Source: an uncultured Chloroflexota bacterium
Lineage (GTDB): Bacteria; Chloroflexota; Chloroflexia; Chloroflexales; Chloroflexaceae
Reading direction: 5' to 3'
Length of the DNA: 64,000 nucleotides
Assembly (NCBI GenBank): GCA_937120965.1
Contig: CAKZKA010000142.1
Span: 1-64,000 of the forward strand
Positions 1 through 64,000 of this stretch are shown here, piece after piece. A program made the position numbers and the translations under genes. Under the pieces are notes generated by a model. The model had not been told where the DNA came from and made no database searches. It saw nothing but the letters and a program-made list of their open reading frames with translations. Every line of letters begins with the position of its first letter. Within the stretch, counting starts at the first letter, position 1.

Positions 1-24
1 GTCGAACCGCACCCCTGCCTGTGG

Positions 25-203
25 GGCGCCAGCCGCGCCCAACCGCGGTTGGCCAATGGGGAAACCGGGGTTCCCCAGGCCCCCTCCCTACCGTGAACAT
101 ACGGGGAAACCGGGGTTCCCCATCCCCTTGTCTGTGGAGGCGCCAGCCGCGCCCAACCGCGGTTGGCCAATGGGGAAACCGGGGTTCCCCAGGCCCCCTC
201 CCT
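25..203. repeat. Direct repeat carrying GGGGAAACC palindromes
   Basis: A block of about 65 bp occurs at 25-89 and again, apparently identical, at 139-203, an offset of 114 bp. Each copy holds the imperfect palindrome GGGGAAACCGGGGTTCCCC, and a third palindrome lies between them near 103-122. This is the same short palindrome family seen throughout the window. Bases 204-316 continue as repeat-like DNA with another palindrome near 293-311. No gene is supported in 1-316. Confidence 0.8.
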
Positions 204-316
204 GAGGAGAGGGTATCGGACTCCGCTCCTCAGCAGGGGGGAGGCTGGAAAGGGAACGAAACGCCCGGGAGCCTCCCGTCGGACAGGAGCGCGGGAAAAC
301 CCGGTTTCCCCTACGT

Positions 317-1861
317 TCACCTCAACGGTCGGAGCGAGTCCGCGGGGAACTGCGCCTCGCAGACGTGGAGCAGGGCCCAGATAGTGCCCAGTTGCAAACC
401 CATGTTCAGCACGTGCAGGTTCTCAAACACATTATGGGCCGCTACCGCGACAACCACCCCCAGTCCGCCGGCTGCCACTCCAGACCACAACCAGCCGCGC
501 GCCGCCCGTACGGCACGCAGCGCCTGGGCCAGCACCGCGCCGATCAACAGCAGGTAGGCCGTCAGGCCAACCACACCAGCCTCGGCGGCGATATGCAGGT
601 AGTAGTTGTGCGCGTGGCCCCGCGACCCATACCACGGCCGCACGCTGAACAGCGGCGCGTCAGGACCGGGGGTGCGCTCATAGGCGACGCTGTAGTTGCC
701 TGGCCCGACACCGAGCAAGGGCCGGCTGCGGAACATGTTCCAGCCGGCCTGGAGATGGGCCATCCGCTCCACCACGGCGAAATTCTCGGGGGTCACAGCC
801 ACGCCGCGCACGTCGAAGAGGCGCAGGTTTCGCGCCAGGCTGATGGCGCGCTGCTCGACCGCATCTGGCAAGAGGCCGCCCCCACCGAGCGCCAGGAGCA
901 CTACCCCCACCCCGGCCACGGCTACCACGAGTTGTCGAACCAGCGCGCGCACGTCCCCGGGCAGCAAGACGAAGGCGGCGCCCAGCAGGGCGAGCATGCC
1001 GGCCATAGCGCCAAGCCACCCGCCTCGCGAGAAACTGGCGATCAGCGCCCCGCCGGTCAGCAGTGCCGCCACGCTCGCAAGCGCCAGGGTGAGGCGGGCC
1101 AGGCGACGCGACCCTCCTCTCGACAGGCCCACCAGGGCAAACAGCGCCAGCCCCACAGCCAGCGGCCAGGCCTGGTTCATGTACCCGGCGAACGAGTTGG
1201 GTTGCCCGATCGTTCCATAGGCCCGCACCCGCCCGCCCCCGATACCGAAACTCTCGGGGCCCAGCCCCAGGGCAAACTGGACCAGGCCCAGCGCGCCTGT
1301 CGCTGCCGGGGCGGCCAGCAGGCAGAGCAGCAGGCCCTGAACCCGCCAGGAGGAGGCGCCGGCCCTCCCTTCCACCCCCCGCCTGGCCCCCAGGGCGCGC
1401 AGGGCCAGCACATAGACCAGCAGCACCGTGGCCCACCGCGCCGTCTCACGCAACCCTTCGGCGCGGCTAAAGGGCGTAAACACCGCCGAAAGCCCCAGCG
1501 TCCACACAAAGACAGCCAGGGGCGCGAAGAGCGCCCCCAGGGCCAGCGGTTGCTCGGGGAAGGCAAGCACGTGGAGACCCAGACTGGCCGCCGCGAGCAG
1601 CAGGGCCGCCTGGGTCACCGTCAGTCCGCCAGGCAGGAGCCAGACCTCCTGCACCGGCACCGACAGCACCAGCAGATACAGCGCCCAGATCGGGTCGAGC
1701 AGGGCCAGGGTAGCGGCCACAGCGCCCACCACGAGCAGCGCGGCCAGGGTGAGTGGCAGGGTTGCCACGCCCAGGCCCAGAGCGACGGCGCTGACCAGGG
1801 CCACCAGCCACACGCGCCACGCGCTCGCCCCGGCGCCCCGGGTCCTCACGCGCCAGCCCAT
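317..1861 (-). CDS. O-antigen ligase / Wzy-like polymerase membrane protein
   Basis: The protein has 514 residues and about 10-12 hydrophobic helices. A loop near residues 215-230 reads GTIGQPNSFAGYMN, and a second motif, HAHNYYLHIAAEAGVVG, lies near residue 420. Both are hallmarks of the Wzy_C/O-antigen ligase superfamily, which ligates or polymerises lipid-linked glycans on the outer face of the membrane. It is the last gene of a three-gene leftward operon, after the sugar transferase and the epimerase. The epimerase stop is directly adjacent; a GTG at 1864 is an alternative start. The substrate is unknown, and ligase versus polymerase cannot be told from sequence. Confidence 0.85.
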   Translation of the reverse strand: MGWRVRTRGAGASAWRVWLVALVSAVALGLGVATLPLTLAALLVVGAVAATLALLDPIWALYLLVLSVPVQEVWLLPGGLTVTQAALLLAAASLGLHVLAFPEQPLALGALFAPLAVFVWTLGLSAVFTPFSRAEGLRETARWATVLLVYVLALRALGARRGVEGRAGASSWRVQGLLLCLLAAPAATGALGLVQFALGLGPESFGIGGGRVRAYGTIGQPNSFAGYMNQAWPLAVGLALFALVGLSRGGSRRLARLTLALASVAALLTGGALIASFSRGGWLGAMAGMLALLGAAFVLLPGDVRALVRQLVVAVAGVGVVLLALGGGGLLPDAVEQRAISLARNLRLFDVRGVAVTPENFAVVERMAHLQAGWNMFRSRPLLGVGPGNYSVAYERTPGPDAPLFSVRPWYGSRGHAHNYYLHIAAEAGVVGLTAYLLLIGAVLAQALRAVRAARGWLWSGVAAGGLGVVVAVAAHNVFENLHVLNMGLQLGTIWALLHVCEAQFPADSLRPLR

Positions 1862-1864
1862 CAC

Positions 1865-2815
1865 CTACAACTCACCCCGGCGCCGAAGCTCTTCGCGGAA
1901 CCAGGGAATGGTCTGCTCCAGCCCCGCTTCCAGAGACACCAGCGGCTCCCAGCCCAGCACGCGGCGCGCTTTGGCAATGTCCGGCTGGCGCACCTGTGGA
2001 TCATCGCGGGTGCGCAGATCCTTATACACGATAGGACTCTTGCTGCCGGTCAGTTTGATCACCACATCGGCGAACTCTCGAATCGTAAACTCGCCGGGAT
2101 TACCGATATTGACCGGCTCAACTTCATCGGAGAACAGCAGGCGATAGACCCCTTCAACCAGATCGCTCACATACTGGAAACTGCGGGTCTGCGAACCATC
2201 GCCATACACTGTAAGCGGTTCATTTTTCAGAGCCTGCTGGATAAAATTAGGCACCACCCGGCCATCCCGCAGGCGCATCCGCGGCCCATAGGTATTAAAG
2301 ATCCGCACGATGCGAGTATCGAGGCCGTGGTAATTATGGTAGGCCATCGTCATGGCCTCGGCAAACCGCTTGGCCTCATCGTAGACCCCGCGCGGCCCGA
2401 CGGGGTTGACATGACCGTAGTAGCTCTCCGGCTGGGGATGCACCTGGGGATCGCCGTACACCTCGGACGTAGACGCCAGCAAAAAGCGCGCCCCCTTGGC
2501 CTTGGCGAGGCCCAGGGCCTTGTGCGTGCCCAGAGCGCCAACCTTCAGAGTCTGGATGGGCAGTTCCAGGTAGTCAATAGGCGAGGCCGGCGAAGCAAAG
2601 TGCAGGATCGCATCGAGCGGCCCATCAACGTAGATATAGTTCGTAACGTCGTGCTTGATGAACATGAAGCGAGGATGGCCCGCGAGGTGCGCGATATTAT
2701 CCGTGGTGCCGGTGATCAGATTATCCATCGCGATCACCTCGTGGCCCTCGCTGAGAAACCGATCAGTCAGATGGGAGCCAAGGAATCCGGCGCCACCGGT
2801 AATAAGCACGCGCAT
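1865..2815 (-). CDS. UDP-glucuronate decarboxylase-like NAD-dependent epimerase/dehydratase
   Basis: This 316-residue extended SDR starts [16 protein letters not shown], the Rossmann GxxGxxG motif for NAD. It carries ASPASPIDY, the STSEVYGDP strand, YDEAK (catalytic YxxxK) and [10 protein letters not shown]. Together these are diagnostic of the UDP-xylose synthase/UDP-glucuronate decarboxylase group. It probably makes a nucleotide sugar for the glycan built by its operon partners. ATG 2815 was chosen because it follows a GAGGGAAGG ribosome site and begins directly at the Rossmann fold; an upstream in-frame start would overlap the preceding gene. It lies 22 bp after the sugar transferase. The exact product (UDP-xylose or a related sugar) is inferred. 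Confidence 0.9.
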
Positions 2816-2837
2816 GCTGAGCCTTCCCTCTCCGTGG

Positions 2838-4352
2838 TCAATAGGCGCCGCGACCACTGATCAGCACTGGAATAAGCATCAGCAGGATGCGCAGATCCAT
2901 GCTCACTGACCAGTTCTCGGCGTAGTAGATATCGAGCCGCACCTGTTCATCGAACGACATATCGCTTCGTCCCAGGGCCTGAGCGAGCCCGGCGCACCCC
3001 GGCAATACCTCCAGCCGGCGACGGTGCCAGGGTTCATAGCGCGCCACCTCGTCGGGAAGCGCAGGACGGGGACCAATCAGGCTCATCTCCCCATGCAGCA
3101 CGTTCCAGAACTGCGGCAATTCGTCGAGGCTACTCCGGCGCAAGAACCGCCCCAGGCGGGTGATGCGCGGGTCGTCGCGCATCTTAAATAACGGTCCATC
3201 GGCCTCATTCCGCGTTGCCAGGGCGGCCTTCTGCGCCTCAGCATCGGGCACCATCGTTCGGAACTTGTAGCACACAAACGGCTGGCCACCCTTGCCGACG
3301 CGCACCTGGCGAAACAGTACCGGACCGCGCGAATCGAGCTTGATCAGCAGCGCGATGAGCGCCGCCAGGGGCACCACAAACGGAGCGGTCAGGAGCACCG
3401 TCGTCACATCAATGGCGCGCTTGAGCAGCAGATTGGCGCCACTCAGCCGGATCTCCTTGGGCCGCAGCAACGGCACTCCGCTGAGTTGCAGCACATCCAC
3501 CCGGTCGAAGCTCAACTGGTACACGTCTGGAGCGAGCTGGTACTTCACCCCCAGGCGCTGACAAACGGCCACCAGTTCCGGCAAACGCCCCTGCTCCGAC
3601 AACGGCAGGGCCAGAATGACCTGCTGCGCGCCACTCTGCACAACGGCCCGCTCCAGGTCATCCACCGTGCCCAGGTGGCGATAGACTCGCGTGGCCCGGC
3701 CATTCTCAACGATGGGCCGATCGTCCACATACCCCACCAGCGTATAGCCCAGCCCTGGCGACGAGGCGATGCCATTCATCACCTGCTGGCCCAGGCCGGT
3801 TCCACCGACCACCAGCACCCGATCCTGGCCGGCCCCGTGAGACCAGCGCCAGTGCCGCACGCTCGCGAGCGCGATCCGCCAGCCGCTGAGAAGGGCGAAG
3901 ATACTTACGCCGGCGAAGGCAAAGATCAACCGCGAGTAGTAAAACGGTTTGTAGAGGAAGACAAAAATGATCAACAGAGCCAACCCGGTAACCAGGCTGT
4001 TAAAGATGATACCGAGTTGATCGAACAGGCTCAACCGGGGAGAAGTTCGATACAGGCCCCGACCGGCGAAGCGCAGCGCCAGGAACAGCATCAGCGGCAG
4101 GACCGAGGGGAGCAAAAAGGCCTTGAACTCCACCTGGTTCATTGTCGCGACTTCGAGCACGACGCGGTCGAAGGGTGGAGGCCAGTCGGCCAGGTAGCGC
4201 AACCAGTAGGCAATCGCAAAACCGGCGAAGATCAGCGCCTGATCGAGGGCCACCACCCCCACCAGGGCCAGACGACGCAGACGCCGCCCAACCCAGGGCT
4301 GATCCGTGGAAGGCAATACCGGCTGAGTGGTCTGGTGGATGCTTCTGTCCAT
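2838..4352 (-). CDS. Undecaprenyl-phosphate sugar phosphotransferase (polyprenyl glycosylphosphotransferase)
   Basis: The protein has 504 residues. An N-terminal block of about five membrane helices leads to a Rossmann-like CoA-binding domain ([14 protein letters not shown]), then a C-terminal bacterial sugar transferase domain beginning near [11 protein letters not shown]. The C-terminal domain contains [37 protein letters not shown] and IGPRPALP, the signature of WbaP/WcaJ-type enzymes. Such enzymes start exopolysaccharide or O-antigen synthesis by moving a sugar phosphate onto undecaprenyl phosphate. ATG 4352 has GGGAG upstream; 32 further upstream codons are open but rich in Arg/Gly and unlike the family. 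It is the first gene of the operon. Confidence 0.9.
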
Positions 4353-4673
4353 CCGGGTTCTCCCGCCTACCCGGCCGTTGCGAGCGGGGCCGACGCGCCC
4401 GCGCCGCCAGGCAGAGCAGGGGCAGGGCTCCGCCTGTTGCTCTACCACTAGCTACTCACGCCGGCCCGGTCGGAGACGAGCCGTAACGTGGTGGATAACG
4501 CGCAAGATCCTGACTCGAGTGCGGCGACCCATGCGACTATCGATCGGCTGGCGTGCGAGCTGAATATACGCGGATTGTACCATACAACCCGGGAGCGCCA
4601 CCGGTCCAGCGCTCCGCAGGCCGCGAGGAGACGTAGCCCCCTACGGCGGGATACATCAGGGCTAACGTTGCTG

Positions 4674-4811
4674 TCAGACCACCTGCTGCGTACCGTCGTT
4701 GACGCCATCTCCAGCATCAGTGGCTCGGGAGCGGAGACTCTCCAGGTACAGAGAGATACCGGGAATCGCTGCGACCATCAGCATGAGCGCGAGAAGAACA
4801 AGCCAGGCCAT
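4674..4811 (-). CDS. Small single-pass membrane protein, hypothetical
   Basis: A 45-residue reading frame starts at ATG 4811 behind an AGAGGA ribosome-binding site. It opens with a strongly hydrophobic helix (MAWLVLLALMLMVAAIPG) followed by a short polar tail. Possible promoter elements (TTGCGC and TAGGAT, 16 bp apart) lie further upstream on the minus strand. A hairpin formed by CAGGGCAAG and CTTGCCCTG arms (about 4857-4890) lies between them and the start. No family is recognised. A short hydrophobic frame can occur by chance, so this remains tentative. Confidence 0.35.
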   Translation of the reverse strand: MAWLVLLALMLMVAAIPGISLYLESLRSRATDAGDGVNDGTQQVV

Positions 4812-5218
4812 ATGTCCTCTACAATCCTCACCCCGTGCGGATCTCAAATGCTTCCAGGGCAAGTCTGCCGCAAGGAGGGCTTGCCCTGCTTGAAGAACCC
4901 TCAACTCCTGGTAGTGATACCGCCAGCGCAGCTTACAGGCATGTTGAGACCCGGCACAGAACGCTCAAGCGACACAACTTCCTGCTGGCCTGCCTTGCAT
5001 CATCGAAAGGCTCTCTATCCTACCACACTTGCGGCAGCGCGCAAGCAGCGGTAGAACCCTGGCGCGACCAGGCCCCGGTTTCTGGTATCATAGTGTTCGT
5101 TCGATGCGGTTTCGTCGCACAGCGACACGATGAACATGGGCTGTCTCCTGGGAGGGCTTGCCGCCCCTGCAGGCAGGGAGATGGGGAAACCTGGTTTCCC
5201 CATCTGTAGGAGTAAACG
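4812..5218. other. Intergenic region without a recognised gene
   Basis: This gap separates the small membrane protein from the DUF1992 gene. It contains the CAGGGCAAG/CTTGCCCTG hairpin, a possible extended -10 (TGGTATCAT) near 5083-5092, and one 19-bp GGGAAACC palindrome just upstream of the DUF1992 ribosome site. Nothing else coding was supported. Confidence 0.5.
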
Positions 5219-5692
5219 ATGCGCCGTAACGCTGCCAACGCCGGGCAACCGCCAGAGGAAACCGCAGCATCCCGCCAGGTCGCGTTCCGGGCCAGCGAAA
5301 GTCTGATCGAGCGCCGCATCCGCGAGGCTGAGGCCGCGGGCATGTTTCAGAACCTGCCCGGCGCGGGCAAACCACTACCCCCGGACGACGACGCCCACGT
5401 GCCCGAGGATCTGCGCGCTGGCTATCGCTTGTTGAAGAATGCGGGCTACGCTCCCTCGTGGATCGAGCTGCAAAAGCACATTTACGCCGAGCTTGCCGAT
5501 CTGGAGCGCTGGCTGGACCGTATCACCCGGCGCTGGGCAAGGACCGGCCCCCTGGAGCGAGAGCGTCTACGCGCGGAGTACGAGCAGAAGCTGCGGGACC
5601 TGAACCGGCAGATCACCACCTACAACCTCATCGCGCCACCTGCGGCCGGGCAACTGCCGCTGCGCCGGCCCGGCCGCGAGCTGGCCGATTAA
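5219..5692 (+). CDS. DUF1992 / DnaJ-homologue subfamily C member 28 domain protein
   Basis: The 157-residue soluble protein contains SLIERRIREAEAAGMFQNLP followed by GAGKPLPPDDD, the conserved DUF1992 core (DNAJC28 conserved domain). A charged helical tail follows that includes NRQITTYNLIAP. No J domain is present, as in other bacterial members. The function is unknown. The start at ATG 5219 has AGGAG seven bases upstream. The gene stands alone, convergent with gltB, with a GGGAAACC palindrome in the gap between them. Confidence 0.85.
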   Translation: MRRNAANAGQPPEETAASRQVAFRASESLIERRIREAEAAGMFQNLPGAGKPLPPDDDAHVPEDLRAGYRLLKNAGYAPSWIELQKHIYAELADLERWLDRITRRWARTGPLERERLRAEYEQKLRDLNRQITTYNLIAPPAAGQLPLRRPGRELAD

Positions 5693-5833
5693 GGGTTTCT
5701 CGGTTACGCGGATGATCGTCCGGGCGGGCGACACCCTCCCGGCTCCTCCCCCCGTCGGGCCGTGCCCACCCGGCGTCCTCTTTGACCCGGGGCAGGGGAA
5801 TGGGGAAACCCGGTTTCCCCATCCCACCCGAAC

Positions 5834-8800
5834 TCAGGCGGCGCGAGCGGCAGCCGGCTTCAGCTCCTCGGTGCCCTCGGCGGCATTCTCGATGCGCGCC
5901 ACCGCCTCGCGCGGCATCACGGTCCAGAACAGGTTGCGGTAGTTCTCCCAACGGGCGAGGATTTCGGCGCCACGGGGACTGCCAGTCAGCTCGACGTGGC
6001 GGCGGATCAACTGCTGCACCCGGGCCTCGTCGCGGGCGCTCATGGGCCGCAGTTCGATCAACTGCGGGTTGTAGCGCCGCTCGAAACTGCGGGTCTCATC
6101 CAGCACATAGGCGATGCCGCCGGTCATCCCGGCGCCGAAGTTGCGCCCCGTTGGCCCGAGGATCACAACCGCGCCGCCGGTCATGTACTCGCAGCCGTGG
6201 TCGCCCACGCCCTCCACCACGGCGACGGCCCCGCTGTTGCGCACAGCGAAGCGCTCACCAACCTGACCCGCGGCGTAGAGTTCGCCGCCGGTGGCGCCGT
6301 AGAGCAGCGTATTGCCGGCGATGACGTTCTCGTACCAGGCGAAGCGCGCCCGGGAGTCGGGGGCAACCACGATCACGCCACCGGCCATACCCTTGCCCAC
6401 GTAGTCATTCGCCTCGCCGGTCAGACGCAACTCTACCCCCGGCGCGTTGAAGGCGCCGAAACTCTGCCCGGCGCTTCCCCGCAGGTGAATGGTGATCGTC
6501 CCCGGCGGCAGGCCCTTATCGCCGTAGATCTGGCCGATAGCGCCTGCGAGGCGGGCGCCGACGCTCCGATCGCGATTGCGGATCGCATAGCTCAGGGTCA
6601 CCGGGCCGCGAGCGGCCAGGGCGCTGCGGGTATCGAGCATAATGCGGTCATTGAGCGTATCCTCTGCCGGCAGGAGGTTACCCTTACCGGCGTGGCGAAT
6701 CTCGTGATCGGCGATCATACGCGCCGCGCCGAGGACAGGCGTCAGATCCAGTTCATCGGCGCCGGGGTAGCCGGTGTGGCGCTGCCGCAAGAGGTCGGTG
6801 CGGCCCACCGCCTCATCGAGCGAGCGCAGGCCGAGGGAGGCCAGGATCTCGCGGATCTCCTGGGCGATGTAGCGGAAGAAGGCCATAACCATCTCGGGCT
6901 TGCCGGGGAACCTGGCGCGCAGTTCGGCGCGTTGCGTAGCGATACCGACGGGGCAGGTGTTATTGTGGCAGGCGCGGGCCATAATACAGCCCTCGGCCAC
7001 CAGGGCCGCCGTGCCGAATGAAAACTCGTCGGCGCCGAGGAGCGCGGCCATCACCACATCGCGCCCTGTCTTCAGCCCGCCGTCAGCGCGCACGCGCACC
7101 CGCCCGCGCAGCCCGTTGAGCACCAGGGTCTGCTGGGTTTCGGCCAGGCCCAGCTCCCAGGGCAACCCAACGTTTTTGATGCTGCTGAGCGGCGCCGCGC
7201 CGGTACCGCCGGCGTGTCCGCTGATCAGGATAATGTCGGCGTAGCCCTTGGCAACGCCAGCGGCGATCGTGCCCACGCCAGCGGTAGCCACCAGCTTGAC
7301 ACTGACGGTGGCGTTGGGGTTGACCTGCTTGAGATCGTAGATCAGTTGCGCCAGATCCTCGATACTGTAGATATCGTGGTGCGGTGGGGGCGAGATCAGC
7401 GCCACACCGGGAACAGTATGGCGAATACGGGCGATCTCCTCGTTGACCTTGTGGCCGGGCAACTGCCCACCCTCGCCCGGCTTAGCCCCCTGGGCCATCT
7501 TGATCTGCAACTCGCTGGCGCTAGCCAGATAGGCCGGCGTCACACCGAAGCGCCCCGAGGCCACCTGCTTGATGCGGCTGTTGCGCTCATCTTTGAAGCG
7601 CTCGGCGTCCTCGCCGCCCTCACCGCTGTTGGCCAGACCGCCCAGGCGGTTCATGGCGATCGACAGCGTCTCATGAGCCTCTTTGCTGGTCGAGCCGTGG
7701 CTCATCGCCGCGGTGCTGAAGCGCCTGACAATCGCCTCAATCGGTTCAACCTCATCGAGTGGCACGGGCGGACCGGCGGGCACCATCTCCAGCAGATCGC
7801 GCAGTTCCGTGGGCGGGCGGGCGTGTACCAGATCGGCGTAGGCGCGGTAGAGCGCGTAGCCTTCGGGACTGATGCGGTCGCGGCTATCGCCGTTGAGGGC
7901 ATAGGGGTTCTGCACTGCCCGGTGCAGGGCGTGGATGACGGCGGGGCTGAAGGCGTGGTACTCGCCGTCCTTCTTGAACTTGTAGAACCCGGGGTGCGGC
8001 AGCGCCGGGGCGGCATCGCCGAAGGCGCGGCGCTGGCGGGCGCGCACGTCGTGCTCCAGCTTCTCCAGGCCCACGCCACCGATGCGCGACGGCGTGCCGG
8101 TGAAGCACGTATCGATCAGGTGCTGGTCAAGGCCCACCGCTTCGAAGATCTGCGCGCCGCAGTAGCTATCGAGGGTGGAGATGCCCATCTTTGACATCAC
8201 CTTGAGCAACCCCTTCTCGAGCGAGACGATCAAATTGTGTTCGGCCTCTTCGGCCAGGGTGCGCGAGCGTGGATCATCGCGCACCTTCTCGACGGGAGCG
8301 CTGGCTGCCTTTTGCCGCAGGGCCTCACGCTCCAGGGCGATCTGGCGCACGCTGGCAAGGGCCAGGTAGGGATTGACCGCCTCGGCGCCATAGCCGGTCA
8401 GACAGGCCAGGTGGTGCACCTCGCGCAGTTCGCCGGTTTCGGCCACCAGGCTGCACAGCGTGCGCAGGCCCGTGCGGATCAGGTGATGGTGGACAGCGCC
8501 GACGGCCAGGAGCGCGGGCACCGGCGCGTGGGAGGGGTCCACACCCCGATCGCTGATGATCAAGATCGACACGCCGCTGCGCACGGCCTCGGCAGCTTCG
8601 ACACGCAAACGCTCCAGCGCCTCGGCCAGCGTCTCATCAGGGCGGAGCAGGGCCATCACGGTGGCCACGCGGAGCGCCGGGTCGCTCTGCGCGCGCACAG
8701 CGGCGATCTGCGCGTCCGTCAGCACCGGCGAGGTCAGTTGAAGCAGATGGGCATGTTCGGGCGTCTCGGTGAGCACATTGCCGCGCCGACCCAGGGCGAC

Positions 8801-10438
8801 GCTGAGCGACATCACCATCTCTTCGCGCAGCGGGTCAATCGGCGGGTTGGTCACCTCGGCGAAGCGCTGTTTGAAGTACTGGTAGAGCGGGCGGCCCAGT
8901 TCTAACTGCGAGAGCACCGCCGCGGGCGTATCATCGCCCATGGAGCCTACCGGCTCGTGGCCGGTGCTGGCCATAGGTTTCAGAATAACGCTCAACTCCT
9001 CGGCGGTATAGCCAAAGGCCATCTGCAACGGCGGCAAATCGGCGTCCTTCAGGGCATCCGCTTCCGGGGCTGCCAGCTCCGAGGGCAGCGCGCACAGATG
9101 CTGGCCAACCCAGGCGCTGTAGGGGCGAAGACCGGCGAGGTAGCTCTTCACATCTTCGTTGGTGAAGAAGTGGCCGGTGGCAGTATCAACGGCGATCATC
9201 TGCCCGGGACCGAGCTTACCCTTGTGAACGACGCGGCGATCATCCACACTCACTGCGCCAACTTCAGATCCGGCGAACACCAGCCCATCATCGGTGACAA
9301 TGTAGCGCGCAGGACGCAGGCCGTTCCGGTCGAGGGCCGTACCCACAATACGCCCGTCGGAGAAGGTCAGGGCAGCGGGGCCATCCCACGGCTCGATCAG
9401 GCAGGCGTGGTACTGGTAAAAGGCGCGCAGGGCCGGCGGCAGATCGGGCACCTTCTCCCAGGCCTCGGGCACCAGCATGGTCAGCGCGTGGCGAATGTCG
9501 CGCCCGCCGATCACCAGCAACTCAAGGGCATTATCGAGCATCGCCGAGTCGGAGCCACGCTCATCGAGGACCGGCGTGAGGGCTGCCGGGCCATCCACCG
9601 GACCGGCGGCGAGAAAATCAGCGGGCAGGTGCAGCACCGCCTGGCGCGCGCGCATCCAGTTGGCATTGCCCTGGATGGTGTTAATCTCGCCATTATGGGA
9701 GAGCATGCGGAAGGGCTGCGCCCGCTCCCAGGTGGGGAAGGTATTGGTCGAATAGCGCTGGTGGTACACCGCGATAGCGGTGGTAAAGGCCGGGTCGCGC
9801 AGATCGTGGTAGAAATTGGCCAGATGGCTGCCGAGGAGCAACCCCTTGTAGACAACCGTGCGGCTGGAGAGCGAGGGCACGTAGGCGGCGATATGCTCGC
9901 GCAGGAAGGCGGCCTCGATCGCCTTGCGGACCAGGTACAGGGTGCGCTCAAAGGCGACATCGTCGAGACCGGCGGGGCGAGCAATCAGGGCCTGGCGGAT
10001 CAACGGCATCGCCACCCGCGCGCGCTGCCCGAGGGCCTCGGGGTCAACCGGAACGTCGCGCCAGGCCAGGAGCGTCAGGTTGCGCTCAGCGAGGGCCCGG
10101 GCGACGATGGTACACGCAGCCGCGCTGGCGCCCTCGGCCTGCGGCAGAAAGAACATTCCCACCGCCAGATCCGCCGGCTGCAACGTGATGCCCTGGCGAC
10201 GCAACTCGCGGAGCATCAACTCGCGTGGGATCTGGGTGAGCACGCCAGCGCCATCGCCTGTTTTCGCATCGTCGGCGACCGCGCCGCGATGCTCCAGGTT
10301 TCCGAGGGCCTCAAGGGCCATGGAGAGGATCTCGTGGCCGGGCTGACCACTGATCCGGGCGACAAAGCCGATCCCGCAGGCGTCGTGCTCAAAACGCGGG
10401 TCGTACAATCCGTGAGCGTCGCGCACAGGAAGTTGCAT
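5834..10438 (-). CDS. gltB: Glutamate synthase large subunit
   Basis: The 1534-residue protein has the full length of GltB. A short propeptide precedes HDACGIGF, where Cys21 would become the N-terminal glutaminase nucleophile after processing. The class II amidotransferase domain covers about residues 21-430. The central and FMN-binding synthase domains follow. CIMARACHNNTCPVG near residue 1150 matches the C-x5-C-x4-C ligands of the [3Fe-4S] cluster. The C-terminal GxGxG beta-helix ends the protein. It converts 2-oxoglutarate and glutamine to two glutamates. No gltD small subunit is adjacent. ATG 10438 is preferred over GTG 10447 because AAGGTGG lies at the right spacing. A terminator-bearing leader precedes it. 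Confidence 0.97.
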   Translation of the reverse strand: MQLPVRDAHGLYDPRFEHDACGIGFVARISGQPGHEILSMALEALGNLEHRGAVADDAKTGDGAGVLTQIPRELMLRELRRQGITLQPADLAVGMFFLPQAEGASAAACTIVARALAERNLTLLAWRDVPVDPEALGQRARVAMPLIRQALIARPAGLDDVAFERTLYLVRKAIEAAFLREHIAAYVPSLSSRTVVYKGLLLGSHLANFYHDLRDPAFTTAIAVYHQRYSTNTFPTWERAQPFRMLSHNGEINTIQGNANWMRARQAVLHLPADFLAAGPVDGPAALTPVLDERGSDSAMLDNALELLVIGGRDIRHALTMLVPEAWEKVPDLPPALRAFYQYHACLIEPWDGPAALTFSDGRIVGTALDRNGLRPARYIVTDDGLVFAGSEVGAVSVDDRRVVHKGKLGPGQMIAVDTATGHFFTNEDVKSYLAGLRPYSAWVGQHLCALPSELAAPEADALKDADLPPLQMAFGYTAEELSVILKPMASTGHEPVGSMGDDTPAAVLSQLELGRPLYQYFKQRFAEVTNPPIDPLREEMVMSLSVALGRRGNVLTETPEHAHLLQLTSPVLTDAQIAAVRAQSDPALRVATVMALLRPDETLAEALERLRVEAAEAVRSGVSILIISDRGVDPSHAPVPALLAVGAVHHHLIRTGLRTLCSLVAETGELREVHHLACLTGYGAEAVNPYLALASVRQIALEREALRQKAASAPVEKVRDDPRSRTLAEEAEHNLIVSLEKGLLKVMSKMGISTLDSYCGAQIFEAVGLDQHLIDTCFTGTPSRIGGVGLEKLEHDVRARQRRAFGDAAPALPHPGFYKFKKDGEYHAFSPAVIHALHRAVQNPYALNGDSRDRISPEGYALYRAYADLVHARPPTELRDLLEMVPAGPPVPLDEVEPIEAIVRRFSTAAMSHGSTSKEAHETLSIAMNRLGGLANSGEGGEDAERFKDERNSRIKQVASGRFGVTPAYLASASELQIKMAQGAKPGEGGQLPGHKVNEEIARIRHTVPGVALISPPPHHDIYSIEDLAQLIYDLKQVNPNATVSVKLVATAGVGTIAAGVAKGYADIILISGHAGGTGAAPLSSIKNVGLPWELGLAETQQTLVLNGLRGRVRVRADGGLKTGRDVVMAALLGADEFSFGTAALVAEGCIMARACHNNTCPVGIATQRAELRARFPGKPEMVMAFFRYIAQEIREILASLGLRSLDEAVGRTDLLRQRHTGYPGADELDLTPVLGAARMIADHEIRHAGKGNLLPAEDTLNDRIMLDTRSALAARGPVTLSYAIRNRDRSVGARLAGAIGQIYGDKGLPPGTITIHLRGSAGQSFGAFNAPGVELRLTGEANDYVGKGMAGGVIVVAPDSRARFAWYENVIAGNTLLYGATGGELYAAGQVGERFAVRNSGAVAVVEGVGDHGCEYMTGGAVVILGPTGRNFGAGMTGGIAYVLDETRSFERRYNPQLIELRPMSARDEARVQQLIRRHVELTGSPRGAEILARWENYRNLFWTVMPREAVARIENAAEGTEELKPAAARAA

Positions 10439-10459
10439 CGTTACCACCTTACACTCAAG

Positions 10460-10512
10460 AAAAAACAGACAAACGCCCGCCGAACCCTCGGGCCTTCGAG
10501 GGAGTGGCGGGC
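10460..10512 (-). terminator. Intrinsic terminator inside the gltB leader
   Basis: On the minus strand an outer stem GCCCGCC/GGCGGGC (10506-10512 with 10475-10481) encloses an inner stem CCCTCG/CGAGGG. The hairpin is followed by GTTTGTCTGTTTTTT. It lies about 20 bases before the gltB ribosome site and downstream of the gltB promoter, so it would stop transcription before gltB unless overcome. Confidence 0.75.
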
Positions 10513-10513
10513 A

Positions 10514-10684
10514 TCATCGGCGTATCAGTTTGCCGATACCGGCGGATACATAAACCGCCCCGTAGCGCATCGTTGCGCCGACGAGGCCGGGTGGGCAGAG
10601 GACCTTGGCCCGAATGGAGCGACCCTGTATGCTTGCGCGAACCTGCCAGACGAGCCGGAGGGTGCAAAAAGCCGCCGGAGTCAT
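10514..10684 (-). CDS. Possible leader ORF of gltB (56 codons)
   Basis: Within the gltB leader an open frame runs from ATG 10684, with GGAAG about nine bases upstream, to a TGA at 10514-10516, two bases before the terminator hairpin. The product would be basic and ends SAGIGKLIRR. No family is recognised. Its position suggests translation could affect terminator folding. High-GC DNA opens such frames by chance, so it is recorded as a candidate only. Confidence 0.25.
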   Translation of the reverse strand: MTPAAFCTLRLVWQVRASIQGRSIRAKVLCPPGLVGATMRYGAVYVSAGIGKLIRR

Positions 10685-10753
10685 CCATTGAACTTCCGGC
10701 AGCGCTTCACTGCACCGCACAGATAGGGAATCATTAATTTCGTGTTATGTAGG

Positions 10754-10782
10754 ACTATACAATGTTCTGGGGGTACTGTCAA
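10754..10782 (-). promoter_or_regulatory. Sigma-70-type promoter for gltB
   Basis: On the minus strand TTGACA (10782-10777) and TATAGT (10759-10754) are separated by exactly 17 bp. Transcription would start near 10747, giving the long leader described above. The match is near consensus in GC-rich surroundings. Confidence 0.8.
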
Positions 10783-10929
10783 TATCACTATCCAATCATC
10801 GCAGCAGCATTTTGTGCGGAAGATCCAAGCGAAGGGTGAGTGGGGCGTTGCAATTCACGCTGTTCGGCTGCTTTGCCTTGCTATGGGCCGCGCCCTCCCA
10901 CACCTGCCCGTCCACCACCCGTGCCGGAC

Positions 10930-12030
10930 TCAAGAACGCTCCTGCTCTCCCGTGGCTTCGCGTTGCGCGGTGTGGATGCGCTCTCTGATATCACGCACCG
11001 AGGCAAAGAGCAAATCGAGGGCCAGCATTTCGCGGCGCTCAAGCTCCAGGATCCTGGCGATGTGCAACTGCTGCCCGTGCTCCAGGCGCGCCGTATCGCG
11101 GGTGAGGCGCTGTTCGAGTTCGCGCAGGAAGCTATCGAGGCGTTCCAGCCAGGTAGTGAGCTGGCGCAGGTGCTGCTCATCGGCCTCCTGGAGGGCGCTG
11201 ATCTTCTCATCGGCCTGTAAACGCACGTCCTCCAATCGCTCCTGGTTCATCAGGAAGCGCTCGGTGGAGATGCGTTCGATGCGTTTGATGTCGGCGACCA
11301 GATCGGGCAATTTTGCCGCCACCTCGCTGATCTGTTTAGGCAAGGCCTCGGCAAACAGTTCGATGTGCTGGCGAATATCATCGAGGCGCGCGATGCGCGA
11401 GGCATGCTCCTCCAGCACGCTATGCACATCGGTGACCAGTTGCTGCGCCTCGACCGCCTGCCGTCGCAGGCTTTGTTTTTCGACCTGCAACTCTTCGGCT
11501 ACCCGCCGCACCTCCTGCACCGCTGCCGCGTCGGCCTCGCGCAGCCGGTCAAGCTGCAGCAGTATCTGGCGCTGGCGATCATCAAACTCCTTGATCTGCG
11601 ACTGGATGGTGGCGATCTGCCGCTCGGTTTGTTCGATCCGCCCCAGCCAGGGGATCACAAAGTCGCGATCCTGCTTGCGGGCCTCGGCCACCTGCTGGAT
11701 CTGGGACTGGAGATCACGGATGGGGCGCACGCCCTCCTCGATCTTGATGAGCGCTCCGGCTACTTCTTTGCGCAGGGCCACCACATCGCGACGCACACCT
11801 TCGCCGGACTGGCGCGTCTCCTCCACGTGGCGCTCGAAGAGGCTCTGCACCTGCCCCACCAGGGCCTCGGTTTTCCGCACCTGTTCGACAACCAGGTTGT
11901 ATTTGTTGGATTGCTCTTTCAACAACCGCCGTAGTTCGTCGATCTGGCCCTGCAGGTAGACCAGTTGGGATTGTTCGTGAATGCGCAGGCGCTCCTCTTC
12001 GTATTTGGCGGTGCGATCGGGATTGGTCAT
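10930..12030 (-). CDS. Coiled-coil protein of unknown function
   Basis: The 366-residue protein is almost wholly helical and charged, with heptad patterns from about residue 20 to 345 (for example YLQGQIDELRRLLKEQSNKY). It has no signal peptide, membrane segment or recognised catalytic domain. The composition resembles SMC-arm or filament-type coiled coils. The start at ATG 12030 has AAAGGA upstream. It lies downstream of hisA on the same strand, but a 207-bp repeat-bearing gap separates them, so co-transcription is doubtful. A structural or scaffolding role is a guess. Confidence 0.7.
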   Translation of the reverse strand: MTNPDRTAKYEEERLRIHEQSQLVYLQGQIDELRRLLKEQSNKYNLVVEQVRKTEALVGQVQSLFERHVEETRQSGEGVRRDVVALRKEVAGALIKIEEGVRPIRDLQSQIQQVAEARKQDRDFVIPWLGRIEQTERQIATIQSQIKEFDDRQRQILLQLDRLREADAAAVQEVRRVAEELQVEKQSLRRQAVEAQQLVTDVHSVLEEHASRIARLDDIRQHIELFAEALPKQISEVAAKLPDLVADIKRIERISTERFLMNQERLEDVRLQADEKISALQEADEQHLRQLTTWLERLDSFLRELEQRLTRDTARLEHGQQLHIARILELERREMLALDLLFASVRDIRERIHTAQREATGEQERS

Positions 12031-12237
12031 CGAGGGTTCCTTTCGAGGGGAGGTGGGAGTGTGCAGCCCTCCCGGGGGCCTCCCGCGAAGTGAAGGGGTA
12101 GTGGCGACGGGGGACCTTGTTTGCCCATCGCCCCGGCCCGAGGGAATGGAAACGCGATTCTCCTGGGAGGGCTGCGCCCTCGGAAACCCTCCTCGTCGGG
12201 AGGGGCATGGGCAAGCGAGGGGTTCCCATCGCTTTGC

Positions 12238-12951
12238 TCACCGTAGCGCAGCCAGCGCCGCGGCCAGATCGAGCGCCCCGCTGTAGAGCGCCTTGCCGAC
12301 AATCGCGCCCTCAACCCTGAGGCGCACCAGGCGCTGCAGGTGCTCGATGCTGGTAATGCCGCCACTGGCGATAACCGCCGGGCCGTTGAGGCGTTGCAGC
12401 TCGGCCAGGGCCGCGAAGTTGGGTTCGGTAAGCGTCCCATCGCGACTGATGTCGGTGTAGATCACCCGGCGCACGCCGAGGTTGCCCATACGCGCCACCA
12501 GGTCGGTCGCCAGCACCGGGGCCAGGCTGGTCCACCCCGCGGTTGCGACCAGGCCATCGCGGGCGTCTACGCCGACGACGATCCGGTCAGCGAAGCACGC
12601 CACCAGCCGGGCTACCAGTTCGCTCTGCTCCACCGCAGCCGTGCCCAGGATCACCCGATCAACCCCCAGGGACAGCACGGCGCTGATATCTTCTTCCCGG
12701 CGCAGCCCTCCCCCCAATTGCACAGGGATGCCGACGGCCTGCACGATGGCAATCACCGCGTCTGTGTTGGTAGGGCGACCGTTGCGTGCCCCATCGAGAT
12801 CAACCACGTGCAGGCGGGGCGCCCCCAGGGCTTCCCAGCGTCGCGCCACGCCTACCGGGTCCTCACTGTAGACCGTCGCCTGGGCGAAGTCGCCCTGGTA
12901 GAGCCTGACGCAGTGACCGTCTTTGAGGTCAATAGCAGGGATAACTTCCAT
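12238..12951 (-). CDS. hisA: Phosphoribosylformimino-5-aminoimidazole carboxamide ribotide isomerase
   Basis: The 237-residue TIM barrel starts [21 protein letters not shown], with the catalytic Asp near residue 8. [16 protein letters not shown] (second catalytic Asp), [10 protein letters not shown] and ASGGITS are the HisA phosphate-binding and active-site motifs. It catalyses the Amadori isomerisation ProFAR to PRFAR in histidine synthesis. It follows hisH by three bases, which fits translational coupling. HisA makes the substrate of the HisH-HisF synthase. hisF is not in the window. Confidence 0.95.
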
Positions 12952-12954
12952 TGT

Positions 12955-13626
12955 CTACCGTTCCTCGCGGCTCACCGCTCCCGGGGAAGCCGATACCCGT
13001 GAACGCGACCCGGCCAGGGTGGCGAAGTTGCGCAACAGTTGCAGCCCGCAGCGGCCCGATTTCTCGGGGTGAAACTGCACGGCGGCCAGGTGATCGCGAA
13101 TGATCACACTGGGGAAGACCAGACCATACTCGGTGCGCCCGGCCACTATGGTCGGGTCGTCAACGTCGCAGTAGTAGGAGTGTACGAAGTAGAAATCGCT
13201 CCCATCGGGGATGCCGGCGAAGAGCGGATGGCTGGCGAAGGGAGGGGCGTAGCGCACCTGGTTCCAGCCGATCTGCGGGATCTTGCCAGCCGAGTCGGGC
13301 AAGCGGCGCACCGTGCCGCCGACAATACCCAGACAGGGGTGCGGCCCGAACTCCTCGCTGGCCCTTAGCAGCACCTGCATCCCCACACAGATCCCCAGGA
13401 ACGGCCGGCCCATGGCCACGACCTGCGGCAGGACGGCAGCGAGGCCCAGGGCTTCGAGGCTGCGCATCGTATCCGCGGTCGCGCCGACTCCCGGCAGCAC
13501 CACCGCTGTGGCGGAGAGCACCACCGCCGGATCATCGGTGACCGTCAGGTCGGCGTCCACGTGGCGCAGGGCCCGCACCACGTTCGGCAGGTTCCCCGCA
13601 CCATAGTTGATTACCGCAATGCTCAT
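12955..13626 (-). CDS. hisH: Imidazole glycerol phosphate synthase glutaminase subunit
   Basis: The 223-residue class I amidotransferase starts [20 protein letters not shown]. The nucleophile elbow is [11 protein letters not shown] and the catalytic His-Glu pair is in VQFHPEKSG. It supplies ammonia to HisF for ring closure in histidine synthesis. The last 20 or so residues are Ser/Arg-rich and extend past the family core. ATG 13626 is preceded by AAGAGG. It is the upstream member of a hisH-hisA pair. Confidence 0.95.
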
Positions 13627-13752
13627 GCATCCTCTTTGCAGATTGCAGATACAGGTGTGTTACGCCGGGGAGGGGTGCAAGGAAACCGGGTTTCCCTGCA
13701 CCTCAGGAGCGCGAGCAAGCCCGACGCGCGCGTTCCCCCCGCAAGGTCTCTC

Positions 13753-14802
13753 CTATCTCCGGGCCAGCAACGGGTGCCGCTGCTGCAGGGTGGCAATCAC
13801 GCGCTGCACCTCGGACAGTGGCTCAGGGGCATTCACCTCGCCGATGGGGTCCGGTCCGGCGTCCTGACCCAGGAGCAGGCGCAGCGAGGCCACCACGCAT
13901 GCGCTCAGGGCCTCGAGGTTGTAGCCGCCCTCGAGCACCATCACAATCTGGCCATCGCAGAGTTCCTCGGAAAGGCTGATGAGCGTCTGTGTGATGTTTG
14001 CATAGCCTTGTACGGAGAGCACCATCGGGCCGAGGGGGTCGCTCCAGTGCCCGTCGTAGCCTGCAGAGACCAGGATGAGCTGTGGCTGGAAGCGCCGCAG
14101 CGCAGGGGCGATCACCTGCTCGAAGACCAGCGCGTAGCCCTGATCGCCGGTGCCGAAGGGCAGCGGCAGGTTCAGGGTGGCGCCGGGCGCCTTCGCGGCG
14201 CTGCCCATCTCGCCGACGCTGCCTGTGCCGGGATAGAACGGCGCCGCGTGGGTTGAACAGAACAGCACCCGCGGTTCTTCGTAGAAAATATCCTGGGTTC
14301 CATTGCCGTGGTGCACATCGTAGTCCACAATGGCGACCCGTTGCAGGCCGAAGTGATCGAGGGCGTAGCGCGCAGCTACGGCGACATTGTTGATCAGGCA
14401 GAAGCCCATCGCCCGGCCGGGGGTGGCGTGGTGGCCAGGTGGCCGCACCAGGGCAAAGGCGTTGTGCGCCTGGCGCTGGATCACCGCCTCTACCGCGTTG
14501 ATCGCGCCGCCGGCGGCGAGCACCGCCGCTTCCCACGAGTCGGCGGTCACGTAGGTATCAACGTCGAACTGACCGCCGCCGTAGCTGGCAAACTGGCGGA
14601 TCTTGCGGAGCAGATCCGCCGTATGGACAGCCAGGAGCGCCGCTTCGGGCGCCGGGTGGGGGGTGAGGTTGTGCACGTGCCGGCGCAGGCCGCTGCTTTC
14701 CAGCGCGGCCCGGATGGCCTGGAGCCGCGCGGCCTGTTCCACGTGCCCGTGCCAGGTATGGGCGTCGAAGGTCGGATCGGTAAGAACTGCTGTCGTGCGC
14801 AT
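13753..14802 (-). CDS. Histone deacetylase-family protein (AcuC/HDAC-like)
   Basis: The 349-residue protein has the complete arginase-deacetylase active site: RPPGHHATPGRAMGFC with the His-His dyad, DYDVHHGNGTQDIF with zinc-binding Asp and His, SAGYDGHWSDPLG with the second zinc Asp, and LEGGYNLEAL with the catalytic Tyr. Bacterial relatives deacetylate acetyl-lysine, acetylpolyamines or acetoin-pathway targets; the substrate cannot be inferred here. The start at ATG 14802 begins close to the conserved fold. It is separated from hisH by a gap with a GGAAACCGGGTTTCC palindrome. Confidence 0.9.
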   Translation of the reverse strand: MRTTAVLTDPTFDAHTWHGHVEQAARLQAIRAALESSGLRRHVHNLTPHPAPEAALLAVHTADLLRKIRQFASYGGGQFDVDTYVTADSWEAAVLAAGGAINAVEAVIQRQAHNAFALVRPPGHHATPGRAMGFCLINNVAVAARYALDHFGLQRVAIVDYDVHHGNGTQDIFYEEPRVLFCSTHAAPFYPGTGSVGEMGSAAKAPGATLNLPLPFGTGDQGYALVFEQVIAPALRRFQPQLILVSAGYDGHWSDPLGPMVLSVQGYANITQTLISLSEELCDGQIVMVLEGGYNLEALSACVVASLRLLLGQDAGPDPIGEVNAPEPLSEVQRVIATLQQRHPLLARR

Positions 14803-14916
14803 CGCTGCGAACTCCTGGCGCTGACATGCTCCGCGCCGCCCGCGGCACGGATCGCAGGGCTGGAGGCAGCGGCGCTAGCCAGTGCGAATGCATGATAGCC
14901 CGTATTGTACCGCAGT

Positions 14917-14945
14917 TTGACATCCGGCGCGTAAGCTGCTACGCT
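14917..14945 (+). promoter_or_regulatory. Promoter of tRNA-Pro
   Basis: TTGACA at 14917-14922 and TACGCT at 14940-14945 are 17 bp apart. The tRNA begins about 10 bp downstream, the expected distance for a short 5' leader. Confidence 0.65.
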
Positions 14946-14955
14946 AATGGAGCAA

Positions 14956-15032
14956 CGGGGCGTGGCTCAGCCTGGTAGAGCACCGCGTTTGGGACGCGGG
15001 GGTCGTGGGTTCAAATCCCTCCGCCCCGACCA
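14956..15032 (+). tRNA. tRNA-Pro (TGG anticodon)
   Basis: Acceptor arms CGGGGCG (14956-14962) and CGCCCCG (15022-15028) pair perfectly, followed by discriminator A and an encoded CCA. The anticodon stem CCGCG/CGCGG encloses the loop TTTGGGA, so the anticodon is TGG. The T arm holds GGTTCAAATCC. The D arm is CTCAGCCTGGTAGAGC. Confidence 0.97.
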
Positions 15033-15283
15033 CGGTTTCGCCGCCGTGCGGATCACACAACGCCGGATGCCAGCGCATGCAGCGCCGGCGCCGGCGTTGT
15101 CTAACGTAGGGAGGGTGCGCGTGGACGTGGCTCTCCCCTACCGTCGTGGAATGCCGCGCAGCGGCCCGAGGAGAAGGAGCGCGTAGGCGTGCGCGAATGT
15201 CTCGCCGCTTGCGCCGTTGCGGAATGCCGCGCAGCGGCCCGAGGAGAAGGAGAGCGAGGCGCCGAGCCTCGTAAGGAGAGCGT

Positions 15284-15973
15284 ATGGCCACTATTTTGCT
15301 CGTCGAAGATGATGCGACCCTCGCCGAAACCTTACGCTACAACATCGAACGCGAAGGGTACGGCGTGCTCATGGCCTCCGACGGGGTCCAGGGGCTTGAA
15401 CTGGCCCGCCGCGAGCGTCCCGATCTGGTAGTTCTCGACATTATGCTCCCGCGTCTCGATGGCTTTTCGGTGTGCCGAATCCTGCGTCAGGAGAGCGATG
15501 TGCCGATCATGATGCTGACCGCGCGCCAGGATGAGGTTGATCGGATTGCTGGCCTGGAACTCGGCGCCGATGATTACGTCAGCAAGCCCTTCAGTCTGGG
15601 CGAGATGCTTGCCCGCCTGCGGGCGATCATGCGGCGCAGCGAGCGGCAGCCCCGGCAGGGGCGCGAGGTGCTCGAGGCTGGCGCGCTCCGCGTCGATACC
15701 AGCAGTCGTCGCGCCTGGCGCGAGGGCCAGGAACTAATCCTCCCCCAGAAGGAGTTCGATCTCCTTACCTGTCTTATCCGCAACCACGGCATCGCCCTCT
15801 CGCGCGACCTGCTCCTGGAGCGTGTCTGGGGGCTGGATTTTGTCGGTGACAGCCGCACCGTTGATGTGCATATCCGCTGGCTGCGCGAGAAGATCGAGCC
15901 GGACCCCGGGCGCCCACGCTACATTCAGACGGTGCGTGGGGTGGGCTACCGCTTCGAGGTCCCTGAAGCCTGA
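15284..15973 (+). CDS. OmpR/PhoB-family response regulator
   Basis: The 229-residue protein has an N-terminal receiver domain (about 1-120) with the acidic pair EDD at 8-10, phospho-acceptor Asp52 in VVLDIMLPRLDGF and the lysine in DDYVSKPFS. A C-terminal winged helix (about 130-227) ends RYIQTVRGVGYRFEVPE, the OmpR/PhoB DNA-binding signature. AGGAG precedes ATG 15284. The partner kinase starts three bases after the stop, so this is one two-component operon. The PhoB/PhoR resemblance suggests phosphate or envelope sensing, but no target gene is adjacent. Confidence 0.95.
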   Translation: MATILLVEDDATLAETLRYNIEREGYGVLMASDGVQGLELARRERPDLVVLDIMLPRLDGFSVCRILRQESDVPIMMLTARQDEVDRIAGLELGADDYVSKPFSLGEMLARLRAIMRRSERQPRQGREVLEAGALRVDTSSRRAWREGQELILPQKEFDLLTCLIRNHGIALSRDLLLERVWGLDFVGDSRTVDVHIRWLREKIEPDPGRPRYIQTVRGVGYRFEVPEA

Positions 15974-15976
15974 GCA

Positions 15977-17173
15977 ATGACCACGCTCACCATTGCGCTT
16001 GCAGTGGCGCTGGCGGCGAGTCTCGCCCTCAGCGCCTGGCTCTGGTGGCGCCTGGCGCGCGTTACGCCCCCGCCCTCCAGTGAGGCGGCGCCACCGGTCG
16101 ATCCGTTTGCTCCCCTCCAGAATCACCTCTTTCAGAGCGCCATGGCCGCGCTCGACTCCGGGTTGATCGTGGTTGACCTGGAGCGCCAGATCCGCCTGGT
16201 GAACCGCCGGGCCGAACAGTTGCTCGAGCCGGCGATCAACCCCCTCGGCCAGGGGCTGATCGTGCTTCTGCGCGATCACCAGGCCGACACGCTGGTGGCC
16301 GAAACCCTGCGTGACGGTGAGGCCCGCGAGATGGCGATGAAACCGATCTCCAGCGGCCGCACCTTGCGCGTGCAGTGCAGCCCCATCGGTCCCGATGGGC
16401 GCATCATCGGCGCTCTGCTCCTCATCCGTGACATAACTCAGTTGAGCATGCTCGAACGCTCCCGCCGCGATCTGGTGGCGAATGTCTCCCACGAACTCCG
16501 CACCCCGCTGGCATCGCTCAAACTGCTGGTCGAAACTTTGCAGTCGAAGCCGCCACCCGAAGTGGCGCAGCGCATGCTCGGCCAGATGGCCCAGGAGGTT
16601 GATGCCGTTACCCAGCTCGTGGACGAGTTGCACGAACTCTCGCAGATCGAGTCGGGGCGCGTCACCCTGAAACTGGCGCCAACCCCCATCCGCCCGGTTG
16701 TGGAACGGGCCCTGGAGCGCATCAAGCCTCAGGCCGACCGCAAGCAGATCGCCATTGCGGCAGAGTTCCACGATGCGGCCTCGTGCGCGCTGATCGATGG
16801 CGACCGGGTGGGCCAGGTGTTGCTCAACCTGCTGCACAACGCGGTGAAGTTCAGCGCCCCCGGGGGCAGCGTGACTGTGCGCACGGCACTGGTGAACCAC
16901 AACGGCGACACAGAGCATGATGAGCAGTATCCGGGCGGCCCGTGGTTACAGGTGAGCGTGATCGACACGGGTATCGGCATCCCTGCCCAGGAACTGCCGC
17001 GCATTTTCGAGCGCTTCTACAAGGTCGATCGCGCCCGCACGCGCAATGCCGGGGGCACCGGCCTGGGCCTGGCCATCGCCAAGCACCTCGTCGAAGGCCA
17101 CGGCGGGCGTCTGTGGGCTATCAGCGTCGAGGGCCAGGGGAGTACGTTCAGCTTCACCTTGCCCGCGGCGTGA
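15977..17173 (+). CDS. PhoR-like sensor histidine kinase
   Basis: The 398-residue protein has one N-terminal membrane helix (about 4-28), a PAS domain (about 50-155, ALDSGLIVVDLERQIRLVN), a HisKA domain with NVSHELRTPLASLK (His172), and an ATPase domain. The ATPase domain has LLNLLHNAVKFS (N box), VIDTGIGIP (G1), IFERFYKVD (F box) and GGTGLGLAIAKHLVEGHGG (G2). All catalytic boxes are intact. There is no large periplasmic loop, so the signal is probably cytoplasmic or relayed by a partner, as in PhoR. It is paired with the response regulator just upstream. Confidence 0.95.
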   Translation: MTTLTIALAVALAASLALSAWLWWRLARVTPPPSSEAAPPVDPFAPLQNHLFQSAMAALDSGLIVVDLERQIRLVNRRAEQLLEPAINPLGQGLIVLLRDHQADTLVAETLRDGEAREMAMKPISSGRTLRVQCSPIGPDGRIIGALLLIRDITQLSMLERSRRDLVANVSHELRTPLASLKLLVETLQSKPPPEVAQRMLGQMAQEVDAVTQLVDELHELSQIESGRVTLKLAPTPIRPVVERALERIKPQADRKQIAIAAEFHDAASCALIDGDRVGQVLLNLLHNAVKFSAPGGSVTVRTALVNHNGDTEHDEQYPGGPWLQVSVIDTGIGIPAQELPRIFERFYKVDRARTRNAGGTGLGLAIAKHLVEGHGGRLWAISVEGQGSTFSFTLPAA

Positions 17174-17341
17174 TAGCCATTCTGCTCGCTGGCATGGCGC
17201 TGGATCAGCTTCAGAGCCTGGCTGAAAAGCCCCCGCAAGACGCCGCCCTGTTGCACCGTCTGCCCTGGGCAGTGGGATATGGGGCGGCTGCGCTGCCAGG
17301 CGCGATTCGCGAGGCGCACAACACCCGAATGCACGTATGCT

Positions 17342-17405
17342 TGGGAGGGCGAAGCCCTCCCAAACCCTCCCCCAGGCAGGGGCCCGGGGAGAGGGTTTCC
17401 CCGAT
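17342..17405. repeat. GGGAGGGC-type palindromic repeat in a convergent gap
   Basis: The gap 17174-17462 between the kinase and the convergent phosphatase holds one copy of the GGGAGGGCGAAGCCCTCCC palindrome followed by CCAAACCCTCCC-type sequence. On both strands it could act as a weak terminator. No coding signal is seen in this gap. Confidence 0.6.
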
Positions 17406-17462
17406 AATGCCACAGCCCTGCCACACGGTCTCCAGGCGACGCTACCCTGTTCGGACAACCTC

Positions 17463-19349
17463 TCAATCGTAACGGACCGGCGCCGTCGCTTGATCCGTGC
17501 GTTTAATCACCACCATCGTGATGTCATCGGCCTGGCTCTGGCCACCGGCGAAATCGTTGACGGCGGCGAGCACGGCGTTGATGATCTCCTGGGGGCCGTG
17601 ATGAGCATTGGCGTGGAGCACGGCGGCGAGACGGTCGTCGCCGAAGAGTTCGCGTTTGCTGTTCATGGCCTCGGTAATGCCATCGGTGTAGAGGAGCAGC
17701 ACATCGCCGGGATGCAGGGTGAGGGCGATCTGTTCGAAGCGCGGATCGGGCACGATGCCGAGCACGATGCCCTGGGCGCGCAGCGGGCGCACCTGGCCGG
17801 TGGCGACTTCGTAGAGCAGGGGGTAATTGTGCCCGCCGTTGGCATAGCTCAGCGCGCCGGTGCGCGGTTCGAGCACCGCATAGAAGGTGGTCACAAACAG
17901 GCCGGCCCGCGAGTCGGCCAGAATGAGTCGGTTGGCGCGCTGGAGCACCTCGGCGGGCTGGCGACCATCAATCGCGCTGGCGCGTAGCAGCGTGCGCGAG
18001 AGGGCCATAAACAGCGCCGCGGGCACACCCTTGTCGGTCACATCGGCGATCACCACGCCAAGGCGCTGCGCCGTGGAGAGATCGGGCATCTCCGGGGCGG
18101 CCAGACGTCCGCCGCGGAAAGTGAACTCGCGCCGGGGCGGGTCGCCGACCGGTAGCGTCTGCCCGTGGGCGGCGGGAAGGGCGATGAAATCGTAGAAGTC
18201 GCCGCCGACCTGCCGCGCAGCGCGGTAGTAGGCTTCGATCTGAAATCCGGGCACACGGGGGCAGCAGTTGGGCAGGAAACTGGCCTGGATCTCACGGGCC
18301 AGGTCGAGTTCCTGTTCGAGCTTCTCGCGAGCGAGGGCTTCCTGGTGCAGCCGTTCCCGCTCCAGGGTCTGCACCAGCAGATTGGCGAGAATGCCGAAGA
18401 GTTGCGCCTCGTCATCGAGGAACTGGCGCGGGCCGCGGGTGTTCACCATGAACGTACCCACCGGCGCGCCGCTCAGTTCGATCACCAGGCCCATATGCCC
18501 GTGGAAGCCCTGCTGAGCGAGCAGGGGCGGCAGGGCGCTGAGGGCTTCGAGCGGCAACGCGACAGCCCGTTCCGGCAGATACCAGAGGTGCGGGCTGCCG
18601 GGGTCGAGGATCAGCGGCCAGGGCGCCTCGCCGGGGAGATGCCAGCCATGGGCCGCGCGGAGCACGGCGCGGCCGCCAGGCTCGTCGGCCTCGACAAAGG
18701 CGCAGGCATCGGCCTCCAGCAGCCGCGCGCCGACCCGCACCAGGCGCTGCAGGGCCGGTTCGAGCGACTCGCTCATCAACAGGTCCTGCGAGAGGGTCAG
18801 CAAGGCGCGTTGCTCCTGCACCCGGCGCACCTTGGCCTGTTCGTAGAGCCGGGCGCGGGCGATGGCCGTCCCGAGGATATGACCGGCCGCCGAGAGCAGG
18901 TGCAGCTCCACGGGCGCGACGCGGCCCCACTGCGTCGTCGCAACATTCAGAATGCCCAGCACCTCGTCGCCGCTGCACAGCCGCACCGAGGCGTGCTGGG
19001 CCAGGCCGCGTTTATCGCCGACCGCCGCGCGCAGGCGCGAACAGGGGACCACGTGGATTGCCTTGTCGAGTTTGCCACTGTCGCAGAGTTCCTGGCAATC
19101 ACATTCGCGCTCCCAGGCCGGGCCGGGATAAGTGATTGCCGGCGGAAGGTTGTGGCGCGCGGCCAGGTTGTAGTGCCCGCCCTCGCCCCGGAGAAAGATC
19201 CAGCCGCTTGCCAGGCCCATCAGGTCGAGGATCTGCGCCAGGGCGCCATCAAGCGCCTCGCGCAGATCAACCGCGCGGTTAAGCGTCCGGGCGAGCGCAT
19301 TGAGCGTCGCCAGCTCGTGCATACGGTGCTGATTATCACCTGGCGGCAT
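17463..19349 (-). CDS. GAF-domain PP2C-type serine phosphatase (RsbU-like)
   Basis: The 628-residue protein has a GAF domain in about residues 10-165, a second GAF-like region (about 185-335), a short coiled linker (ARE KLEQELDLAREIQASFLP) and a C-terminal PP2C_SIG/SpoIIE phosphatase domain. The phosphatase has GGDFYDFIALP, VIADVTDKGVPAALFMAL, YANGGHNYPLLY and LLLYTDGITEAMN, which supply the metal-binding Asp residues. Such enzymes dephosphorylate anti-sigma antagonists with STAS domains. STAS-domain proteins are encoded near 43-46 kb. ATG 19349 is preferred because the longer frame reads through a repeat copy at 19434-19530; its ribosome site is weak, and ATG 19322 is possible. Confidence 0.9.
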   Translation of the reverse strand: MPPGDNQHRMHELATLNALARTLNRAVDLREALDGALAQILDLMGLASGWIFLRGEGGHYNLAARHNLPPAITYPGPAWERECDCQELCDSGKLDKAIHVVPCSRLRAAVGDKRGLAQHASVRLCSGDEVLGILNVATTQWGRVAPVELHLLSAAGHILGTAIARARLYEQAKVRRVQEQRALLTLSQDLLMSESLEPALQRLVRVGARLLEADACAFVEADEPGGRAVLRAAHGWHLPGEAPWPLILDPGSPHLWYLPERAVALPLEALSALPPLLAQQGFHGHMGLVIELSGAPVGTFMVNTRGPRQFLDDEAQLFGILANLLVQTLERERLHQEALAREKLEQELDLAREIQASFLPNCCPRVPGFQIEAYYRAARQVGGDFYDFIALPAAHGQTLPVGDPPRREFTFRGGRLAAPEMPDLSTAQRLGVVIADVTDKGVPAALFMALSRTLLRASAIDGRQPAEVLQRANRLILADSRAGLFVTTFYAVLEPRTGALSYANGGHNYPLLYEVATGQVRPLRAQGIVLGIVPDPRFEQIALTLHPGDVLLLYTDGITEAMNSKRELFGDDRLAAVLHANAHHGPQEIINAVLAAVNDFAGGQSQADDITMVVIKRTDQATAPVRYD

Positions 19350-19433
19350 AGAGAGGGGTTCTCGGGCGCGCTGGCTCTGCGACGAACGACGGTGTGGCCG
19401 GGCGCGCCAGGCCACACCGCTGGAGCTGGCCTT

Positions 19434-19530
19434 ATACCATTTTAGATTTTGGATTGTGGATTGCCACGCCGGGCAGCACAACGCCTACAACCGCTTCAAG
19501 CAATGCGGCATCATCAACGGTAACTGGTAT
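19434..19530. repeat. TA-flanked MITE-like repeat, about 100 bp (copy a)
   Basis: This is one of six copies of an element that begins ATACCA and ends TGGTAT, with an AT-rich GATTTTGGATTGTGGATT segment and a core reading CCACGC(T/C)GGGCAGCACAAC. Its end touches the TAA stop of the neighbouring methyltransferase. It has no coding capacity. Other copies are at 34619, 35362, 43188, 47056 and 51584. Confidence 0.85.
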
Positions 19531-20180
19531 TACTTCTTGCGGCAGATCGCCACCCCGTCGCGCAGCGGAATGATCACCGATTCGAGTTGCGGATGACGCA
19601 TCAACTGCTGGTTGAACTGCTGGATGCCACGCACCAGGGGCGGCGCGTCCTCCTCGAGCACCTGGGCACTGCACAGCACATTATCGGCGATCAACACCCC
19701 ACCGGGGCGCAGGCGCTGCACGCACAACTCCAGCGCCAGGGGCGCCTGCGCCTCATTGGCGGCGCTGCGCAGAATATCCAGAAACACCAGGTCAAAGTCC
19801 GCGTCGAGCGTGGGGATAATCTCGGGCCATTCGCCCTGCAGAATCGTAATCCGGTCCTGTAGCCCGGCCTCGGCGATGACCTGCTTCGCCAGGGCCACCC
19901 GATCGGCGTGGCGCTCGACCGCCGTCAGGTGGCCGCCAGTCTGCTCCAGCGCCCGCATCAGATGAATAGCGGCGTAGCCGGTGGTAATGCCCACTTCCAG
20001 CACCTTTCGCGCGCCGAGGATCAGGGCCTGCAGGTAGAGGAACTGGCCCTGTACCGGCCCGACCAGCGACAGGCCGTGTTGCAGGGCGCGGGCCTCCAGC
20101 TCCGCCAGCACAGGTTCACGCGGCGGCATCAGGTCGGTCAGGTAATCTTCGATTGCGGTATTGGTGATGTCGTAGCGCAC
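19530..20180 (-). CDS. SAM-dependent O-methyltransferase (family 3, CCoAOMT-like)
   Basis: The 216-residue protein has the class I methyltransferase fold. VLEVGITTGYAAIHL is motif I, LTAVERHADRVALAK follows, and DLVFLDILRSA takes the place of the metal-binding Asp loop. RLRPGGVLIADNVL completes the family 3 O-methyltransferase pattern. The acceptor is unknown. The GTG start at 20180 has GAGAAAGG seven bases upstream and begins at the family N-terminus (RYDITNTAIEDYL). An upstream 51-codon extension is not family-like. The stop codon abuts a MITE-like repeat. Confidence 0.88.
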   Translation of the reverse strand: MRYDITNTAIEDYLTDLMPPREPVLAELEARALQHGLSLVGPVQGQFLYLQALILGARKVLEVGITTGYAAIHLMRALEQTGGHLTAVERHADRVALAKQVIAEAGLQDRITILQGEWPEIIPTLDADFDLVFLDILRSAANEAQAPLALELCVQRLRPGGVLIADNVLCSAQVLEEDAPPLVRGIQQFNQQLMRHPQLESVIIPLRDGVAICRKK

Positions 20181-20462
20181 GGGAAAACCTTTCTCATGTA
20201 TGCTCCCGGTGCGGGCTTCGGCCCGCACCGCGATCGTGCTCTGGTTGCTCGAACAGATTGTATCACATCGCAGGGGCAGAATCGGGAAGGTCAGGAGGGC
20301 GCAGCCCGCCCCGCCGGGAGGAGCGAGGGGCAACCCGGTTTACCCTATTTTCACTCCCGCGTCTCTGGTCATCCCGCCGGGTTCTATGGTATAGTTCTGA
20401 AGTAATACAACGTATAACATTACGACCGGAGCGTGGCTCCCTCCGCAACTAAAGGTGCCGCC

Positions 20463-21047
20463 GTGGCTGCAACCAGGATTCTGATCGCCGAAGACAACGA
20501 CCTGGTCTCGCTCACCCTTGAGGAGCAACTCAAGGGGCTGGGCTATGACGTAATCGGCATCGCCCGTTCGGGAGCGGAAGCCGTGAGTCTGGCCGGGCGC
20601 CTGCGGCCCGACCTGATCATCATGGACATTCGCATGCCCGAGATGGAGGGCACCGAAGCCGCCAGCCGCATCCGCGAGATCTATCCCGTTCCGATCATCA
20701 TGCTGACGGCGTATGCCGATAAAGAGACGATCAAGAAGGCGGAGGCCGCTGGCGCGCTGGCGTATCTGGTGAAACCGGTCAACGAGAACGAGTTGCCTCC
20801 GGCGATCAACATTGCCCTGGCGCGCTTCCGCGAAATCCAGGCCCTGCGCCATCAGGTCAGCGAGTTGGAGGAGTCGCTGGAGGCGCGCAAGGTAATCGAG
20901 CGCGCGAAGGGCATTCTGATGCAGCGCCTGGGCCTCAACGAACGCGACGCCTACGAGCGCCTGCGCCAGCGCGCCCGCGACAAGCGCGCCAAGATGAAGG
21001 ACATTGCCCAGGCCATTATCGAGGCCGAAGAACTGCTCGGCCAGTAA
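20463..21047 (+). CDS. Response regulator with ANTAR RNA-binding output domain
   Basis: The 194-residue protein has a receiver domain (RILIAEDNDLVSLTL, phospho-Asp in LIIMDIRMPEMEG, AYLVKPVNE) and a C-terminal ANTAR domain starting near EARKVIERAKGILMQRLGL. ANTAR proteins such as NasT and AmiR bind paired hexaloop hairpins in nascent RNA and prevent termination. The GTG at 20463 has AAAGGTG upstream; GTG 20433 is the alternative. It lies immediately before the attenuated aroH-aroF operon on the same strand. No partner kinase is adjacent. Confidence 0.92.
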   Translation: MAATRILIAEDNDLVSLTLEEQLKGLGYDVIGIARSGAEAVSLAGRLRPDLIIMDIRMPEMEGTEAASRIREIYPVPIIMLTAYADKETIKKAEAAGALAYLVKPVNENELPPAINIALARFREIQALRHQVSELEESLEARKVIERAKGILMQRLGLNERDAYERLRQRARDKRAKMKDIAQAIIEAEELLGQ

Positions 21048-21050
21048 TAC

Positions 21051-21079
21051 TTGACGAAACGCGGCGAGCGTGCTATAGT
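21051..21079 (+). promoter_or_regulatory. Promoter of the aroH-aroF operon
   Basis: TTGACG (21051-21056) and TATAGT (21074-21079) are separated by 17 bp. The element begins just after the stop codon of the ANTAR regulator. Transcription would start near 21086, about 30 nt before the leader peptide. Confidence 0.8.
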
Positions 21080-21114
21080 CGCCGCAGCGAAGGGTAATAA
21101 AAGGGCATCGCCGT

Positions 21115-21198
21115 ATGGCGCGTTACAGCCACAGCTTTTACCGCTACTTTTATTACTTTACCAGCCCACATACGGCCTGGTCGCTTCGCACTGTCTAG
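21115..21198 (+). CDS. Aromatic leader peptide of the aroH-aroF attenuator
   Basis: A 27-codon frame begins at ATG 21115, with AAAAGGG upstream, and stops at TAG 21196-21198. It encodes five Tyr, three Phe and one Trp. Six of these eight Tyr/Phe codons form a run at codons 8-15 (FYRYFYYF). It is followed by a perfect terminator hairpin and then the chorismate mutase and DAHP synthase genes. GCTTCGC at 21183-21189 inside the frame can pair with GTGAAGC at 21237-21243, the 5' arm of the terminator. A ribosome stalled on Tyr/Phe codons would favour that antiterminator. The function is inferred from this architecture and from the phe/trp leader paradigm. Confidence 0.8.
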   Translation: MARYSHSFYRYFYYFTSPHTAWSLRTV

Positions 21199-21230
21199 AC
21201 CTACCACCGGTTGCATAGACAACTCGTACA

Positions 21231-21270
21231 GAGGGCGTGAAGCACCAGGCTTCACGCCCTCTCTGTTTGT
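21231..21270 (+). terminator. Attenuator terminator upstream of aroH
   Basis: GAGGGCGTGAAGC (21231-21243) and GCTTCACGCCCTC (21249-21261) form a perfect 13-bp stem with a 5-base loop. TCTGTTTGT follows. It lies between the leader peptide and the aroH ribosome site, the position of a transcription attenuator. Confidence 0.88.
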
Positions 21271-21293
21271 GCGCCACAGCAGGGAGGCCAACC

Positions 21294-21701
21294 ATGACCG
21301 TTCGGTGTCGCGGTGTCCGTGGAGCAACCACGTGCGAGGCCAACACCCGCGAGGCCATCCTCGCGGCGACCCGCGAGTTGCTCGAGTTGCTCATCGAGCA
21401 GAACGGGATTCACGTTGACGACGTCGCCAGCGCCATCTTCACCACCACCCCCGATCTGAATGCGGAGTTTCCCGCCGTGGCCGCCCGCGCCATCGGCTGG
21501 ACGGACACAGCCCTGCTCTGCGGCCACGAGATGGATGTGCCCGGCAGCCTGCGCGGCTGTATTCGCGTGCTCATCCACTGGAACACCGAGCGTCGCGCCG
21601 ACGAGATCGTGCACGTCTACATCAAGGGCGCCCAGAACCTGCGCCCCGACCGGTCCGCCGCTCAGGCAGCCTTTGAGCCTGCCGCCGGCAGCCGGACGTG
21701 A
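21294..21701 (+). CDS. aroH: Chorismate mutase, AroH type
   Basis: The 135-residue protein is a full-length trimeric AroH-class chorismate mutase. [17 protein letters not shown] supplies the first active-site Arg, [19 protein letters not shown] holds the active-site Cys/Glu and Arg, and [13 protein letters not shown] is the C-terminal conserved stretch. It converts chorismate to prephenate for Phe and Tyr. ATG 21294 follows GGGAGG at good spacing and is the family start. It is the first structural gene after the attenuator and is probably co-transcribed with aroF 197 bp downstream. A GGGAGGGC-type repeat lies between them. Confidence 0.95.
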
Positions 21702-21898
21702 ACGTAGCCCGCCTGCGGGAGGGTCTGAGAGGGCGCAGCTCTCCCAGGAAACAGCCCGCCGCGCATGTGTGGTTGTGCGCGCCGGCTGTGACGCATATAC
21801 GCGATGTGCAGTTCCAACAGGCATGCAGTGGGTTCTGCCGGGAGGGCCAACCCTGCCGGTGACCCGCTCCGCCGCAGTCCAAAGAGGGGAGGTATGCG

Positions 21899-23014
21899 AT
21901 GAGCCCCCAACCCACTACCGCCCGGACCGTACTCCGGCCAGTGTCGCCGCCGGTACTCGACCAACGCTTCGTTGTCGCAGGAGAAGGAGTTGAGGCCATG
22001 ATCGTCGTTATGCAAACCGGTTCGAATGACGCGCAGATCCAGGCGGTGATCGAGCGTCTGGAGGAACATCACTTACGCGGCCATCTGGTGCGTGGCGCCG
22101 AGCGCACGGTGATCGGCGTGGTAGGGGCCGCCATCCCGCCTACCCTGCGCGAGGAACTCGAACATTTCGCCGGGGTCAAAGAGACCGTGCGCATTACCCA
22201 GCCCTACAAGCTTGTCTCGCGCGAACTGCGCCCCACCGACACCGTGGTGGATGTGCGCGGCGTCGCCGTGGGGGGCCACCGCTGCGTGGTCATCGCCGGA
22301 CCCTGTTCGGTAGAAAGCGAGGAGCAGATCATGGCCACCGCCCGGGTCGTGCGCGAGGCCGGCGCGAGCATGCTCCGCGGCGGCGCCTTCAAGCCCCGCT
22401 CCTCGCCCTATACCTTCCGTGGCCTGGGTGAACCGGGTCTGCGCTTCCTGGCTCAGGCTCGCGAGGAGACCGGCCTGCCGATCGTCACCGAGGTGATGAC
22501 GCCCAACGACGTAGACCTGGTAGCCCGCTACGCCGACGTGTTGCAGATCGGCGCCCGCAATATGCAGAACTACCAACTGCTCGAAGAGGTTGGCCGCACC
22601 GGTATGCCCGTGCTGCTCAAACGCGGCCTCTCGGCCACGATCGAAGAATGGCTGCTCTCGGCTGAATATGTGGTGGCCCAGGGCAACCCCAATGTCATCC
22701 TCTGTGAACGCGGCATTCGCACCTTCGAAACCGCGACCCGTAATACCCTCGACCTCAACGCTGTGGCTCTGGCCAAGCGCCGCACCCACCTGCCCGTGAT
22801 CGTCGATCCCAGCCACGGCACCGGCAAGTGGTACCTGGCGCCCCCGCTGGCCCTGGCCGGCATCGCTGCGGGAGCCGACGGCATCATTATCGAGGTGCAT
22901 CCTGACCCCGATCGGGCTAAATCCGATGGGGGCCAGTCGTTGAACCCGGAGAACTTCGCCTCCCTGATGCCGAAACTGGCCGCCGTCGCGGCTGCTGTGG
23001 GCCGGAGTCTTTGA
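21899..23014 (+). CDS. aroF: 3-deoxy-7-phosphoheptulonate (DAHP) synthase, type I-beta
   Basis: The protein has 371 residues. An N-terminal ferredoxin-like regulatory domain ([19 protein letters not shown] onward) precedes the KDO8P/DAHP synthase barrel. Barrel motifs are [67 protein letters not shown] and [10 protein letters not shown]. It makes DAHP from PEP and erythrose 4-phosphate, the first shikimate step. ATG 21899 has GGGGAGG upstream; ATG 21998 gives the usual family start and is also preceded by a purine-rich site, so the 33-residue extension is uncertain. The pairing with aroH implies joint control by aromatic amino acids. Confidence 0.93.
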
Positions 23015-23118
23015 TCCGCGCGGGTCACGAGGGCGCGCGCGCAGCGCCTGCATGCAGGGAGGCTTCACGGATAGCGTCCTGGCGCGCCGCCTTCGGCGGT
23101 GGGGTGTGGGGCAGCTTC

Positions 23119-23312
23119 AGGGGCGGACAGAACGTATGGGCGCCGACGGGCGCTATGGCGTTGGGAGGCGCTGGTTGGCTCCCGCCCCCGGACCCGCTCC
23201 AGCTTCGCTGGAGAGCCTGCGCTGAGCCTGTCGAAGCGGGGAGACCAGAGCCACGCGCGGGGACGTTCCAGTGCGGTCCAGGCCATGTTGGCTCGGATGT
23301 TCTGTCCGCCCT
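23119..23312. repeat. GGGGCGGACAGAAC inverted-terminal-repeat element (copy A, short form)
   Basis: The element starts AGGGGCGGACAGAAC and ends with the inverted counterpart GTTCTGTCCGCCCT, 194 bp in all. It is non-coding. It lacks an internal segment of about 50 bp that is present in the copy at 27646-27890. Related copies are at 35231-35361 (partial) and 39316-39532 (opposite orientation). Confidence 0.85.
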
Positions 23313-23346
23313 TAAACCATGAGCAGCCCGGGGTTCGGGGTCTGGC

Positions 23347-23468
23347 TCAACATGTGAACATGTACATCCGGATGCGCGGGCATCTTGCCCGCATCAAGGC
23401 CGTTGCGGGCAGGACGCCCGTGCACCCGGGGTGATGCCTTACCCCACATGTGAACATGTACGTCCGGG
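23347..23468. repeat. Direct repeats of ACATGTGAACATGTAC flanking a palindromic block
   Basis: ACATGTGAACATGTAC followed by (A/G)TCCGG occurs near 23348-23368 and again near 23445-23466. Between them lies a GCGGGC-rich block related to those at 34318-34430 and 57255-57370. Each 16-mer is itself two ACATGT palindromes in tandem. The second copy ends about 10 bp before the -35 box of the next gene. The rest of 23015-23549 is repeat DNA without a supported gene. Confidence 0.6.
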
Positions 23469-23475
23469 TTTGTAA

Positions 23476-23505
23476 TTGACATTACAGACGCCCGAAGGCT
23501 ATAAT
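23476..23505 (+). promoter_or_regulatory. Promoter of the secreted PPC-domain protein
   Basis: TTGACA (23476-23481) and TATAAT (23500-23505) both match consensus exactly, with an 18-bp spacer. The coding start lies about 40 bp downstream. Confidence 0.85.
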
Positions 23506-23549
23506 ACGCGCGGTTTTGCCCTGCCTCTACCCGGGAGACGCGCATCCAG

Positions 23550-25037
23550 ATGAAGCATCGTGCCGACTTGCGCAATGTTGCCCTATCCCTGCTTACCGTT
23601 CTGGTTATTGCTTTTATCGCCCTGTACCAGCTACCCGCCGCTGCTGCGCCGCCACAGGCGCCGGCAGGCGCGCCCCTCGCTCAGGTTGCGTTTAGCTGGC
23701 TCACCACCAGCGGCACCCTCTCCATCCAACCCGGCCAGAGCGGGTTCTTCGTTTCAGATTTGCGGAATGGCGGTCCCGACGCGGATTTTGTGCTGCGCGT
23801 AGACAACCTCCCTACCGGCTGGACGGCCGACTTCTCGCCCGCGCCCAGTTTCCGGCTGGCCCAGAACCAGACCCAGCGTGTGACGGTGCGCGTCAATGTT
23901 CCTGCCAACACGCCTGTTGGCACGACCGCAAACCTCAATCTCGTCGCCCGGCGCGCCTCCGATAATGCCGAGACGACGGCGTTTATCACCGTTAATATCG
24001 TCTCGGCGCCTACCCCCACCAATACGCCTGTTGGCCCTACGCCTACCCGTGGCCCCGTGTGCCGCGATGGGTTTGAAGATGACAATAATCCTGCCAGCGC
24101 CCGCAACATTGATATCAACACGGCCCAGGAGCGCACCATATGCCCGATTGGCGATGTTGACTGGCTGGTGTTCGGGGCCGTTTCTGGCAAGGTGTACACG
24201 ATTGATATCACGCGCATGGATCCAGGGATCGATTTGACCCTGGAGCTATTTGATCCCGATCTGAACAGCATTGCGTTCAATAGTGATTTCTTCAACCGCG
24301 ACCCTGCCAATCCCAACCCTGGCGATACGCGCCCCCGCATTACTATCCGAATCCCCCAGGATGGACGCTACTTCATCCGTGTTCGCGACTCGGCCGGGCG
24401 CGGAGGGACGAACTTTTTTTACGTTATCGCACTGATCGATGAGAGTTACGGTCCCACACCCACTACGGCGGCTTCGGTCTGTCTGGATCTCTTCGAGCCG
24501 GACGGTTTGCCGGAACAGGCCCGGCTGATCACTTCCAATGAGATCCAGGAGAATCGTCGGCTGTGTCCTGAAGGTGACGCCGACTGGGTGACCTTCTTCG
24601 GTAAAACGGGTAAGCGTTACATCATCTATACCGATACGCGGCGCTACCGTGGCCGCGTCGAAGTGAACCGCGATACGCAGGCCGGCGCTGATACGGTGAT
24701 GGTGCTCACCGATCGCGATGGGGTCAGTATTCTCGATTTCAACGATGACATCCCCGGCGGTGAGAGTCTCGATTCGCAGATTGAGTTTATCCCCGAAGTC
24801 GATGGGTTCTACTTTGTGCAGGTGAAGAATACCGGGGATATCGGCAATCAGTTTATTCGCTACGATCTGGTGCTGTTGTTATGTACCCCCGGGCAGACCG
24901 ATTGCGTCCGGGCGAATGTGCCGGGTCTGCCAGTGTCGCCAATTACGCCAGGGCCGGTTGGTACGCCCGGCCGGGACTTTAGTCTGGACGCGACGCCGAC
25001 GCCGCGCCCGACCGCAGCGCCAACGCCGCGCTCTTGA
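23550..25037 (+). CDS. Secreted protein with NEW3-like and two pre-peptidase C-terminal-like domains
   Basis: The 495-residue protein has a signal peptide (about 1-33: basic start, hydrophobic helix, AAAA end). A beta-sandwich region (about 50-152) resembles NEW3/CARDB-type modules (GQSGFFVSDLRNGG, LPTGWTADFSP). A Thr/Pro linker is followed by two PPC-like domains (about 172-295 and 315-445), each starting C-x-D-x-FE and containing a GDxDW motif (PIGDVDWLVFG, PEGDADWVTFFG). The end is a Pro/Thr-rich tail. There is no protease domain, so it probably acts as a cell-surface binding or structural protein. It has its own strong promoter. The function is unknown. Confidence 0.8.
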   Translation: MKHRADLRNVALSLLTVLVIAFIALYQLPAAAAPPQAPAGAPLAQVAFSWLTTSGTLSIQPGQSGFFVSDLRNGGPDADFVLRVDNLPTGWTADFSPAPSFRLAQNQTQRVTVRVNVPANTPVGTTANLNLVARRASDNAETTAFITVNIVSAPTPTNTPVGPTPTRGPVCRDGFEDDNNPASARNIDINTAQERTICPIGDVDWLVFGAVSGKVYTIDITRMDPGIDLTLELFDPDLNSIAFNSDFFNRDPANPNPGDTRPRITIRIPQDGRYFIRVRDSAGRGGTNFFYVIALIDESYGPTPTTAASVCLDLFEPDGLPEQARLITSNEIQENRRLCPEGDADWVTFFGKTGKRYIIYTDTRRYRGRVEVNRDTQAGADTVMVLTDRDGVSILDFNDDIPGGESLDSQIEFIPEVDGFYFVQVKNTGDIGNQFIRYDLVLLLCTPGQTDCVRANVPGLPVSPITPGPVGTPGRDFSLDATPTPRPTAAPTPRS

Positions 25038-25058
25038 TCGAGGCGCTGATTCCGCCCA

Positions 25059-26213
25059 ATGGTGTTGATGCATGCCGCTGCTGCCGATGAGGCCCACGAG
25101 ATCGAGTTGCTGGTGGCCGAACTGGCCGAGCGGATCGGGCCGCGCCGGCCGACTTCGGCTGAGGAGGCCCGGGCGGCAGCGTTCGTGAATGGGCGGCTGC
25201 GCCGGGCGGGGATGGGCGTGAGCGCCTACGAGCTGCGTGTGGCGCCCCGCCCGGGCACGGTCTATGCCCTCTACGCGGGCCTGGGGATGATCGGCGTGAC
25301 GCTGGCCTTCTTCTTCCCCTGGTTGGCGCTGCTGTGGGCATCTGGCGTGCTCGCCATAGCCCTGGTTGACGCGTTTGTGGCCCCCCTGCCGCCCCTGGGC
25401 CCCCGTCGCGTCAGCCAGAACATTGTTGGTACCCGCGCTATTGCTGAGGCCGCCGGCACGCCTCCGCTTCAGCCACGCTGGCGAGTAGTACTGCTCGCCC
25501 CCCTCGACACCTCTCCGCTGCACCAGGGCCTCACCGTCCTTGCCGGCACGGGGCGTCTTGCGACGCTGGCGCGGCTGGCCGCAGCCGCGCTCCTGGCGGC
25601 CGGCGCCCTGGGCGCCGTCCTGCTCCCCGGGCCGTGGTGGCTCCTCCTTGGGTGCGCGGCGCTGCTCTTCGGCCTGATCCTGATCGGCGCCATCTGGCCC
25701 GTCAGCGCCAATCCATCTGATGGCGGGTGCGCCGCGCTGGCGACACTGGTGGCCGCTGCAACGCGCCTCGGCACGCTCAAGCGGGTCGAAGTGTGGGCCG
25801 TGGCGGTGGGGGCTGCCAGCAGTGACCCCTGGGGCGTGATCAGTCTGTTGCGGCGCTACCCCTTTGAGCCGGAGCGCACCCTGTTCATTGCCCTGGAGGC
25901 GCTCGCCGCTGACCAGCTTGTCTATGCGACGGCTGAGGGGGCGCTGCGTAGCCGGGCCGCTGATGCGCTGCTTGTGCGCCTGGCCGCCGCTGCCGATGCC
26001 GCCGATGCGCAGATCGACGCCGAGCCACGGCGCCTCACAACGGAAAGCGCCCTCGCCGCTCCACTGCGCCGCCTGGGCTACCGTACCCTCACCGTGGTGG
26101 CCCTCGACGCGCCCGGCGCTACGCCCCGGTCCTCGCCCGTCGAGGCGCGCCTGGTTGAACGCGCCACGCGCCTCGTTGCCGGGCTGGTGCACCAGATCGA
26201 AGCCGAGCCGTAA
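25059..26213 (+). CDS. M28-like membrane protein with degenerate metal site
   Basis: The 384-residue protein has an M28-aminopeptidase-like N-terminus (HEIELLVAELAERIGPRRPTS, then AAAFVNGRLRRAG). Paired membrane helices (about 70-115) and a second pair (about 165-215) interrupt the fold. The peptidase region resumes at NPSDGGCAALATLVAAATRL. The position where M28 enzymes have AHxDS reads APLDTS, and the GADDNASG loop has become NPSDGGCA; the usual Glu-Glu pair is not apparent. Loss of zinc ligands suggests no peptidase activity. It starts 21 bp after the PPC protein, so it may share that transcript. The ribosome site is weak. Confidence 0.6.
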   Translation: MVLMHAAAADEAHEIELLVAELAERIGPRRPTSAEEARAAAFVNGRLRRAGMGVSAYELRVAPRPGTVYALYAGLGMIGVTLAFFFPWLALLWASGVLAIALVDAFVAPLPPLGPRRVSQNIVGTRAIAEAAGTPPLQPRWRVVLLAPLDTSPLHQGLTVLAGTGRLATLARLAAAALLAAGALGAVLLPGPWWLLLGCAALLFGLILIGAIWPVSANPSDGGCAALATLVAAATRLGTLKRVEVWAVAVGAASSDPWGVISLLRRYPFEPERTLFIALEALAADQLVYATAEGALRSRAADALLVRLAAAADAADAQIDAEPRRLTTESALAAPLRRLGYRTLTVVALDAPGATPRSSPVEARLVERATRLVAGLVHQIEAEP

Positions 26214-26477
26214 ACGTCACTTGCGGAACTTCTCGCTACGTGGTAGGATCGGGCGTCTCTGACTGCCCGTGGGTGAGTATGTGTTTTGAGCCAACACGGT
26301 TTCGATGGGAGCCTTGCTCTCATGAGTTGAGCTATGCGGCGGGCCGCAGATGCTCACAGGCGGGCACCCACCTGCGCTCCGCAGGTTCGAAACAGGCTCA
26401 CTCACGGCATGTCGGGGACGATTACAGCGCCGAAGGGTAGGATGCTTCGGCGTACCGCCCCCCACGCCTCCAGCGCT
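26214..26477. other. Intergenic region with possible structured RNA
   Basis: The 264-bp gap before holA is free of the common palindromes. It contains self-complementary segments, for example GTGGGT near 26270 with ACCCAC near 26368, and CTGCG/CGCAG near 26372-26386. It also contains a T-loop-like string GGTTCGAAAC. No known RNA family could be assigned and no promoter stands out. Confidence 0.3.
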
Positions 26478-27425
26478 ATGCTCTACCTCCTCTATGGCCC
26501 CGATGAGTTCAGCCGGAGCGAAGCCCTGGCGCAGATGCGCGCCGCGCTGCCCCCCGATGTCGCCGAGATGAACAGCGTTCGCCTCGATGGGCGCCGGCTC
26601 AAGCTCGAGACCCTGGCCCTCGCCTGTGAGGCCCTGCCCTTTCTGGCCGAGCGGCGGCTGGTGATCGTTGCCGATGCGCTCAAGCATAGCCGGGCGGGCA
26701 AGGAACGCGAGGAGTTGCGGGCATACCTCGAACAGGTCCCTGCCTGGTGCGATCTGGTCTTCGTTGAGAGCGAGGAAGTGGATCGGCGCAGTATTCTCTT
26801 CACCTACCTGAAGAAAGCGGGGGAGGTGCGCGAGTTTCCGCTGCCCGAGGGTCCAGCTTTGCTACGCTGGCTGGCGGAGCGAGCCAGGGCCCAGCAGGCC
26901 CGCCTGGCGCCTGACGCCGCCGCCAGGCTGGTGGAGCTGGTGGGCAACGATACCCGCGCTCTGGCGACGGAGATCGAGAAACTGGCCACCTATGCGGGCC
27001 GGGGCGGGACGATCGATCAGGCGGCGGTGCAACTGCTGGTCGAGGATCAGCAGGAGCAGAACCTGTTCGCCTTCATTGACGCGTTGAGTGCGCGCCGACC
27101 TGGCCCGGCGTTGCAAGGGGCGCGCGCCTTGCTCGAAGATGGCCAGGCGGCAACCTATGTGCTCTTTATGCTCGCCCGGCAGATCCGTATTCTCCTGGGC
27201 GTCCAGGCTCTGGTGGCCAGGCGCCTCCGCCCCGATGCCATTGCTGCCGAGTTGAACCTGAAACCCTTCGTTGCCCGCAAGGCGATTGACCAGGTGCGCG
27301 GTTTTGGCCCCGGCGAGCTGGAACACTTGCACGACCGGTTGCTGGAACTCGATGTGGCTACCAAAACCGGGCGCATCCAGGCCGAGGTGGCCCTTGAACT
27401 GTTCGTCGCCGAAGCGTGCCGATAG
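26478..27425 (+). CDS. holA: DNA polymerase III delta subunit
   Basis: The 315-residue clamp-loader subunit begins MLYLLYGPDEFSRSEAL, the conserved delta N-terminus with its degenerate ATP-binding loop. RRLVIVADALKHSR and CDLVFVESEEVDRRS follow. LAERARAQQARL then DAAARLVELVGNDTRALATEIEKLATYAG is the conserved domain II-III segment. It opens the sliding clamp within the replicase. ATG 26478 was chosen on family alignment although its ribosome site is weak; upstream in-frame starts give a Pro/Arg/Ala-rich extension. The gene runs alone into a repeat cluster. Confidence 0.93.
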   Translation: MLYLLYGPDEFSRSEALAQMRAALPPDVAEMNSVRLDGRRLKLETLALACEALPFLAERRLVIVADALKHSRAGKEREELRAYLEQVPAWCDLVFVESEEVDRRSILFTYLKKAGEVREFPLPEGPALLRWLAERARAQQARLAPDAAARLVELVGNDTRALATEIEKLATYAGRGGTIDQAAVQLLVEDQQEQNLFAFIDALSARRPGPALQGARALLEDGQAATYVLFMLARQIRILLGVQALVARRLRPDAIAAELNLKPFVARKAIDQVRGFGPGELEHLHDRLLELDVATKTGRIQAEVALELFVAEACR

Positions 27426-27600
27426 GCTGGGGGACGGGGAAACCGGGTTTCCCCACCTGCGGTGAGCCTGTCGAACCGCACCCACGCCTATGGGGGCGCC
27501 GGGCAATCCCACCACCGGTTGGAGGAAGGGTAAACCGGGTTTCCCTGAGCCCCTCCCTGAGGGGCAGGGCTTGCAGGGATAGAGTTTTTTACGGAGCGCA
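27426..27600. repeat. Cluster of GGGGAAACCGGGTTTCCCC palindromes
   Basis: Two near-perfect copies of the palindrome lie at about 27436-27455 and 27527-27545. Each is followed by a GAGCCTGTCGAACCGC or CCCTCCCTGAGG type tail. Neither strand carries a supported gene. The gap 27426-28004 also holds the longer element at 27646-27890. Confidence 0.75.
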
Positions 27601-27645
27601 TCAGGAAGCCATGGCTGCAGCAAGCCCTCACCCCCGCGGAAGTTC

Positions 27646-27890
27646 AGGGGCGGACAGAACGTATGAGCGCCGACGGGCGGTATGGCGTTGGGATGCGCTG
27701 GTTGGTTCCCGCCCCCGGCGCCCTTCGACAGGCTCAGGCTTCGCCCTGAGGCTCAGCCCGAAGGGGCGGGCCTCTCCAGCTTCGCTGGAGAGCCTGCGCT
27801 GAGCCTGTCGAAGCGGGGAGACCAGAGCTATGCGCGAGGGCGTTCCAATGCGGTATAAGCCACGTTAGCCCGGATGTTCTGTCCGCCCCT
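27646..27890. repeat. GGGGCGGACAGAAC inverted-terminal-repeat element (copy B, full form)
   Basis: This is the most complete copy. AGGGGCGGACAGAAC at 27646-27660 is perfectly inverted as GTTCTGTCCGCCCCT at 27876-27890. The 245-bp body contains a hairpin of CTTCGACAGGCTCAGG type arms and a CTCCAGCTTCGCTGGAG palindrome. It encodes nothing and resembles a MITE. Confidence 0.88.
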
Positions 27891-28004
27891 AAACCCGCGG
27901 GCGAGGGGGGCCGGGAGGGTGAGGAGAAGACGCCGTGGCCCAAAAACATCTACCCGTGAAAGGATTTCCCCGCTCAATGTGGAGGCGCAATGCCCGATCG
28001 ACGG

Positions 28005-28274
28005 TCACGCGCCCGCGGCTTGCGCCGCATTGAACTTCTTCATCAGGCGTGACTTGCGACGCGCGGCGTTGTTCTTGTGGATGATGCCCTTCACCGCGGC
28101 CTTATCAAGGGTGCTAATAGCCTCGCGCACCAGGGTCTCGTCGGGTGTACCATTGTAGATCGATAATTCGGCCTTCTTAATCATCGTTTTGACGCGCGAG
28201 CGGTACATCAGATTGCGCTGGCGCTTGCGCTCGTTGCTGCGAATGCGCTTCTTCGCCGATTTCGTGTTTGCCAA
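28005..28274 (-). CDS. rpsT: 30S ribosomal protein S20
   Basis: The 89-residue protein starts [21 protein letters not shown] and ends [13 protein letters not shown], a full-length S20. It binds 16S rRNA in the body of the small subunit. The initiation codon is TTG (28274-28272) behind a GGAGGAAGG site. The E. coli rpsT gene also starts with UUG, where it is linked to autoregulation, so the rare start may matter here. The gene is monocistronic between repeat-bearing gaps. Confidence 0.96.
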
Positions 28275-28369
28275 GGGGACCTTCCTCCGGTATCATCAAA
28301 CGCTGTTAACCATGTGGATCGCGAAACATAGGGGCAAACAGGTTGCCACTAGCTGCCGCGCCCGGGGGT

Positions 28370-28470
28370 GGCCCGACCTCCCGGCGCAGCCTGGAGAGGG
28401 GGAAACCGGGTTGCCCTGGTGGCACGCGCCCCCGGTAGCAGTTAGGCGGAGGGGCAGCCCGGTTTCCTTA
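28370..28470. repeat. Palindromic repeats between rpsT and murJ
   Basis: Two degraded copies of the GGGGAAACCGGGTTTCCCC palindrome lie at about 28400-28418 and 28445-28462 in the divergent gap 28275-28604. The remainder shows no gene; a possible -10-like TATAGC lies about 20 bp before the murJ start. Confidence 0.6.
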
Positions 28471-28604
28471 CGCCCCTGATCGAGGCGAGGGGTTGCACGA
28501 GCGGCGCGCTCTCGGGAGAACCCCTGTTGTATCCCTGACCTGCACGGCAACGCCGCGTTGGCCTGAATCGCCTAACGCTCAAGTATAGCAGAAGGGCGCC
28601 TTAC

Positions 28605-30242
28605 GTGCAACTCTCGTCGCGGTTACGACGCGTCTCAACGGGCGCCGTGCGCAACAGTCTGATCGTGATGGGCGGCTTCGTCCTCAGCCGGATCACGGGC
28701 CTGGCGCGCGACATCGTGGCGACCTACTTCTTCGGCACCAGCGCCGCGGCAGCGGCCTACCGCGCTGCGTTTTCGATTGTCGATTTGCTCTACCTGATCA
28801 TCATCGGCGGCGCCCTGGGCAGCAGCTTTATTCCCGTGTTCATCGAGGTCTGGGAACGGGACGGGCAGACGCGGGCCTGGCGTCTGGCCAGTGCCGTAGT
28901 AACCTGGTCACTGCTGGCGCTGGCCGTGGCGAGCGCTGCGGTCTTCGTCGCCGCGCCGCGGGTGGTAACGCTCCTCTACGGCGGGCGTGGCTTTGATACG
29001 GCGACCCTCGACCTGACCGTGGCCCTGGCTCGTCTGTTCCTGCTCTCTCCCCTCTTGCTCGGCCTGGGCGGGCTGGCGATGGCCGCGCTCAACGCCCGCG
29101 AACATTTTGCCATGCCGGCGCTGGCCCAGTCGGTCTACAATCTGGGCATCATAGCGGGCGCGGCGCTGGGGGGACTGCTGGGCTTGGGCATCTGGGGCAT
29201 GGCCTGGGGCGTGGTAACGGGGGCGCTGCTGTACCTGCTGGTGCAACTGCCGCCCCTGTGGGGCATGGGCATGCGCCTGCGGTTAACCCTGGGACGGGGT
29301 ATGGAGGAGATCGGGCGCATTGCCCGGCAGATGGCCCCGCGGGTGATTGGTCAGGCCGCTGCCTACCTGAGCATCGTGGTCACGCTGGCTCTGGCTGCCC
29401 GTCTTCCCTCCGGCGACGCCAAGGTGGCCGGCCTGGGCTACGCCTACCAGTTGATGCTGCTGCCCTACGGCATCTTCTCGCTCAGCCTGAGCCAGGTGGC
29501 CTTTCCGCGCCTGGCGCGCCTGGTGGCCGAGGGCCGCTACGCCGATCTGGCCGCCGATGTGCGTCGGACCCTTGCCACCATTCTCTGGTTGACCCTGCCG
29601 GCCACTGCCGGGTTGCTGGCGCTTGGCTTTCCCGTGGCGCGGGCGCTCTTCGAACGTGGCGCCTTTGATGCCCGCTCGCTGGAGTACACCGTTCAAGCGC
29701 TGGCAGGTTACGCCCTGGCCCTGCCCGCCTTCGCCGCCTCGGAGATCCTCATCCGGGCCTTTTTTGCCATGCAGCGCACGTGGACACCGGTACTGGTAGG
29801 GGTCTTCCAGGTGGCTTTGAACCTGAGCCTTGGCGCCGGCCTGCTCCGCGCCGGTGGAGATGTTGGCGCCCTGGCCCTGGCCTTCAGTATTGCCAACACC
29901 CTTGAGGCGCTGCTCCTCTTCGCGCTGTCAGGCGCAGCGCTCCCCGGAATCTGGCGCGAGCGGCGCCTGTGGCGGACACTCGGCGCATCGCTGGTTGGCG
30001 CGCTTGTCCTGGGAGCGGTCCTCAGTGGCCTGAGCGTAGCCTCGCGCGATCTGGTTCCGGCCCTGAACATCGGGCACCCCTACCAGTGGACGCGTGACCT
30101 GCCGGCGCTGGCGCTCTGGCTGGCGGGGGTGGGGTCAGCGGGCGGGTTGCTGTACCTGCTGGTCACCCTGGCGCTGGGCGCAACGCCGGCCCGCGCCCTT
30201 GCGGCGCGGCTGCGAGGGAAACCCGGCTTCCGTTCACCTTAG
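28605..30242 (+). CDS. murJ: Lipid II flippase MurJ (MviN family)
   Basis: The 545-residue polytopic protein has about 14 predicted helices. NSLIVMGGFVLSRITGLARDIVATYFFG and FLLSPLLLGLGGLAMAALNAREHFAMPALAQSVYN type stretches match MurJ, as do the helices ending in FERGAFDARS. It flips lipid-linked peptidoglycan precursor across the membrane. The start is GTG 28605. Its stop overlaps that of the convergent glycosyltransferase gene by a few bases. It is not adjacent to other peptidoglycan genes. Confidence 0.92.
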   Translation: MQLSSRLRRVSTGAVRNSLIVMGGFVLSRITGLARDIVATYFFGTSAAAAAYRAAFSIVDLLYLIIIGGALGSSFIPVFIEVWERDGQTRAWRLASAVVTWSLLALAVASAAVFVAAPRVVTLLYGGRGFDTATLDLTVALARLFLLSPLLLGLGGLAMAALNAREHFAMPALAQSVYNLGIIAGAALGGLLGLGIWGMAWGVVTGALLYLLVQLPPLWGMGMRLRLTLGRGMEEIGRIARQMAPRVIGQAAAYLSIVVTLALAARLPSGDAKVAGLGYAYQLMLLPYGIFSLSLSQVAFPRLARLVAEGRYADLAADVRRTLATILWLTLPATAGLLALGFPVARALFERGAFDARSLEYTVQALAGYALALPAFAASEILIRAFFAMQRTWTPVLVGVFQVALNLSLGAGLLRAGGDVGALALAFSIANTLEALLLFALSGAALPGIWRERRLWRTLGASLVGALVLGAVLSGLSVASRDLVPALNIGHPYQWTRDLPALALWLAGVGSAGGLLYLLVTLALGATPARALAARLRGKPGFRSP

Positions 30243-31279
30243 CTTCCCAGCAACCGCTCATAGAGCGCCCTGAAGCCATTGCCGAGCTGGTCATAGCCGA
30301 AGCTGGCGACTACCTTTGCGCGTCCGTGTTCGCCGAAGCGACGGCGCAGCGCCGGGTCCTCGCCGAGGAGGCGCACCTTCTCGGCGTACCCGGCTACATC
30401 GTCGCGGGCCACGAGGAAGCCATTCAGCCCATCATCCACCACTTCGGGCAGAGCCGAGGCATTGGTGGTGACCACGGGGCGGCCGCAGGCCAGGGCCTCG
30501 GCGGGAGCGATACCGAAACCCTCTAGACGCGAGGGGAAGAGCAGAATATCGCAGCTCTGATAGGCCGCCACCAGACCGGCGCGGTCGGGCGAGCCGATGG
30601 GGATCATGCGCGGGTGGGGCGGCCCCCGATGGCGCCCCTGAAAGCCGCCGGTATAGTAGAGCACATAGTCCGACGGCAGCAGATCCATAATCGCCGGCAG
30701 CAGCTCAAAGCCTTTGCGCCGGGTGCGGTTGCCCACGAAGAGCAGCCTGACCCGCGCTGCCGAGGGCGGCACGCCGTCATCGCGGCGCACCAGGCCCGGC
30801 GTGGGCACGAACACGTCAGTGTCAATGCCGTCGAAAATGATGATGCTGTCGGCGCGGCCGTAGGTGCGCTCGACCTGCTGCTGGGTGAAGCGACTCACGC
30901 ATACCACGGCGTCGGCGTAGGCGATCGAGAGGCCGTCGTAGCGCGCCTCGACCAGATGGTAGAACAGGCGCTGGGCAAAGGAACTGTAGGGTTGCAGATC
31001 GGGATCGGTGGTCAGGTGATGCACCGTGGTGACCACCGGCAACCCCGTTACCCCGAAGCTGAAGGCCACGCGGGAGCGCCCCTGGACGAGGTCGAAGCCC
31101 CGCCACCAACCCTCCGGCATGGACCGGGGGATGAGCATGGGCAGGAAATTGTAGATCTCGGGCAGGCGCAACAACTCGGGGCGCAGCCCGGCGGCTCGCA
31201 CGGCGCGCGTGATGTTCTGAATGCCGAAGTCAACTCCACCCCGGCCTACCGGCGAGATGTACAGGGGACGGATCGTCAT
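30239..31279 (-). CDS. GT4-family glycosyltransferase
   Basis: The 346-residue GT-B enzyme starts MTIRPLYISPVGRGGVDFGI. The C-terminal domain carries RLLFVGNRTRRKGFELL and the E-x7-E nucleotide-sugar site in FPSRLEGFGIAPAEALACGRPVV, followed by ASALPEVVDDG. It transfers a sugar from an NDP or UDP donor; the acceptor is unknown. ATG 31279 was chosen because the upstream 73 codons translate a GGGAGGGC/GGGGAAACC repeat. Its 3' end overlaps murJ convergently. Confidence 0.9.
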   Translation of the reverse strand: MTIRPLYISPVGRGGVDFGIQNITRAVRAAGLRPELLRLPEIYNFLPMLIPRSMPEGWWRGFDLVQGRSRVAFSFGVTGLPVVTTVHHLTTDPDLQPYSSFAQRLFYHLVEARYDGLSIAYADAVVCVSRFTQQQVERTYGRADSIIIFDGIDTDVFVPTPGLVRRDDGVPPSAARVRLLFVGNRTRRKGFELLPAIMDLLPSDYVLYYTGGFQGRHRGPPHPRMIPIGSPDRAGLVAAYQSCDILLFPSRLEGFGIAPAEALACGRPVVTTNASALPEVVDDGLNGFLVARDDVAGYAEKVRLLGEDPALRRRFGEHGRAKVVASFGYDQLGNGFRALYERLLGS

Positions 31280-31334
31280 AGTGCCAGTGACACGTGATAC
31301 GTGACGCGTCAGATGAAAACAGGTGTATATTTGG

Positions 31335-31400
31335 GAGGGCTGCGCCCTCCCAAACCCTCCCACCAGGGAGGGGCGTGGGGAAACCCGGTTTCCCCGTATT
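31335..31400. repeat. GGGAGGGCTGCGCCCTCCC plus GGGGAAACCC palindrome pair
   Basis: The palindrome GGGAGGGCTGCGCCCTCCC, its AAACCCTCCC extension and a GGGGAAACCCGGTTTCCCC palindrome lie side by side in the gap between two same-strand genes. They may end transcription from the acetyltransferase operon. Confidence 0.7.
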
Positions 31401-31406
31401 TTCACC

Positions 31407-32594
31407 TCAGAAAAAATCCGAACTGAACGGCGCCAGCCCGGCAAACGCGCGTTCGGCCAGGTCGAGGGCCTCACGCCCGGAGGCTTCGAGCACGCCAAAG
31501 GCAGCGGCGGTGCGCGGGCGCAGGTACCGGCTGTAGATCTGGGCCAGGGTTGTCACCTCGCAGCGCAGATCGGCGGGCGCATCGGGGGGTAGGCGCGTCA
31601 CCTCGCAGCGACCAGCGACGAACTCGAGGGCAAAGACGGTGTGATTTTCGGCGATCCAGGTGTCGGTAACGGCCAGGGTCAATCGCCCGCTGACCCCGGG
31701 CGGGAAAGGGTAGGCCTCCAGAGCAGCCGGCACGTCGAGCAGGCGCAGCATAAAGTCCGGCTCGACCGAGCACTCCAGCGGGTCGGGGAAGAGCAGGTTC
31801 ACCGGCGCGTCGGCGGGGGCGCGGAAACGCACACGCTGCACCTGGTTCTGGTGACCGGCGATGAAGTGGAAGAGCTGGGCGCGCGCCGTGGGATCGAGGG
31901 CGACGAGTTCGCGAAACTCCATACGGCGCTGGTCGCCGTCGCCGGGCAGATGGTAGATCAGGTAGGCGCGGCCCTGGCCCTGGGCATCGCGCCAGATATA
32001 GGCGTTGTGGGGCCGTTTGTGCGACGTGTGGAGCACCCGGTCGCGCCACCAGGCGGTATCGCGCACGATGGGGCCGAAGCGCCCCCGCAGCGCGCCACGG
32101 TAGATCCGGTCGAACTCCGCAATGTGCTCATCGCCGCCCGGCTGCCAGGCGCCGGGCGCAGCGGGGAAGCTGGCGAAGCGCTCCGGGGGACCGCTGTACA
32201 TGCGGCGCTCAAAGAAGATCGCCCAGCCGTAGCGGCGATAGAACGAGGGTTTGAAGGGGTACAGAATGGCCAGCGGCACACCCTGAGCGCGCAGTTCATC
32301 GGCCAGGTGGCGGAGCAGCAAGGCCACGTGGCCGCGCCGTCGCAGCGCGGGGGCGCTGGCCACCGCCCCGATGCCGGCGGCAGGGATCTCGCCCGCACCG
32401 GCCTGTATCCGCAGCGGAATGACCTCCAGTTGCGCAGCCAGCGTATCGCCACTGAACAGGCCGCGCAGGCGCGCCAGGCGATTCGTATGCACCTCACTGG
32501 AGACGTAGCCGGCGTAGTTGGCAGGGAAGGCATACTGCTCCAGAGCCGCGAACTGCTCGAGATCCTGCTCGGTGAGCGGTCGGTACGTCAGCAC
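31407..32594 (-). CDS. Eis-like GNAT N-acetyltransferase
   Basis: The 395-residue protein has an N-terminal GNAT domain with the acetyl-CoA loop around VASAPALRRRGHVALLLRHL, then a second GNAT-like region and a C-terminal SCP2-like lobe, the Eis architecture. It probably acetylates amines such as aminoglycosides or protein lysines; the substrate is unknown. The GTG start at 32594 has GGAGG six bases upstream. It overlaps the methyltransferase stop by 7 bp, implying translational coupling. It is the last of a three-gene operon. Confidence 0.85.
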   Translation of the reverse strand: MLTYRPLTEQDLEQFAALEQYAFPANYAGYVSSEVHTNRLARLRGLFSGDTLAAQLEVIPLRIQAGAGEIPAAGIGAVASAPALRRRGHVALLLRHLADELRAQGVPLAILYPFKPSFYRRYGWAIFFERRMYSGPPERFASFPAAPGAWQPGGDEHIAEFDRIYRGALRGRFGPIVRDTAWWRDRVLHTSHKRPHNAYIWRDAQGQGRAYLIYHLPGDGDQRRMEFRELVALDPTARAQLFHFIAGHQNQVQRVRFRAPADAPVNLLFPDPLECSVEPDFMLRLLDVPAALEAYPFPPGVSGRLTLAVTDTWIAENHTVFALEFVAGRCEVTRLPPDAPADLRCEVTTLAQIYSRYLRPRTAAAFGVLEASGREALDLAERAFAGLAPFSSDFF

Positions 32595-33712
32595 GGCTTG
32601 CCTCCAGGTTTCTCCACCAGAATAAAATAGCTACCACAGCGCATCCAGCCAAACAACCAGAGGTCCAGTTCCATCACCAGCGTTACAGCCAGCAGCGCCA
32701 GATGGAGCGGACCACCGGGGCGGAGGCGGCGGCGGATGCGTTGCCGGGCGCGGATCTCGCGGACAACGCCGGAGGCAGGCGCTCCGCTGGTCGCCGCAGG
32801 AGCCTGCCCCGCCTCGTTGGCGGCCAGCGCAGCCGGAGCAGGTGGCTCGCTCCGAGGCGCCTGCGCGCGGCCCAGGATGGCCTCGCCGAGCTTCATCAGC
32901 ACGTGCTCGACGAAGGTCGTGAACAAACTGTTCCAGAACACAACTTTCACCGGGCGCAGGCCAGCGCGCTCAAAGGCCGCCAGCACATCTTCCCAGGTTT
33001 CGAGGGCTTTTACGTGGTCGGATTTGCGGCGGGCTTCGCGGGAGAAATCGTACCACCCGGCGCGCACGAACACTCGCCCCAGGCGCCGGCTGAGGTCAAT
33101 CACCGGCTGGATGGGCGACCGCTCACGGGTGTTGGAAAAGGCCAGCATACGCCCGCCGGGGCGCAACACCCGGGCGCTCTCGGCCAGATACTGGTCAATT
33201 ACATCGAGGGGAAAGTGCTCGAGAATGTCAATCGCGAACAGCTTATCGAAGGTGTTGTCGGCGAAGGGCAGGCTCCGCGAGTCGGCGCGGGCAAGGGCCA
33301 CCTGGTCGCGGGCCTGATCGGCGAAGAGGGTGGCCGGATCGCTGCCGATCATCAAGCGCACCCGACCCGCGTTCCAGACGGCGTGTTTGGCCGTACCGCA
33401 GCCATTGTCGAGGGCCACATCGGTAGGCCGGAAGCGCAGGAGCCGCCGCAGCGCCCGGTCGCGCACACCGGCGGCGAGCAGCGGCGGGGCCAGTTCGCGG
33501 TAGTCCAGTTCTTCGGCCAGCTCCGCTTCATCGGTAACATATTTGGAGATGTAGCCGTAGGCCACGTTCCGGGGCATCAGGTCAATATAGCCCTCGCGGA
33601 ACGCGTAGACGGCTCCGCAGCGCCCGCAATGGACGCCGTCCGCCTGAACGTAGAGGTCACGGGAGCGGCAGGTGGGGCACTGCAGCAGGGGAAACAGCGC
33701 GCGGGGGATCAT
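32588..33712 (-). CDS. SAM-dependent methyltransferase with N-terminal zinc ribbon
   Basis: The 374-residue protein starts with a Trm112-like ribbon, CPTCRSRDL...CGRCGAVY (four Cys), then a class I methyltransferase (VALDNGCGTAKHAV, FDKLFAIDILEHFP, RVLRPGGRMLAFSNT). Proline/alanine-rich residues (about 300-325) precede a C-terminal hydrophobic helix (LHLALLAVTLVMELDLWLFGW), which suggests membrane attachment. The acceptor is unknown. Its ATG at 33712 overlaps the preceding stop as ATGA, and its end overlaps the acetyltransferase start. Confidence 0.82.
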   Translation of the reverse strand: MIPRALFPLLQCPTCRSRDLYVQADGVHCGRCGAVYAFREGYIDLMPRNVAYGYISKYVTDEAELAEELDYRELAPPLLAAGVRDRALRRLLRFRPTDVALDNGCGTAKHAVWNAGRVRLMIGSDPATLFADQARDQVALARADSRSLPFADNTFDKLFAIDILEHFPLDVIDQYLAESARVLRPGGRMLAFSNTRERSPIQPVIDLSRRLGRVFVRAGWYDFSREARRKSDHVKALETWEDVLAAFERAGLRPVKVVFWNSLFTTFVEHVLMKLGEAILGRAQAPRSEPPAPAALAANEAGQAPAATSGAPASGVVREIRARQRIRRRLRPGGPLHLALLAVTLVMELDLWLFGWMRCGSYFILVEKPGGKPC

Positions 33713-34155
33713 ACGAGGAACTTTCGTTCCACATCACGGGCCAGGAGGAGATCGAAGAGCAACAGAAACACGCCCTGGACGGCGATGCCCACGCCCATCC
33801 CCCGGCGGTCGGGCCGGTTGGCGAAGCGCAGCGCCGTAAACAACCCGGCGCCGATGTACAGCACATCCAGCCCTGCGTTGAACAACAGGATGCCCCGGAA
33901 GCGTTCGGCCTCGTGGGTCGCGGCGGACTCGTCGAGGTGGTGCTCGGCCAGGGCTTCGGCCTTCAGCAGCGCCCTGCGGCGCCCGGCCATGGCCAGGAGC
34001 ACGTCAATCACTCCCCAGGTCGCCGCCTGCAACCCGAAGTGGCGGGTGAAGCCGCCAAACGGCAACATCAGCGCGCCCAGAAGGCTGCTGACGATCCCCC
34101 AGAAGAGCAGCGGCTGCAATGCGCGCCGCTGGTACACGAAGAAGTTGTGGTGCAT
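33709..34155 (-). CDS. Small four-helix membrane protein (DUF6992-like)
   Basis: The 148-residue protein has four hydrophobic helices (around 12-35, 38-58, 85-105 and 118-138) and begins MHHNFFVYQRRALQPLLFWG. It resembles the uncharacterised DUF6992-type membrane proteins, a tentative match. ATG 34155 follows GAGAGG; the longer frame adds an Arg/Ala-rich extension. It heads the operon with the methyltransferase and the Eis-like enzyme. The function is unknown. Confidence 0.65.
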   Translation of the reverse strand: MHHNFFVYQRRALQPLLFWGIVSSLLGALMLPFGGFTRHFGLQAATWGVIDVLLAMAGRRRALLKAEALAEHHLDESAATHEAERFRGILLFNAGLDVLYIGAGLFTALRFANRPDRRGMGVGIAVQGVFLLLFDLLLARDVERKFLV

Positions 34156-34317
34156 GATCCTCTCGTTGCGGGCCTGATAGCGCAGATGAACATTGGCGCG
34201 CAGATCGGGTGCGGCGCGTCTGGACAGCGCCGATGGCGCGCCGGACAACGAGTCGGTCGCCTGGAGCAGCGCCCTACTGCCAGCGCGTTTCTATCTTACC
34301 CGATCTCGCGGTGGCGT

Positions 34318-34570
34318 CAACGTACCCTTTGCGGGTGCCTGTTCGGGGCAAGGCGTCACCCCGAGTGCGCGGGCGTCCCGCCTGCAATGGCCTGGATGCG
34401 GGCAAGCTGCCCGCGCACCCAGGAGCGGTGTGAGCACGTACCTTTGCGGGTGCCTGTTTGCCACAGCCGTCTATGCGGCTGCGCCGCACAACGCTAGCAT
34501 GAACATACCTATTCCTGGGAGGGCTGCGCTCTCCCAAACCCTCCCCTCGGGGAGGGGCGTGGACGGAAGC
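34318..34570. repeat. Composite repeat cluster (GCGGGC block, GCGGCTGCGCCGC hairpin, GGGAGGGC palindrome)
   Basis: Three repeat families follow each other: a block with GCGGGCAAGCTGCCCGCGC, related to 23370-23440 and 57255-57370; the hairpin GCGGCTGCGCCGC; and GGGAGGGCTGCGCTCTCCC. No coding evidence exists. Bases 34723-34876 contain nothing recognised. Confidence 0.7.
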
Positions 34571-34618
34571 CCGCGCACCCGGCGTGGACAAAACGGCATT
34601 TGCTAGCAGTATCATGTT

Positions 34619-34722
34619 ATACCAATTACCGTTGATGATGCCGCATTGCTTGAAGTGGTTTCAGGGGTTGTGCTGCCCAGCGTGGCAATCTACAATCCAA
34701 AATCCAAAATCTAAAATGGTAT
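34619..34722. repeat. TA-flanked MITE-like repeat (copy b)
   Basis: The element runs ATACCAATTACCGTTGATGA to TGGTAT, 104 bp, in inverted orientation relative to copies at 19434 and 35362. It lies about 150 bp upstream of the thiamin-locus promoter. Confidence 0.88.
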
Positions 34723-34876
34723 TACCTCGGGCAGTGGAGTGCAGGGCGGCCAGGCCGCTCCACGCAGGTTTGTCGGTTGGCTCTGGCGGCGAAGTCACCA
34801 GAACCAATCAGCACCATCAAGGTTTGGGGCTCGCCCCAACGACGTTGCATCAGCCCCGGATAATCACCGATCCCCC

Positions 34877-34905
34877 TTGCGCAACGGTGGCGTATCTTTT
34901 ATACT
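34877..34905 (+). promoter_or_regulatory. Promoter of the thiamin salvage operon
   Basis: TTGCGC (34877-34882) and TATACT (34900-34905) are 17 bp apart. Transcription would start near 34912, about 70 nt before the TPP riboswitch. Confidence 0.6.
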
Positions 34906-34981
34906 CTATTGCAACCAAAACAAAACGAGGGTACCGTAACGGTCCCTGCGCATATATCCAGCGTCGCGCCTGACGCGCGGC

Positions 34982-35080
34982 GCCGCTAGGGGAGCCGGGA
35001 AGAGCCTGGCTGAGAGTGCGGCCCGACCGATGCCGCTGACCCTTTGAACCTGACCTGGGTTATACCAGCGTAGGAAAGCG
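34982..35080 (+). ncRNA. TPP (thiamin pyrophosphate) riboswitch
   Basis: The conserved THI-box elements are all present in order: GGGGAGCC, GGCTGAGAG (CTGAGA at 35010-35015), ACCCTTTGAACCTGA (35039-35053) and TATACCAGCGTAGGAAAG at the 3' end. This RNA binds thiamin pyrophosphate and shuts down downstream thiamin genes. It precedes thiW, ecfA, ecfT and tenA. thiW starts about 410 bp downstream, beyond two inserted repeats. Confidence 0.95.
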
Positions 35081-35092
35081 TCCAGAGGATGG

Positions 35093-35134
35093 CTGCCGCT
35101 GCGTACCCCGGACCAGCGGCAGTTCTGCTTCTGG
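35093..35134 (+). terminator. Possible expression-platform hairpin of the TPP riboswitch
   Basis: CTGCCGCTG (35093-35101) and CAGCGGCAG (35114-35122) form a perfect 9-bp stem, followed by TTCTGCTTCT. It may be the riboswitch terminator, although the T tract is weak. A strong AGGAGGTG ribosome site follows at about 35162-35170, with ATG 35175. GGTGC/GCACC arms flank that ATG. A frame from this ATG dies after 35 codons inside the repeat at 35231. Confidence 0.45.
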
Positions 35135-35230
35135 CGCCTCCTCGAGGCATTCACACGTGCATAGGAGGTGCCATATGGCTTTGCACCGGTTGTTTCCTCC
35201 CCTCGCCCCCCCTTCCCGTACACCTTTAAG

Positions 35231-35361
35231 CTGGTTGGTCCTCACCCCCGGCCCCCTTCGACAGGCTCAGGCTTCGCCCTGAGGCTCAGCCCGAAGGGGC
35301 GGGCCGCTCCAGCTTCGCTGGGAGACCAGAGCCGTGCGCGAGGGCGTTCCAATGCGGTATA
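35231..35361. repeat. Truncated GGGGCGGACAGAAC element (copy C)
   Basis: The sequence matches the interior of the 27646-27890 element (CTGGTTGG..., CTTCGACAGGCTCAGG, GGCGTTCCAATGCGGTATA) but lacks the left terminal repeat. At 35361 it is interrupted by the MITE-like repeat at 35362-35465. A few bases of its expected continuation (AAGCCA) reappear after that repeat. Confidence 0.82.
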
Positions 35362-35465
35362 ATACCATTTTTGATTTTAGATTTTGGATTGTGGATTGCT
35401 ACGCTGGGCAGCACAACGCCTGAAATCGCTTCAGGCAATGCGGCATCATCAACGGTAATTGGTAT
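35362..35465. repeat. TA-flanked MITE-like repeat nested in copy C (copy c)
   Basis: ATACCATTTTTGATTTTAG to AATTGGTAT, 104 bp, is inserted at GCGGTATA of the other element. The intact element at 27646-27890 has GCGGTATAAGCCA at this point. Here GCGGTATA and ATAAGCCA flank the repeat. That comparison defines an empty and a filled site with a TA-containing junction. Confidence 0.85.
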
Positions 35466-35491
35466 AAGCCATCTAGAATGGTAGGTGCACA

Positions 35492-36016
35492 ATGACTACT
35501 GTGACCTCGAATCTGCGCATGCAGACGCGCCAACTGGCCTACAGCGCGATCCTCACCGCCCTGGCCGTGGCCCTATCGCCAATCAGCATTCCAGTGGGGA
35601 TCGCTAAAATCTTCCCCATTCAGCACATGGTCAATGTTCTGGCCGCAGGGCTGGTCGGGCCGTGGTGGGGACTGGCGATCGCGATAACCACTTCGATTAT
35701 CCGCAACGTGCTGGGGCTGGGCACACCGCTGGCCTTTCCAGGCAGCATCTTCGGCGTGTTGCTGGCTGGCCTGGTCTACCGCTACACGCGCAATATCGCC
35801 CTGACGGCCCTTGGCGAGGTGATCGGCACCGGCGTTATCGGCGCGCTGGTGGGTGGGCTGGTGGTGGCGCCCTACATCATGAACCGCCCTATCGGTGTGA
35901 CGGCGCTGATCCTCCCCTTCGCGCTCTCGGCGCTGACCGGCGCGGCCCTGGGCGCCATCGGGTTGCTGCTGCTGCGACGCGCCGGGTACCTTGATCGCTC
36001 CGGGAAGGGCCAATGA
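35492..36016 (+). CDS. thiW: ECF transporter S component, ThiW (thiazole precursor)
   Basis: The 174-residue membrane protein has about five to six helices. It contains ALSPISIPVGIAKIFPIQHMVNVLAAG and LVGPWWGLAIAITTSIIRNVLGLGTPLAFPGSIFG, which are ThiW-family hallmarks. ThiW captures hydroxyethylthiazole-type precursors for an energy-coupling factor transporter. ATG 35492 has GGTAGGTG upstream. Its stop overlaps the ecfA start (ATGA). The TPP riboswitch upstream and tenA downstream support the thiamin assignment. Confidence 0.92.
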   Translation: MTTVTSNLRMQTRQLAYSAILTALAVALSPISIPVGIAKIFPIQHMVNVLAAGLVGPWWGLAIAITTSIIRNVLGLGTPLAFPGSIFGVLLAGLVYRYTRNIALTALGEVIGTGVIGALVGGLVVAPYIMNRPIGVTALILPFALSALTGAALGAIGLLLLRRAGYLDRSGKGQ

Positions 36017-37623
36017 CCCCGCTGGTCCTCTGTCACGATGTGCGCTATCGCTATCGCGACGGAACGGTCGGTTTACAGGGGCTCGATCTGAGCATTGCGC
36101 CGGGGGAGTTTGTGGTGCTGGCCGGCGCCAGCGGGTCGGGCAAGTCTACCCTCTGTCGCCTGTTGAATGGGCTGATCCCGCACCTGCACGGTGGCGAGTT
36201 GTCCGGTCGAGTGCTGGTAGCGGAGCGTGACGTGCGACTGACCCCGCCGGTCGATCTTGCTCCGCACGTGGCGCTCCTGCTCCAGAACGCCGAGGCGCAG
36301 GTGGTGGCTTCGACCGTGGCGCGCGATCTGGCTCTGGGGCTGGCCTGCCAGGGGTTGGATCGCGCGACGATCGGCGCTCGGGTGCAGGAGGTAGCCGCGG
36401 CGCTGGCAATTGAGCACCTGCTGGAGCGCTCACCGGCTACCCTCTCGGGCGGCGAGTTGCAACGGGTTGCCCTGGCGGGTGTGCTGGCGCTGCGCCCGGC
36501 ATTGCTGGCTCTCGATGAACCCTTTGCCTTTCTCGACGCCCGAGGCGCGGAACGGCTACGTGCCGTGCTGCGGCAGTTGCACCGCCAGGGGGTTACGATT
36601 ATCGTCGCTGAACACCGCCTCGCCGAGGTAGCTGCGCTGGCAACGCGCCTCGTGGTGCTGTGCGATGGGCGCGTCGTGGCCGATAGGCCGCCGCATATGG
36701 TTGGCTCCGACGAACTGGAGGCGTGGCGATTGGAACCGCCGACATGGCCGGCGCATACCGCCGGTCCCCCCGACACCGCCTCGATCCTCGACGCGGCAGC
36801 GCCCGCCTTCGACAGGAACGGTTCCCGAACGTTGCTGGAGACTGCGGTGGCAGGGCCACCGCCCGAGCGAGCCGTGATTGCCTGGAACCAGGTCACATTC
36901 GGTCATGGCGGGCAACCGCTGATACGCGGCTTGAATCTGACGGTCGGCGCGGGCGAGGCGCTCAGCCTGCTGGGGGCCAATGGCGCTGGCAAGACAACGG
37001 TGCTGCGGCTGGGCAACGGCCTGCTGCGCGCACAGGGTGGTAGCGTGTATCTCCTCGGTCGGCCGATAGGCAGGCGACCGCTCTGGGAACTGGCCCGTGA
37101 TGTGGGCCTCGTTCCGCAGCAGCCGGGGCATATGCTCTTCGCGCCCACGGTGCGGGCCGAACTCGAAGTCGGGCCACAAGCCCTCGGGCGCGACGACCCC
37201 TCGTGGCGCGCGCGCTTGATCGAGCGTTTCAGGCTGGGCGCGTTGCTCGACCGGGCGCCCTATCGCCTCAGCGCCGGCGAACAGCGGCGCGTTGCCCTGG
37301 CAGCCGTGGCTGCCGCCCGTCCACGGGCGTTGTTGCTCGATGAACCGACTGTCGGCCAGGACGGGCCGGGGCGCGCCGAGACGCGGCGCCTGGTGAGCGA
37401 GCTGGCGCAGTCGGGTGTTGCGGTGGTGCTGGCCACGCACGATACCGCGTGGGCCGCTGGCGCCAGTACCCGCTGGGCCATTCTCGACGAGGGCAGAGTT
37501 GTGGCCACCGACGCCCCCGCTGCCCTCTTCAACCGCCCCGATCTCCTGGCGCGCGCAGGGTTGCGGGCGCCAGCTCCGGCTGCACCGAAAGATGCTTGCG
37601 TGAGAGGGATCGAAAGGGCGTAG
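36013..37623 (+). CDS. ecfA: Fused double ATPase of an ECF transporter
   Basis: The 536-residue protein joins two ABC ATPase domains. The first has GASGSGKST (Walker A), LSGGELQRVALAG and LLALDEPFAFLDARG. The second (about residues 290-520) has GANGAGKTT, LSAGEQRRVALAA and ALLLDEPTVGQD. A linker of about 50 residues separates them. Most ECF systems use two separate ATPases (EcfA1 and EcfA2); this single chain replaces both, as in the YkoD-like family. It powers thiazole uptake with ThiW and EcfT. The symbol reflects function rather than a specific orthologue. Confidence 0.92.
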   Translation: MTPLVLCHDVRYRYRDGTVGLQGLDLSIAPGEFVVLAGASGSGKSTLCRLLNGLIPHLHGGELSGRVLVAERDVRLTPPVDLAPHVALLLQNAEAQVVASTVARDLALGLACQGLDRATIGARVQEVAAALAIEHLLERSPATLSGGELQRVALAGVLALRPALLALDEPFAFLDARGAERLRAVLRQLHRQGVTIIVAEHRLAEVAALATRLVVLCDGRVVADRPPHMVGSDELEAWRLEPPTWPAHTAGPPDTASILDAAAPAFDRNGSRTLLETAVAGPPPERAVIAWNQVTFGHGGQPLIRGLNLTVGAGEALSLLGANGAGKTTVLRLGNGLLRAQGGSVYLLGRPIGRRPLWELARDVGLVPQQPGHMLFAPTVRAELEVGPQALGRDDPSWRARLIERFRLGALLDRAPYRLSAGEQRRVALAAVAAARPRALLLDEPTVGQDGPGRAETRRLVSELAQSGVAVVLATHDTAWAAGASTRWAILDEGRVVATDAPAALFNRPDLLARAGLRAPAPAAPKDACVRGIERA

Positions 37624-37629
37624 CCCTTC

Positions 37630-37830
37630 CAGAAGTAAACCGGTTTTCAGCTACTGTAAACATATGGGGAAACCGGGTTTCCAGCCCTACCAGGACAAAA
37701 CCTGTCTTCATCTTGTCAGAGTATGGGGAAACCGGATTTCCCCACCTGCGGTGAGCTTGTCGAACCGCGCCCCCTGCCCGCCGGGGTGGCAAGCCCTCCT
37801 CGCCGGGAGCGGTACAGTTCGATAAGCCCA
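37630..37830. repeat. Palindrome cluster inside the thiamin operon
   Basis: Between ecfA and ecfT lie at least three copies of the GGGGAAACCGGGTTTCCCC type palindrome (about 37636, 37663 and 37722) and a GTGAGCTTGTCGAACCGC tail. The genes still run in one direction with a good ribosome site for ecfT, so the operon may continue through the repeats. Confidence 0.75.
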
Positions 37831-37856
37831 CCGCGCGTGGGAACAGGTGGCTCTCC

Positions 37857-38543
37857 ATGCAATCGAGAATATTTGCTTCTTCATCGCAGCGTTTCGATCC
37901 ACGGGCATGCCTGCTGGCTTACCTGATCGGCTTGGCGGCGATAGTAATCAGCACCGATCTGCGAGAGCTGGTCAGCATCAGTCTGGTGCTGGCGGTGCTG
38001 CTCAGCGGACTGCGGCTATGGGGTCGGTGGTGGCGCGTGACACGGATGGTGTTGCCCACGCTGGTGCTGTTTGCCCTGGTCGCAGGCTGGAGCGGCGGGA
38101 GCGCCGCGGCTGTGGGGGCCGCCCTGCGGCTGCTGGCCCTGATCAGCGCGGGGCTGATTTTCTTCGCTACCACGGCGCCGGAGGATCTCGGTGATGCGCT
38201 GCTGGCCAGTGGCGTTCCCTCCCAGGTGGCCTTTCTGCTCGAGGGCGCCCTGCGCTTCGTACCGACGATGGGCGCGCTGGCCGCCAGTGTGCGTGACGCG
38301 CAGGCCAGTCGTGGCATTCGCTTCGACGGTATGCACCTGCTGCGCAACGGTCTGGCCCTGCTGGGGCCGATCCTCATCAGCGCGATGCGCCTGGCCGATG
38401 ATCTCGCCGAGGGCCTCGAAACGCGCGGCTTCGGCGGCCCGCGACGCACGCCGCTGCGGGCCTATCGCTACACCTGGCGCGATTGGGGCTTGCTGGTGAC
38501 GGTGCTGCTCCTGGCGGCCCTGGTGCATGCCGGGTATCAATAG
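37857..38543 (+). CDS. ecfT: ECF transporter transmembrane component EcfT
   Basis: The 228-residue CbiQ-family protein has five to six helices. The coupling segments are ASVRDAQASRGIRF and LADDLAEGLETRGFGG, both carrying the conserved Ala-Arg-Gly type motif that contacts the ATPase. It joins ThiW to EcfA. ATG 37857 has AGGTGG upstream. It lies 233 bp after ecfA, across a repeat cluster. Confidence 0.92.
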   Translation: MQSRIFASSSQRFDPRACLLAYLIGLAAIVISTDLRELVSISLVLAVLLSGLRLWGRWWRVTRMVLPTLVLFALVAGWSGGSAAAVGAALRLLALISAGLIFFATTAPEDLGDALLASGVPSQVAFLLEGALRFVPTMGALAASVRDAQASRGIRFDGMHLLRNGLALLGPILISAMRLADDLAEGLETRGFGGPRRTPLRAYRYTWRDWGLLVTVLLLAALVHAGYQ

Positions 38544-38644
38544 CCGAACATCAACCTAGCCCTCCGTAGCGGGAGGGTTTGGGAGGGCGCAGCCCTCCCA
38601 GGGAACAACCTTTGCTCATACCGATATTACCGAAGGAGCACACG

Positions 38645-39274
38645 ATGAGCCTTGCTCAGGAACTCTGGCACGCCAATACGGATCTGGCGCAGGCGTGTCT
38701 CGAACATCCGTTTGTGCAGGGTCTGGCCGACGGTTCGCTACCCCGCCCGGCGTTCGCCTATTTTATCGGCCAGGATGCGTTTTTTCTCGACGCGTTTGCC
38801 CGCGCCTACTGCATCGCGGCTGCGAGGGCGCCCGACCTGAGCGGGTTGCGCGCCTTTCACGAACTGGCGGGCGGGGTAATCAACGAGCTTGGTTTGCACG
38901 AGCACTACGCTGCACAGTGGGAGCTTGACATTCGCCAGGTCACACCTGGCGTCACCACGCGCCGCTACACCGATTTTCTCCTCGCCACGGCCTGGCGCTA
39001 CGACGCCGGTATGACCGCGGCGGCGATGGCGCCGTGTATGCGCCTCTACGCGTTTATCGGGGCCGAACTGGCGAAGCGCGGCAAGACGGAGCATCACTAT
39101 ACGCGCTGGATCACGACCTACAGTGACCCGGCCTTCCAGGACCTGGCCGGGCGCATCGAGGGGCTGGTGGACCGTTATGCTTCAGATGCGCCCGAAACGC
39201 GCGCAGCCTACCGCTACGCGATGCTCTGCGAGCGCGACTTCTTCCAGGCTGCGTGGGAGGAGCGTGCAGACTGA
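38645..39274 (+). CDS. tenA: TenA-family thiaminase II / aminopyrimidine aminohydrolase
   Basis: The 209-residue all-helical protein starts SLAQELWHANTDLAQACLEHPFVQGL. HELAGGVINELGLHEHYA, TDFLLATAWRYDAGMTAAAMAPCMRLYAFIG (catalytic Cys in APC) and CERDFFQAAWEE (conserved Glu near the end) match TenA. It hydrolyses degraded thiamin or aminopyrimidine to the HMP moiety for reuse. AAGGAG lies upstream of ATG 38645. It is the last gene of the TPP-controlled cluster, after a GGGAGGGC repeat. With ThiW uptake this is a salvage route. Confidence 0.93.
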   Translation: MSLAQELWHANTDLAQACLEHPFVQGLADGSLPRPAFAYFIGQDAFFLDAFARAYCIAAARAPDLSGLRAFHELAGGVINELGLHEHYAAQWELDIRQVTPGVTTRRYTDFLLATAWRYDAGMTAAAMAPCMRLYAFIGAELAKRGKTEHHYTRWITTYSDPAFQDLAGRIEGLVDRYASDAPETRAAYRYAMLCERDFFQAAWEERAD

Positions 39275-39315
39275 GCGCCTCCAGGCAGATTCCCCACGCC
39301 CCTCCCTGTGGGTTT

Positions 39316-39532
39316 AAGGGCGGACCGAACATCCGAGCCAACGTGGCTTGTACCGCATTGGAACGCCCTCGCGCACGGCTCTGGTCTCCCCGCTTCGACA
39401 GGCTCAGGCTTCGCCCCTTCGGGCTGAGCCTCAGGGCGAAGCCTGAGCCTGTCGAAGGGGGCCGGGGGTGAGGACCAATCAGCATCCCAACGCCAGAACG
39501 CCCGTCGGCGCTCATACGTTCTGTCCGCCCCT
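39316..39532. repeat. GGGGCGGACAGAAC element (copy D, reverse orientation)
   Basis: AAGGGCGGACCGAAC at 39316-39330 is inverted as GTTCTGTCCGCCCCT at 39518-39532, 217 bp. The body reads as the reverse complement of the 27646 copy and includes both CTTCGACAGGCTCAGG hairpin arms. GGGGAAACC-type palindromes follow at about 39610 and 39680. No gene lies in 39275-39707. Confidence 0.87.
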
Positions 39533-39707
39533 GAATCCCTGTGGTGAGGGGCGTGGGCATAGAGACGCAGCGCCGCTGTGTCTCTACACGTTTCTGATGG
39601 GCAGGGCCTGGGAAAACCGGCTTTCTCCATCCCCCAACCGCTGGTGGGGGCGCCTGGCGCCCCGCCGGGCAGGGGCACGGGGAAACCCGATTTCCCCGAG
39701 GTTCGGC

Positions 39708-41642
39708 TCAGCGCCAGTCAAGCCGGGCGGCGTAGCGCGCAGCGGCCCCGGCGCGGCGCAGGCGCAGCCCCAGGCGGGCCAGCGGCCCGAGCAGGCGCGC
39801 GTCGGCGATATGGTCGAGGTGGAGTTGAAAAGCCGCGCGCAGCAGCCGGTGGCCGCCCCGGGCCGCCGCGGGCACGTGCCGGTCGGCCCAGGCCAGCAGC
39901 GCGTCGAGGGCCGCCCGGGCCTCAGCCAGCGCCTCGACAAGCAGCGCCGCGTCGGCATCGCGGGCCGCGAGGACGTACAGTTGCTGGCGCAGCCGCAGGA
40001 AGCGCAACAGGGCGGCGCTCAGCTCCCATTCCGCCCGCTCCGCGGCCAGGTCGTCGGCGGCTAGCTCGGTGGCCCACAGCGCCGCGGCGCGCCGCAGTTC
40101 GTGTTCCGCGGCGCACAGGGCCTCCAGGCGCAACTCCACCGCGCGGCGCGGCCCGGCGATGATCTGGTCGAGCACGTCGGCGGGCGGATGGGCCACCGGG
40201 TCGCGCCCGCGGGGCGGCAGGCCCTCGTCGCGCTCGGGATCACGCTCGAGCACCGGACGCCAGGCGCGACTGAGGGCCAGGTGGGCCTGGACGAGGGCCG
40301 TTCCCGCTCCGGGCGCGCGGGCGGCAGCGTACTCCGCCAGCGCCGCCTCTGCGTCGGCAGTGGGCGCCCAGGCCAGCCGTGCGAACAGGTAGGCGTTGGG
40401 CGGCGTCGCCACGAAGGGCCGGTCGCCCGTCAACAGCGCATGCACCGCCGTCACCCCGGTAGCGCGGTAGTGCCGCATATCGGCAGCGATCACCTCGGGC
40501 AGCGGCGGCAGCGAGGATTTGAACAGAATCCCGTCCAGGTAGTACTCGAAGATCGCCAGCTCTTGCCCTGTGCCTGTGTCGGCGAAGCGAGCCAGCCTGG
40601 CGGCGACCCCGGCGTTGACCCGCGCGTCCATTCCGGCGGCGTAGCTGCGCAACCGGGGCGCGACGAGGGTCGTGACGCGCGGGTGCGGGCGGGTTGCCAC
40701 GGGCGGCGTTTCGGTGTCGTGATAGGCCAGGAAGGCTACCCGGGTAGCCGGGCGGTCGCCGGGCAGGGCCTCGGCCAGCGCATTCGCGGCAATCAACGCC
40801 TGATCGGCGGGACCGAGAGCGGCGCAACGCGGACAGTGGCACCACCCGCCTGCCCGCAGATCATCCGGCCAGAGGTGGTAGACCTCGGCTTCGGGGTAGG
40901 CGGCGAAGAACGCTGCGGCCAGCTTCTGGGCGTGGGCGAGCGCGGCGGGATTGCTGACGCAGAAGTTGTGGTCCGTGGTGCGACGGCGCCCGTTGTGGCG
41001 GAACATATCGGGCCGGGCGCCAAACAGGCGTCGCGGCAGCAAATCACGCAGATGATGCCCGCCCAGCTCGATCCGCAACCCCCGGCGGTGGATCAGCGGC
41101 AGCAGCGTGGCGCGACGCTCGCGCCAGGCGGCGAGGCGGCAGGCGCCCAGGGCGGGGGCGCGAATGGTGGTGTGTATGAAGATCGTGTTGAGACGATTGC
41201 GCGCCGCCCAGACGATCCACCGCTCCGCCTCGGCCAGGAAGAGATCGTGGCCAATGATCAGCCCTCGTCGGGCAAGGCCAGGCCGGTCGGCGACGGCAAC
41301 GCCCGGCAGGGTCACACGGGGCAGGCGGGGAACGCATTCGGCGTCGGGCACAGGCCAGCGGCAGCCCAGGGTCTCCAGCAGGTCATAGACAGCGTAGAGC
41401 AGGCCCCGCGGCCCCTCGCCGTGCAGGCTCAGGCCGTGCTCATCGGGCGCGCGAATGAATCCGTCGCCCGCGGGGCCGTGAGACAGAGCGATCCGTGGCG
41501 CCTGCGCCGCCGCGGTGATCGGCAACACCGGCGCGCCCATCTGCGCCAGCGTATCGCGCAACTCCTCGGCGGCCAGGCGCGCCGTGGGGTGGTCACCGGC
41601 AAGCTCGATTGACCAGACACGACTCAGGTCCATCTCCCTCAC
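39708..41642 (-). CDS. DUF4838 protein (glycoside hydrolase 67-like N-terminus)
   Basis: The 644-residue protein has a GH67/GH20 N-terminal-like beta region (ARLAAEELRDTLAQMG, GEGPRGLLYAVYDLLETLGCRW) and then a barrel-like DUF4838 domain with HLWPDDLRAGGWCHCPRCAALG and FLAYHDTETPP. The last 200 residues are Ala/Arg-rich helices. Such proteins occur with glycan-degrading systems; catalysis has not been shown. There is no signal peptide, which is unusual for a polysaccharide enzyme. It is coupled to the upstream transporter gene through GTGA at 41642. Confidence 0.75.
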   Translation of the reverse strand: MREMDLSRVWSIELAGDHPTARLAAEELRDTLAQMGAPVLPITAAAQAPRIALSHGPAGDGFIRAPDEHGLSLHGEGPRGLLYAVYDLLETLGCRWPVPDAECVPRLPRVTLPGVAVADRPGLARRGLIIGHDLFLAEAERWIVWAARNRLNTIFIHTTIRAPALGACRLAAWRERRATLLPLIHRRGLRIELGGHHLRDLLPRRLFGARPDMFRHNGRRRTTDHNFCVSNPAALAHAQKLAAAFFAAYPEAEVYHLWPDDLRAGGWCHCPRCAALGPADQALIAANALAEALPGDRPATRVAFLAYHDTETPPVATRPHPRVTTLVAPRLRSYAAGMDARVNAGVAARLARFADTGTGQELAIFEYYLDGILFKSSLPPLPEVIAADMRHYRATGVTAVHALLTGDRPFVATPPNAYLFARLAWAPTADAEAALAEYAAARAPGAGTALVQAHLALSRAWRPVLERDPERDEGLPPRGRDPVAHPPADVLDQIIAGPRRAVELRLEALCAAEHELRRAAALWATELAADDLAAERAEWELSAALLRFLRLRQQLYVLAARDADAALLVEALAEARAALDALLAWADRHVPAAARGGHRLLRAAFQLHLDHIADARLLGPLARLGLRLRRAGAAARYAARLDWR

Positions 41643-42547
41643 CGCCAGCGGGTCAGTAGAACTCCAGCCACAATCAGCACCGCGCCAGCAGCCTGGTTCC
41701 AGGTAGGCTGTTCACCCAGCAGCGGCCAGGCCAGCAGCGCCGCGCAGAAGGGGATCGCGCAACCATAGATCGCGGTGCGCACCGACCCCGCGACGCGCAC
41801 GCTATTGTTCCAGAGCAGATAGGCCACCACCAGCGCAATCGCCGTCGCGTAGGCCAGACTGGTCCACGCCGCCGCGCTGACCGTGGCCCAGTCCAGCCAC
41901 AGCAGGTCCGGGATACCGATCAGCAGCAGGGCAGGGGCGCCGGTAATGGTCGTCCAGGTCGTAATCGCCAGGGGCGAGAGGCCCTGGGCGAGGGTGCGCA
42001 CACCGAGGGTATAGATCGTCCAGCACAGGGCGCAGCCAAAGAGCAGCAAATCGCCGAGGAGACTTTCGGTGGTGAAGTGCAACTGGCCCGAAGCGACGAT
42101 CAGGGCCACGCCAAGGAAGGCCAGAACGATCCCGGCGACGGCATGGCGGCGCAGGCGCTCGATGCCAAGAAGGGCGCCGAAGAAGGCCACCAGGGCCGGA
42201 GTCGTCGCAATCAACAGCGAGGCATTGGCAGCCGTGGTGATCCGCAGCCCGTAGGTAAACCCGAGCTGATAGAGGGTATTGCCAACCAGCCCCACCCAGG
42301 TGAGCTTCCACAGCGCCCCTCGTGGCAGGCGGGGCAAGCCCTCGCGCCAGGCCAGCACCAGCCAGAGCAGCAGCGAAGCCCCGGCGAAGCGCAGCCCGGC
42401 GAAGGCCAGCGGCGGGATCTCGCGCAGCCCCAGTTTCATCGCGCTAAAATTCAGGCCCCAGATCATCACCACAGCGATCATGGACAGGTCGGTACCGGGC
42501 AGGCCGAGCCTGGCTCGAGCCTCGCCCGCCTGGGTTGGTATAGCCAT
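41639..42547 (-). CDS. DMT-superfamily permease (EamA family)
   Basis: The 302-residue protein shows ten hydrophobic helices in two EamA repeats. WGLNFSAMKLGLREIPPLAFAGLRFAGA is the first repeat signature, and MAWPLLGEQ-type LLAWPLLGEQPTWNQAAGAVLI closes the second. It exports or imports small metabolites; the substrate is unknown. ATG 42547 is chosen because upstream codons are repeat-derived. Its stop overlaps the DUF4838 start, so the two are translated together. Confidence 0.87.
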   Translation of the reverse strand: MAIPTQAGEARARLGLPGTDLSMIAVVMIWGLNFSAMKLGLREIPPLAFAGLRFAGASLLLWLVLAWREGLPRLPRGALWKLTWVGLVGNTLYQLGFTYGLRITTAANASLLIATTPALVAFFGALLGIERLRRHAVAGIVLAFLGVALIVASGQLHFTTESLLGDLLLFGCALCWTIYTLGVRTLAQGLSPLAITTWTTITGAPALLLIGIPDLLWLDWATVSAAAWTSLAYATAIALVVAYLLWNNSVRVAGSVRTAIYGCAIPFCAALLAWPLLGEQPTWNQAAGAVLIVAGVLLTRWR

Positions 42548-43187
42548 TACAGTTGCCTCAACACCACGGGTACAACACAGCATGTTCCTGAGAGGGCAGC
42601 GCCCTGCCGGACCCTCCCATCGGGCAGGGGATTGGAGAGGGGAGCTTCCCCGACTTGAGCACCGCGCTATAGTAACACTCCCGGCGCTCCAGCACCAGTG
42701 GCGGGCAACCCCCATCCGCTCCTGCCGCGCCGAGATGCGCGATCACCCCGCCGCGGGGGGATGGCCGCGATAGGCCCGCGGCCGCCGCCCCCGTCCCCAC
42801 GGGTACGCTGTGGGAATGGCATGCCGCGCCACGGTGCGCGGGCGCGCCGTGGGGAGCAACGTAGAGACGGCCCGGCGGGCCGTCTCCCCACACCGCCGTG
42901 GGAATGGCATGCATCGTCATGGCGCGCAGGCGCAGGAGCAGGCAGCGCGGGCCATACCGGGCGATGAGAGTCGAGACAGATCGCACCGGAACCGTCGTCT
43001 GGCGATGAGGGGACACGGGCAGGGTCGAAGCATACACCTCCAGGCATCGACCCGATCAGATCAGCGGATGGATAGGTGAATACTGTGGTGTAACACCCCG
43101 GTGCAGTTCCAGGCAATCTGTTCGTCGTTGCGCGGCGCAGGCGAATAGGGGCTAGAAGGCAAAGATACGGAGAAACCGGGATGACTT
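42548..43187. repeat. Repeat-filled intergenic region
   Basis: This 640-bp gap holds a GAGAGGGCAGCGCCCT-type repeat near 42590 and a block around 42805-42925. The block, with GGCATGCCGCGCCACGG and GACGGCCCGGCGGGCCGTC, is also found as a tandem repeat at 46880-47034. A short tail with AGAAACCGGG follows. No gene is supported. Confidence 0.65.
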
Positions 43188-43288
43188 ATACCAATTACCG
43201 TTGATAATGCCGCATTGCTTGAAGCGGTTTCAGGCGTTGTGCTGCCCAGCGTGGCAATCCAAAATCCAAAATCTAAAATCTAAAATAG
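43188..43288. repeat. TA-flanked MITE-like repeat at the 3' end of a STAS gene (copy d)
   Basis: The left end ATACCAATTACCGTTGATAA is intact. The right end, AATCTAAAATCTAAAATAGAT, has lost the terminal TGGTAT. Bases 43273-43288 are also the last codons and stop of the membrane STAS protein, on the opposite strand. Confidence 0.85.
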
Positions 43289-44412
43289 ATGAGCATCAGC
43301 GCCGCTTGCAGCGTTGCTGTAGTACGGAAGACACTCAAGTCACTATCCTGACCAACGAGTATCTGCGCGACTTGAGGACTAATACCGGCCAGAATCGTCT
43401 CTGCACCCATTAACCGCGCTGCCCTGCCTATTTCTACGAGCGCAACCGCAGCAGGATGATCAAGCTTCATAACGCCGGTCATGTCAATAATAAGCGTGCG
43501 AGCGCGGGTCTGCTGAATGAATTGGAGCGCGGGAGCGAGCAACTGTTGCACCTGTTCGCCATTCAGAACGCCAATCAACGGCACAACCAGCGTATCTTCG
43601 CTGACAGGAATAATCGGTGCAGCCATACGGGCTATCGTCTGGTTCAACAGTTGCTGCGCTTCGAGACTTTCCCGTAGCTGCTCTGCGATAGCGCGCTGTT
43701 CTTCTGCGAGTTGTCGCAGCGCTGCGGTGCGCTCCTCGACCCGCATCTCCAGCGCTGCATTGGTTGCGCTCAGTTCCCGGGTCGCTGCTTCGGCCTGCTG
43801 GCGAGCAGTGTTTGCCGCCTTCAGCGCCACAGAGAGACTGCGTCCTCCAATAAAGGAAATGAACGCGCTAACGGTCAGCAGTACAATCAGGTGGGCGACA
43901 GCCGGGCCAAAACTGTTCGCCGCGCGCTGTTCAGGCGGGAGCGCCACCATCACTCCCGCAACACTGAGCAGACAGAGACCAAGCACGATCCAGATTTGAT
44001 AGGGGGGCAGCAGGATGCTGGCTAGCAATACACTGATCAAGAGGTAGAAGACGTTAAATGGCGAGTTTGGATTCAAGAACAACCCGCTTAGCGACCCGAT
44101 CATACTAACAACGACCAGCACATACGCTCCTGCCGCAACATACCCCTTGCGCCCCAGAGTTGCGGCAACCGTAAACACAAACACCGCAAGCCCGAGATTA
44201 ATCCAGCGACCGGGGGATGGTTGAAGCAGGGTCAGCGCCACGCCAACGCTCAGCAGCAGCCCGATAATGCCTGTGCAGATGATGATCAGAATTCGTCCAC
44301 GCCGTTGATCATCGGGACTACTGGCTGCATTGTAAGTGATTCTGGCGAATAAGTTTTGTATGTCCACAATTGAAAACTGGTCGGTATTGTACGTTATTGG
44401 TCTGATTGCCAA
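43273..44412 (-). CDS. Membrane STAS-domain regulator (RsbR-like)
   Basis: The 379-residue protein has about six membrane helices (residues 40-205), a coiled linker (AANTARQQAEAATRELSATNAALEM, to about 270) and a C-terminal STAS domain. The STAS domain has LIIDMTGVMKLDHPAAVAL and ILAGISPQVAQILV. It resembles RsbR-type antagonist proteins but is membrane-anchored. The final residues, LIYFRF and stop, are encoded by a MITE-like repeat, so the native end is lost or replaced. The start is TTG 44412 with a poor ribosome site; the exact N-terminus is uncertain. It lies downstream of another STAS gene on the same strand. Confidence 0.85.
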   Translation of the reverse strand: MAIRPITYNTDQFSIVDIQNLFARITYNAASSPDDQRRGRILIIICTGIIGLLLSVGVALTLLQPSPGRWINLGLAVFVFTVAATLGRKGYVAAGAYVLVVVSMIGSLSGLFLNPNSPFNVFYLLISVLLASILLPPYQIWIVLGLCLLSVAGVMVALPPEQRAANSFGPAVAHLIVLLTVSAFISFIGGRSLSVALKAANTARQQAEAATRELSATNAALEMRVEERTAALRQLAEEQRAIAEQLRESLEAQQLLNQTIARMAAPIIPVSEDTLVVPLIGVLNGEQVQQLLAPALQFIQQTRARTLIIDMTGVMKLDHPAAVALVEIGRAARLMGAETILAGISPQVAQILVGQDSDLSVFRTTATLQAALMLIYFRF

Positions 44413-44521
44413 GGTGTCGCATTGGACAGCTCTACACCTCCACAGCTCTACAGCTCCACAAAGCCCTGTGTGGAGCTAAGGGACGACCTGAACTACGGGG
44501 CGCCTCCATTTCCACCCGGTA

Positions 44522-46477
44522 TCAGGCGTGCTGTTTGAGGGCGTAGGCAATCCCTTCTTGCAGGGTTGGCCGGGTGACCATCTCGCGCAGCTCGGCCCCG
44601 ATATGCACAAGGGTCTGCGCAATTGCCGGACTAATACCGGTCAGCACCACCTGCGCGCCGAGCAGACTCGATGCCCGGGCGGCGCGGATCAGCGCTCCGG
44701 CAACCTGTGTATCCACTACCCTCACCCCCGTAATATCGAGGATGGCAATTCGGGCCTGGTGCTCTGCAATGCCCTGGAGCAGCGTTTCCATGATCTGTTG
44801 GGCCCGCAGCGTATCAATCGTGCCAATGATCGGCATTGCCACCACGCCATCAGCAATCGGCACCAGCGGCGTGCTTAATTCACGTATCGCTACCTGCTGA
44901 GCCTGAATAATCTGCTCCTGCATTGCCTGCCGCTCGCGTTCAGCGCGTTTCTGCCTGGTGACATCACGTGAAAGAACGAGAGCATCGTTGCCGCTCAGCA
45001 CCATGCGCGCCTCGAAATCGCGCAGCTCATCGTTGAGCATAAGCTGGTACACGTATGTCTGCATTTCATGCGTGCGCTTGAGCGCTTCGAGACTTCTCAT
45101 CGTCAACTCAGCCAGCTCCGGCGGCATCACCTCGGTGACCTTCCTGTTGAGGAAGGATTCTGGAGGAATATACAGATCCTCGCTAGAATCAGCCTTGTAA
45201 TCTAAGAAAACGCCATCGAGACTCAGCACAAACATCAGGTCAGGAATACCATTGAGCAGCGCGCGGTTCCGCTGTTCGCTAGCGCGCAGACTTTCCTCGG
45301 TCCGCAACTGTTCGGTGATGTCGCGATTGATGGAAGCATATCCGATCAGATCGCCATTTGTGTCGCGTAACGCCAGCGCCGATGCCTGTACCGGCACAAA
45401 CGACCCATCGCTACGCACGTAGCGAATCGTTTCGTGCGGCACTTCCCCTTCCAGCACCTGTCTGGCAATCCTTTCCAGACGCTCAAGATCATCTGGATGG
45501 GTGACTTCGGGCACCAGCATCCCCTTCAGGCTCGGATAGCCCAGCATTCTGGCAAATGAAGGATTAGCATAGGTCAGAACCAACCGGGGATCGGCGATAC
45601 CGATGCCATCGGGCGTGTTCTCAATGACGAGTTTGAAGATCCGCAGCTCCTCCGCCTGACGCTTCTCTTCGGTAATGTCCTGGAACATACCCAGAACACC
45701 GATGACTTCGCCGTCGCGCTGGAGGGGGATTTTACTGGTCCGCAGCCAGACGGTAGCCCCGTCCTCGCGGACCAACCGTTCTTCGGTGTTGAGTCTCGGA
45801 CCGAGGATCATCACTGCGCGATCATCGGCCTGATACGCTGCCGCCAGTTCCTTCCATGGCATATCAAAATCGGTCTTACCAACGATTTCATTCACCGAAG
45901 ATAGCCCGGTCTGCGCGAGAAGATGCTGATTACAGCCTAAAAAGCGTGATTCGCGATCCTTCCAGAAAATCCCCTGTGGCAGATTGTCAATAACGAGTTG
46001 CAGCATCGCACGGTTTTCCTGCAATTCGTCGCGTAACTGATGAAAGGCGCTGATATCCTGAGCGAGAGCGGTAGCGCTGATCAGAGCGTCAGCTTCGTAG
46101 TGCAGCGTCACAATCCACAGATAATAGAACACTACCCCATCAAAACGCACCAGGCGGCCCTCAAATGTTATCGAACGCTCCCGCTGTTCAATGCCCTTCC
46201 GATAGATTTCCTCCGCATGGATGCGATCATCAGCATGCAAGAAGTCGAATAACGACCTGCCGATGCATGCTGCCGGCGCATACCCGAGCGCATGATCAGT
46301 AGCGAGATTCGCATAGGTTATTGTGCCATGCCTGTCTATCTGCACGCTCAGGATGCTGGATTCTTCCACAAATCTCCGATAGAGCGCCAGATCGCGCTCG
46401 CATTGCGCTACTCGCTCGTACAGGCGTTCACGTTCCGCCAGCAGGTGTTCTATCTCGACATTCGGGTGCGTGTTCAT
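44522..46477 (-). CDS. Multi-PAS and STAS-domain regulator
   Basis: The 651-residue soluble protein has an N-terminal coiled stretch, then PAS domains at about 35-150, 160-280, 285-405 and a fourth at about 415-520. A C-terminal STAS domain (about 535-645) has AILDITGVRVVDTQVAGALI and LTGISPAIAQTLV. This is an RsbR-like layout with many sensor inputs. It would not be a kinase: no HATPase domain is present. ATG 46477 follows GGGAGAAG. With the membrane STAS protein 109 bp downstream and the RsbU-like phosphatase at 17-19 kb it may form a partner-switching system; the STAS kinase (RsbT/RsbW) is not in the window. Confidence 0.92.
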   Translation of the reverse strand: MNTHPNVEIEHLLAERERLYERVAQCERDLALYRRFVEESSILSVQIDRHGTITYANLATDHALGYAPAACIGRSLFDFLHADDRIHAEEIYRKGIEQRERSITFEGRLVRFDGVVFYYLWIVTLHYEADALISATALAQDISAFHQLRDELQENRAMLQLVIDNLPQGIFWKDRESRFLGCNQHLLAQTGLSSVNEIVGKTDFDMPWKELAAAYQADDRAVMILGPRLNTEERLVREDGATVWLRTSKIPLQRDGEVIGVLGMFQDITEEKRQAEELRIFKLVIENTPDGIGIADPRLVLTYANPSFARMLGYPSLKGMLVPEVTHPDDLERLERIARQVLEGEVPHETIRYVRSDGSFVPVQASALALRDTNGDLIGYASINRDITEQLRTEESLRASEQRNRALLNGIPDLMFVLSLDGVFLDYKADSSEDLYIPPESFLNRKVTEVMPPELAELTMRSLEALKRTHEMQTYVYQLMLNDELRDFEARMVLSGNDALVLSRDVTRQKRAERERQAMQEQIIQAQQVAIRELSTPLVPIADGVVAMPIIGTIDTLRAQQIMETLLQGIAEHQARIAILDITGVRVVDTQVAGALIRAARASSLLGAQVVLTGISPAIAQTLVHIGAELREMVTRPTLQEGIAYALKQHA

Positions 46478-46529
46478 GGGGTCTTCTCCCGAGGTGAACA
46501 TAGCCTGTGCGCGGGGAAACAACGCGCCA

Positions 46530-46830
46530 GCAGGGAGGATTTGAGAGGTGTAGCCCTCCAGGGAAACAACCTGTCTTCATCTTGTCAGCGTATGGGGAAA
46601 CCGGGTTTTCCTATGCCCCTCCCTGTAGGGAGGGTTTGGGTGTAGAGGCGCCGCGCCGCTGCGCCTCTACGTTGCCCATCCCGGCAGTGCGCGGCGCAGT
46701 CGCGCGGACGGCTGATGCGAACTCAGGAGAGACCGGGTTTTCCCACACTTCTGCTCGCGGTGTCGGCAAGCGCCTCCAGCGCCGGTTGGAGGGGGAAACC
46801 GGGTTGGTCCACACCTGTCCCGGCGGAGGT
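46530..46830. repeat. GGGGAAACC palindrome cluster
   Basis: Palindromes of the GGGGAAACCGGGTTTTCC type lie at about 46591, 46725 and 46791, mixed with GAGGCGCCGCGCCGCTGCGCCTC hairpins. There are no supported genes. Confidence 0.7.
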
Positions 46831-46879
46831 GTCGGGATAACCTTACTACGCCTGGCTTACGAGTTGCTTACCATGGCAA

Positions 46880-47034
46880 GAGACGGCCCGGCGGGCCGTC
46901 TCCACACGCCGCTGTAGGAGTGGCATGCCGCGCCGCGGTGCGCGAGCGCACCGTGGGGAGTAACGCAGAGACGGCCCGGCGGGCCGTCTCCACACGCCGC
47001 TGTAGGAGTGGCATGCCGCGCCGCGGCGCGGTCG
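46880..47034. repeat. Tandem 88-bp repeat
   Basis: A unit starting GAGACGGCCCGGCGGGCCGT at 46880 recurs at 46968, an offset of 88 bp; the second copy breaks off near 47034. Each unit contains the perfect GACGGCCCGGCGGGCCGTC palindrome and GGCATGCCGCGCCGCGG. A single diverged copy is at 42805-42925. Confidence 0.75.
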
Positions 47035-47055
47035 CCTCCCTATCCCGGCGGGGTC

Positions 47056-47159
47056 ATACCATGTTGGATTTTAGATTTTGGATTGTGGATTGCCACGCTG
47101 GGCAGCACAGCGCCTGAAACCGCTTTAAGCAATGCGGCATCATCAACCGTAATTGGTAT
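47056..47159. repeat. TA-flanked MITE-like repeat (copy e)
   Basis: The element runs ATACCATGTTGGATTTTAG to AATTGGTAT, 104 bp, just downstream of the SLC13 permease stop codon. Confidence 0.88.
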
Positions 47160-47183
47160 CATATGCCTTCGCGGGCAGATCAT

Positions 47184-49034
47184 TCAAAAGGGAAACAGCA
47201 GCGGCACCACAGCAACGCAAACGAGCATCGCCAGCACCTGCAACGGCACGCCTACACGGGCATAGTCGGTGAAGCGGTACCCCCCGGGCGCCAGCACCAG
47301 AGTGTTGACCGGCGATGCTACCGGCGTGGCGAAGGCGGTCGAGGCGGCAATTGCGGCTGTCATCAGCAGCGGTTCCGGGGCGATCCCCAGCCCCACACTG
47401 GCCTGGAGGGCGATTGGCATCACCAGCACCGCCGTGGCCGTGTTGGAGATGAACTGACTGAGCAGGCTGGTCAGCAAAAATACTCCCGCCAGCAACGCCA
47501 GCGGGCCAAACGCCCCCAGCGAGTCTACCAGCATCGTGGCGATCAACGCCGCGCCGCCGGTATTTTGCAGCGCCGTGGCCATCGGCAGCATTGCGGCGAT
47601 CAGCACCAGACTCTCCCAACTCATGCGTGTGTACACTGTCGCGAGGCGCACACAGCCGCTCAGTACCAGTGCCAGCGCCGCGAGCATCGCGGCGATCATC
47701 GTTGGCAGGAGATTCGTCACCATCACCACCAGCATGGCGCCCACAATCGCCACCGCCAGCGGCCAGCGTGGCGAGAGGGGCGTTCCGGCCTGCGCTTCGA
47801 GTTCCGGCGGCGCCGTCGCCACAACGAAATCACCGTAGTAGCGCTGGTCGCGCACCACGGGCGCCAGGGTGGACGCGGGGCCGGCCACGAGCAGCGTATC
47901 ACCGAAGCGCAGCGGTTCGTTGGCAAAGTCGCCATCGAGCACCTGGCCGAGGCGCTGCACACCGAGCACGCTGACGCCGAAGCGGTTCCGCACGTCGGCT
48001 TCAACGATCGTCTGGCTGATGAACCGTGAACGGGGCGTCAGCGCCACTTCGAGATACGCTAGATCGTGGTGCGCGGGCAACCCCTCGTCGAGAGGCACGC
48101 GCTCGAGCCCGGGGACCGTTGGCGGTTGCGGCCCTTGATCAGGCGGCATCTGCACATCGAGCAGATCGCCGGCCTCAAGCCGCGTGTCGGCGTTCACCGG
48201 GCGAGCAGGCCCCGGCAGTGCCGCTCCAGGCGGCCAGGTGTGCGCCGCCAGAACAGTGATGCCGTAGTCCTCGGCGAGGCGGCTCTCGGCAATCGTCCGG
48301 CCAATCAGGGGCGAGTCCGGACGCACCCGCAGCCGCTCAAGGGCGCCCTGCACGCGGTAGGCGGCAGCCAGTTCCTCGAAGGAGAGTTGATCGGCGCGCT
48401 GCGGCGTTCGGACCGGTTCGACCCGGCTGGGCAGCAAGCGCCGGCCTACGGTCATCACAAAGACGATCGCGGCGCCGAGCACCAGCACGCCGATGGGCGT
48501 GAAGCTGAAGAAGCCAAAGGCCCCTCTGCCGGCTCCGGCGCGGGCCTCGCTGGCAATGATGTTCGGCGGAGTGCCAATAAGCGTCAGCATGCCGCCGATG
48601 AGCGCGGTGTAGGCAAGCGGCAGCAGCAGCCGCGAAGGGCTGATGCCAGCGCGGTTCGCCACGGCCACCACCACCGGCAGCATAATCGCCACCGCGCCGG
48701 TGGAACTCACAAAGGCCGAGACCGGCGCGACCACCAGCATCATTGTTACCAGAATCCGCCCTTCGCTCGTTCCGGCCACGCGCCCGAGCCAGCGCCCCAG
48801 GGCCTCGGCGATCCCCGTCTGGAGCAGCGCGTCGCCAACCACGAACAAGGCGGCGATCAGCAGCACCGTAGTGTCGCCAAAGCCGGCTGCCGCCTCAGCC
48901 GGGGTAATGATGCCCGTAAGCGCCAGGGCCATTAACGCCAGGAGCGCCGTGATATCCAGCCGAAGACGATCACTGACGAACAGCACGATGGTCGCGGCCA
49001 GGATCCCGAAGACGACCCAGATTTCCAGCGTCAT
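47184..49034 (-). CDS. SLC13-family permease with paired RCK_C (TrkA-C) domains
   Basis: The 616-residue protein has helices in two halves (about 1-195 and 395-616), with two RCK_C domains in the cytoplasmic middle (about 220-300 and 305-390). STGAVAIMLPVVVAVANRAG and TLIGTPPNIIASEAR in the first half, and SNTATAVLVMPIALQASVGLG and FATPVASPVNTLVLAPGGYRF in the second, are the paired substrate hairpins of SLC13/DASS-type carriers. It transports an anion, possibly sulfate or a dicarboxylate; the specificity is not determinable here. GGAAGG precedes ATG 49034. Confidence 0.9.
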   Translation of the reverse strand: MTLEIWVVFGILAATIVLFVSDRLRLDITALLALMALALTGIITPAEAAAGFGDTTVLLIAALFVVGDALLQTGIAEALGRWLGRVAGTSEGRILVTMMLVVAPVSAFVSSTGAVAIMLPVVVAVANRAGISPSRLLLPLAYTALIGGMLTLIGTPPNIIASEARAGAGRGAFGFFSFTPIGVLVLGAAIVFVMTVGRRLLPSRVEPVRTPQRADQLSFEELAAAYRVQGALERLRVRPDSPLIGRTIAESRLAEDYGITVLAAHTWPPGAALPGPARPVNADTRLEAGDLLDVQMPPDQGPQPPTVPGLERVPLDEGLPAHHDLAYLEVALTPRSRFISQTIVEADVRNRFGVSVLGVQRLGQVLDGDFANEPLRFGDTLLVAGPASTLAPVVRDQRYYGDFVVATAPPELEAQAGTPLSPRWPLAVAIVGAMLVVMVTNLLPTMIAAMLAALALVLSGCVRLATVYTRMSWESLVLIAAMLPMATALQNTGGAALIATMLVDSLGAFGPLALLAGVFLLTSLLSQFISNTATAVLVMPIALQASVGLGIAPEPLLMTAAIAASTAFATPVASPVNTLVLAPGGYRFTDYARVGVPLQVLAMLVCVAVVPLLFPF

Positions 49035-49058
49035 ACGAACCTTCCGGCGTTCCCCCGC

Positions 49059-50477
49059 TCAACTCAATTCGGCAATGCGTCGCGCTACGTTCAACAGCGT
49101 GCTGGTATCCTCTTCGGTCAACCCGATCTCCGCCAGGGCGCGCGCCGCGCCAGCAACGAGCGGAGGGGGTGGCGCCGGCGGCGCGAGCGTTGCCGGCGGG
49201 GCCACCGCGGCGGGGATGGTTGGCTCGTCCTCTTCGCTGTGCAGGGGCCACAGCGGCGTGGCGCGGAGCTTGCGCACCACCGGCCAGCCGTACAGACGGG
49301 CAAGGAAGCGCGCATAACCCGCGGCGGCCCGCTCCAGGGTGTGCTCGGCGGCTACATAGGCCCGCGCCTGCGCCCCCATAGCCGCCGCCAGGTCCGGGCG
49401 CGCGAGCAGCAGCCGGCAATAGGCCAGGATCTGATCGCCCTCGGCCGGGCCGGGGTCAACCTGGGCGGCCACCCCGGGCGGCAATTCGGCGAAGGCGCCG
49501 ACGGCGCTCACCAGGGTCGGACGCCCCGCGCCAAGCAGCCGCAGCAGGCTGGCGCTGGTCTCTCCACCAGTAGGGTAGCGCAGGTTGATGCAGATATCGG
49601 CGGCGGCGACGTAAAGTTCAAAATCGGCCCGGGGCACATAGCCGGTCACCGTCACGGCGTCGCCCAGCCCCGAGCGGGCGATCAGCCCGGCGAGGTCATA
49701 ATTTGGCGAGACGCTGCCCACCAGCAGGTAGCGGGCGTCGTGGCCCTCGACGCGCAGCGCCGCTAGCGCCCGCAGCGTCGGCTCGACGCGCTTCCAGGCG
49801 TTGATATGGCCGAAACTCGCCAGCGCCACCGCCCCGGTCGGCAAGCCGAGGCGCGCGCGCGCCCCGCTCCGGGGCAGCGTATCCGGTAGCGGGACGCCCA
49901 TAGGTACAACAGCCACAGGTAGATCGGGGCGCAGCGCGGCAGCGCGCTCGACCACGTAGCGACTGTGGGCAATCAGTCCGTGGGCGCTCTCGATCACCGG
50001 CTCGCAGCAGGGGAAATCAAAGGCCGCATCGGTGAACCGCGAGCGGATCATCAGTTGGGCCATGTGCGCGCCGGGCGCGCCGTAGCGGGCCTCCATAGCG
50101 CGCACATAACTCTGCACGTCGCGCAGCCGGCTCGCGGCGTACCAGAGCATAAAGTGGTGCAGAACAAAATCGTGCAGCACCACAACCCCCGGCAGCCGCC
50201 GGGCCGCGTCCCAGATCGCTCCATGGGCCGGACTGTTGCCCATGTGGTACACCAGGGCATCGTAGCGTCGCCGCCGTAGCTCGCGGGGCAGGCGTCGCAG
50301 CGGCAGCACCTCCAGGTGCTGCGTCAGGCGCCGGTTGGCCGGGCGCAGGCCATCCTCAACGAACAGCACGACCTCGGCGTACTGCCCGAGGTAGGGCAGC
50401 AACTCCTCGCTGTAGTCGGAGATGCCCGAGGGCGCCGGGTTCACGGGCGAACAGTAGGCGATACGGGGTATGCGCAT
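49059..50477 (-). CDS. GT4-family glycosyltransferase with C-terminal extension
   Basis: The 472-residue protein starts MRIPRIAYCSPVNPAPSGISDYSEEL, the GT4 donor-acceptor domain. RYLLVGSVSPNYDLAGLI, VTVTGYVPRADFELYVAAADICINLRYPTGGETSASLLRLLGAGRPT and PALRSE-like GVAAQVDPG follow; the usual E-x7-E appears as E-T-S-A-S-L-L-R. The extra C-terminal 80 residues are Pro/Ala-rich with a final helix. It lies 24 bp upstream of the SLC13 permease. ATG 50477 was chosen because upstream sequence is repeat DNA. The substrate is unknown. Confidence 0.85.
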   Translation of the reverse strand: MRIPRIAYCSPVNPAPSGISDYSEELLPYLGQYAEVVLFVEDGLRPANRRLTQHLEVLPLRRLPRELRRRRYDALVYHMGNSPAHGAIWDAARRLPGVVVLHDFVLHHFMLWYAASRLRDVQSYVRAMEARYGAPGAHMAQLMIRSRFTDAAFDFPCCEPVIESAHGLIAHSRYVVERAAALRPDLPVAVVPMGVPLPDTLPRSGARARLGLPTGAVALASFGHINAWKRVEPTLRALAALRVEGHDARYLLVGSVSPNYDLAGLIARSGLGDAVTVTGYVPRADFELYVAAADICINLRYPTGGETSASLLRLLGAGRPTLVSAVGAFAELPPGVAAQVDPGPAEGDQILAYCRLLLARPDLAAAMGAQARAYVAAEHTLERAAAGYARFLARLYGWPVVRKLRATPLWPLHSEEDEPTIPAAVAPPATLAPPAPPPPLVAGAARALAEIGLTEEDTSTLLNVARRIAELS

Positions 50478-50559
50478 AGCGTTGCCAGTGTACCACGCCT
50501 CGCGCGAACAATGGCAATAGGGCTGAGATGAGCAGGTCGGAGACAGGTTCTCAAAGCAG

Positions 50560-50790
50560 CCGTCCAATGCGGCTGCGCCGCACAACGCCAGAACGAAAAC
50601 ATTAAATTATTCCTGGGAGGGCTGCGCCCTCCCAGACCCTCCCGCGCGCGGGCTATGTTCGCATCAGTCATCCATGCGGCTGCGCCGCACAACGCCAGAA
50701 CGAAAATATTTCCTGGGAGGGCTGCGCCCTCCCAAGCCCTCCCTGCTGGCGAGTTGTTTCTGGGAGGGCTGCGCCCTCCCAGACCCTCCT
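50560..50790. repeat. Array of GCGGCTGCGCCGC hairpins and GGGAGGGCTGCGCCCTCCC palindromes
   Basis: The units GCGGCTGCGCCGCACAACGC, then AGAACGAAAA(C/T)ATT, then GGGAGGGCTGCGCCCTCCC, then CCCTCC repeat nearly three times at about 50570, 50680 and 50755. Similar arrays lie at 55250-55400 and 59285-59930. No coding evidence exists. Confidence 0.8.
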
Positions 50791-50810
50791 GCGCGCGGCC
50801 TATGTTCAGG

Positions 50811-51476
50811 CTAGTGCTTTCCCAGGGCCTTATCAATCGAAGCGTCGCCCGCCTGGCGCTCCGGTTCGTTGCGTGGGGGCGCCCCGGCGATTGAGGACGG
50901 CGCAGCCGGCGGCGGAACCGGAGCCGGGGCGGGAGGCGCGGCCCGCCGGGTACGCGCGAATGCCACCACGCCGCGGATCAGCACCATCAGGCCGGTAGTT
51001 GCGACCAGCGAAAGCATGAACCACGGCAACCACTCCAGCAGCACCCCCGCCAGGGGCGATGTTGCCACCAGATCGGTCACGGCGTTGTTGACCCAGGCCG
51101 CATCGGCGTAGCGCAGCAGGTAAGCGGCGATCAGGGCTCCGTTCAGCGCCCCTAGCAGGCCGCCCAGCACTCGATCCAGCGCCTGCCTGGAACGGCTCTG
51201 CGGCGGCGCCCCGGGCAGCAGGGCGCTCCCGCCGTAGCCGATCATTGCCACCGTCAGCAAAAAAACCGCCGCGACCAGCAGGAAGGTCGGCAGCGCGGGC
51301 ACCTCGGGCCGGAAGGTCCTGCGGACCCACAGCCCCAGAGGCTGGCTCCACAGGTCAACCAGCACGGCGGCAAGCAACGTCCCGGCGATCGCCACCAACC
51401 CGGCGCGCACGCCGCGTGCCAGCCCGATAAGACCAAGCAGGCCAATCCCCACTGCCACACTGATCGTCAGGACCAT
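50811..51476 (-). CDS. CvpA-family membrane protein
   Basis: The 221-residue protein has four helices in the first 165 residues (ISVAVGIGLLGLIGLARGVRAGL begins the CvpA domain) and a Pro/Ala-rich, charged cytoplasmic tail. CvpA-type proteins have been linked to colicin V export and membrane stress; the function here is unknown. ATG 51476 has GGGAG at 7 bp; the longer frame runs through a MITE-like repeat. It is transcribed away from gap. Confidence 0.8.
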   Translation of the reverse strand: MVLTISVAVGIGLLGLIGLARGVRAGLVAIAGTLLAAVLVDLWSQPLGLWVRRTFRPEVPALPTFLLVAAVFLLTVAMIGYGGSALLPGAPPQSRSRQALDRVLGGLLGALNGALIAAYLLRYADAAWVNNAVTDLVATSPLAGVLLEWLPWFMLSLVATTGLMVLIRGVVAFARTRRAAPPAPAPVPPPAAPSSIAGAPPRNEPERQAGDASIDKALGKH

Positions 51477-51583
51477 CTCAGTCTCCCCCGCTGCGGCCCG
51501 GGCGCCACTCTGACGCCCGCCGCGCCCCCGTTGGCGCGAGCCGGGTCTCTCCGCAGATTGTAGCACACTGCTGCCCGCGTCTG

Positions 51584-52951
<1,368 letters not shown>

Positions 52952-53047
52952 GCCAACTACACCCGCGCGGCGAAGTCGCTCACTCCCTGAATAACGCCGT
53001 TTTCCTGGGGAGGGCGAAGCACGCCCATCTCCTCTCCAATACACAAA

Positions 53048-53077
53048 AGACGGGGGCGCAGTACTGCGCCCCCGTCT
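53048..53077. terminator. Bidirectional terminator between gap and an anti-sigma-like gene
   Basis: AGACGGGGGCGCA and TGCGCCCCCGTCT form a perfect 13-bp stem around GTAC. It is placed between convergent genes. The minus strand runs on into TTTTGTGT; the plus-strand tail TCTGCGTTC is a weaker T tract. Confidence 0.85.
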
Positions 53078-53088
53078 GCGTTCAACAG

Positions 53089-53472
53089 TCAGAGATTGGA
53101 GGCCAGCGTGCGCCTGCGGCGGCCAACCGCGTGTGCCAGGATCGGTCCATCCTCAAGCAGCTTCACCTCTGCCGCGCAGTACGGGCAGATCGCCAGGTGG
53201 TGCGATACCCCGGCAGTCACGCGCGGATCCAGCAAACCCTGACAGTAGTCCACCAGTGTGTCGGTGGATGGACAGTGGAGTCGGTAGAGCCGACGCAGCA
53301 GATACGCCTGGAGCGCGCGCAGATGCATCACGCGTGCCGCACAGGCCGGACAGGCCTGCAGATGTGCCAGGGTCGCCTCATCCGCCTCGCCATCGGCCGC
53401 CGCGATCAACGCACTGCCGCTTAGAGGCGGTGAACCGGTGCACCGCTGTTCCCACTCCTCGTCGTTGGTCAT
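53089..53472 (-). CDS. Small protein with two zinc-finger-like HxxxCxxC motifs (anti-sigma-like)
   Basis: The 127-residue protein has two copies of a putative zinc site, HLQACPACAARV (about 40-52) and HHLAICPYCAAEV (about 90-102), separated by an Arg/Leu-rich helix. The H-x3-C-x2-C pattern matches the zinc-binding anti-sigma (ZAS) motif. No membrane helix follows. ATG 53472 has AGGAGCGCGGAG upstream. It lies downstream of a divergent sigma-like gene on the same strand, across a repeat-bearing gap of about 390 bp. An anti-sigma role for the neighbour is inferred. Confidence 0.6.
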   Translation of the reverse strand: MTNDEEWEQRCTGSPPLSGSALIAAADGEADEATLAHLQACPACAARVMHLRALQAYLLRRLYRLHCPSTDTLVDYCQGLLDPRVTAGVSHHLAICPYCAAEVKLLEDGPILAHAVGRRRRTLASNL

Positions 53473-53861
53473 ACTCCGCGCTCCTGAGCTTACAGCCGGT
53501 CCCGAACCCCGTCTGTACTGTATGAAACGCTGTTCCAAACGCTTTTTACACAATTTTATCATTTGTAGTATAGCGCATTCTTTGCCCCGGTATGGCAGTT
53601 GGAGAATGGGGAAACCGGGTTTCCCCATCCCCCTCCCCAGGGGCGCGGCGCACACCCCGCGCCGGGAGGCTCCGGGAGGGTGCAGCCCTGCGCCTCCCGC
53701 ACAGGGGACGTACGGTACGCTGGCATACCCGCTCGTGAACCCCGTCGTAACGCTCTCAACAACGAGGCGCCCTCACGTGGCGTGTCGTGAGGGCGCCCGA
53801 GCAGGGGGATGATCACCGGCGAAGGGCGCGCATCCTGGAGCAGCTACCGCTCCAGGCAACC
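53473..53861. repeat. Gap with GGGGAAACC palindrome and inverted repeats
   Basis: This gap between the sigma-like and zinc-finger genes holds a clean GGGGAAACCGGGTTTCCCC at about 53608-53627. GGGCGCCCTCAC-type inverted repeats around 53768-53800 could terminate transcription. It shows no gene. Confidence 0.65.
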
Positions 53862-54650
53862 TTAGCCGGCAATCAACTGGCGTAATTGCTGGTTGCGACT
53901 CAAGCGCCCCAGCACGTTGCGTTTGACGTTGTAGACATCGTTTACCGTGTCGAAGAGATCGGGGCGTCGCGCATAGATCGCGCGGGGGGTCAGGCCGAGG
54001 ACAAAGGAGCTATACACGACCACTCGCTCGATCTCGCTCTGGAGTTGCGTGTCAATGAAACGCCAGAACTCCTCCCGATCCAACCGGTTCATCGCCTCCT
54101 CATCAGGAGCAGTGGCGGGGTCGCGTTCCAGCGCGGTCGTCTCTTCCAACAGGCTTCCTGACCAGGATTGGGCGCGAACGCTGTCGATCACCACGCTGGT
54201 AGCGCACAATTGCAGGTACTGCAACAGCGAGGCCAGGGTAGGGAAAGCTGCAAAACGTTCCGGGGAAAGGGCGCGCCAGAACCTGGCAAAGGCGCCGACA
54301 ACAAAGTACTCGCTACTCTCTCCAGTGTTGGCAAATGCCGAACAGCGCCGAATCCAGCCTTCAACCAGACCACTGTAGTGCAGATACAGTTGCTCCCAGG
54401 CCGCTTCATCCCGTTCGACCAGCGCCCGCCGGAACAGTTCGTAGCTGAAGCGCGTATCGTGCTGCTGGCCCCGATAGAAGCGCTCGCTTTCGATGACGCA
54501 GTGCTGCATCAATGCAGACAAATCCATGGCCGCCAGAGCGGCAGCGTCCAGTTCAGTTGCCAGACCGCGACCTGCGCCGGGGTAAGCGCAAGGGCTGGGC
54601 GACAGGCCCGGAGTGTTGCGGGGGAGTGTCTCGATCGGCTGGGTGATCAT
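53862..54650 (-). CDS. Divergent sigma-70-family factor
   Basis: The 262-residue protein has a sigma-2-like region (FSYELFRRALVERDEAAWEQLYLHYSGLVEGWI, then VGAFARFWRAL) and a C-terminal region that resembles sigma-4 only loosely (IERVVVYSSFVLGLTPRAIYARRPDLF, NDVYNVKRNVLGRLSRN). An N-terminal extension of about 65 residues precedes region 2. It is unlike common ECF groups and may define a lineage-restricted class. ATG 54650 has GAGGAGG. The zinc-finger gene downstream may encode its antagonist. Confidence 0.7.
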   Translation of the reverse strand: MITQPIETLPRNTPGLSPSPCAYPGAGRGLATELDAAALAAMDLSALMQHCVIESERFYRGQQHDTRFSYELFRRALVERDEAAWEQLYLHYSGLVEGWIRRCSAFANTGESSEYFVVGAFARFWRALSPERFAAFPTLASLLQYLQLCATSVVIDSVRAQSWSGSLLEETTALERDPATAPDEEAMNRLDREEFWRFIDTQLQSEIERVVVYSSFVLGLTPRAIYARRPDLFDTVNDVYNVKRNVLGRLSRNQQLRQLIAG

Positions 54651-55576
54651 AGCCTCCTCAACTCTCTTGCTGCGCGTGATGCCGGCGGCTTGTCGGGAAA
54701 GCTGCGGCTCAGACGGCGTCGACGGGCCCCCACGAGGCGCAGGTTCGCGGGCTGCGCTGGCCGTTGACCAGCAGGCGCGGAAAGGGAAACCTGCACCCCC
54801 GTGATCACGAGCCCGCGCACGGGCGAGCGCTGCACCCGCGCCAGGCGCTCCGCGGAGATGAAGGTTCGCTCGGAGCGCAGCGTGAGGTGTCAGGGCCTGT
54901 AGACGGCTCGTAAGGGCCACCGTTCTATGAGCTTGATTGTAGGGTGTCGCTCTGAAGGTGAGAAGGGCGCAGGATGATCGGAGGATGACAAACGCGTACG
55001 AGTTGTGGTGGTAGGAGCAGTTTCAACGCCGAAGCGTCCGCGATCGGATTGTCGCCCGGGTGGGCAGGCGCGCGTTCGAGTGCCGTCCAGGGGCACATCG
55101 GCGGAGCGCCAATGATCGTGGCATGAGTCTAGAACGGCGCACAAGCGGGTTTTGGGGCAACCTGCGAACCGGGACCGTCAGATTGGCCGGTGCCGGGCAC
55201 CGGGGAGACACGGAGCGGTTCTAAGGTGAAAATAGCCTGCGCGCGGGAGGGTTTGGGCGTACAGGCGCGGCGGTGCCGCGCCTACGCCCTCCCAGGAAAC
55301 AACCCGCCAGCGGGGAGGGTTTGGGAGGGCGTAGCCCTCCCAAGAAAAACCCATTTTCATTTTATCGTTGTGCGGCGCAGCCGCATGGATGACTGAGGTG
55401 AACCTATGGGGAAAGCGGGTTTCCCCATCCTCCTGCCTGTGGGGGCGCCAAGCCCTCCCCACCGGGAGGGTAGGCTGGAAGGGGGGACGCACGCTCCAGG
55501 CCCTCCCCACCGGGCAGGAGCACGGCTAAACCCGGTTTCCCTATGGCGCCTGTCAGACAACCTGGCGAGTGCGCCA
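54651..55576. repeat. Large gap with repeats at its right end
   Basis: Bases 54651-55200 show no supported gene; TACAAT-like -10 sequences occur on the minus strand near 54937. From about 55230 to 55545 the GGGAGGGC palindromes, the GCGGCTGCGCCGC hairpin (about 55368) and GGGGAAACC palindromes (about 55408 and 55523) follow one another. Confidence 0.6.
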
Positions 55577-56548
55577 CTAAAGAGCGCCCTCGAGAATGAC
55601 ATTCTGGCTGGGGGTGGCGCTGCCGCCAGATGGCTCGACGGTGACCATCACTTCGCGAAAGGCGTTCACTTCACGCGGCGCCTCGACAATAATGTAGCCT
55701 ATGCCCGTCGGATCGGCCTCGAAGGTCTTTCCCGCCACCTGTCCGGCCTCATCGGCAAACCAGAACTGGTAGACCTGCCCGGGCGCCAGGGGGGGCAGGC
55801 CACTGAAGATGACCACGGCGCTGGAATGACCGGGGTACATGTACATCTCACCCTGGGCCACAACGCCAGAACGGGCTGAGCGTAACTGGCGCGTGGCCAC
55901 GCCAGGCGCGCTGATGAAGGAAATGACGTAGTCGTCCCGCGCCAGGTCGGCGGTGAGACGGGCCACCCGCTCCTCACTCGCGGCCAGACGGGTCGCAAGG
56001 CTCTCGAGTTGTTCCTGACCAGCGGCAAGTTGCGCGGCGAGGCGCTCCTGGCGGGCCTCAGCCTCGGCCAGAGTTTGCTGCAACTGCTCCAGATCGGCGA
56101 CAAGCTCACGGTTCGTCCGGTCAAGCTGGGCTATGCCGGCATTGAGCGACAGGGTCGCAACGCTGAGGGCGATAACCAGGGCAGTCAGCACAGCCATAAG
56201 GCCAGGCAAGAGCCAGCCAGAGCGCCGACGCGGCATGGCGCCCGTTGGTGACGGGGCCGCGCGGCTGGAGGCGGCATCGGTCTGCGCAGCGGCAATGCGG
56301 GCAAAGAGACGCTGCCGGACCCGTGCGGGCGGTGTAGCCGGCGGCGCGGCGTAGGGCAGCAGGGCGACAACCTGGCGCAACTGGCGCAGTTCCTCCTGGA
56401 GTTCGGGCGAACGTTCAAGAAGGGCCTCAAGCGCGAGACGATCTTCGAGATCCAGGGCGCCAAGCGCATACGCACCAATCTGGCTCGCGGTAGAAGCTGA
56501 GTCGTGGTCGTGAGCTATCATTGACGATCCAGAAGTTCTAGCGGTCAT
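55577..56548 (-). CDS. RskA-type anti-sigma factor
   Basis: The 323-residue protein has an N-terminal anti-sigma region (IGAYALGALDLEDRLALEALLERSPEL), one membrane helix (about 111-137, GWLLPGLMAVLTALVIALSVATL) and an external part. The external part has a long coiled coil (about 140-210) and a C-terminal RskA beta domain (PPLAPGQVYQFWFAD, REVMVTVEPSGG). It would hold the SigK-like factor at the membrane until a signal triggers proteolysis. Its ATG overlaps the end of the sigma gene by 11 bp, so the two are co-translated. The coiled coil is longer than usual for the family. Confidence 0.9.
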   Translation of the reverse strand: MTARTSGSSMIAHDHDSASTASQIGAYALGALDLEDRLALEALLERSPELQEELRQLRQVVALLPYAAPPATPPARVRQRLFARIAAAQTDAASSRAAPSPTGAMPRRRSGWLLPGLMAVLTALVIALSVATLSLNAGIAQLDRTNRELVADLEQLQQTLAEAEARQERLAAQLAAGQEQLESLATRLAASEERVARLTADLARDDYVISFISAPGVATRQLRSARSGVVAQGEMYMYPGHSSAVVIFSGLPPLAPGQVYQFWFADEAGQVAGKTFEADPTGIGYIIVEAPREVNAFREVMVTVEPSGGSATPSQNVILEGAL

Positions 56549-57149
56549 CGAGACCGATGCCCTGATGTTGCAGGAGCGTTTTCAGTTTCTGCAACGCGAG
56601 ACGCACGCGCGTCTTCACCGTCCCGAGCGGGTTGTTCAAGCGATCAGCGATCTCACGCTGCGAGAGGCCGCCGAAGTAAGCCAGTTCGATCACCTGGCGC
56701 TGGTCAGCGGGCAGTTCGCTCAGGGCGCTGGTGATCAGACGTCGGCGCTCGGCCTCCCATGTGACCTCGTCCATACTAGCCTGCGGATCCGGGATGGCAT
56801 CGAGTGCCAGGGCATCGCTGCCAGCGCCGGGCGCGCTGGGGCGGGCCTGCTGCCGGCGCAGCTCATCAATGCAGAGATTGCGCGCAATGCCGAAGAGCCA
56901 GGCCGCAAAGGCGCCACTGCCGACCTGAAACGTGGCTGCGCGGTTCCAGACGCGCCAGAACGTCTCCTGCACCACGTCTTCGGCCAGTTCGGCATTAGCC
57001 AGAATCTTCAGCGCCAGGCCATAGACGACGCGGGCATAGCGGGTATAGAGGTACTCCATCGCCCGGGTATCGCCGGCAGCAACCCTGGCGATCAGGCTCT
57101 CGTCGCTGAGAACCTCTCCCTCAATATCAGGATCCGGGGATACAGCCAA
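56538..57149 (-). CDS. ECF sigma factor, SigK type
   Basis: The 203-residue sigma has region 2 (MEYLYTRYARVVYGLALKILANAELAEDVVQETFWRVW, then AWLFGIARNLCIDELRRQQAR) and region 4 (SALSELPADQRQVIELAYFGGLSQREIADRLNNPLGTVKTRVRLALQKL). It directs RNA polymerase to stress or envelope promoters. The RskA anti-sigma gene overlaps its end. A TGTATAAT box lies on the minus strand near 57235, so the operon may be expressed from a general promoter. Confidence 0.95.
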   Translation of the reverse strand: MAVSPDPDIEGEVLSDESLIARVAAGDTRAMEYLYTRYARVVYGLALKILANAELAEDVVQETFWRVWNRAATFQVGSGAFAAWLFGIARNLCIDELRRQQARPSAPGAGSDALALDAIPDPQASMDEVTWEAERRRLITSALSELPADQRQVIELAYFGGLSQREIADRLNNPLGTVKTRVRLALQKLKTLLQHQGIGLDDR

Positions 57150-57254
57150 GTGAGCCCCTCTGGGATTAATACGCAGCTACACGGCGTTGTGGATGCATCG
57201 CCACGCGCGCCGCTGCGGGTGAAGGCAGCCTGTATTATACACGAGATGCCGCGT

Positions 57255-58020
57255 CAATCCGATCTTTCTGCGTACCTGTTCCTATTTGGGCCAGGGCGCC
57301 ACCCCGGCTACGCGGGCCTCTCGCCCGCAATGCCCTGGAAGCGGGTAAACTGCCCGCGCTCCCAGCGGCGCGATTCTCCTGGACGGGCTGCGCCCTCCCA
57401 AACCCTCCCGGTACGGGGGCGCGCCACCGTATCGCGAGACCATCGCATTCACGGCATGCGAGGATCATGACGCTCGTGCTCGCGCGGCCGATGGGCTGGC
57501 GGACATCTCTGGAAGAATCAGGCTCTGGAAGAATCAGGCACGCCTTTCACATTCGCTTATTCGTTTCCCATTGGTTGGCCCATTTCGCATTCGTTGACGC
57601 ATTCAGGCATTTTGCCGCATCAGGAAGCTCATCCCAGAACAGGCGAAGCCCTTTGAAGGGCGCGCCACCCCACAGGCGCTAATGTCTCAGAGCGCGGCTA
57701 CCCCCGGGTTTGCCGCCATCTCACCCCTCACGAATCGTGACCAGACGGCCAGCATGCGGTATTATATTGATACAGCGTGTTGCAGGTTACAGACAGCCCC
57801 GGCAAAGTTGTGCAAAGTATTGATAGGAAGGTGTGCGTTACCAGGCATGCTCCCGCAGGGGAAACCGGGTTTCCCCACCATGCCCGGGGACGGGTCTGGA
57901 CTGACGCAAACCGCCCACGCCTTCCGCGAAGCGGCGCCGGGAAAACCGGATTTCCCCATGCCCCTGCCCGGGAGCAGGTGCAATCGGGCTGCACCCTCCC
58001 GGCAAAACCTCTTTGCATCG
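57255..58020. repeat. Mixed repeat cluster
   Basis: The gap 57150-58191 holds a GCGGGC block (57255-57370), a GGGCTGCGCCCTCCC palindrome (57388), a tandem CTGGAAGAATCAGG pair (57510-57537), and a segment near 57545-57595 whose reverse complement recurs at about 59485-59535. GGGGAAACC palindromes lie at about 57859 and 57931. A 71-codon open frame at 57467-57682 lies over these repeats and is not supported. Confidence 0.7.
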
Positions 58021-58060
58021 TGTTGTTGTGCGGCGCAGCCGCACGGGCGTCTGAGATAGC

Positions 58061-58088
58061 TTGACAGCGGCCTGGAATGTGCTATAGT
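58061..58088 (+). promoter_or_regulatory. Promoter of the polyprenyl diphosphate synthase gene
   Basis: TTGACA (58061-58066) and TATAGT (58083-58088) are separated by 16 bp. The coding start lies about 100 bp downstream. Confidence 0.75.
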
Positions 58089-58191
58089 GCAGTTCGTGGC
58101 GAAAATCACAAGCGGGTGTTCTCCTCACTTCGCCTGTGTCTGCCCAGGAACCGCTCCGATCGCCGACAGGCCCTAGAAGAGGAATAGCCTG

Positions 58192-59271
58192 ATGGCCGGG
58201 CACCATATTCATTCCCCGGCGACCGAGAGCGCCGTGGCAGTTGGCGCGCGTATGAGCAGCGCCGAAACTATATCCCTCCCTTCGTCTACCGGCCAGATTG
58301 CCGGGTTGACCGAACTGTTCACCCGGGCCGAGCTAAGCGCTGATCTCCGCGCCGTCGAGGAGTTGCTTCTGCGTCGCACGGCCTCACGCTCCGAGCTGAT
58401 CGCTGCGGCCAGCGCCTACACTGTGCGCGCTGGCGGCAAGCGCCTGCGCGCCGCCCTGGCCCTCCTGGCCGCGCGTCTTGGCGTCTATCACCTGTCGCGG
58501 GTGATCCATGCCGCGGCTGCCGTCGAACTCATCCAGGCGGCATCACTCGTCCACGACGACCTGGTGGACCAGGCCGCGCGCCGGCGGGGCCAGGTGACCG
58601 TGCATACCCGCTGGGATAATGACGTTGCCCTGATGGTAGGCGACTACTTCTTCGCCCTGGCCGCAGGCGAAATGGCCCTCAGCCCCGATCCGCGCATCAT
58701 CACCTACTACGCCCAGGCAGTGCAAACAATTGTTGAGGGCGAGCTCAGCCCCGTGCTCGTGGCCGAACCGCTCGATACGGCCCTTGACCAGTACTTCTAC
58801 AAAACCGGGGCCAAGACCGCCTCGCTCTTCGAGGCAGCCTGTAAAGCCGGCATGGCCGCCGGCGGCGGCAGCGATGCGCAGATTGCCGCACTGGGACGCT
58901 ACGGCTTCGATCTGGGCATGGCCTTCCAGATTGTAGACGACGTGCTCGATTTCGTCGGTGATGAACAGACCCTCGGCAAGCCTGCCGGCAACGATCTCCG
59001 CCAGGGAACGATCACCCTGCCGCTGATCTACGCCCTGGCCCGCAGCAATAGCCCGCATCTCCGGGCTATCGTGGCCCACGACAACCCCGGTGAGAGCCAG
59101 GTGCGCGCCGCGGTCAACGAAGTGATCGCAGCCGGCGGTGTCGAGGCGGCTATGGCCGAGGCCCGGCGCTTTGTCGCCCGTGCTATTGACCAGTTGGCTG
59201 AGTTTCCTCCCTCGCTGGCTTTGCAGACTCTGGAAGACCTCGCCTACTTCGTCATCAGCCGGGAGGCCTGA
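58192..59271 (+). CDS. Polyprenyl (trans-isoprenyl) diphosphate synthase
   Basis: The 359-residue protein has AGGKRLRAALALLAARL, the first Asp-rich motif LVHDDLVDQAARRRG (DDxxD), KTASLFEAACKAG and the second Asp-rich motif FQIVDDVLDFVGDEQTLGKPAGNDL. It condenses isopentenyl diphosphate units onto an allylic primer, making a quinone side chain or polyprenyl carrier; chain length is not readable with confidence. An N-terminal stretch of about 35 residues is not part of the fold. GAAGAGGAA precedes ATG 58192. The gene is monocistronic with its own promoter. Confidence 0.93.
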   Translation: MAGHHIHSPATESAVAVGARMSSAETISLPSSTGQIAGLTELFTRAELSADLRAVEELLLRRTASRSELIAAASAYTVRAGGKRLRAALALLAARLGVYHLSRVIHAAAAVELIQAASLVHDDLVDQAARRRGQVTVHTRWDNDVALMVGDYFFALAAGEMALSPDPRIITYYAQAVQTIVEGELSPVLVAEPLDTALDQYFYKTGAKTASLFEAACKAGMAAGGGSDAQIAALGRYGFDLGMAFQIVDDVLDFVGDEQTLGKPAGNDLRQGTITLPLIYALARSNSPHLRAIVAHDNPGESQVRAAVNEVIAAGGVEAAMAEARRFVARAIDQLAEFPPSLALQTLEDLAYFVISREA

Positions 59272-59284
59272 CCTCCAGGGCTGA

Positions 59285-59930
59285 CGCCGGTCGCAAGCTC
59301 TTCCCACCGGGAGGGTTCGGGAGGGCTACGCCCTCCCAGAAACAAATATGTTCATTCTGTCGTCGCGCGGCGCAGCCGCATGGATGTCTAACGTGAAAAT
59401 AGCCCGCCCACGGAAGGGTTTGGGAGGGCGCAGCTCTTCAACGGGTTTCACCTGCTCCGGGATAGGCTTCCCGGGACGCAGAGGGAAAATGGGCCAACGA
59501 ATGGGAAACGAATAAACGAATGCTCAAGGCGTGCCTGACTCTGAGGTGAAAATAGCCCGCATGCGGGAGGGTTTGGGCGTAGTAGGGGCGCGGCGGCGCC
59601 GCGCCCCTACATCCTTCCAAGAACACATATTTTCATTCTGGCGTTGTGCGCCATGCGCATGACCGTCTGAGGTGAAAATAGCCCGCCCGCGGGAGGGTTT
59701 GGGAGGGCGCAGCCCTCCCAGGAAACAACCCACCAGCGGGGAGGGTTTGGGAGGGCTGCGCCCTCCCAAGAACACGTATTTTCATCCTGGCGTTGTGCGG
59801 CGCAGCCGCATGGATGTCTAACGTGAAAATAGCCCGCCCGCGGGAGGGTTTGGGAGGGCTGCGCCCTCCCAGGAAACAACCCGCCCGCGAGAGAGTTTGG
59901 CAGGGCTGCACCCGCCCAACTCCCCCGCGT
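59285..59930. repeat. Array of hairpin repeats
   Basis: GGGAGGGCTGCGCCCTCCC type palindromes occur at about 59310, 59705, 59745 and 59845. GCGGCTGCGCCGC-type hairpins occur at about 59370 and 59795, and TGAGGTGAAAATAGCCCGC(C/A) linkers at about 59385, 59545, 59672 and 59820. Units of about 120 bp are repeated with variation. Arrays at 50560-50790 and 55230-55400 are related. The gap to 60095 is otherwise empty. Confidence 0.8.
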
Positions 59931-60050
59931 GAGCAGGCCTGCAGAACACCCCGGTCGCCCACTCCCCCAACGCTCGGCCTCCAAAAAATGAAAGCCCTCT
60001 CATTTTTCGCCGCGGGTCTAGCCAACGGGCTGGAGCTATGGTACAACTAT

Positions 60051-60065
60051 TGCAAATGCTTTGCA
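60051..60065. promoter_or_regulatory. Operator-like inverted repeat upstream of the SDR gene
   Basis: TGCAAATGCTTTGCA is a perfect 6-3-6 inverted repeat located 30 bp before the SDR start. A further TTGCAC half-site lies at about 60071-60076. A TGGTACAACT -10-like box lies just upstream. A repressor binding here would block transcription start. The regulator is not in the window. Confidence 0.4.
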
Positions 60066-60095
60066 CAGTTATTGCACGGCAAGGGAGGTCCAGGG

Positions 60096-60818
60096 GTGAA
60101 GCTCGCAGGGAAGACAGCACTGATCACCGGGGGTGGACGAGGGCTCGGGCGCGCCATCGCCATAGCTTTTGCCCGGGCGGGGGCCGCAGTGGCGATTGCC
60201 GCGCGCAGCGCCGATGAACTGGCCGAGACGGCCTGGCTGATCGCCGAGCAGGGCGGTCGCGCCATAGCCCTGCCCACCGATGTCCGCGATGCCGACCAGG
60301 TGGACTCCATGGTTGCTGCCGCCCGTGAGTCTCTGGGCCCGATTCACGTGCTGGTGACAAGCGCCGGCATTGGTCTCCGCGCTCCCATCCACGAAACCAG
60401 CGAAGCGCAGTGGGACGCGGTCCTCGATACGCTGCTCAAGGGTACGTTCCTCGCCTGCCGCGCTGTGATCCCCCAGATGATCGAACTCGGCGGCGGCAAC
60501 ATCATCACCATCGGCGCCCCGCTCGAGCGGATCGCCGTCCCTGGTTTCGGCGCCTACTATGCGGCAAAGTGCGGCGTTGATGGCCTTACCCGCGTCATGG
60601 CCAGGGACCTGCGCCGCTTCGGTATTAATGTCAATGCTGTGCACCCGGGTGGCTTCGCCGATACGCGCCTCGTGCGCGAGACGGTGCCTGAGGTTCGCTC
60701 TGGCCTCCTTGCCCCCGAGACGATCACTGCCGCCGCGGTTGACCTGGCCGCGCTGCCCCCTCGTGGAGCAACCGGCCAGATTGTAGATGCCCATCAATGG
60801 AGATCCGACGAATATTGA
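60096..60818 (+). CDS. Short-chain dehydrogenase/reductase lacking the catalytic Ser
   Basis: The 240-residue SDR starts at GTG 60096 behind GGGAGG. It has TGGGRGLGRAIA (NAD(P) binding), TSAGIGLRAPI in place of NAG, and YYAAK (YxxxK catalytic pair). The residue 13 positions before the Tyr, normally Ser, is Ala within ITIGAPLERIAV. AVHPGGFADTRL follows, as in FabG-like enzymes. The absent Ser suggests altered or no redox activity, or another residue filling in. It stands alone between repeat DNA and sigA. Confidence 0.85.
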   Translation: MKLAGKTALITGGGRGLGRAIAIAFARAGAAVAIAARSADELAETAWLIAEQGGRAIALPTDVRDADQVDSMVAAARESLGPIHVLVTSAGIGLRAPIHETSEAQWDAVLDTLLKGTFLACRAVIPQMIELGGGNIITIGAPLERIAVPGFGAYYAAKCGVDGLTRVMARDLRRFGINVNAVHPGGFADTRLVRETVPEVRSGLLAPETITAAAVDLAALPPRGATGQIVDAHQWRSDEY

Positions 60819-60838
60819 AGGTTGTTCGCTTCCGGGGC

Positions 60839-60867
60839 TTGACAAAACCTGTGCAAAAGGTGAAAAT
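60839..60867 (+). promoter_or_regulatory. Possible promoter of the principal sigma factor gene
   Basis: TTGACA (60839-60844) is perfect and GAAAAT (60862-60867) lies 17 bp on. The -10 match is weak. It is placed about 150 bp before the GTG start. Confidence 0.45.
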
Positions 60868-61015
60868 AGTGGTGCTTCAATGGTCGAGGCTCCAGATGTC
60901 TCAGGTCAAAAGCATCAAGTGATCCTCCGCTCCGCAAAGCGGCAAGTCTCTGGCAACGGCGCCAACGGACCGCGTCTGTTGTAGGCTCCGCCCGCGTCAT
61001 TCAGGAGAACGAACC

Positions 61016-62092
61016 GTGAAGGTCTTCCGCCGATCCACAGATACTGATACCGATGAGGCACTGGCGTTCAATTCCTCCACCACTGAGCCGGAGGAGACTG
61101 AGGAGTGGGACGCTGAAGAGGCTGAGCTTGAAGCTGAAGAGCTTGAGCTCGAAGTTGAGGAGCCTGAAGCTTCCGATATCGAGCCGGTTGAGGACTCGGT
61201 GCAGCTTTACCTGCAAGAGATTGGTCAGGTTCCCTTACTGACGGCAGAAGAAGAGCGCGACCTGGCCATCAAGATTGCCTGCGGCAAGGAAGCGCGCCAG
61301 CGCCTCCACAATGAAGAGTATGCCTCGGGCCACGAGCGCTTCCGCCTCGAGCAGGACGTCGCCCGCGGTGAGGAGGCCCGGCGCAAGCTTATCCAGGCCA
61401 ATCTGCGCCTGGTGGTCAGTGTGGCGAAGAAATATATTGGCAGCCCGATGGCCTTTATGGATCTGGTCCAGGAAGGAAACATCGGTCTGATGCGTGCCGT
61501 TGAGAAGTTTGATTACACCAAGGGCAACCGGTTCAGCACCTACGCAACCTGGTGGATTCGCCAGGCGGTCACCCGCTCAATTGCCGAACAAAGCCGCCTG
61601 ATCCGTTTGCCGGTGCACCTGAGTGAGTCGATCGTGCATCTGCGCCGCGCGATTTACAAATTGGAGCAGCAGCTTGAGCGCGAGCCGACACCTGAAGAGA
61701 TCGCCCACGCGATGGGGATGAGCCTGCGAAAGGTGAAGCGCCTGTTGCGCGCCTCGACCCAGCCTGTCTCGCTCGAGCAACCGCTCAATTACGATAGTGA
61801 GGGCCGGGTCGGCGAACTCCTTGCCGATGAAAATCAGGAGACGCCAATGGAGATCGCTGCGGCGAATATGCTCCACGCCGAGTTGAACGCCGCGCTCAAC
61901 GATCTTCCCGAGCGTGAGCGCAAGATTTTGCAGTTGCGCTACGGGCTGATTGACGGTCAGCGTCGCACCCTCGAAGAGGTGGGCGTAGCTTTTGGTATTA
62001 CCCGCGAGCGCACCCGCCAGATCGAGGCTGAGGCGCTGCGACGCCTGCGCCACCCGAGCGTGGGCACGCGCCTGCAAGGCTACCTGGATTAG
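61016..62092 (+). CDS. sigA: RNA polymerase principal-type sigma-70 factor
   Basis: The 358-residue sigma has an acidic N-terminal tail (about residues 20-60, Glu-rich) and then region 1.2 (DSVQLYLQEIGQVPLLTAEEE). Region 2 follows (ANLRLVVSVAKKYIG, FMDLVQEGNIGLMRAVEKFDYTKG, FSTYATWWIRQAVTRSIAEQ), then region 3, then region 4 (LNDLPERERKILQLRYGL, RTLEEVGVAFGITRERTRQIEAEALRRLRHP). Regions 2.4 and 4.2 match housekeeping sigma, which recognises TTGACA/TATAAT, the boxes seen in this window. GTG 61016 has AGGAG. A paralogue elsewhere cannot be excluded. Confidence 0.93.
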   Translation: MKVFRRSTDTDTDEALAFNSSTTEPEETEEWDAEEAELEAEELELEVEEPEASDIEPVEDSVQLYLQEIGQVPLLTAEEERDLAIKIACGKEARQRLHNEEYASGHERFRLEQDVARGEEARRKLIQANLRLVVSVAKKYIGSPMAFMDLVQEGNIGLMRAVEKFDYTKGNRFSTYATWWIRQAVTRSIAEQSRLIRLPVHLSESIVHLRRAIYKLEQQLEREPTPEEIAHAMGMSLRKVKRLLRASTQPVSLEQPLNYDSEGRVGELLADENQETPMEIAAANMLHAELNAALNDLPERERKILQLRYGLIDGQRRTLEEVGVAFGITRERTRQIEAEALRRLRHPSVGTRLQGYLD

Positions 62093-62125
62093 GCGCCCCC
62101 TTCCGACGGCCCTGCACTCCCCCCA

Positions 62126-62164
62126 TCAGGCCGAAGCGTTGGCCCCGCCAGCGCTTCGGCCTGA
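62126..62164. terminator. Bidirectional hairpin between sigA and an M23 gene
   Basis: TCAGGCCGAAGCG (62126-62138) and CGCTTCGGCCTGA (62152-62164) form a 13-bp stem between convergent genes. T tracts are weak on both sides. Confidence 0.75.
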
Positions 62165-62165
62165 C

Positions 62166-64000
62166 TCACCTTAGCAGTGGCAAAAATACCTGCTGCCGCC
62201 CGTCCAGTTGGATCGTCCGGGTCAGGGTCGTGGTGTTCCCCCAGCGATCGCTGAAGCGTACCGCCAGGATGTGTCGCCCCACGCTGACCGGCAAGGTCCA
62301 GCGGTAGGCATCGTAGTAGGGTTGTGGGTCTTCAAAGATGCCGTTCAGCCCGAACTGCACGGCCATGATCCCACCCTGGTCGTCGAGGGCGTTGGTGTCA
62401 ATTCGCACCGTGCGCTCCCGGAGCCGCACGACCGCTTCCGACGCGCCGGACGGCGCTTCGGCAAGCGCCGCGATCTCTGCCGGATCCAGGGCGCGGTTGA
62501 AAATCATTAGCTCGTCCAGGCGTACCCCGCTGTGCCCACCTCCGGCGGCGAAGCGCCCCAGCCGCAACACCTCTCCCACGTCGGTCGGCAACGCGACACC
62601 CTGCGCCCGGGCCACCAGCACCCCATCCAGGTAGAGCGCCTTGTGCCCCCCCTCGGCATCCCAGGTAATCGCCAGGTGGTGCCAGCCTGCGCCGAGGGTG
62701 TCGGGCGCAGCGAGCAGATCGCGGCTGGCCGCGGCGCTGCCGGTTGTCCAGAAGACCCACGCCGGGCCGCCGTCAGGCTCGCTGGCGTCACGGCGGAGGG
62801 CCAGGGTGTGGCTGTACACCGGCGCACCGTCGGGATTGGCGCTGGCGGCGAACAGGTAATGTCGGGGGACGGCGCCGCCGGGATAGCGCTCGGGCAACTC
62901 GGCCCAGAGGCTCACCGTGCCCGCGCGCAGGTCCAGGTTGCCGGCGAGGGGATAGGCGACCTCCGCCGGGCCAGGGTCGAGCGCCTGTCCGGCGTGACCA
63001 GGCCCGAAGCGCGGCGTGCCCGTGATCTGGGGGAAGCCCCGCCCCACCCGTTGAACCGGATGCCCGTCAAACTCAACCGCGAACAGCAGATCATCGGGAG
63101 GGGCAATGCTGATCGCTGCCGATGGCGGTGTCTGATCTGGCCTGGGGAGCTGGCTGCTGAGCAGGGGGGCGGTGATGCCGGGTGGGGTAAAGTCGTAGGC
63201 GCCTATGAGTGACGGCGCCCAGAGCCACTCACCGGGCAGACAGCCGGCGTAGGCCGCGCAGGGGTCCGGCCCTGGCCCAAACCAGCCGTAGGGATCGATC
63301 TGTTTTCCGAAGCGACGCACCTCAAAGTGGAGATGGGGGGTGCCACCGGCGACCCGGCTCGGCCCGCTGACGCCCAGGAAGGCGCCTGCCGCCACGGGCA
63401 GACCCTGGCTCGTGTTGATACGGCCTTCGAAGATTGGGGCGAATCCTCCCAGGTGCCAGTAGATGGTTTCGTAGCCGCCGGGGTGGACAATCACGACGCC
63501 GTTGTCGGGGCGGGTGCGGGCGTAGGCCATCCCGGCGGCGGCGGCGAGGATGGGCGTGCCGATGGGCCGGTCAGGGAAGTAGTAGTCGTGACCGTCGTGC
63601 CCATCGTACTGCACGTTTCCCTGCCCCAGGTGGTTCACCACCACACCGTTGCCATCGTCGCCGCTATCAACGGTCGGGTAGGCGTGATCGAAGTAAGCAA
63701 GATGGACCACCCTGACGCCAGCGGGCCAGGGCTGGAGCAGGGTTAGCCCGCCTGGCGCGTTCGCGGGTGCAGGCGCGACGCCGTCGCCCGTAGACGGCAG
63801 GCTCGCGCCGAGGGCCGGTGGGCCAGACTGGACCAACTCATTGTTGAAGTATGCGGCGAAGGCCTGATTGAAGCGCTCGACCACCGCGCGCCACCCGGCC
63901 AGGGTACGCCCCGTGGCGAGGAAGCGCTGCACGGCTACCCCTTCGGGGGCCTGTTCGAGGGTGAGGGTGAGGGTCAGCCCATCGCTGAAGCGCAGGGTCG
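62166..64000 (-). CDS. M23-type metallopeptidase with LamG domain (5' end outside window)
   Basis: The frame is open to the window edge at 64000, so the N-terminus is missing; about 610 residues are seen. An M23/LysM-type peptidase domain has GHDGHDYYFPDRPIGTPILAAAAG, NGVVIVHPGGYETIYWHLGGF and GGTPHLHFEVRRFG, with the HxH zinc motif. A LamG-like concanavalin domain (about 150 residues, LRAGTVSLWAELPE, WHHLAITWD, LYLDGVLVARA, VRLDELMIFNRALDPAEIAAL) follows. The end is a beta module (GRHILAVRFSDRWGNTTTL). It probably acts on peptidoglycan or another surface peptide outside the cell. Confidence 0.85.
   Translation of the reverse strand, partial: TLRFSDGLTLTLTLEQAPEGVAVQRFLATGRTLAGWRAVVERFNQAFAAYFNNELVQSGPPALGASLPSTGDGVAPAPANAPGGLTLLQPWPAGVRVVHLAYFDHAYPTVDSGDDGNGVVVNHLGQGNVQYDGHDGHDYYFPDRPIGTPILAAAAGMAYARTRPDNGVVIVHPGGYETIYWHLGGFAPIFEGRINTSQGLPVAAGAFLGVSGPSRVAGGTPHLHFEVRRFGKQIDPYGWFGPGPDPCAAYAGCLPGEWLWAPSLIGAYDFTPPGITAPLLSSQLPRPDQTPPSAAISIAPPDDLLFAVEFDGHPVQRVGRGFPQITGTPRFGPGHAGQALDPGPAEVAYPLAGNLDLRAGTVSLWAELPERYPGGAVPRHYLFAASANPDGAPVYSHTLALRRDASEPDGGPAWVFWTTGSAAASRDLLAAPDTLGAGWHHLAITWDAEGGHKALYLDGVLVARAQGVALPTDVGEVLRLGRFAAGGGHSGVRLDELMIFNRALDPAEIAALAEAPSGASEAVVRLRERTVRIDTNALDDQGGIMAVQFGLNGIFEDPQPYYDAYRWTLPVSVGRHILAVRFSDRWGNTTTLTRTIQLDGRQQVFLPLLR

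Follow-up and report, generated by a model that had tools for sequence, protein, structure and literature searches.

In this work we describe two unrelated, non-autonomous DNA transposon families nested at a single site in the genome of an uncultured member of Chloroflexaceae. It is very probable that a 102-bp element was transposed into a fragment of a larger element, with duplication of a TNA target; this degree of confidence applies to nested transposition with TNA duplication and does not cover the assignment of the enzyme to the IS5/PIF type. The window, i.e. the whole 64,000-nucleotide stretch which was analysed, belongs to a 5.18-Mb draft genome of 307 contigs (G000), and its features are collected in Table 1.

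Table 1. Coordinates of repeats, target duplications and neighbouring features in the window
Feature	Position	Strand	Basis or remark
Small element, 95 bp (one 7-bp unit fewer), TTA duplications	19435..19529	+	left-end search, copy comparison
Large element, 201-bp form	23116..23316	+	copy comparison
6S RNA gene	26253-26422		side observation
Decayed 10-bp duplication of large element, left copy, CCCGCGGAAG vs CCCGCGGGCG right of element	27633..27642	.	flank comparison, 8/10 identical
Large element, 251 bp, ends TTCAGGGGCGGACAGAAC / GTTCTGTCCGCCCCTAAA	27643..27893	+	end comparison; holds empty TAA
Palindromic module CTTCGACAGGCTCAG...CTGAGCCTGTCGAAG inside large element	27723..27813	.	other copies (177-201 bp forms) lack it or have it shortened
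Small element, second copy, TAA duplications	34620..34721	-	element search
TPP riboswitch aptamer	34978..35093	+	upstream of nested repeats
Interrupted large-element fragment	35230..35362, then GCCA 35468-35471	+	blastn match to 27697-27858
TAA target duplication, left copy	35360..35362	.	letters read directly; TNA rule across copies
Small element, 102 bp, TACCA...TGGTA	35363..35464	+	left end TACCA + four 7-bp repeats (35368-35395), right end GCGGCATCATCAACGGTAATTGGTA
TAA target duplication, right copy	35465..35467	.	letters read directly; TNA rule across copies
thiW, S component of energy-coupling-factor transporter	35492..36016	+	downstream of nested repeats
Large element, reverse orientation	39299..39550	-	blastn
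Small element, left end damaged	43185..43286	-	blastn
Small element, TCA duplications	47057..47158	+	copy comparison
Small element, TGA duplications	51585..51686	+	flank reading

The nesting can be read from a pair of sites. In the 27643-27893 copy of the large repeat the string GCGGTATAAGCCA is unbroken near 27850, with the empty target TAA at 27856-27858, while near 35354-35471 the order is GCGGTA, TAA, the 102-bp element (TACCA...TGGTA), TAA and GCCA, the letters being otherwise those of GCGGTATAAGCCA. The initial annotation had described the letters of this empty and filled pair correctly, and its conclusion that the small repeat had inserted itself into the larger is borne out. Its boundaries required revision: the nested unit is present, with 102 bp and TAA on both sides rather than 104 bp split at TA, and the larger repeat is real, with 251 bp and 19-bp inverted ends rather than 245 bp. 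The copy at 35231 turned out in blastn to be an internal fragment devoid of both terminal repeats. The target at this site, GGTATAAGCC, is a second one inside the large element, besides its end. With its clean paralogous empty site, the pair establishes how a large repeat family of Chloroflexaceae duplicates its target.

This rule was followed across the genome. Left and right TNA agreed in the letter N in every one of the 38 strict copies with both ends (11.6 expected), and duplicated flanks, which the initial annotation had proposed to look for, were found as identical TNA in 46 of the 49 copies from a 1.76-Mb genome sample, N being T in 19, A in 17, G in 7 and C in 6 cases. Among end pairs from an 861-kb sample, those whose N matched peaked at 95-103 bp (32 pairs, 27 of them exactly 102 bp apart), and a single pair in this range had mismatching N. 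For 18 of the 49 copies a paralogous empty site was matched in another repeat, several at 90-97% identity and with a single TNA. Several of these 18 matches represent one hot target, GGGGTAAGGCGTCACCCC, located in a third repeat family, in which the small element used one and the same TAA/TTA at five places or more (L131, L127, L104, L112 and L108).

Since N varies between the sites but agrees within one, the duplication is TNA and not TA, which contradicts the IS630/mariner-type MITE with TA duplication that the initial annotation had put forward. At this single site the A+T-rich target may be read as TA or TAA, and one IS630-type gene is indeed present in the genome; this sole gene, however, is a frameshifted PF13358 (DDE_3) remnant (L142, contig C128) without TACCA/TGGTA ends, and in the four other species of the genus there was no IS630-type hit. 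The small element thus shows neither a TA duplication nor a DDE_3 transposase with matching ends, so the search for an IS630/Tc1-type enzyme suggested earlier yielded this remnant only, and neither the TNA of the small element nor the 10 bp of the large one gives TA. We consider IS630-type transposition very improbable. Homologous or illegitimate recombination between repeats could be imagined in a genome so rich in repeats, the more so as the host copy is a truncated fragment, but at many unrelated places the ends and the 3-bp duplications are exact and the empty sites clean, which contradicts this reading and makes it hardly credible. The data give good support to transposition into TNA targets cut with a 3-base stagger.

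The small element is not a chance string, as its left end occurs exactly 115 times in the genome and its right end 190 times with up to two mismatches, vs 0 for the reversed left end and 0 for the right-end control. The number of near-full copies, extrapolated from the 861-kb sample, is estimated at about 200-260. Identical sequences within different flanks were seen in at least 26 copies, which indicates recent spread. The element is short (102 bp), abundant (190 right ends) and without coding capacity, it is flanked by target site duplications (TNA, 46 of 49), and the 102-bp form has terminal inverted repeats, though only of about 8 bp and imperfect; the earlier view of both repeats as MITE-like and non-autonomous is supported. 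Six of 43 small copies in the 861-kb sample touch a large element, one of which (L113:13365) adjoins it and does not lie inside. Several small copies (L109, L113:14967, L126, L035, L044 and L052) had taken as target the TAA/TTA of GCCCTTAAAC, the end of the large element. On a Chloroflexi contig (L090) we also noticed large-element end sequences next to the right end of the small element, possibly a reverse nesting.

The two ends of the small element, TACCANTTNCNNTTGANNNTGCCGC, with outermost letters TACCA...TGGTA, are built differently. The right one is a conserved terminal repeat of about 30 bp, whereas of the left one no more than TACCA is kept, and phased 7-bp repeats (nnnnnGA) come after it. 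Among 11 representatives of three genera (g1, g16 and Viridilinea) all were exactly 102 bp long and had four nnnnnGA units after TACCA in nearly fixed phase. The 7-bp repeat differs in sequence between subfamilies: this genome has TTTTGGA, and Viridilinea has GTGACGA, TTGCAGA or TAGCCGA. The match reached 0.69 at lag 7 vs 0.28 in shuffles (maximum of 2000, 0.36), and 0.19-0.26 at other lags. Shorter copies of 95 and 88 bp have one or two 7-bp units fewer, and most of them keep intact TNA duplications. That three genera hold the length at 102 bp, or 102 minus multiples of 7, despite differing 7-bp sequences, suggests recognition of one end by spacing and not by sequence.

Relatives of the small element occur across Chloroflexaceae and form with it a superfamily with the end sequence TNATACCANTTNCNNTTGANNNTGCCGCAT. 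The same right end was found on contigs of Ca. Viridilinea mediisalina, Ca. Viridilinea halotolerans, Ca. Chloroploca and a Chloroflexi genome, with 235 right ends in G040 (Viridilinea), 36 in G039 and at most 10 elsewhere in the family; outside it a single match came from a further family of the order. The contigs sharing this end put the window in Chloroflexaceae or close to it. Judging from matching hits, G040 and the Viridilinea mediisalina genome are probably one and the same assembly. In Ca. Chloroploca, G006 and others, symmetrical relatives with TNA duplications have at either end a more or less conserved form of the repeat of about 30 bp, TACCANTTNCNNTTGANNNTGCCGCATTGT, and their length varies from 108 to 634 bp. 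In Ca. Chloroploca-type genomes (L292-L298) such relatives hold TGTCATGCTGAGCGCAGCGAAGCATCT-type palindromes as filler. The simplest history would start from a symmetrical element, of which one end gave way to the 7-bp repeat array. No literature on such repeats in Chloroflexales was found in the library searched, and viral contigs, phages and plasmids gave no useful match.

The large element has 19-bp terminal inverted repeats, TTYARGGGCGGACAGAAC and its inverse, and occurs in size classes near 177, 201 and 251 bp which differ by the palindromic core; about 300 copies are estimated for the genome from the 861-kb sample. A first test for a long duplication gave no signal and another one mixed lengths, and the 10-bp register was settled later: flank identity in this register was 0.66 vs 0.42 in shuffled pairs (z 9.6), and perfect 10-bp duplications exist, e.g. 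CCCCAGCGGG, CCCCGGCGGG and CAGGCAGGGG. Many targets are G+C-rich palindromes. The duplication falls within the 10-13 bp expected of the IS4 type. Because the small family makes 3-bp TNA and the large one 10-bp duplications, they need different transposases.

The nested repeats lie between a TPP aptamer and thiW, and the distance from aptamer to gene is about 400 bases. This position might hint that the small repeat is kept chiefly for a regulatory or structural function as RNA or DNA, and one Viridilinea subfamily folds strongly (z -4.2). The element of this genome and two other subfamilies, however, fold no better than shuffles (z -0.9, -1.4 and -0.75), so a conserved fold is not supported across subfamilies, and the insertion sites are various. 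A mainly regulatory or structural role therefore appears very improbable.

A transposase bounded by small-element ends was not found among PF01609, PF13359 and PF13586 genes of this genome or of element-rich relatives (drafts, contigs > about 2 kb). In this genome, on contigs of that size, neither PF13359 nor PF13586 was present, and PF01609 was represented by three genes, all of which were rejected as partners: an IS701 (L062) has its own ends, CTCTACTTTGTCAGTTC, and an IS4-like (L061) and an IS1182-like gene (L063) are truncated and without matching ends. The PF01609 and IS5/PIF-type (PF13359, PF13586) hits inspected in the draft genomes of relatives had other ends. End pairs 325-1274 bp apart in the own genome were dismissed as autonomous elements, being neighbouring copies or coincidences in genes, and the 634-bp relative in Ca. 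Chloroploca consists of repeats, with no evident gene. As all contigs read exceeded about 2 kb and a lone short IS contig could have dropped out of draft genomes, absence of the partner is not proven. Identification of the enzyme would be instructive, since the family has grown to about 200 copies in genomes almost devoid of intact transposase genes of the usual types.

In the proposed event, a transposase provided in trans would have recognised the ends TACCA...TGGTA, opened the TAA target in the large-element fragment by a cut with a 3-base stagger and placed the 102-bp element there, and gap filling would have left TAA on both sides of it. The enzyme probably binds mainly at the conserved right end of about 30 bp; at the left end it may require little beyond TACCA, with the phased repeats acting as spacer or weak binding array. 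The likeliest known kind of enzyme would be an IS5/PIF-Harbinger-like DDE transposase, to which we give about an even chance, judging from duplication length and sequence only. IS1031 makes a TNA duplication. For the PIF/Harbinger-IS5 group, 3-bp target site duplications of the TWA, ANT and TNA type were reported (PMC4482050), and the assignment follows from this likeness, the small element having a 3-bp duplication of just this kind.

Most of the remaining probability goes to another or unknown DDE enzyme. A DDE transposase outside IS5/PIF (IS3, IS30, IS982 or undescribed), possibly encoded away from any element, is a tentative alternative of considerable weight: IS4/IS5/PIF-type domains are nearly absent from G000 and Ca. 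Viridilinea mediisalina, both with about 200 copies, and the contigs of this genome end in short repeats and not in one common IS, but among the transposase families searched no candidate gene was found. A more particular possibility, which we hold to be unlikely, is an undescribed Chloroflexaceae system with unlike ends, a repeat of about 30 bp at one and TACCA plus spacing-conserved nnnnnGA at the other, whose enzyme would not be a common IS4, IS5, PIF or IS630 one and may come from a stand-alone gene.

Compared with known systems, the small element shares a short A+T-rich target with IS630/Tc1-mariner MITEs and differs from them in duplicating TNA instead of TA. MITEs of the IS4 group make 10-12-bp duplications. 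The large element resembles them in its 10-bp duplication, 19-bp inverted ends and several G+C-rich palindromic targets, and differs in that no transposase with its ends was found, the only IS4-like gene found in the draft genome (L061) being truncated and without large-element ends. With the PIF/Harbinger-IS5 (PHIS) elements, the NuwaII group especially (PMC4482050), and with the bacterial IS5 subgroups IS1031 and ISL2, the small element has in common a 3-bp duplication of TNA/ANT/TWA type, but no such transposase with small-element ends was found, and TACCA...TGGTA was not matched to a named IS. The BrickBuilt MITE of Porphyromonas gingivalis is, like the small element, a bacterial MITE with an internal tandem repeat; it has a 23-bp repeat and 19 copies in one strain (PMC4596501), whereas the small element has a 7-bp repeat beside one end, varying in sequence by subfamily and genus, and combines about 200 copies with a fixed length.
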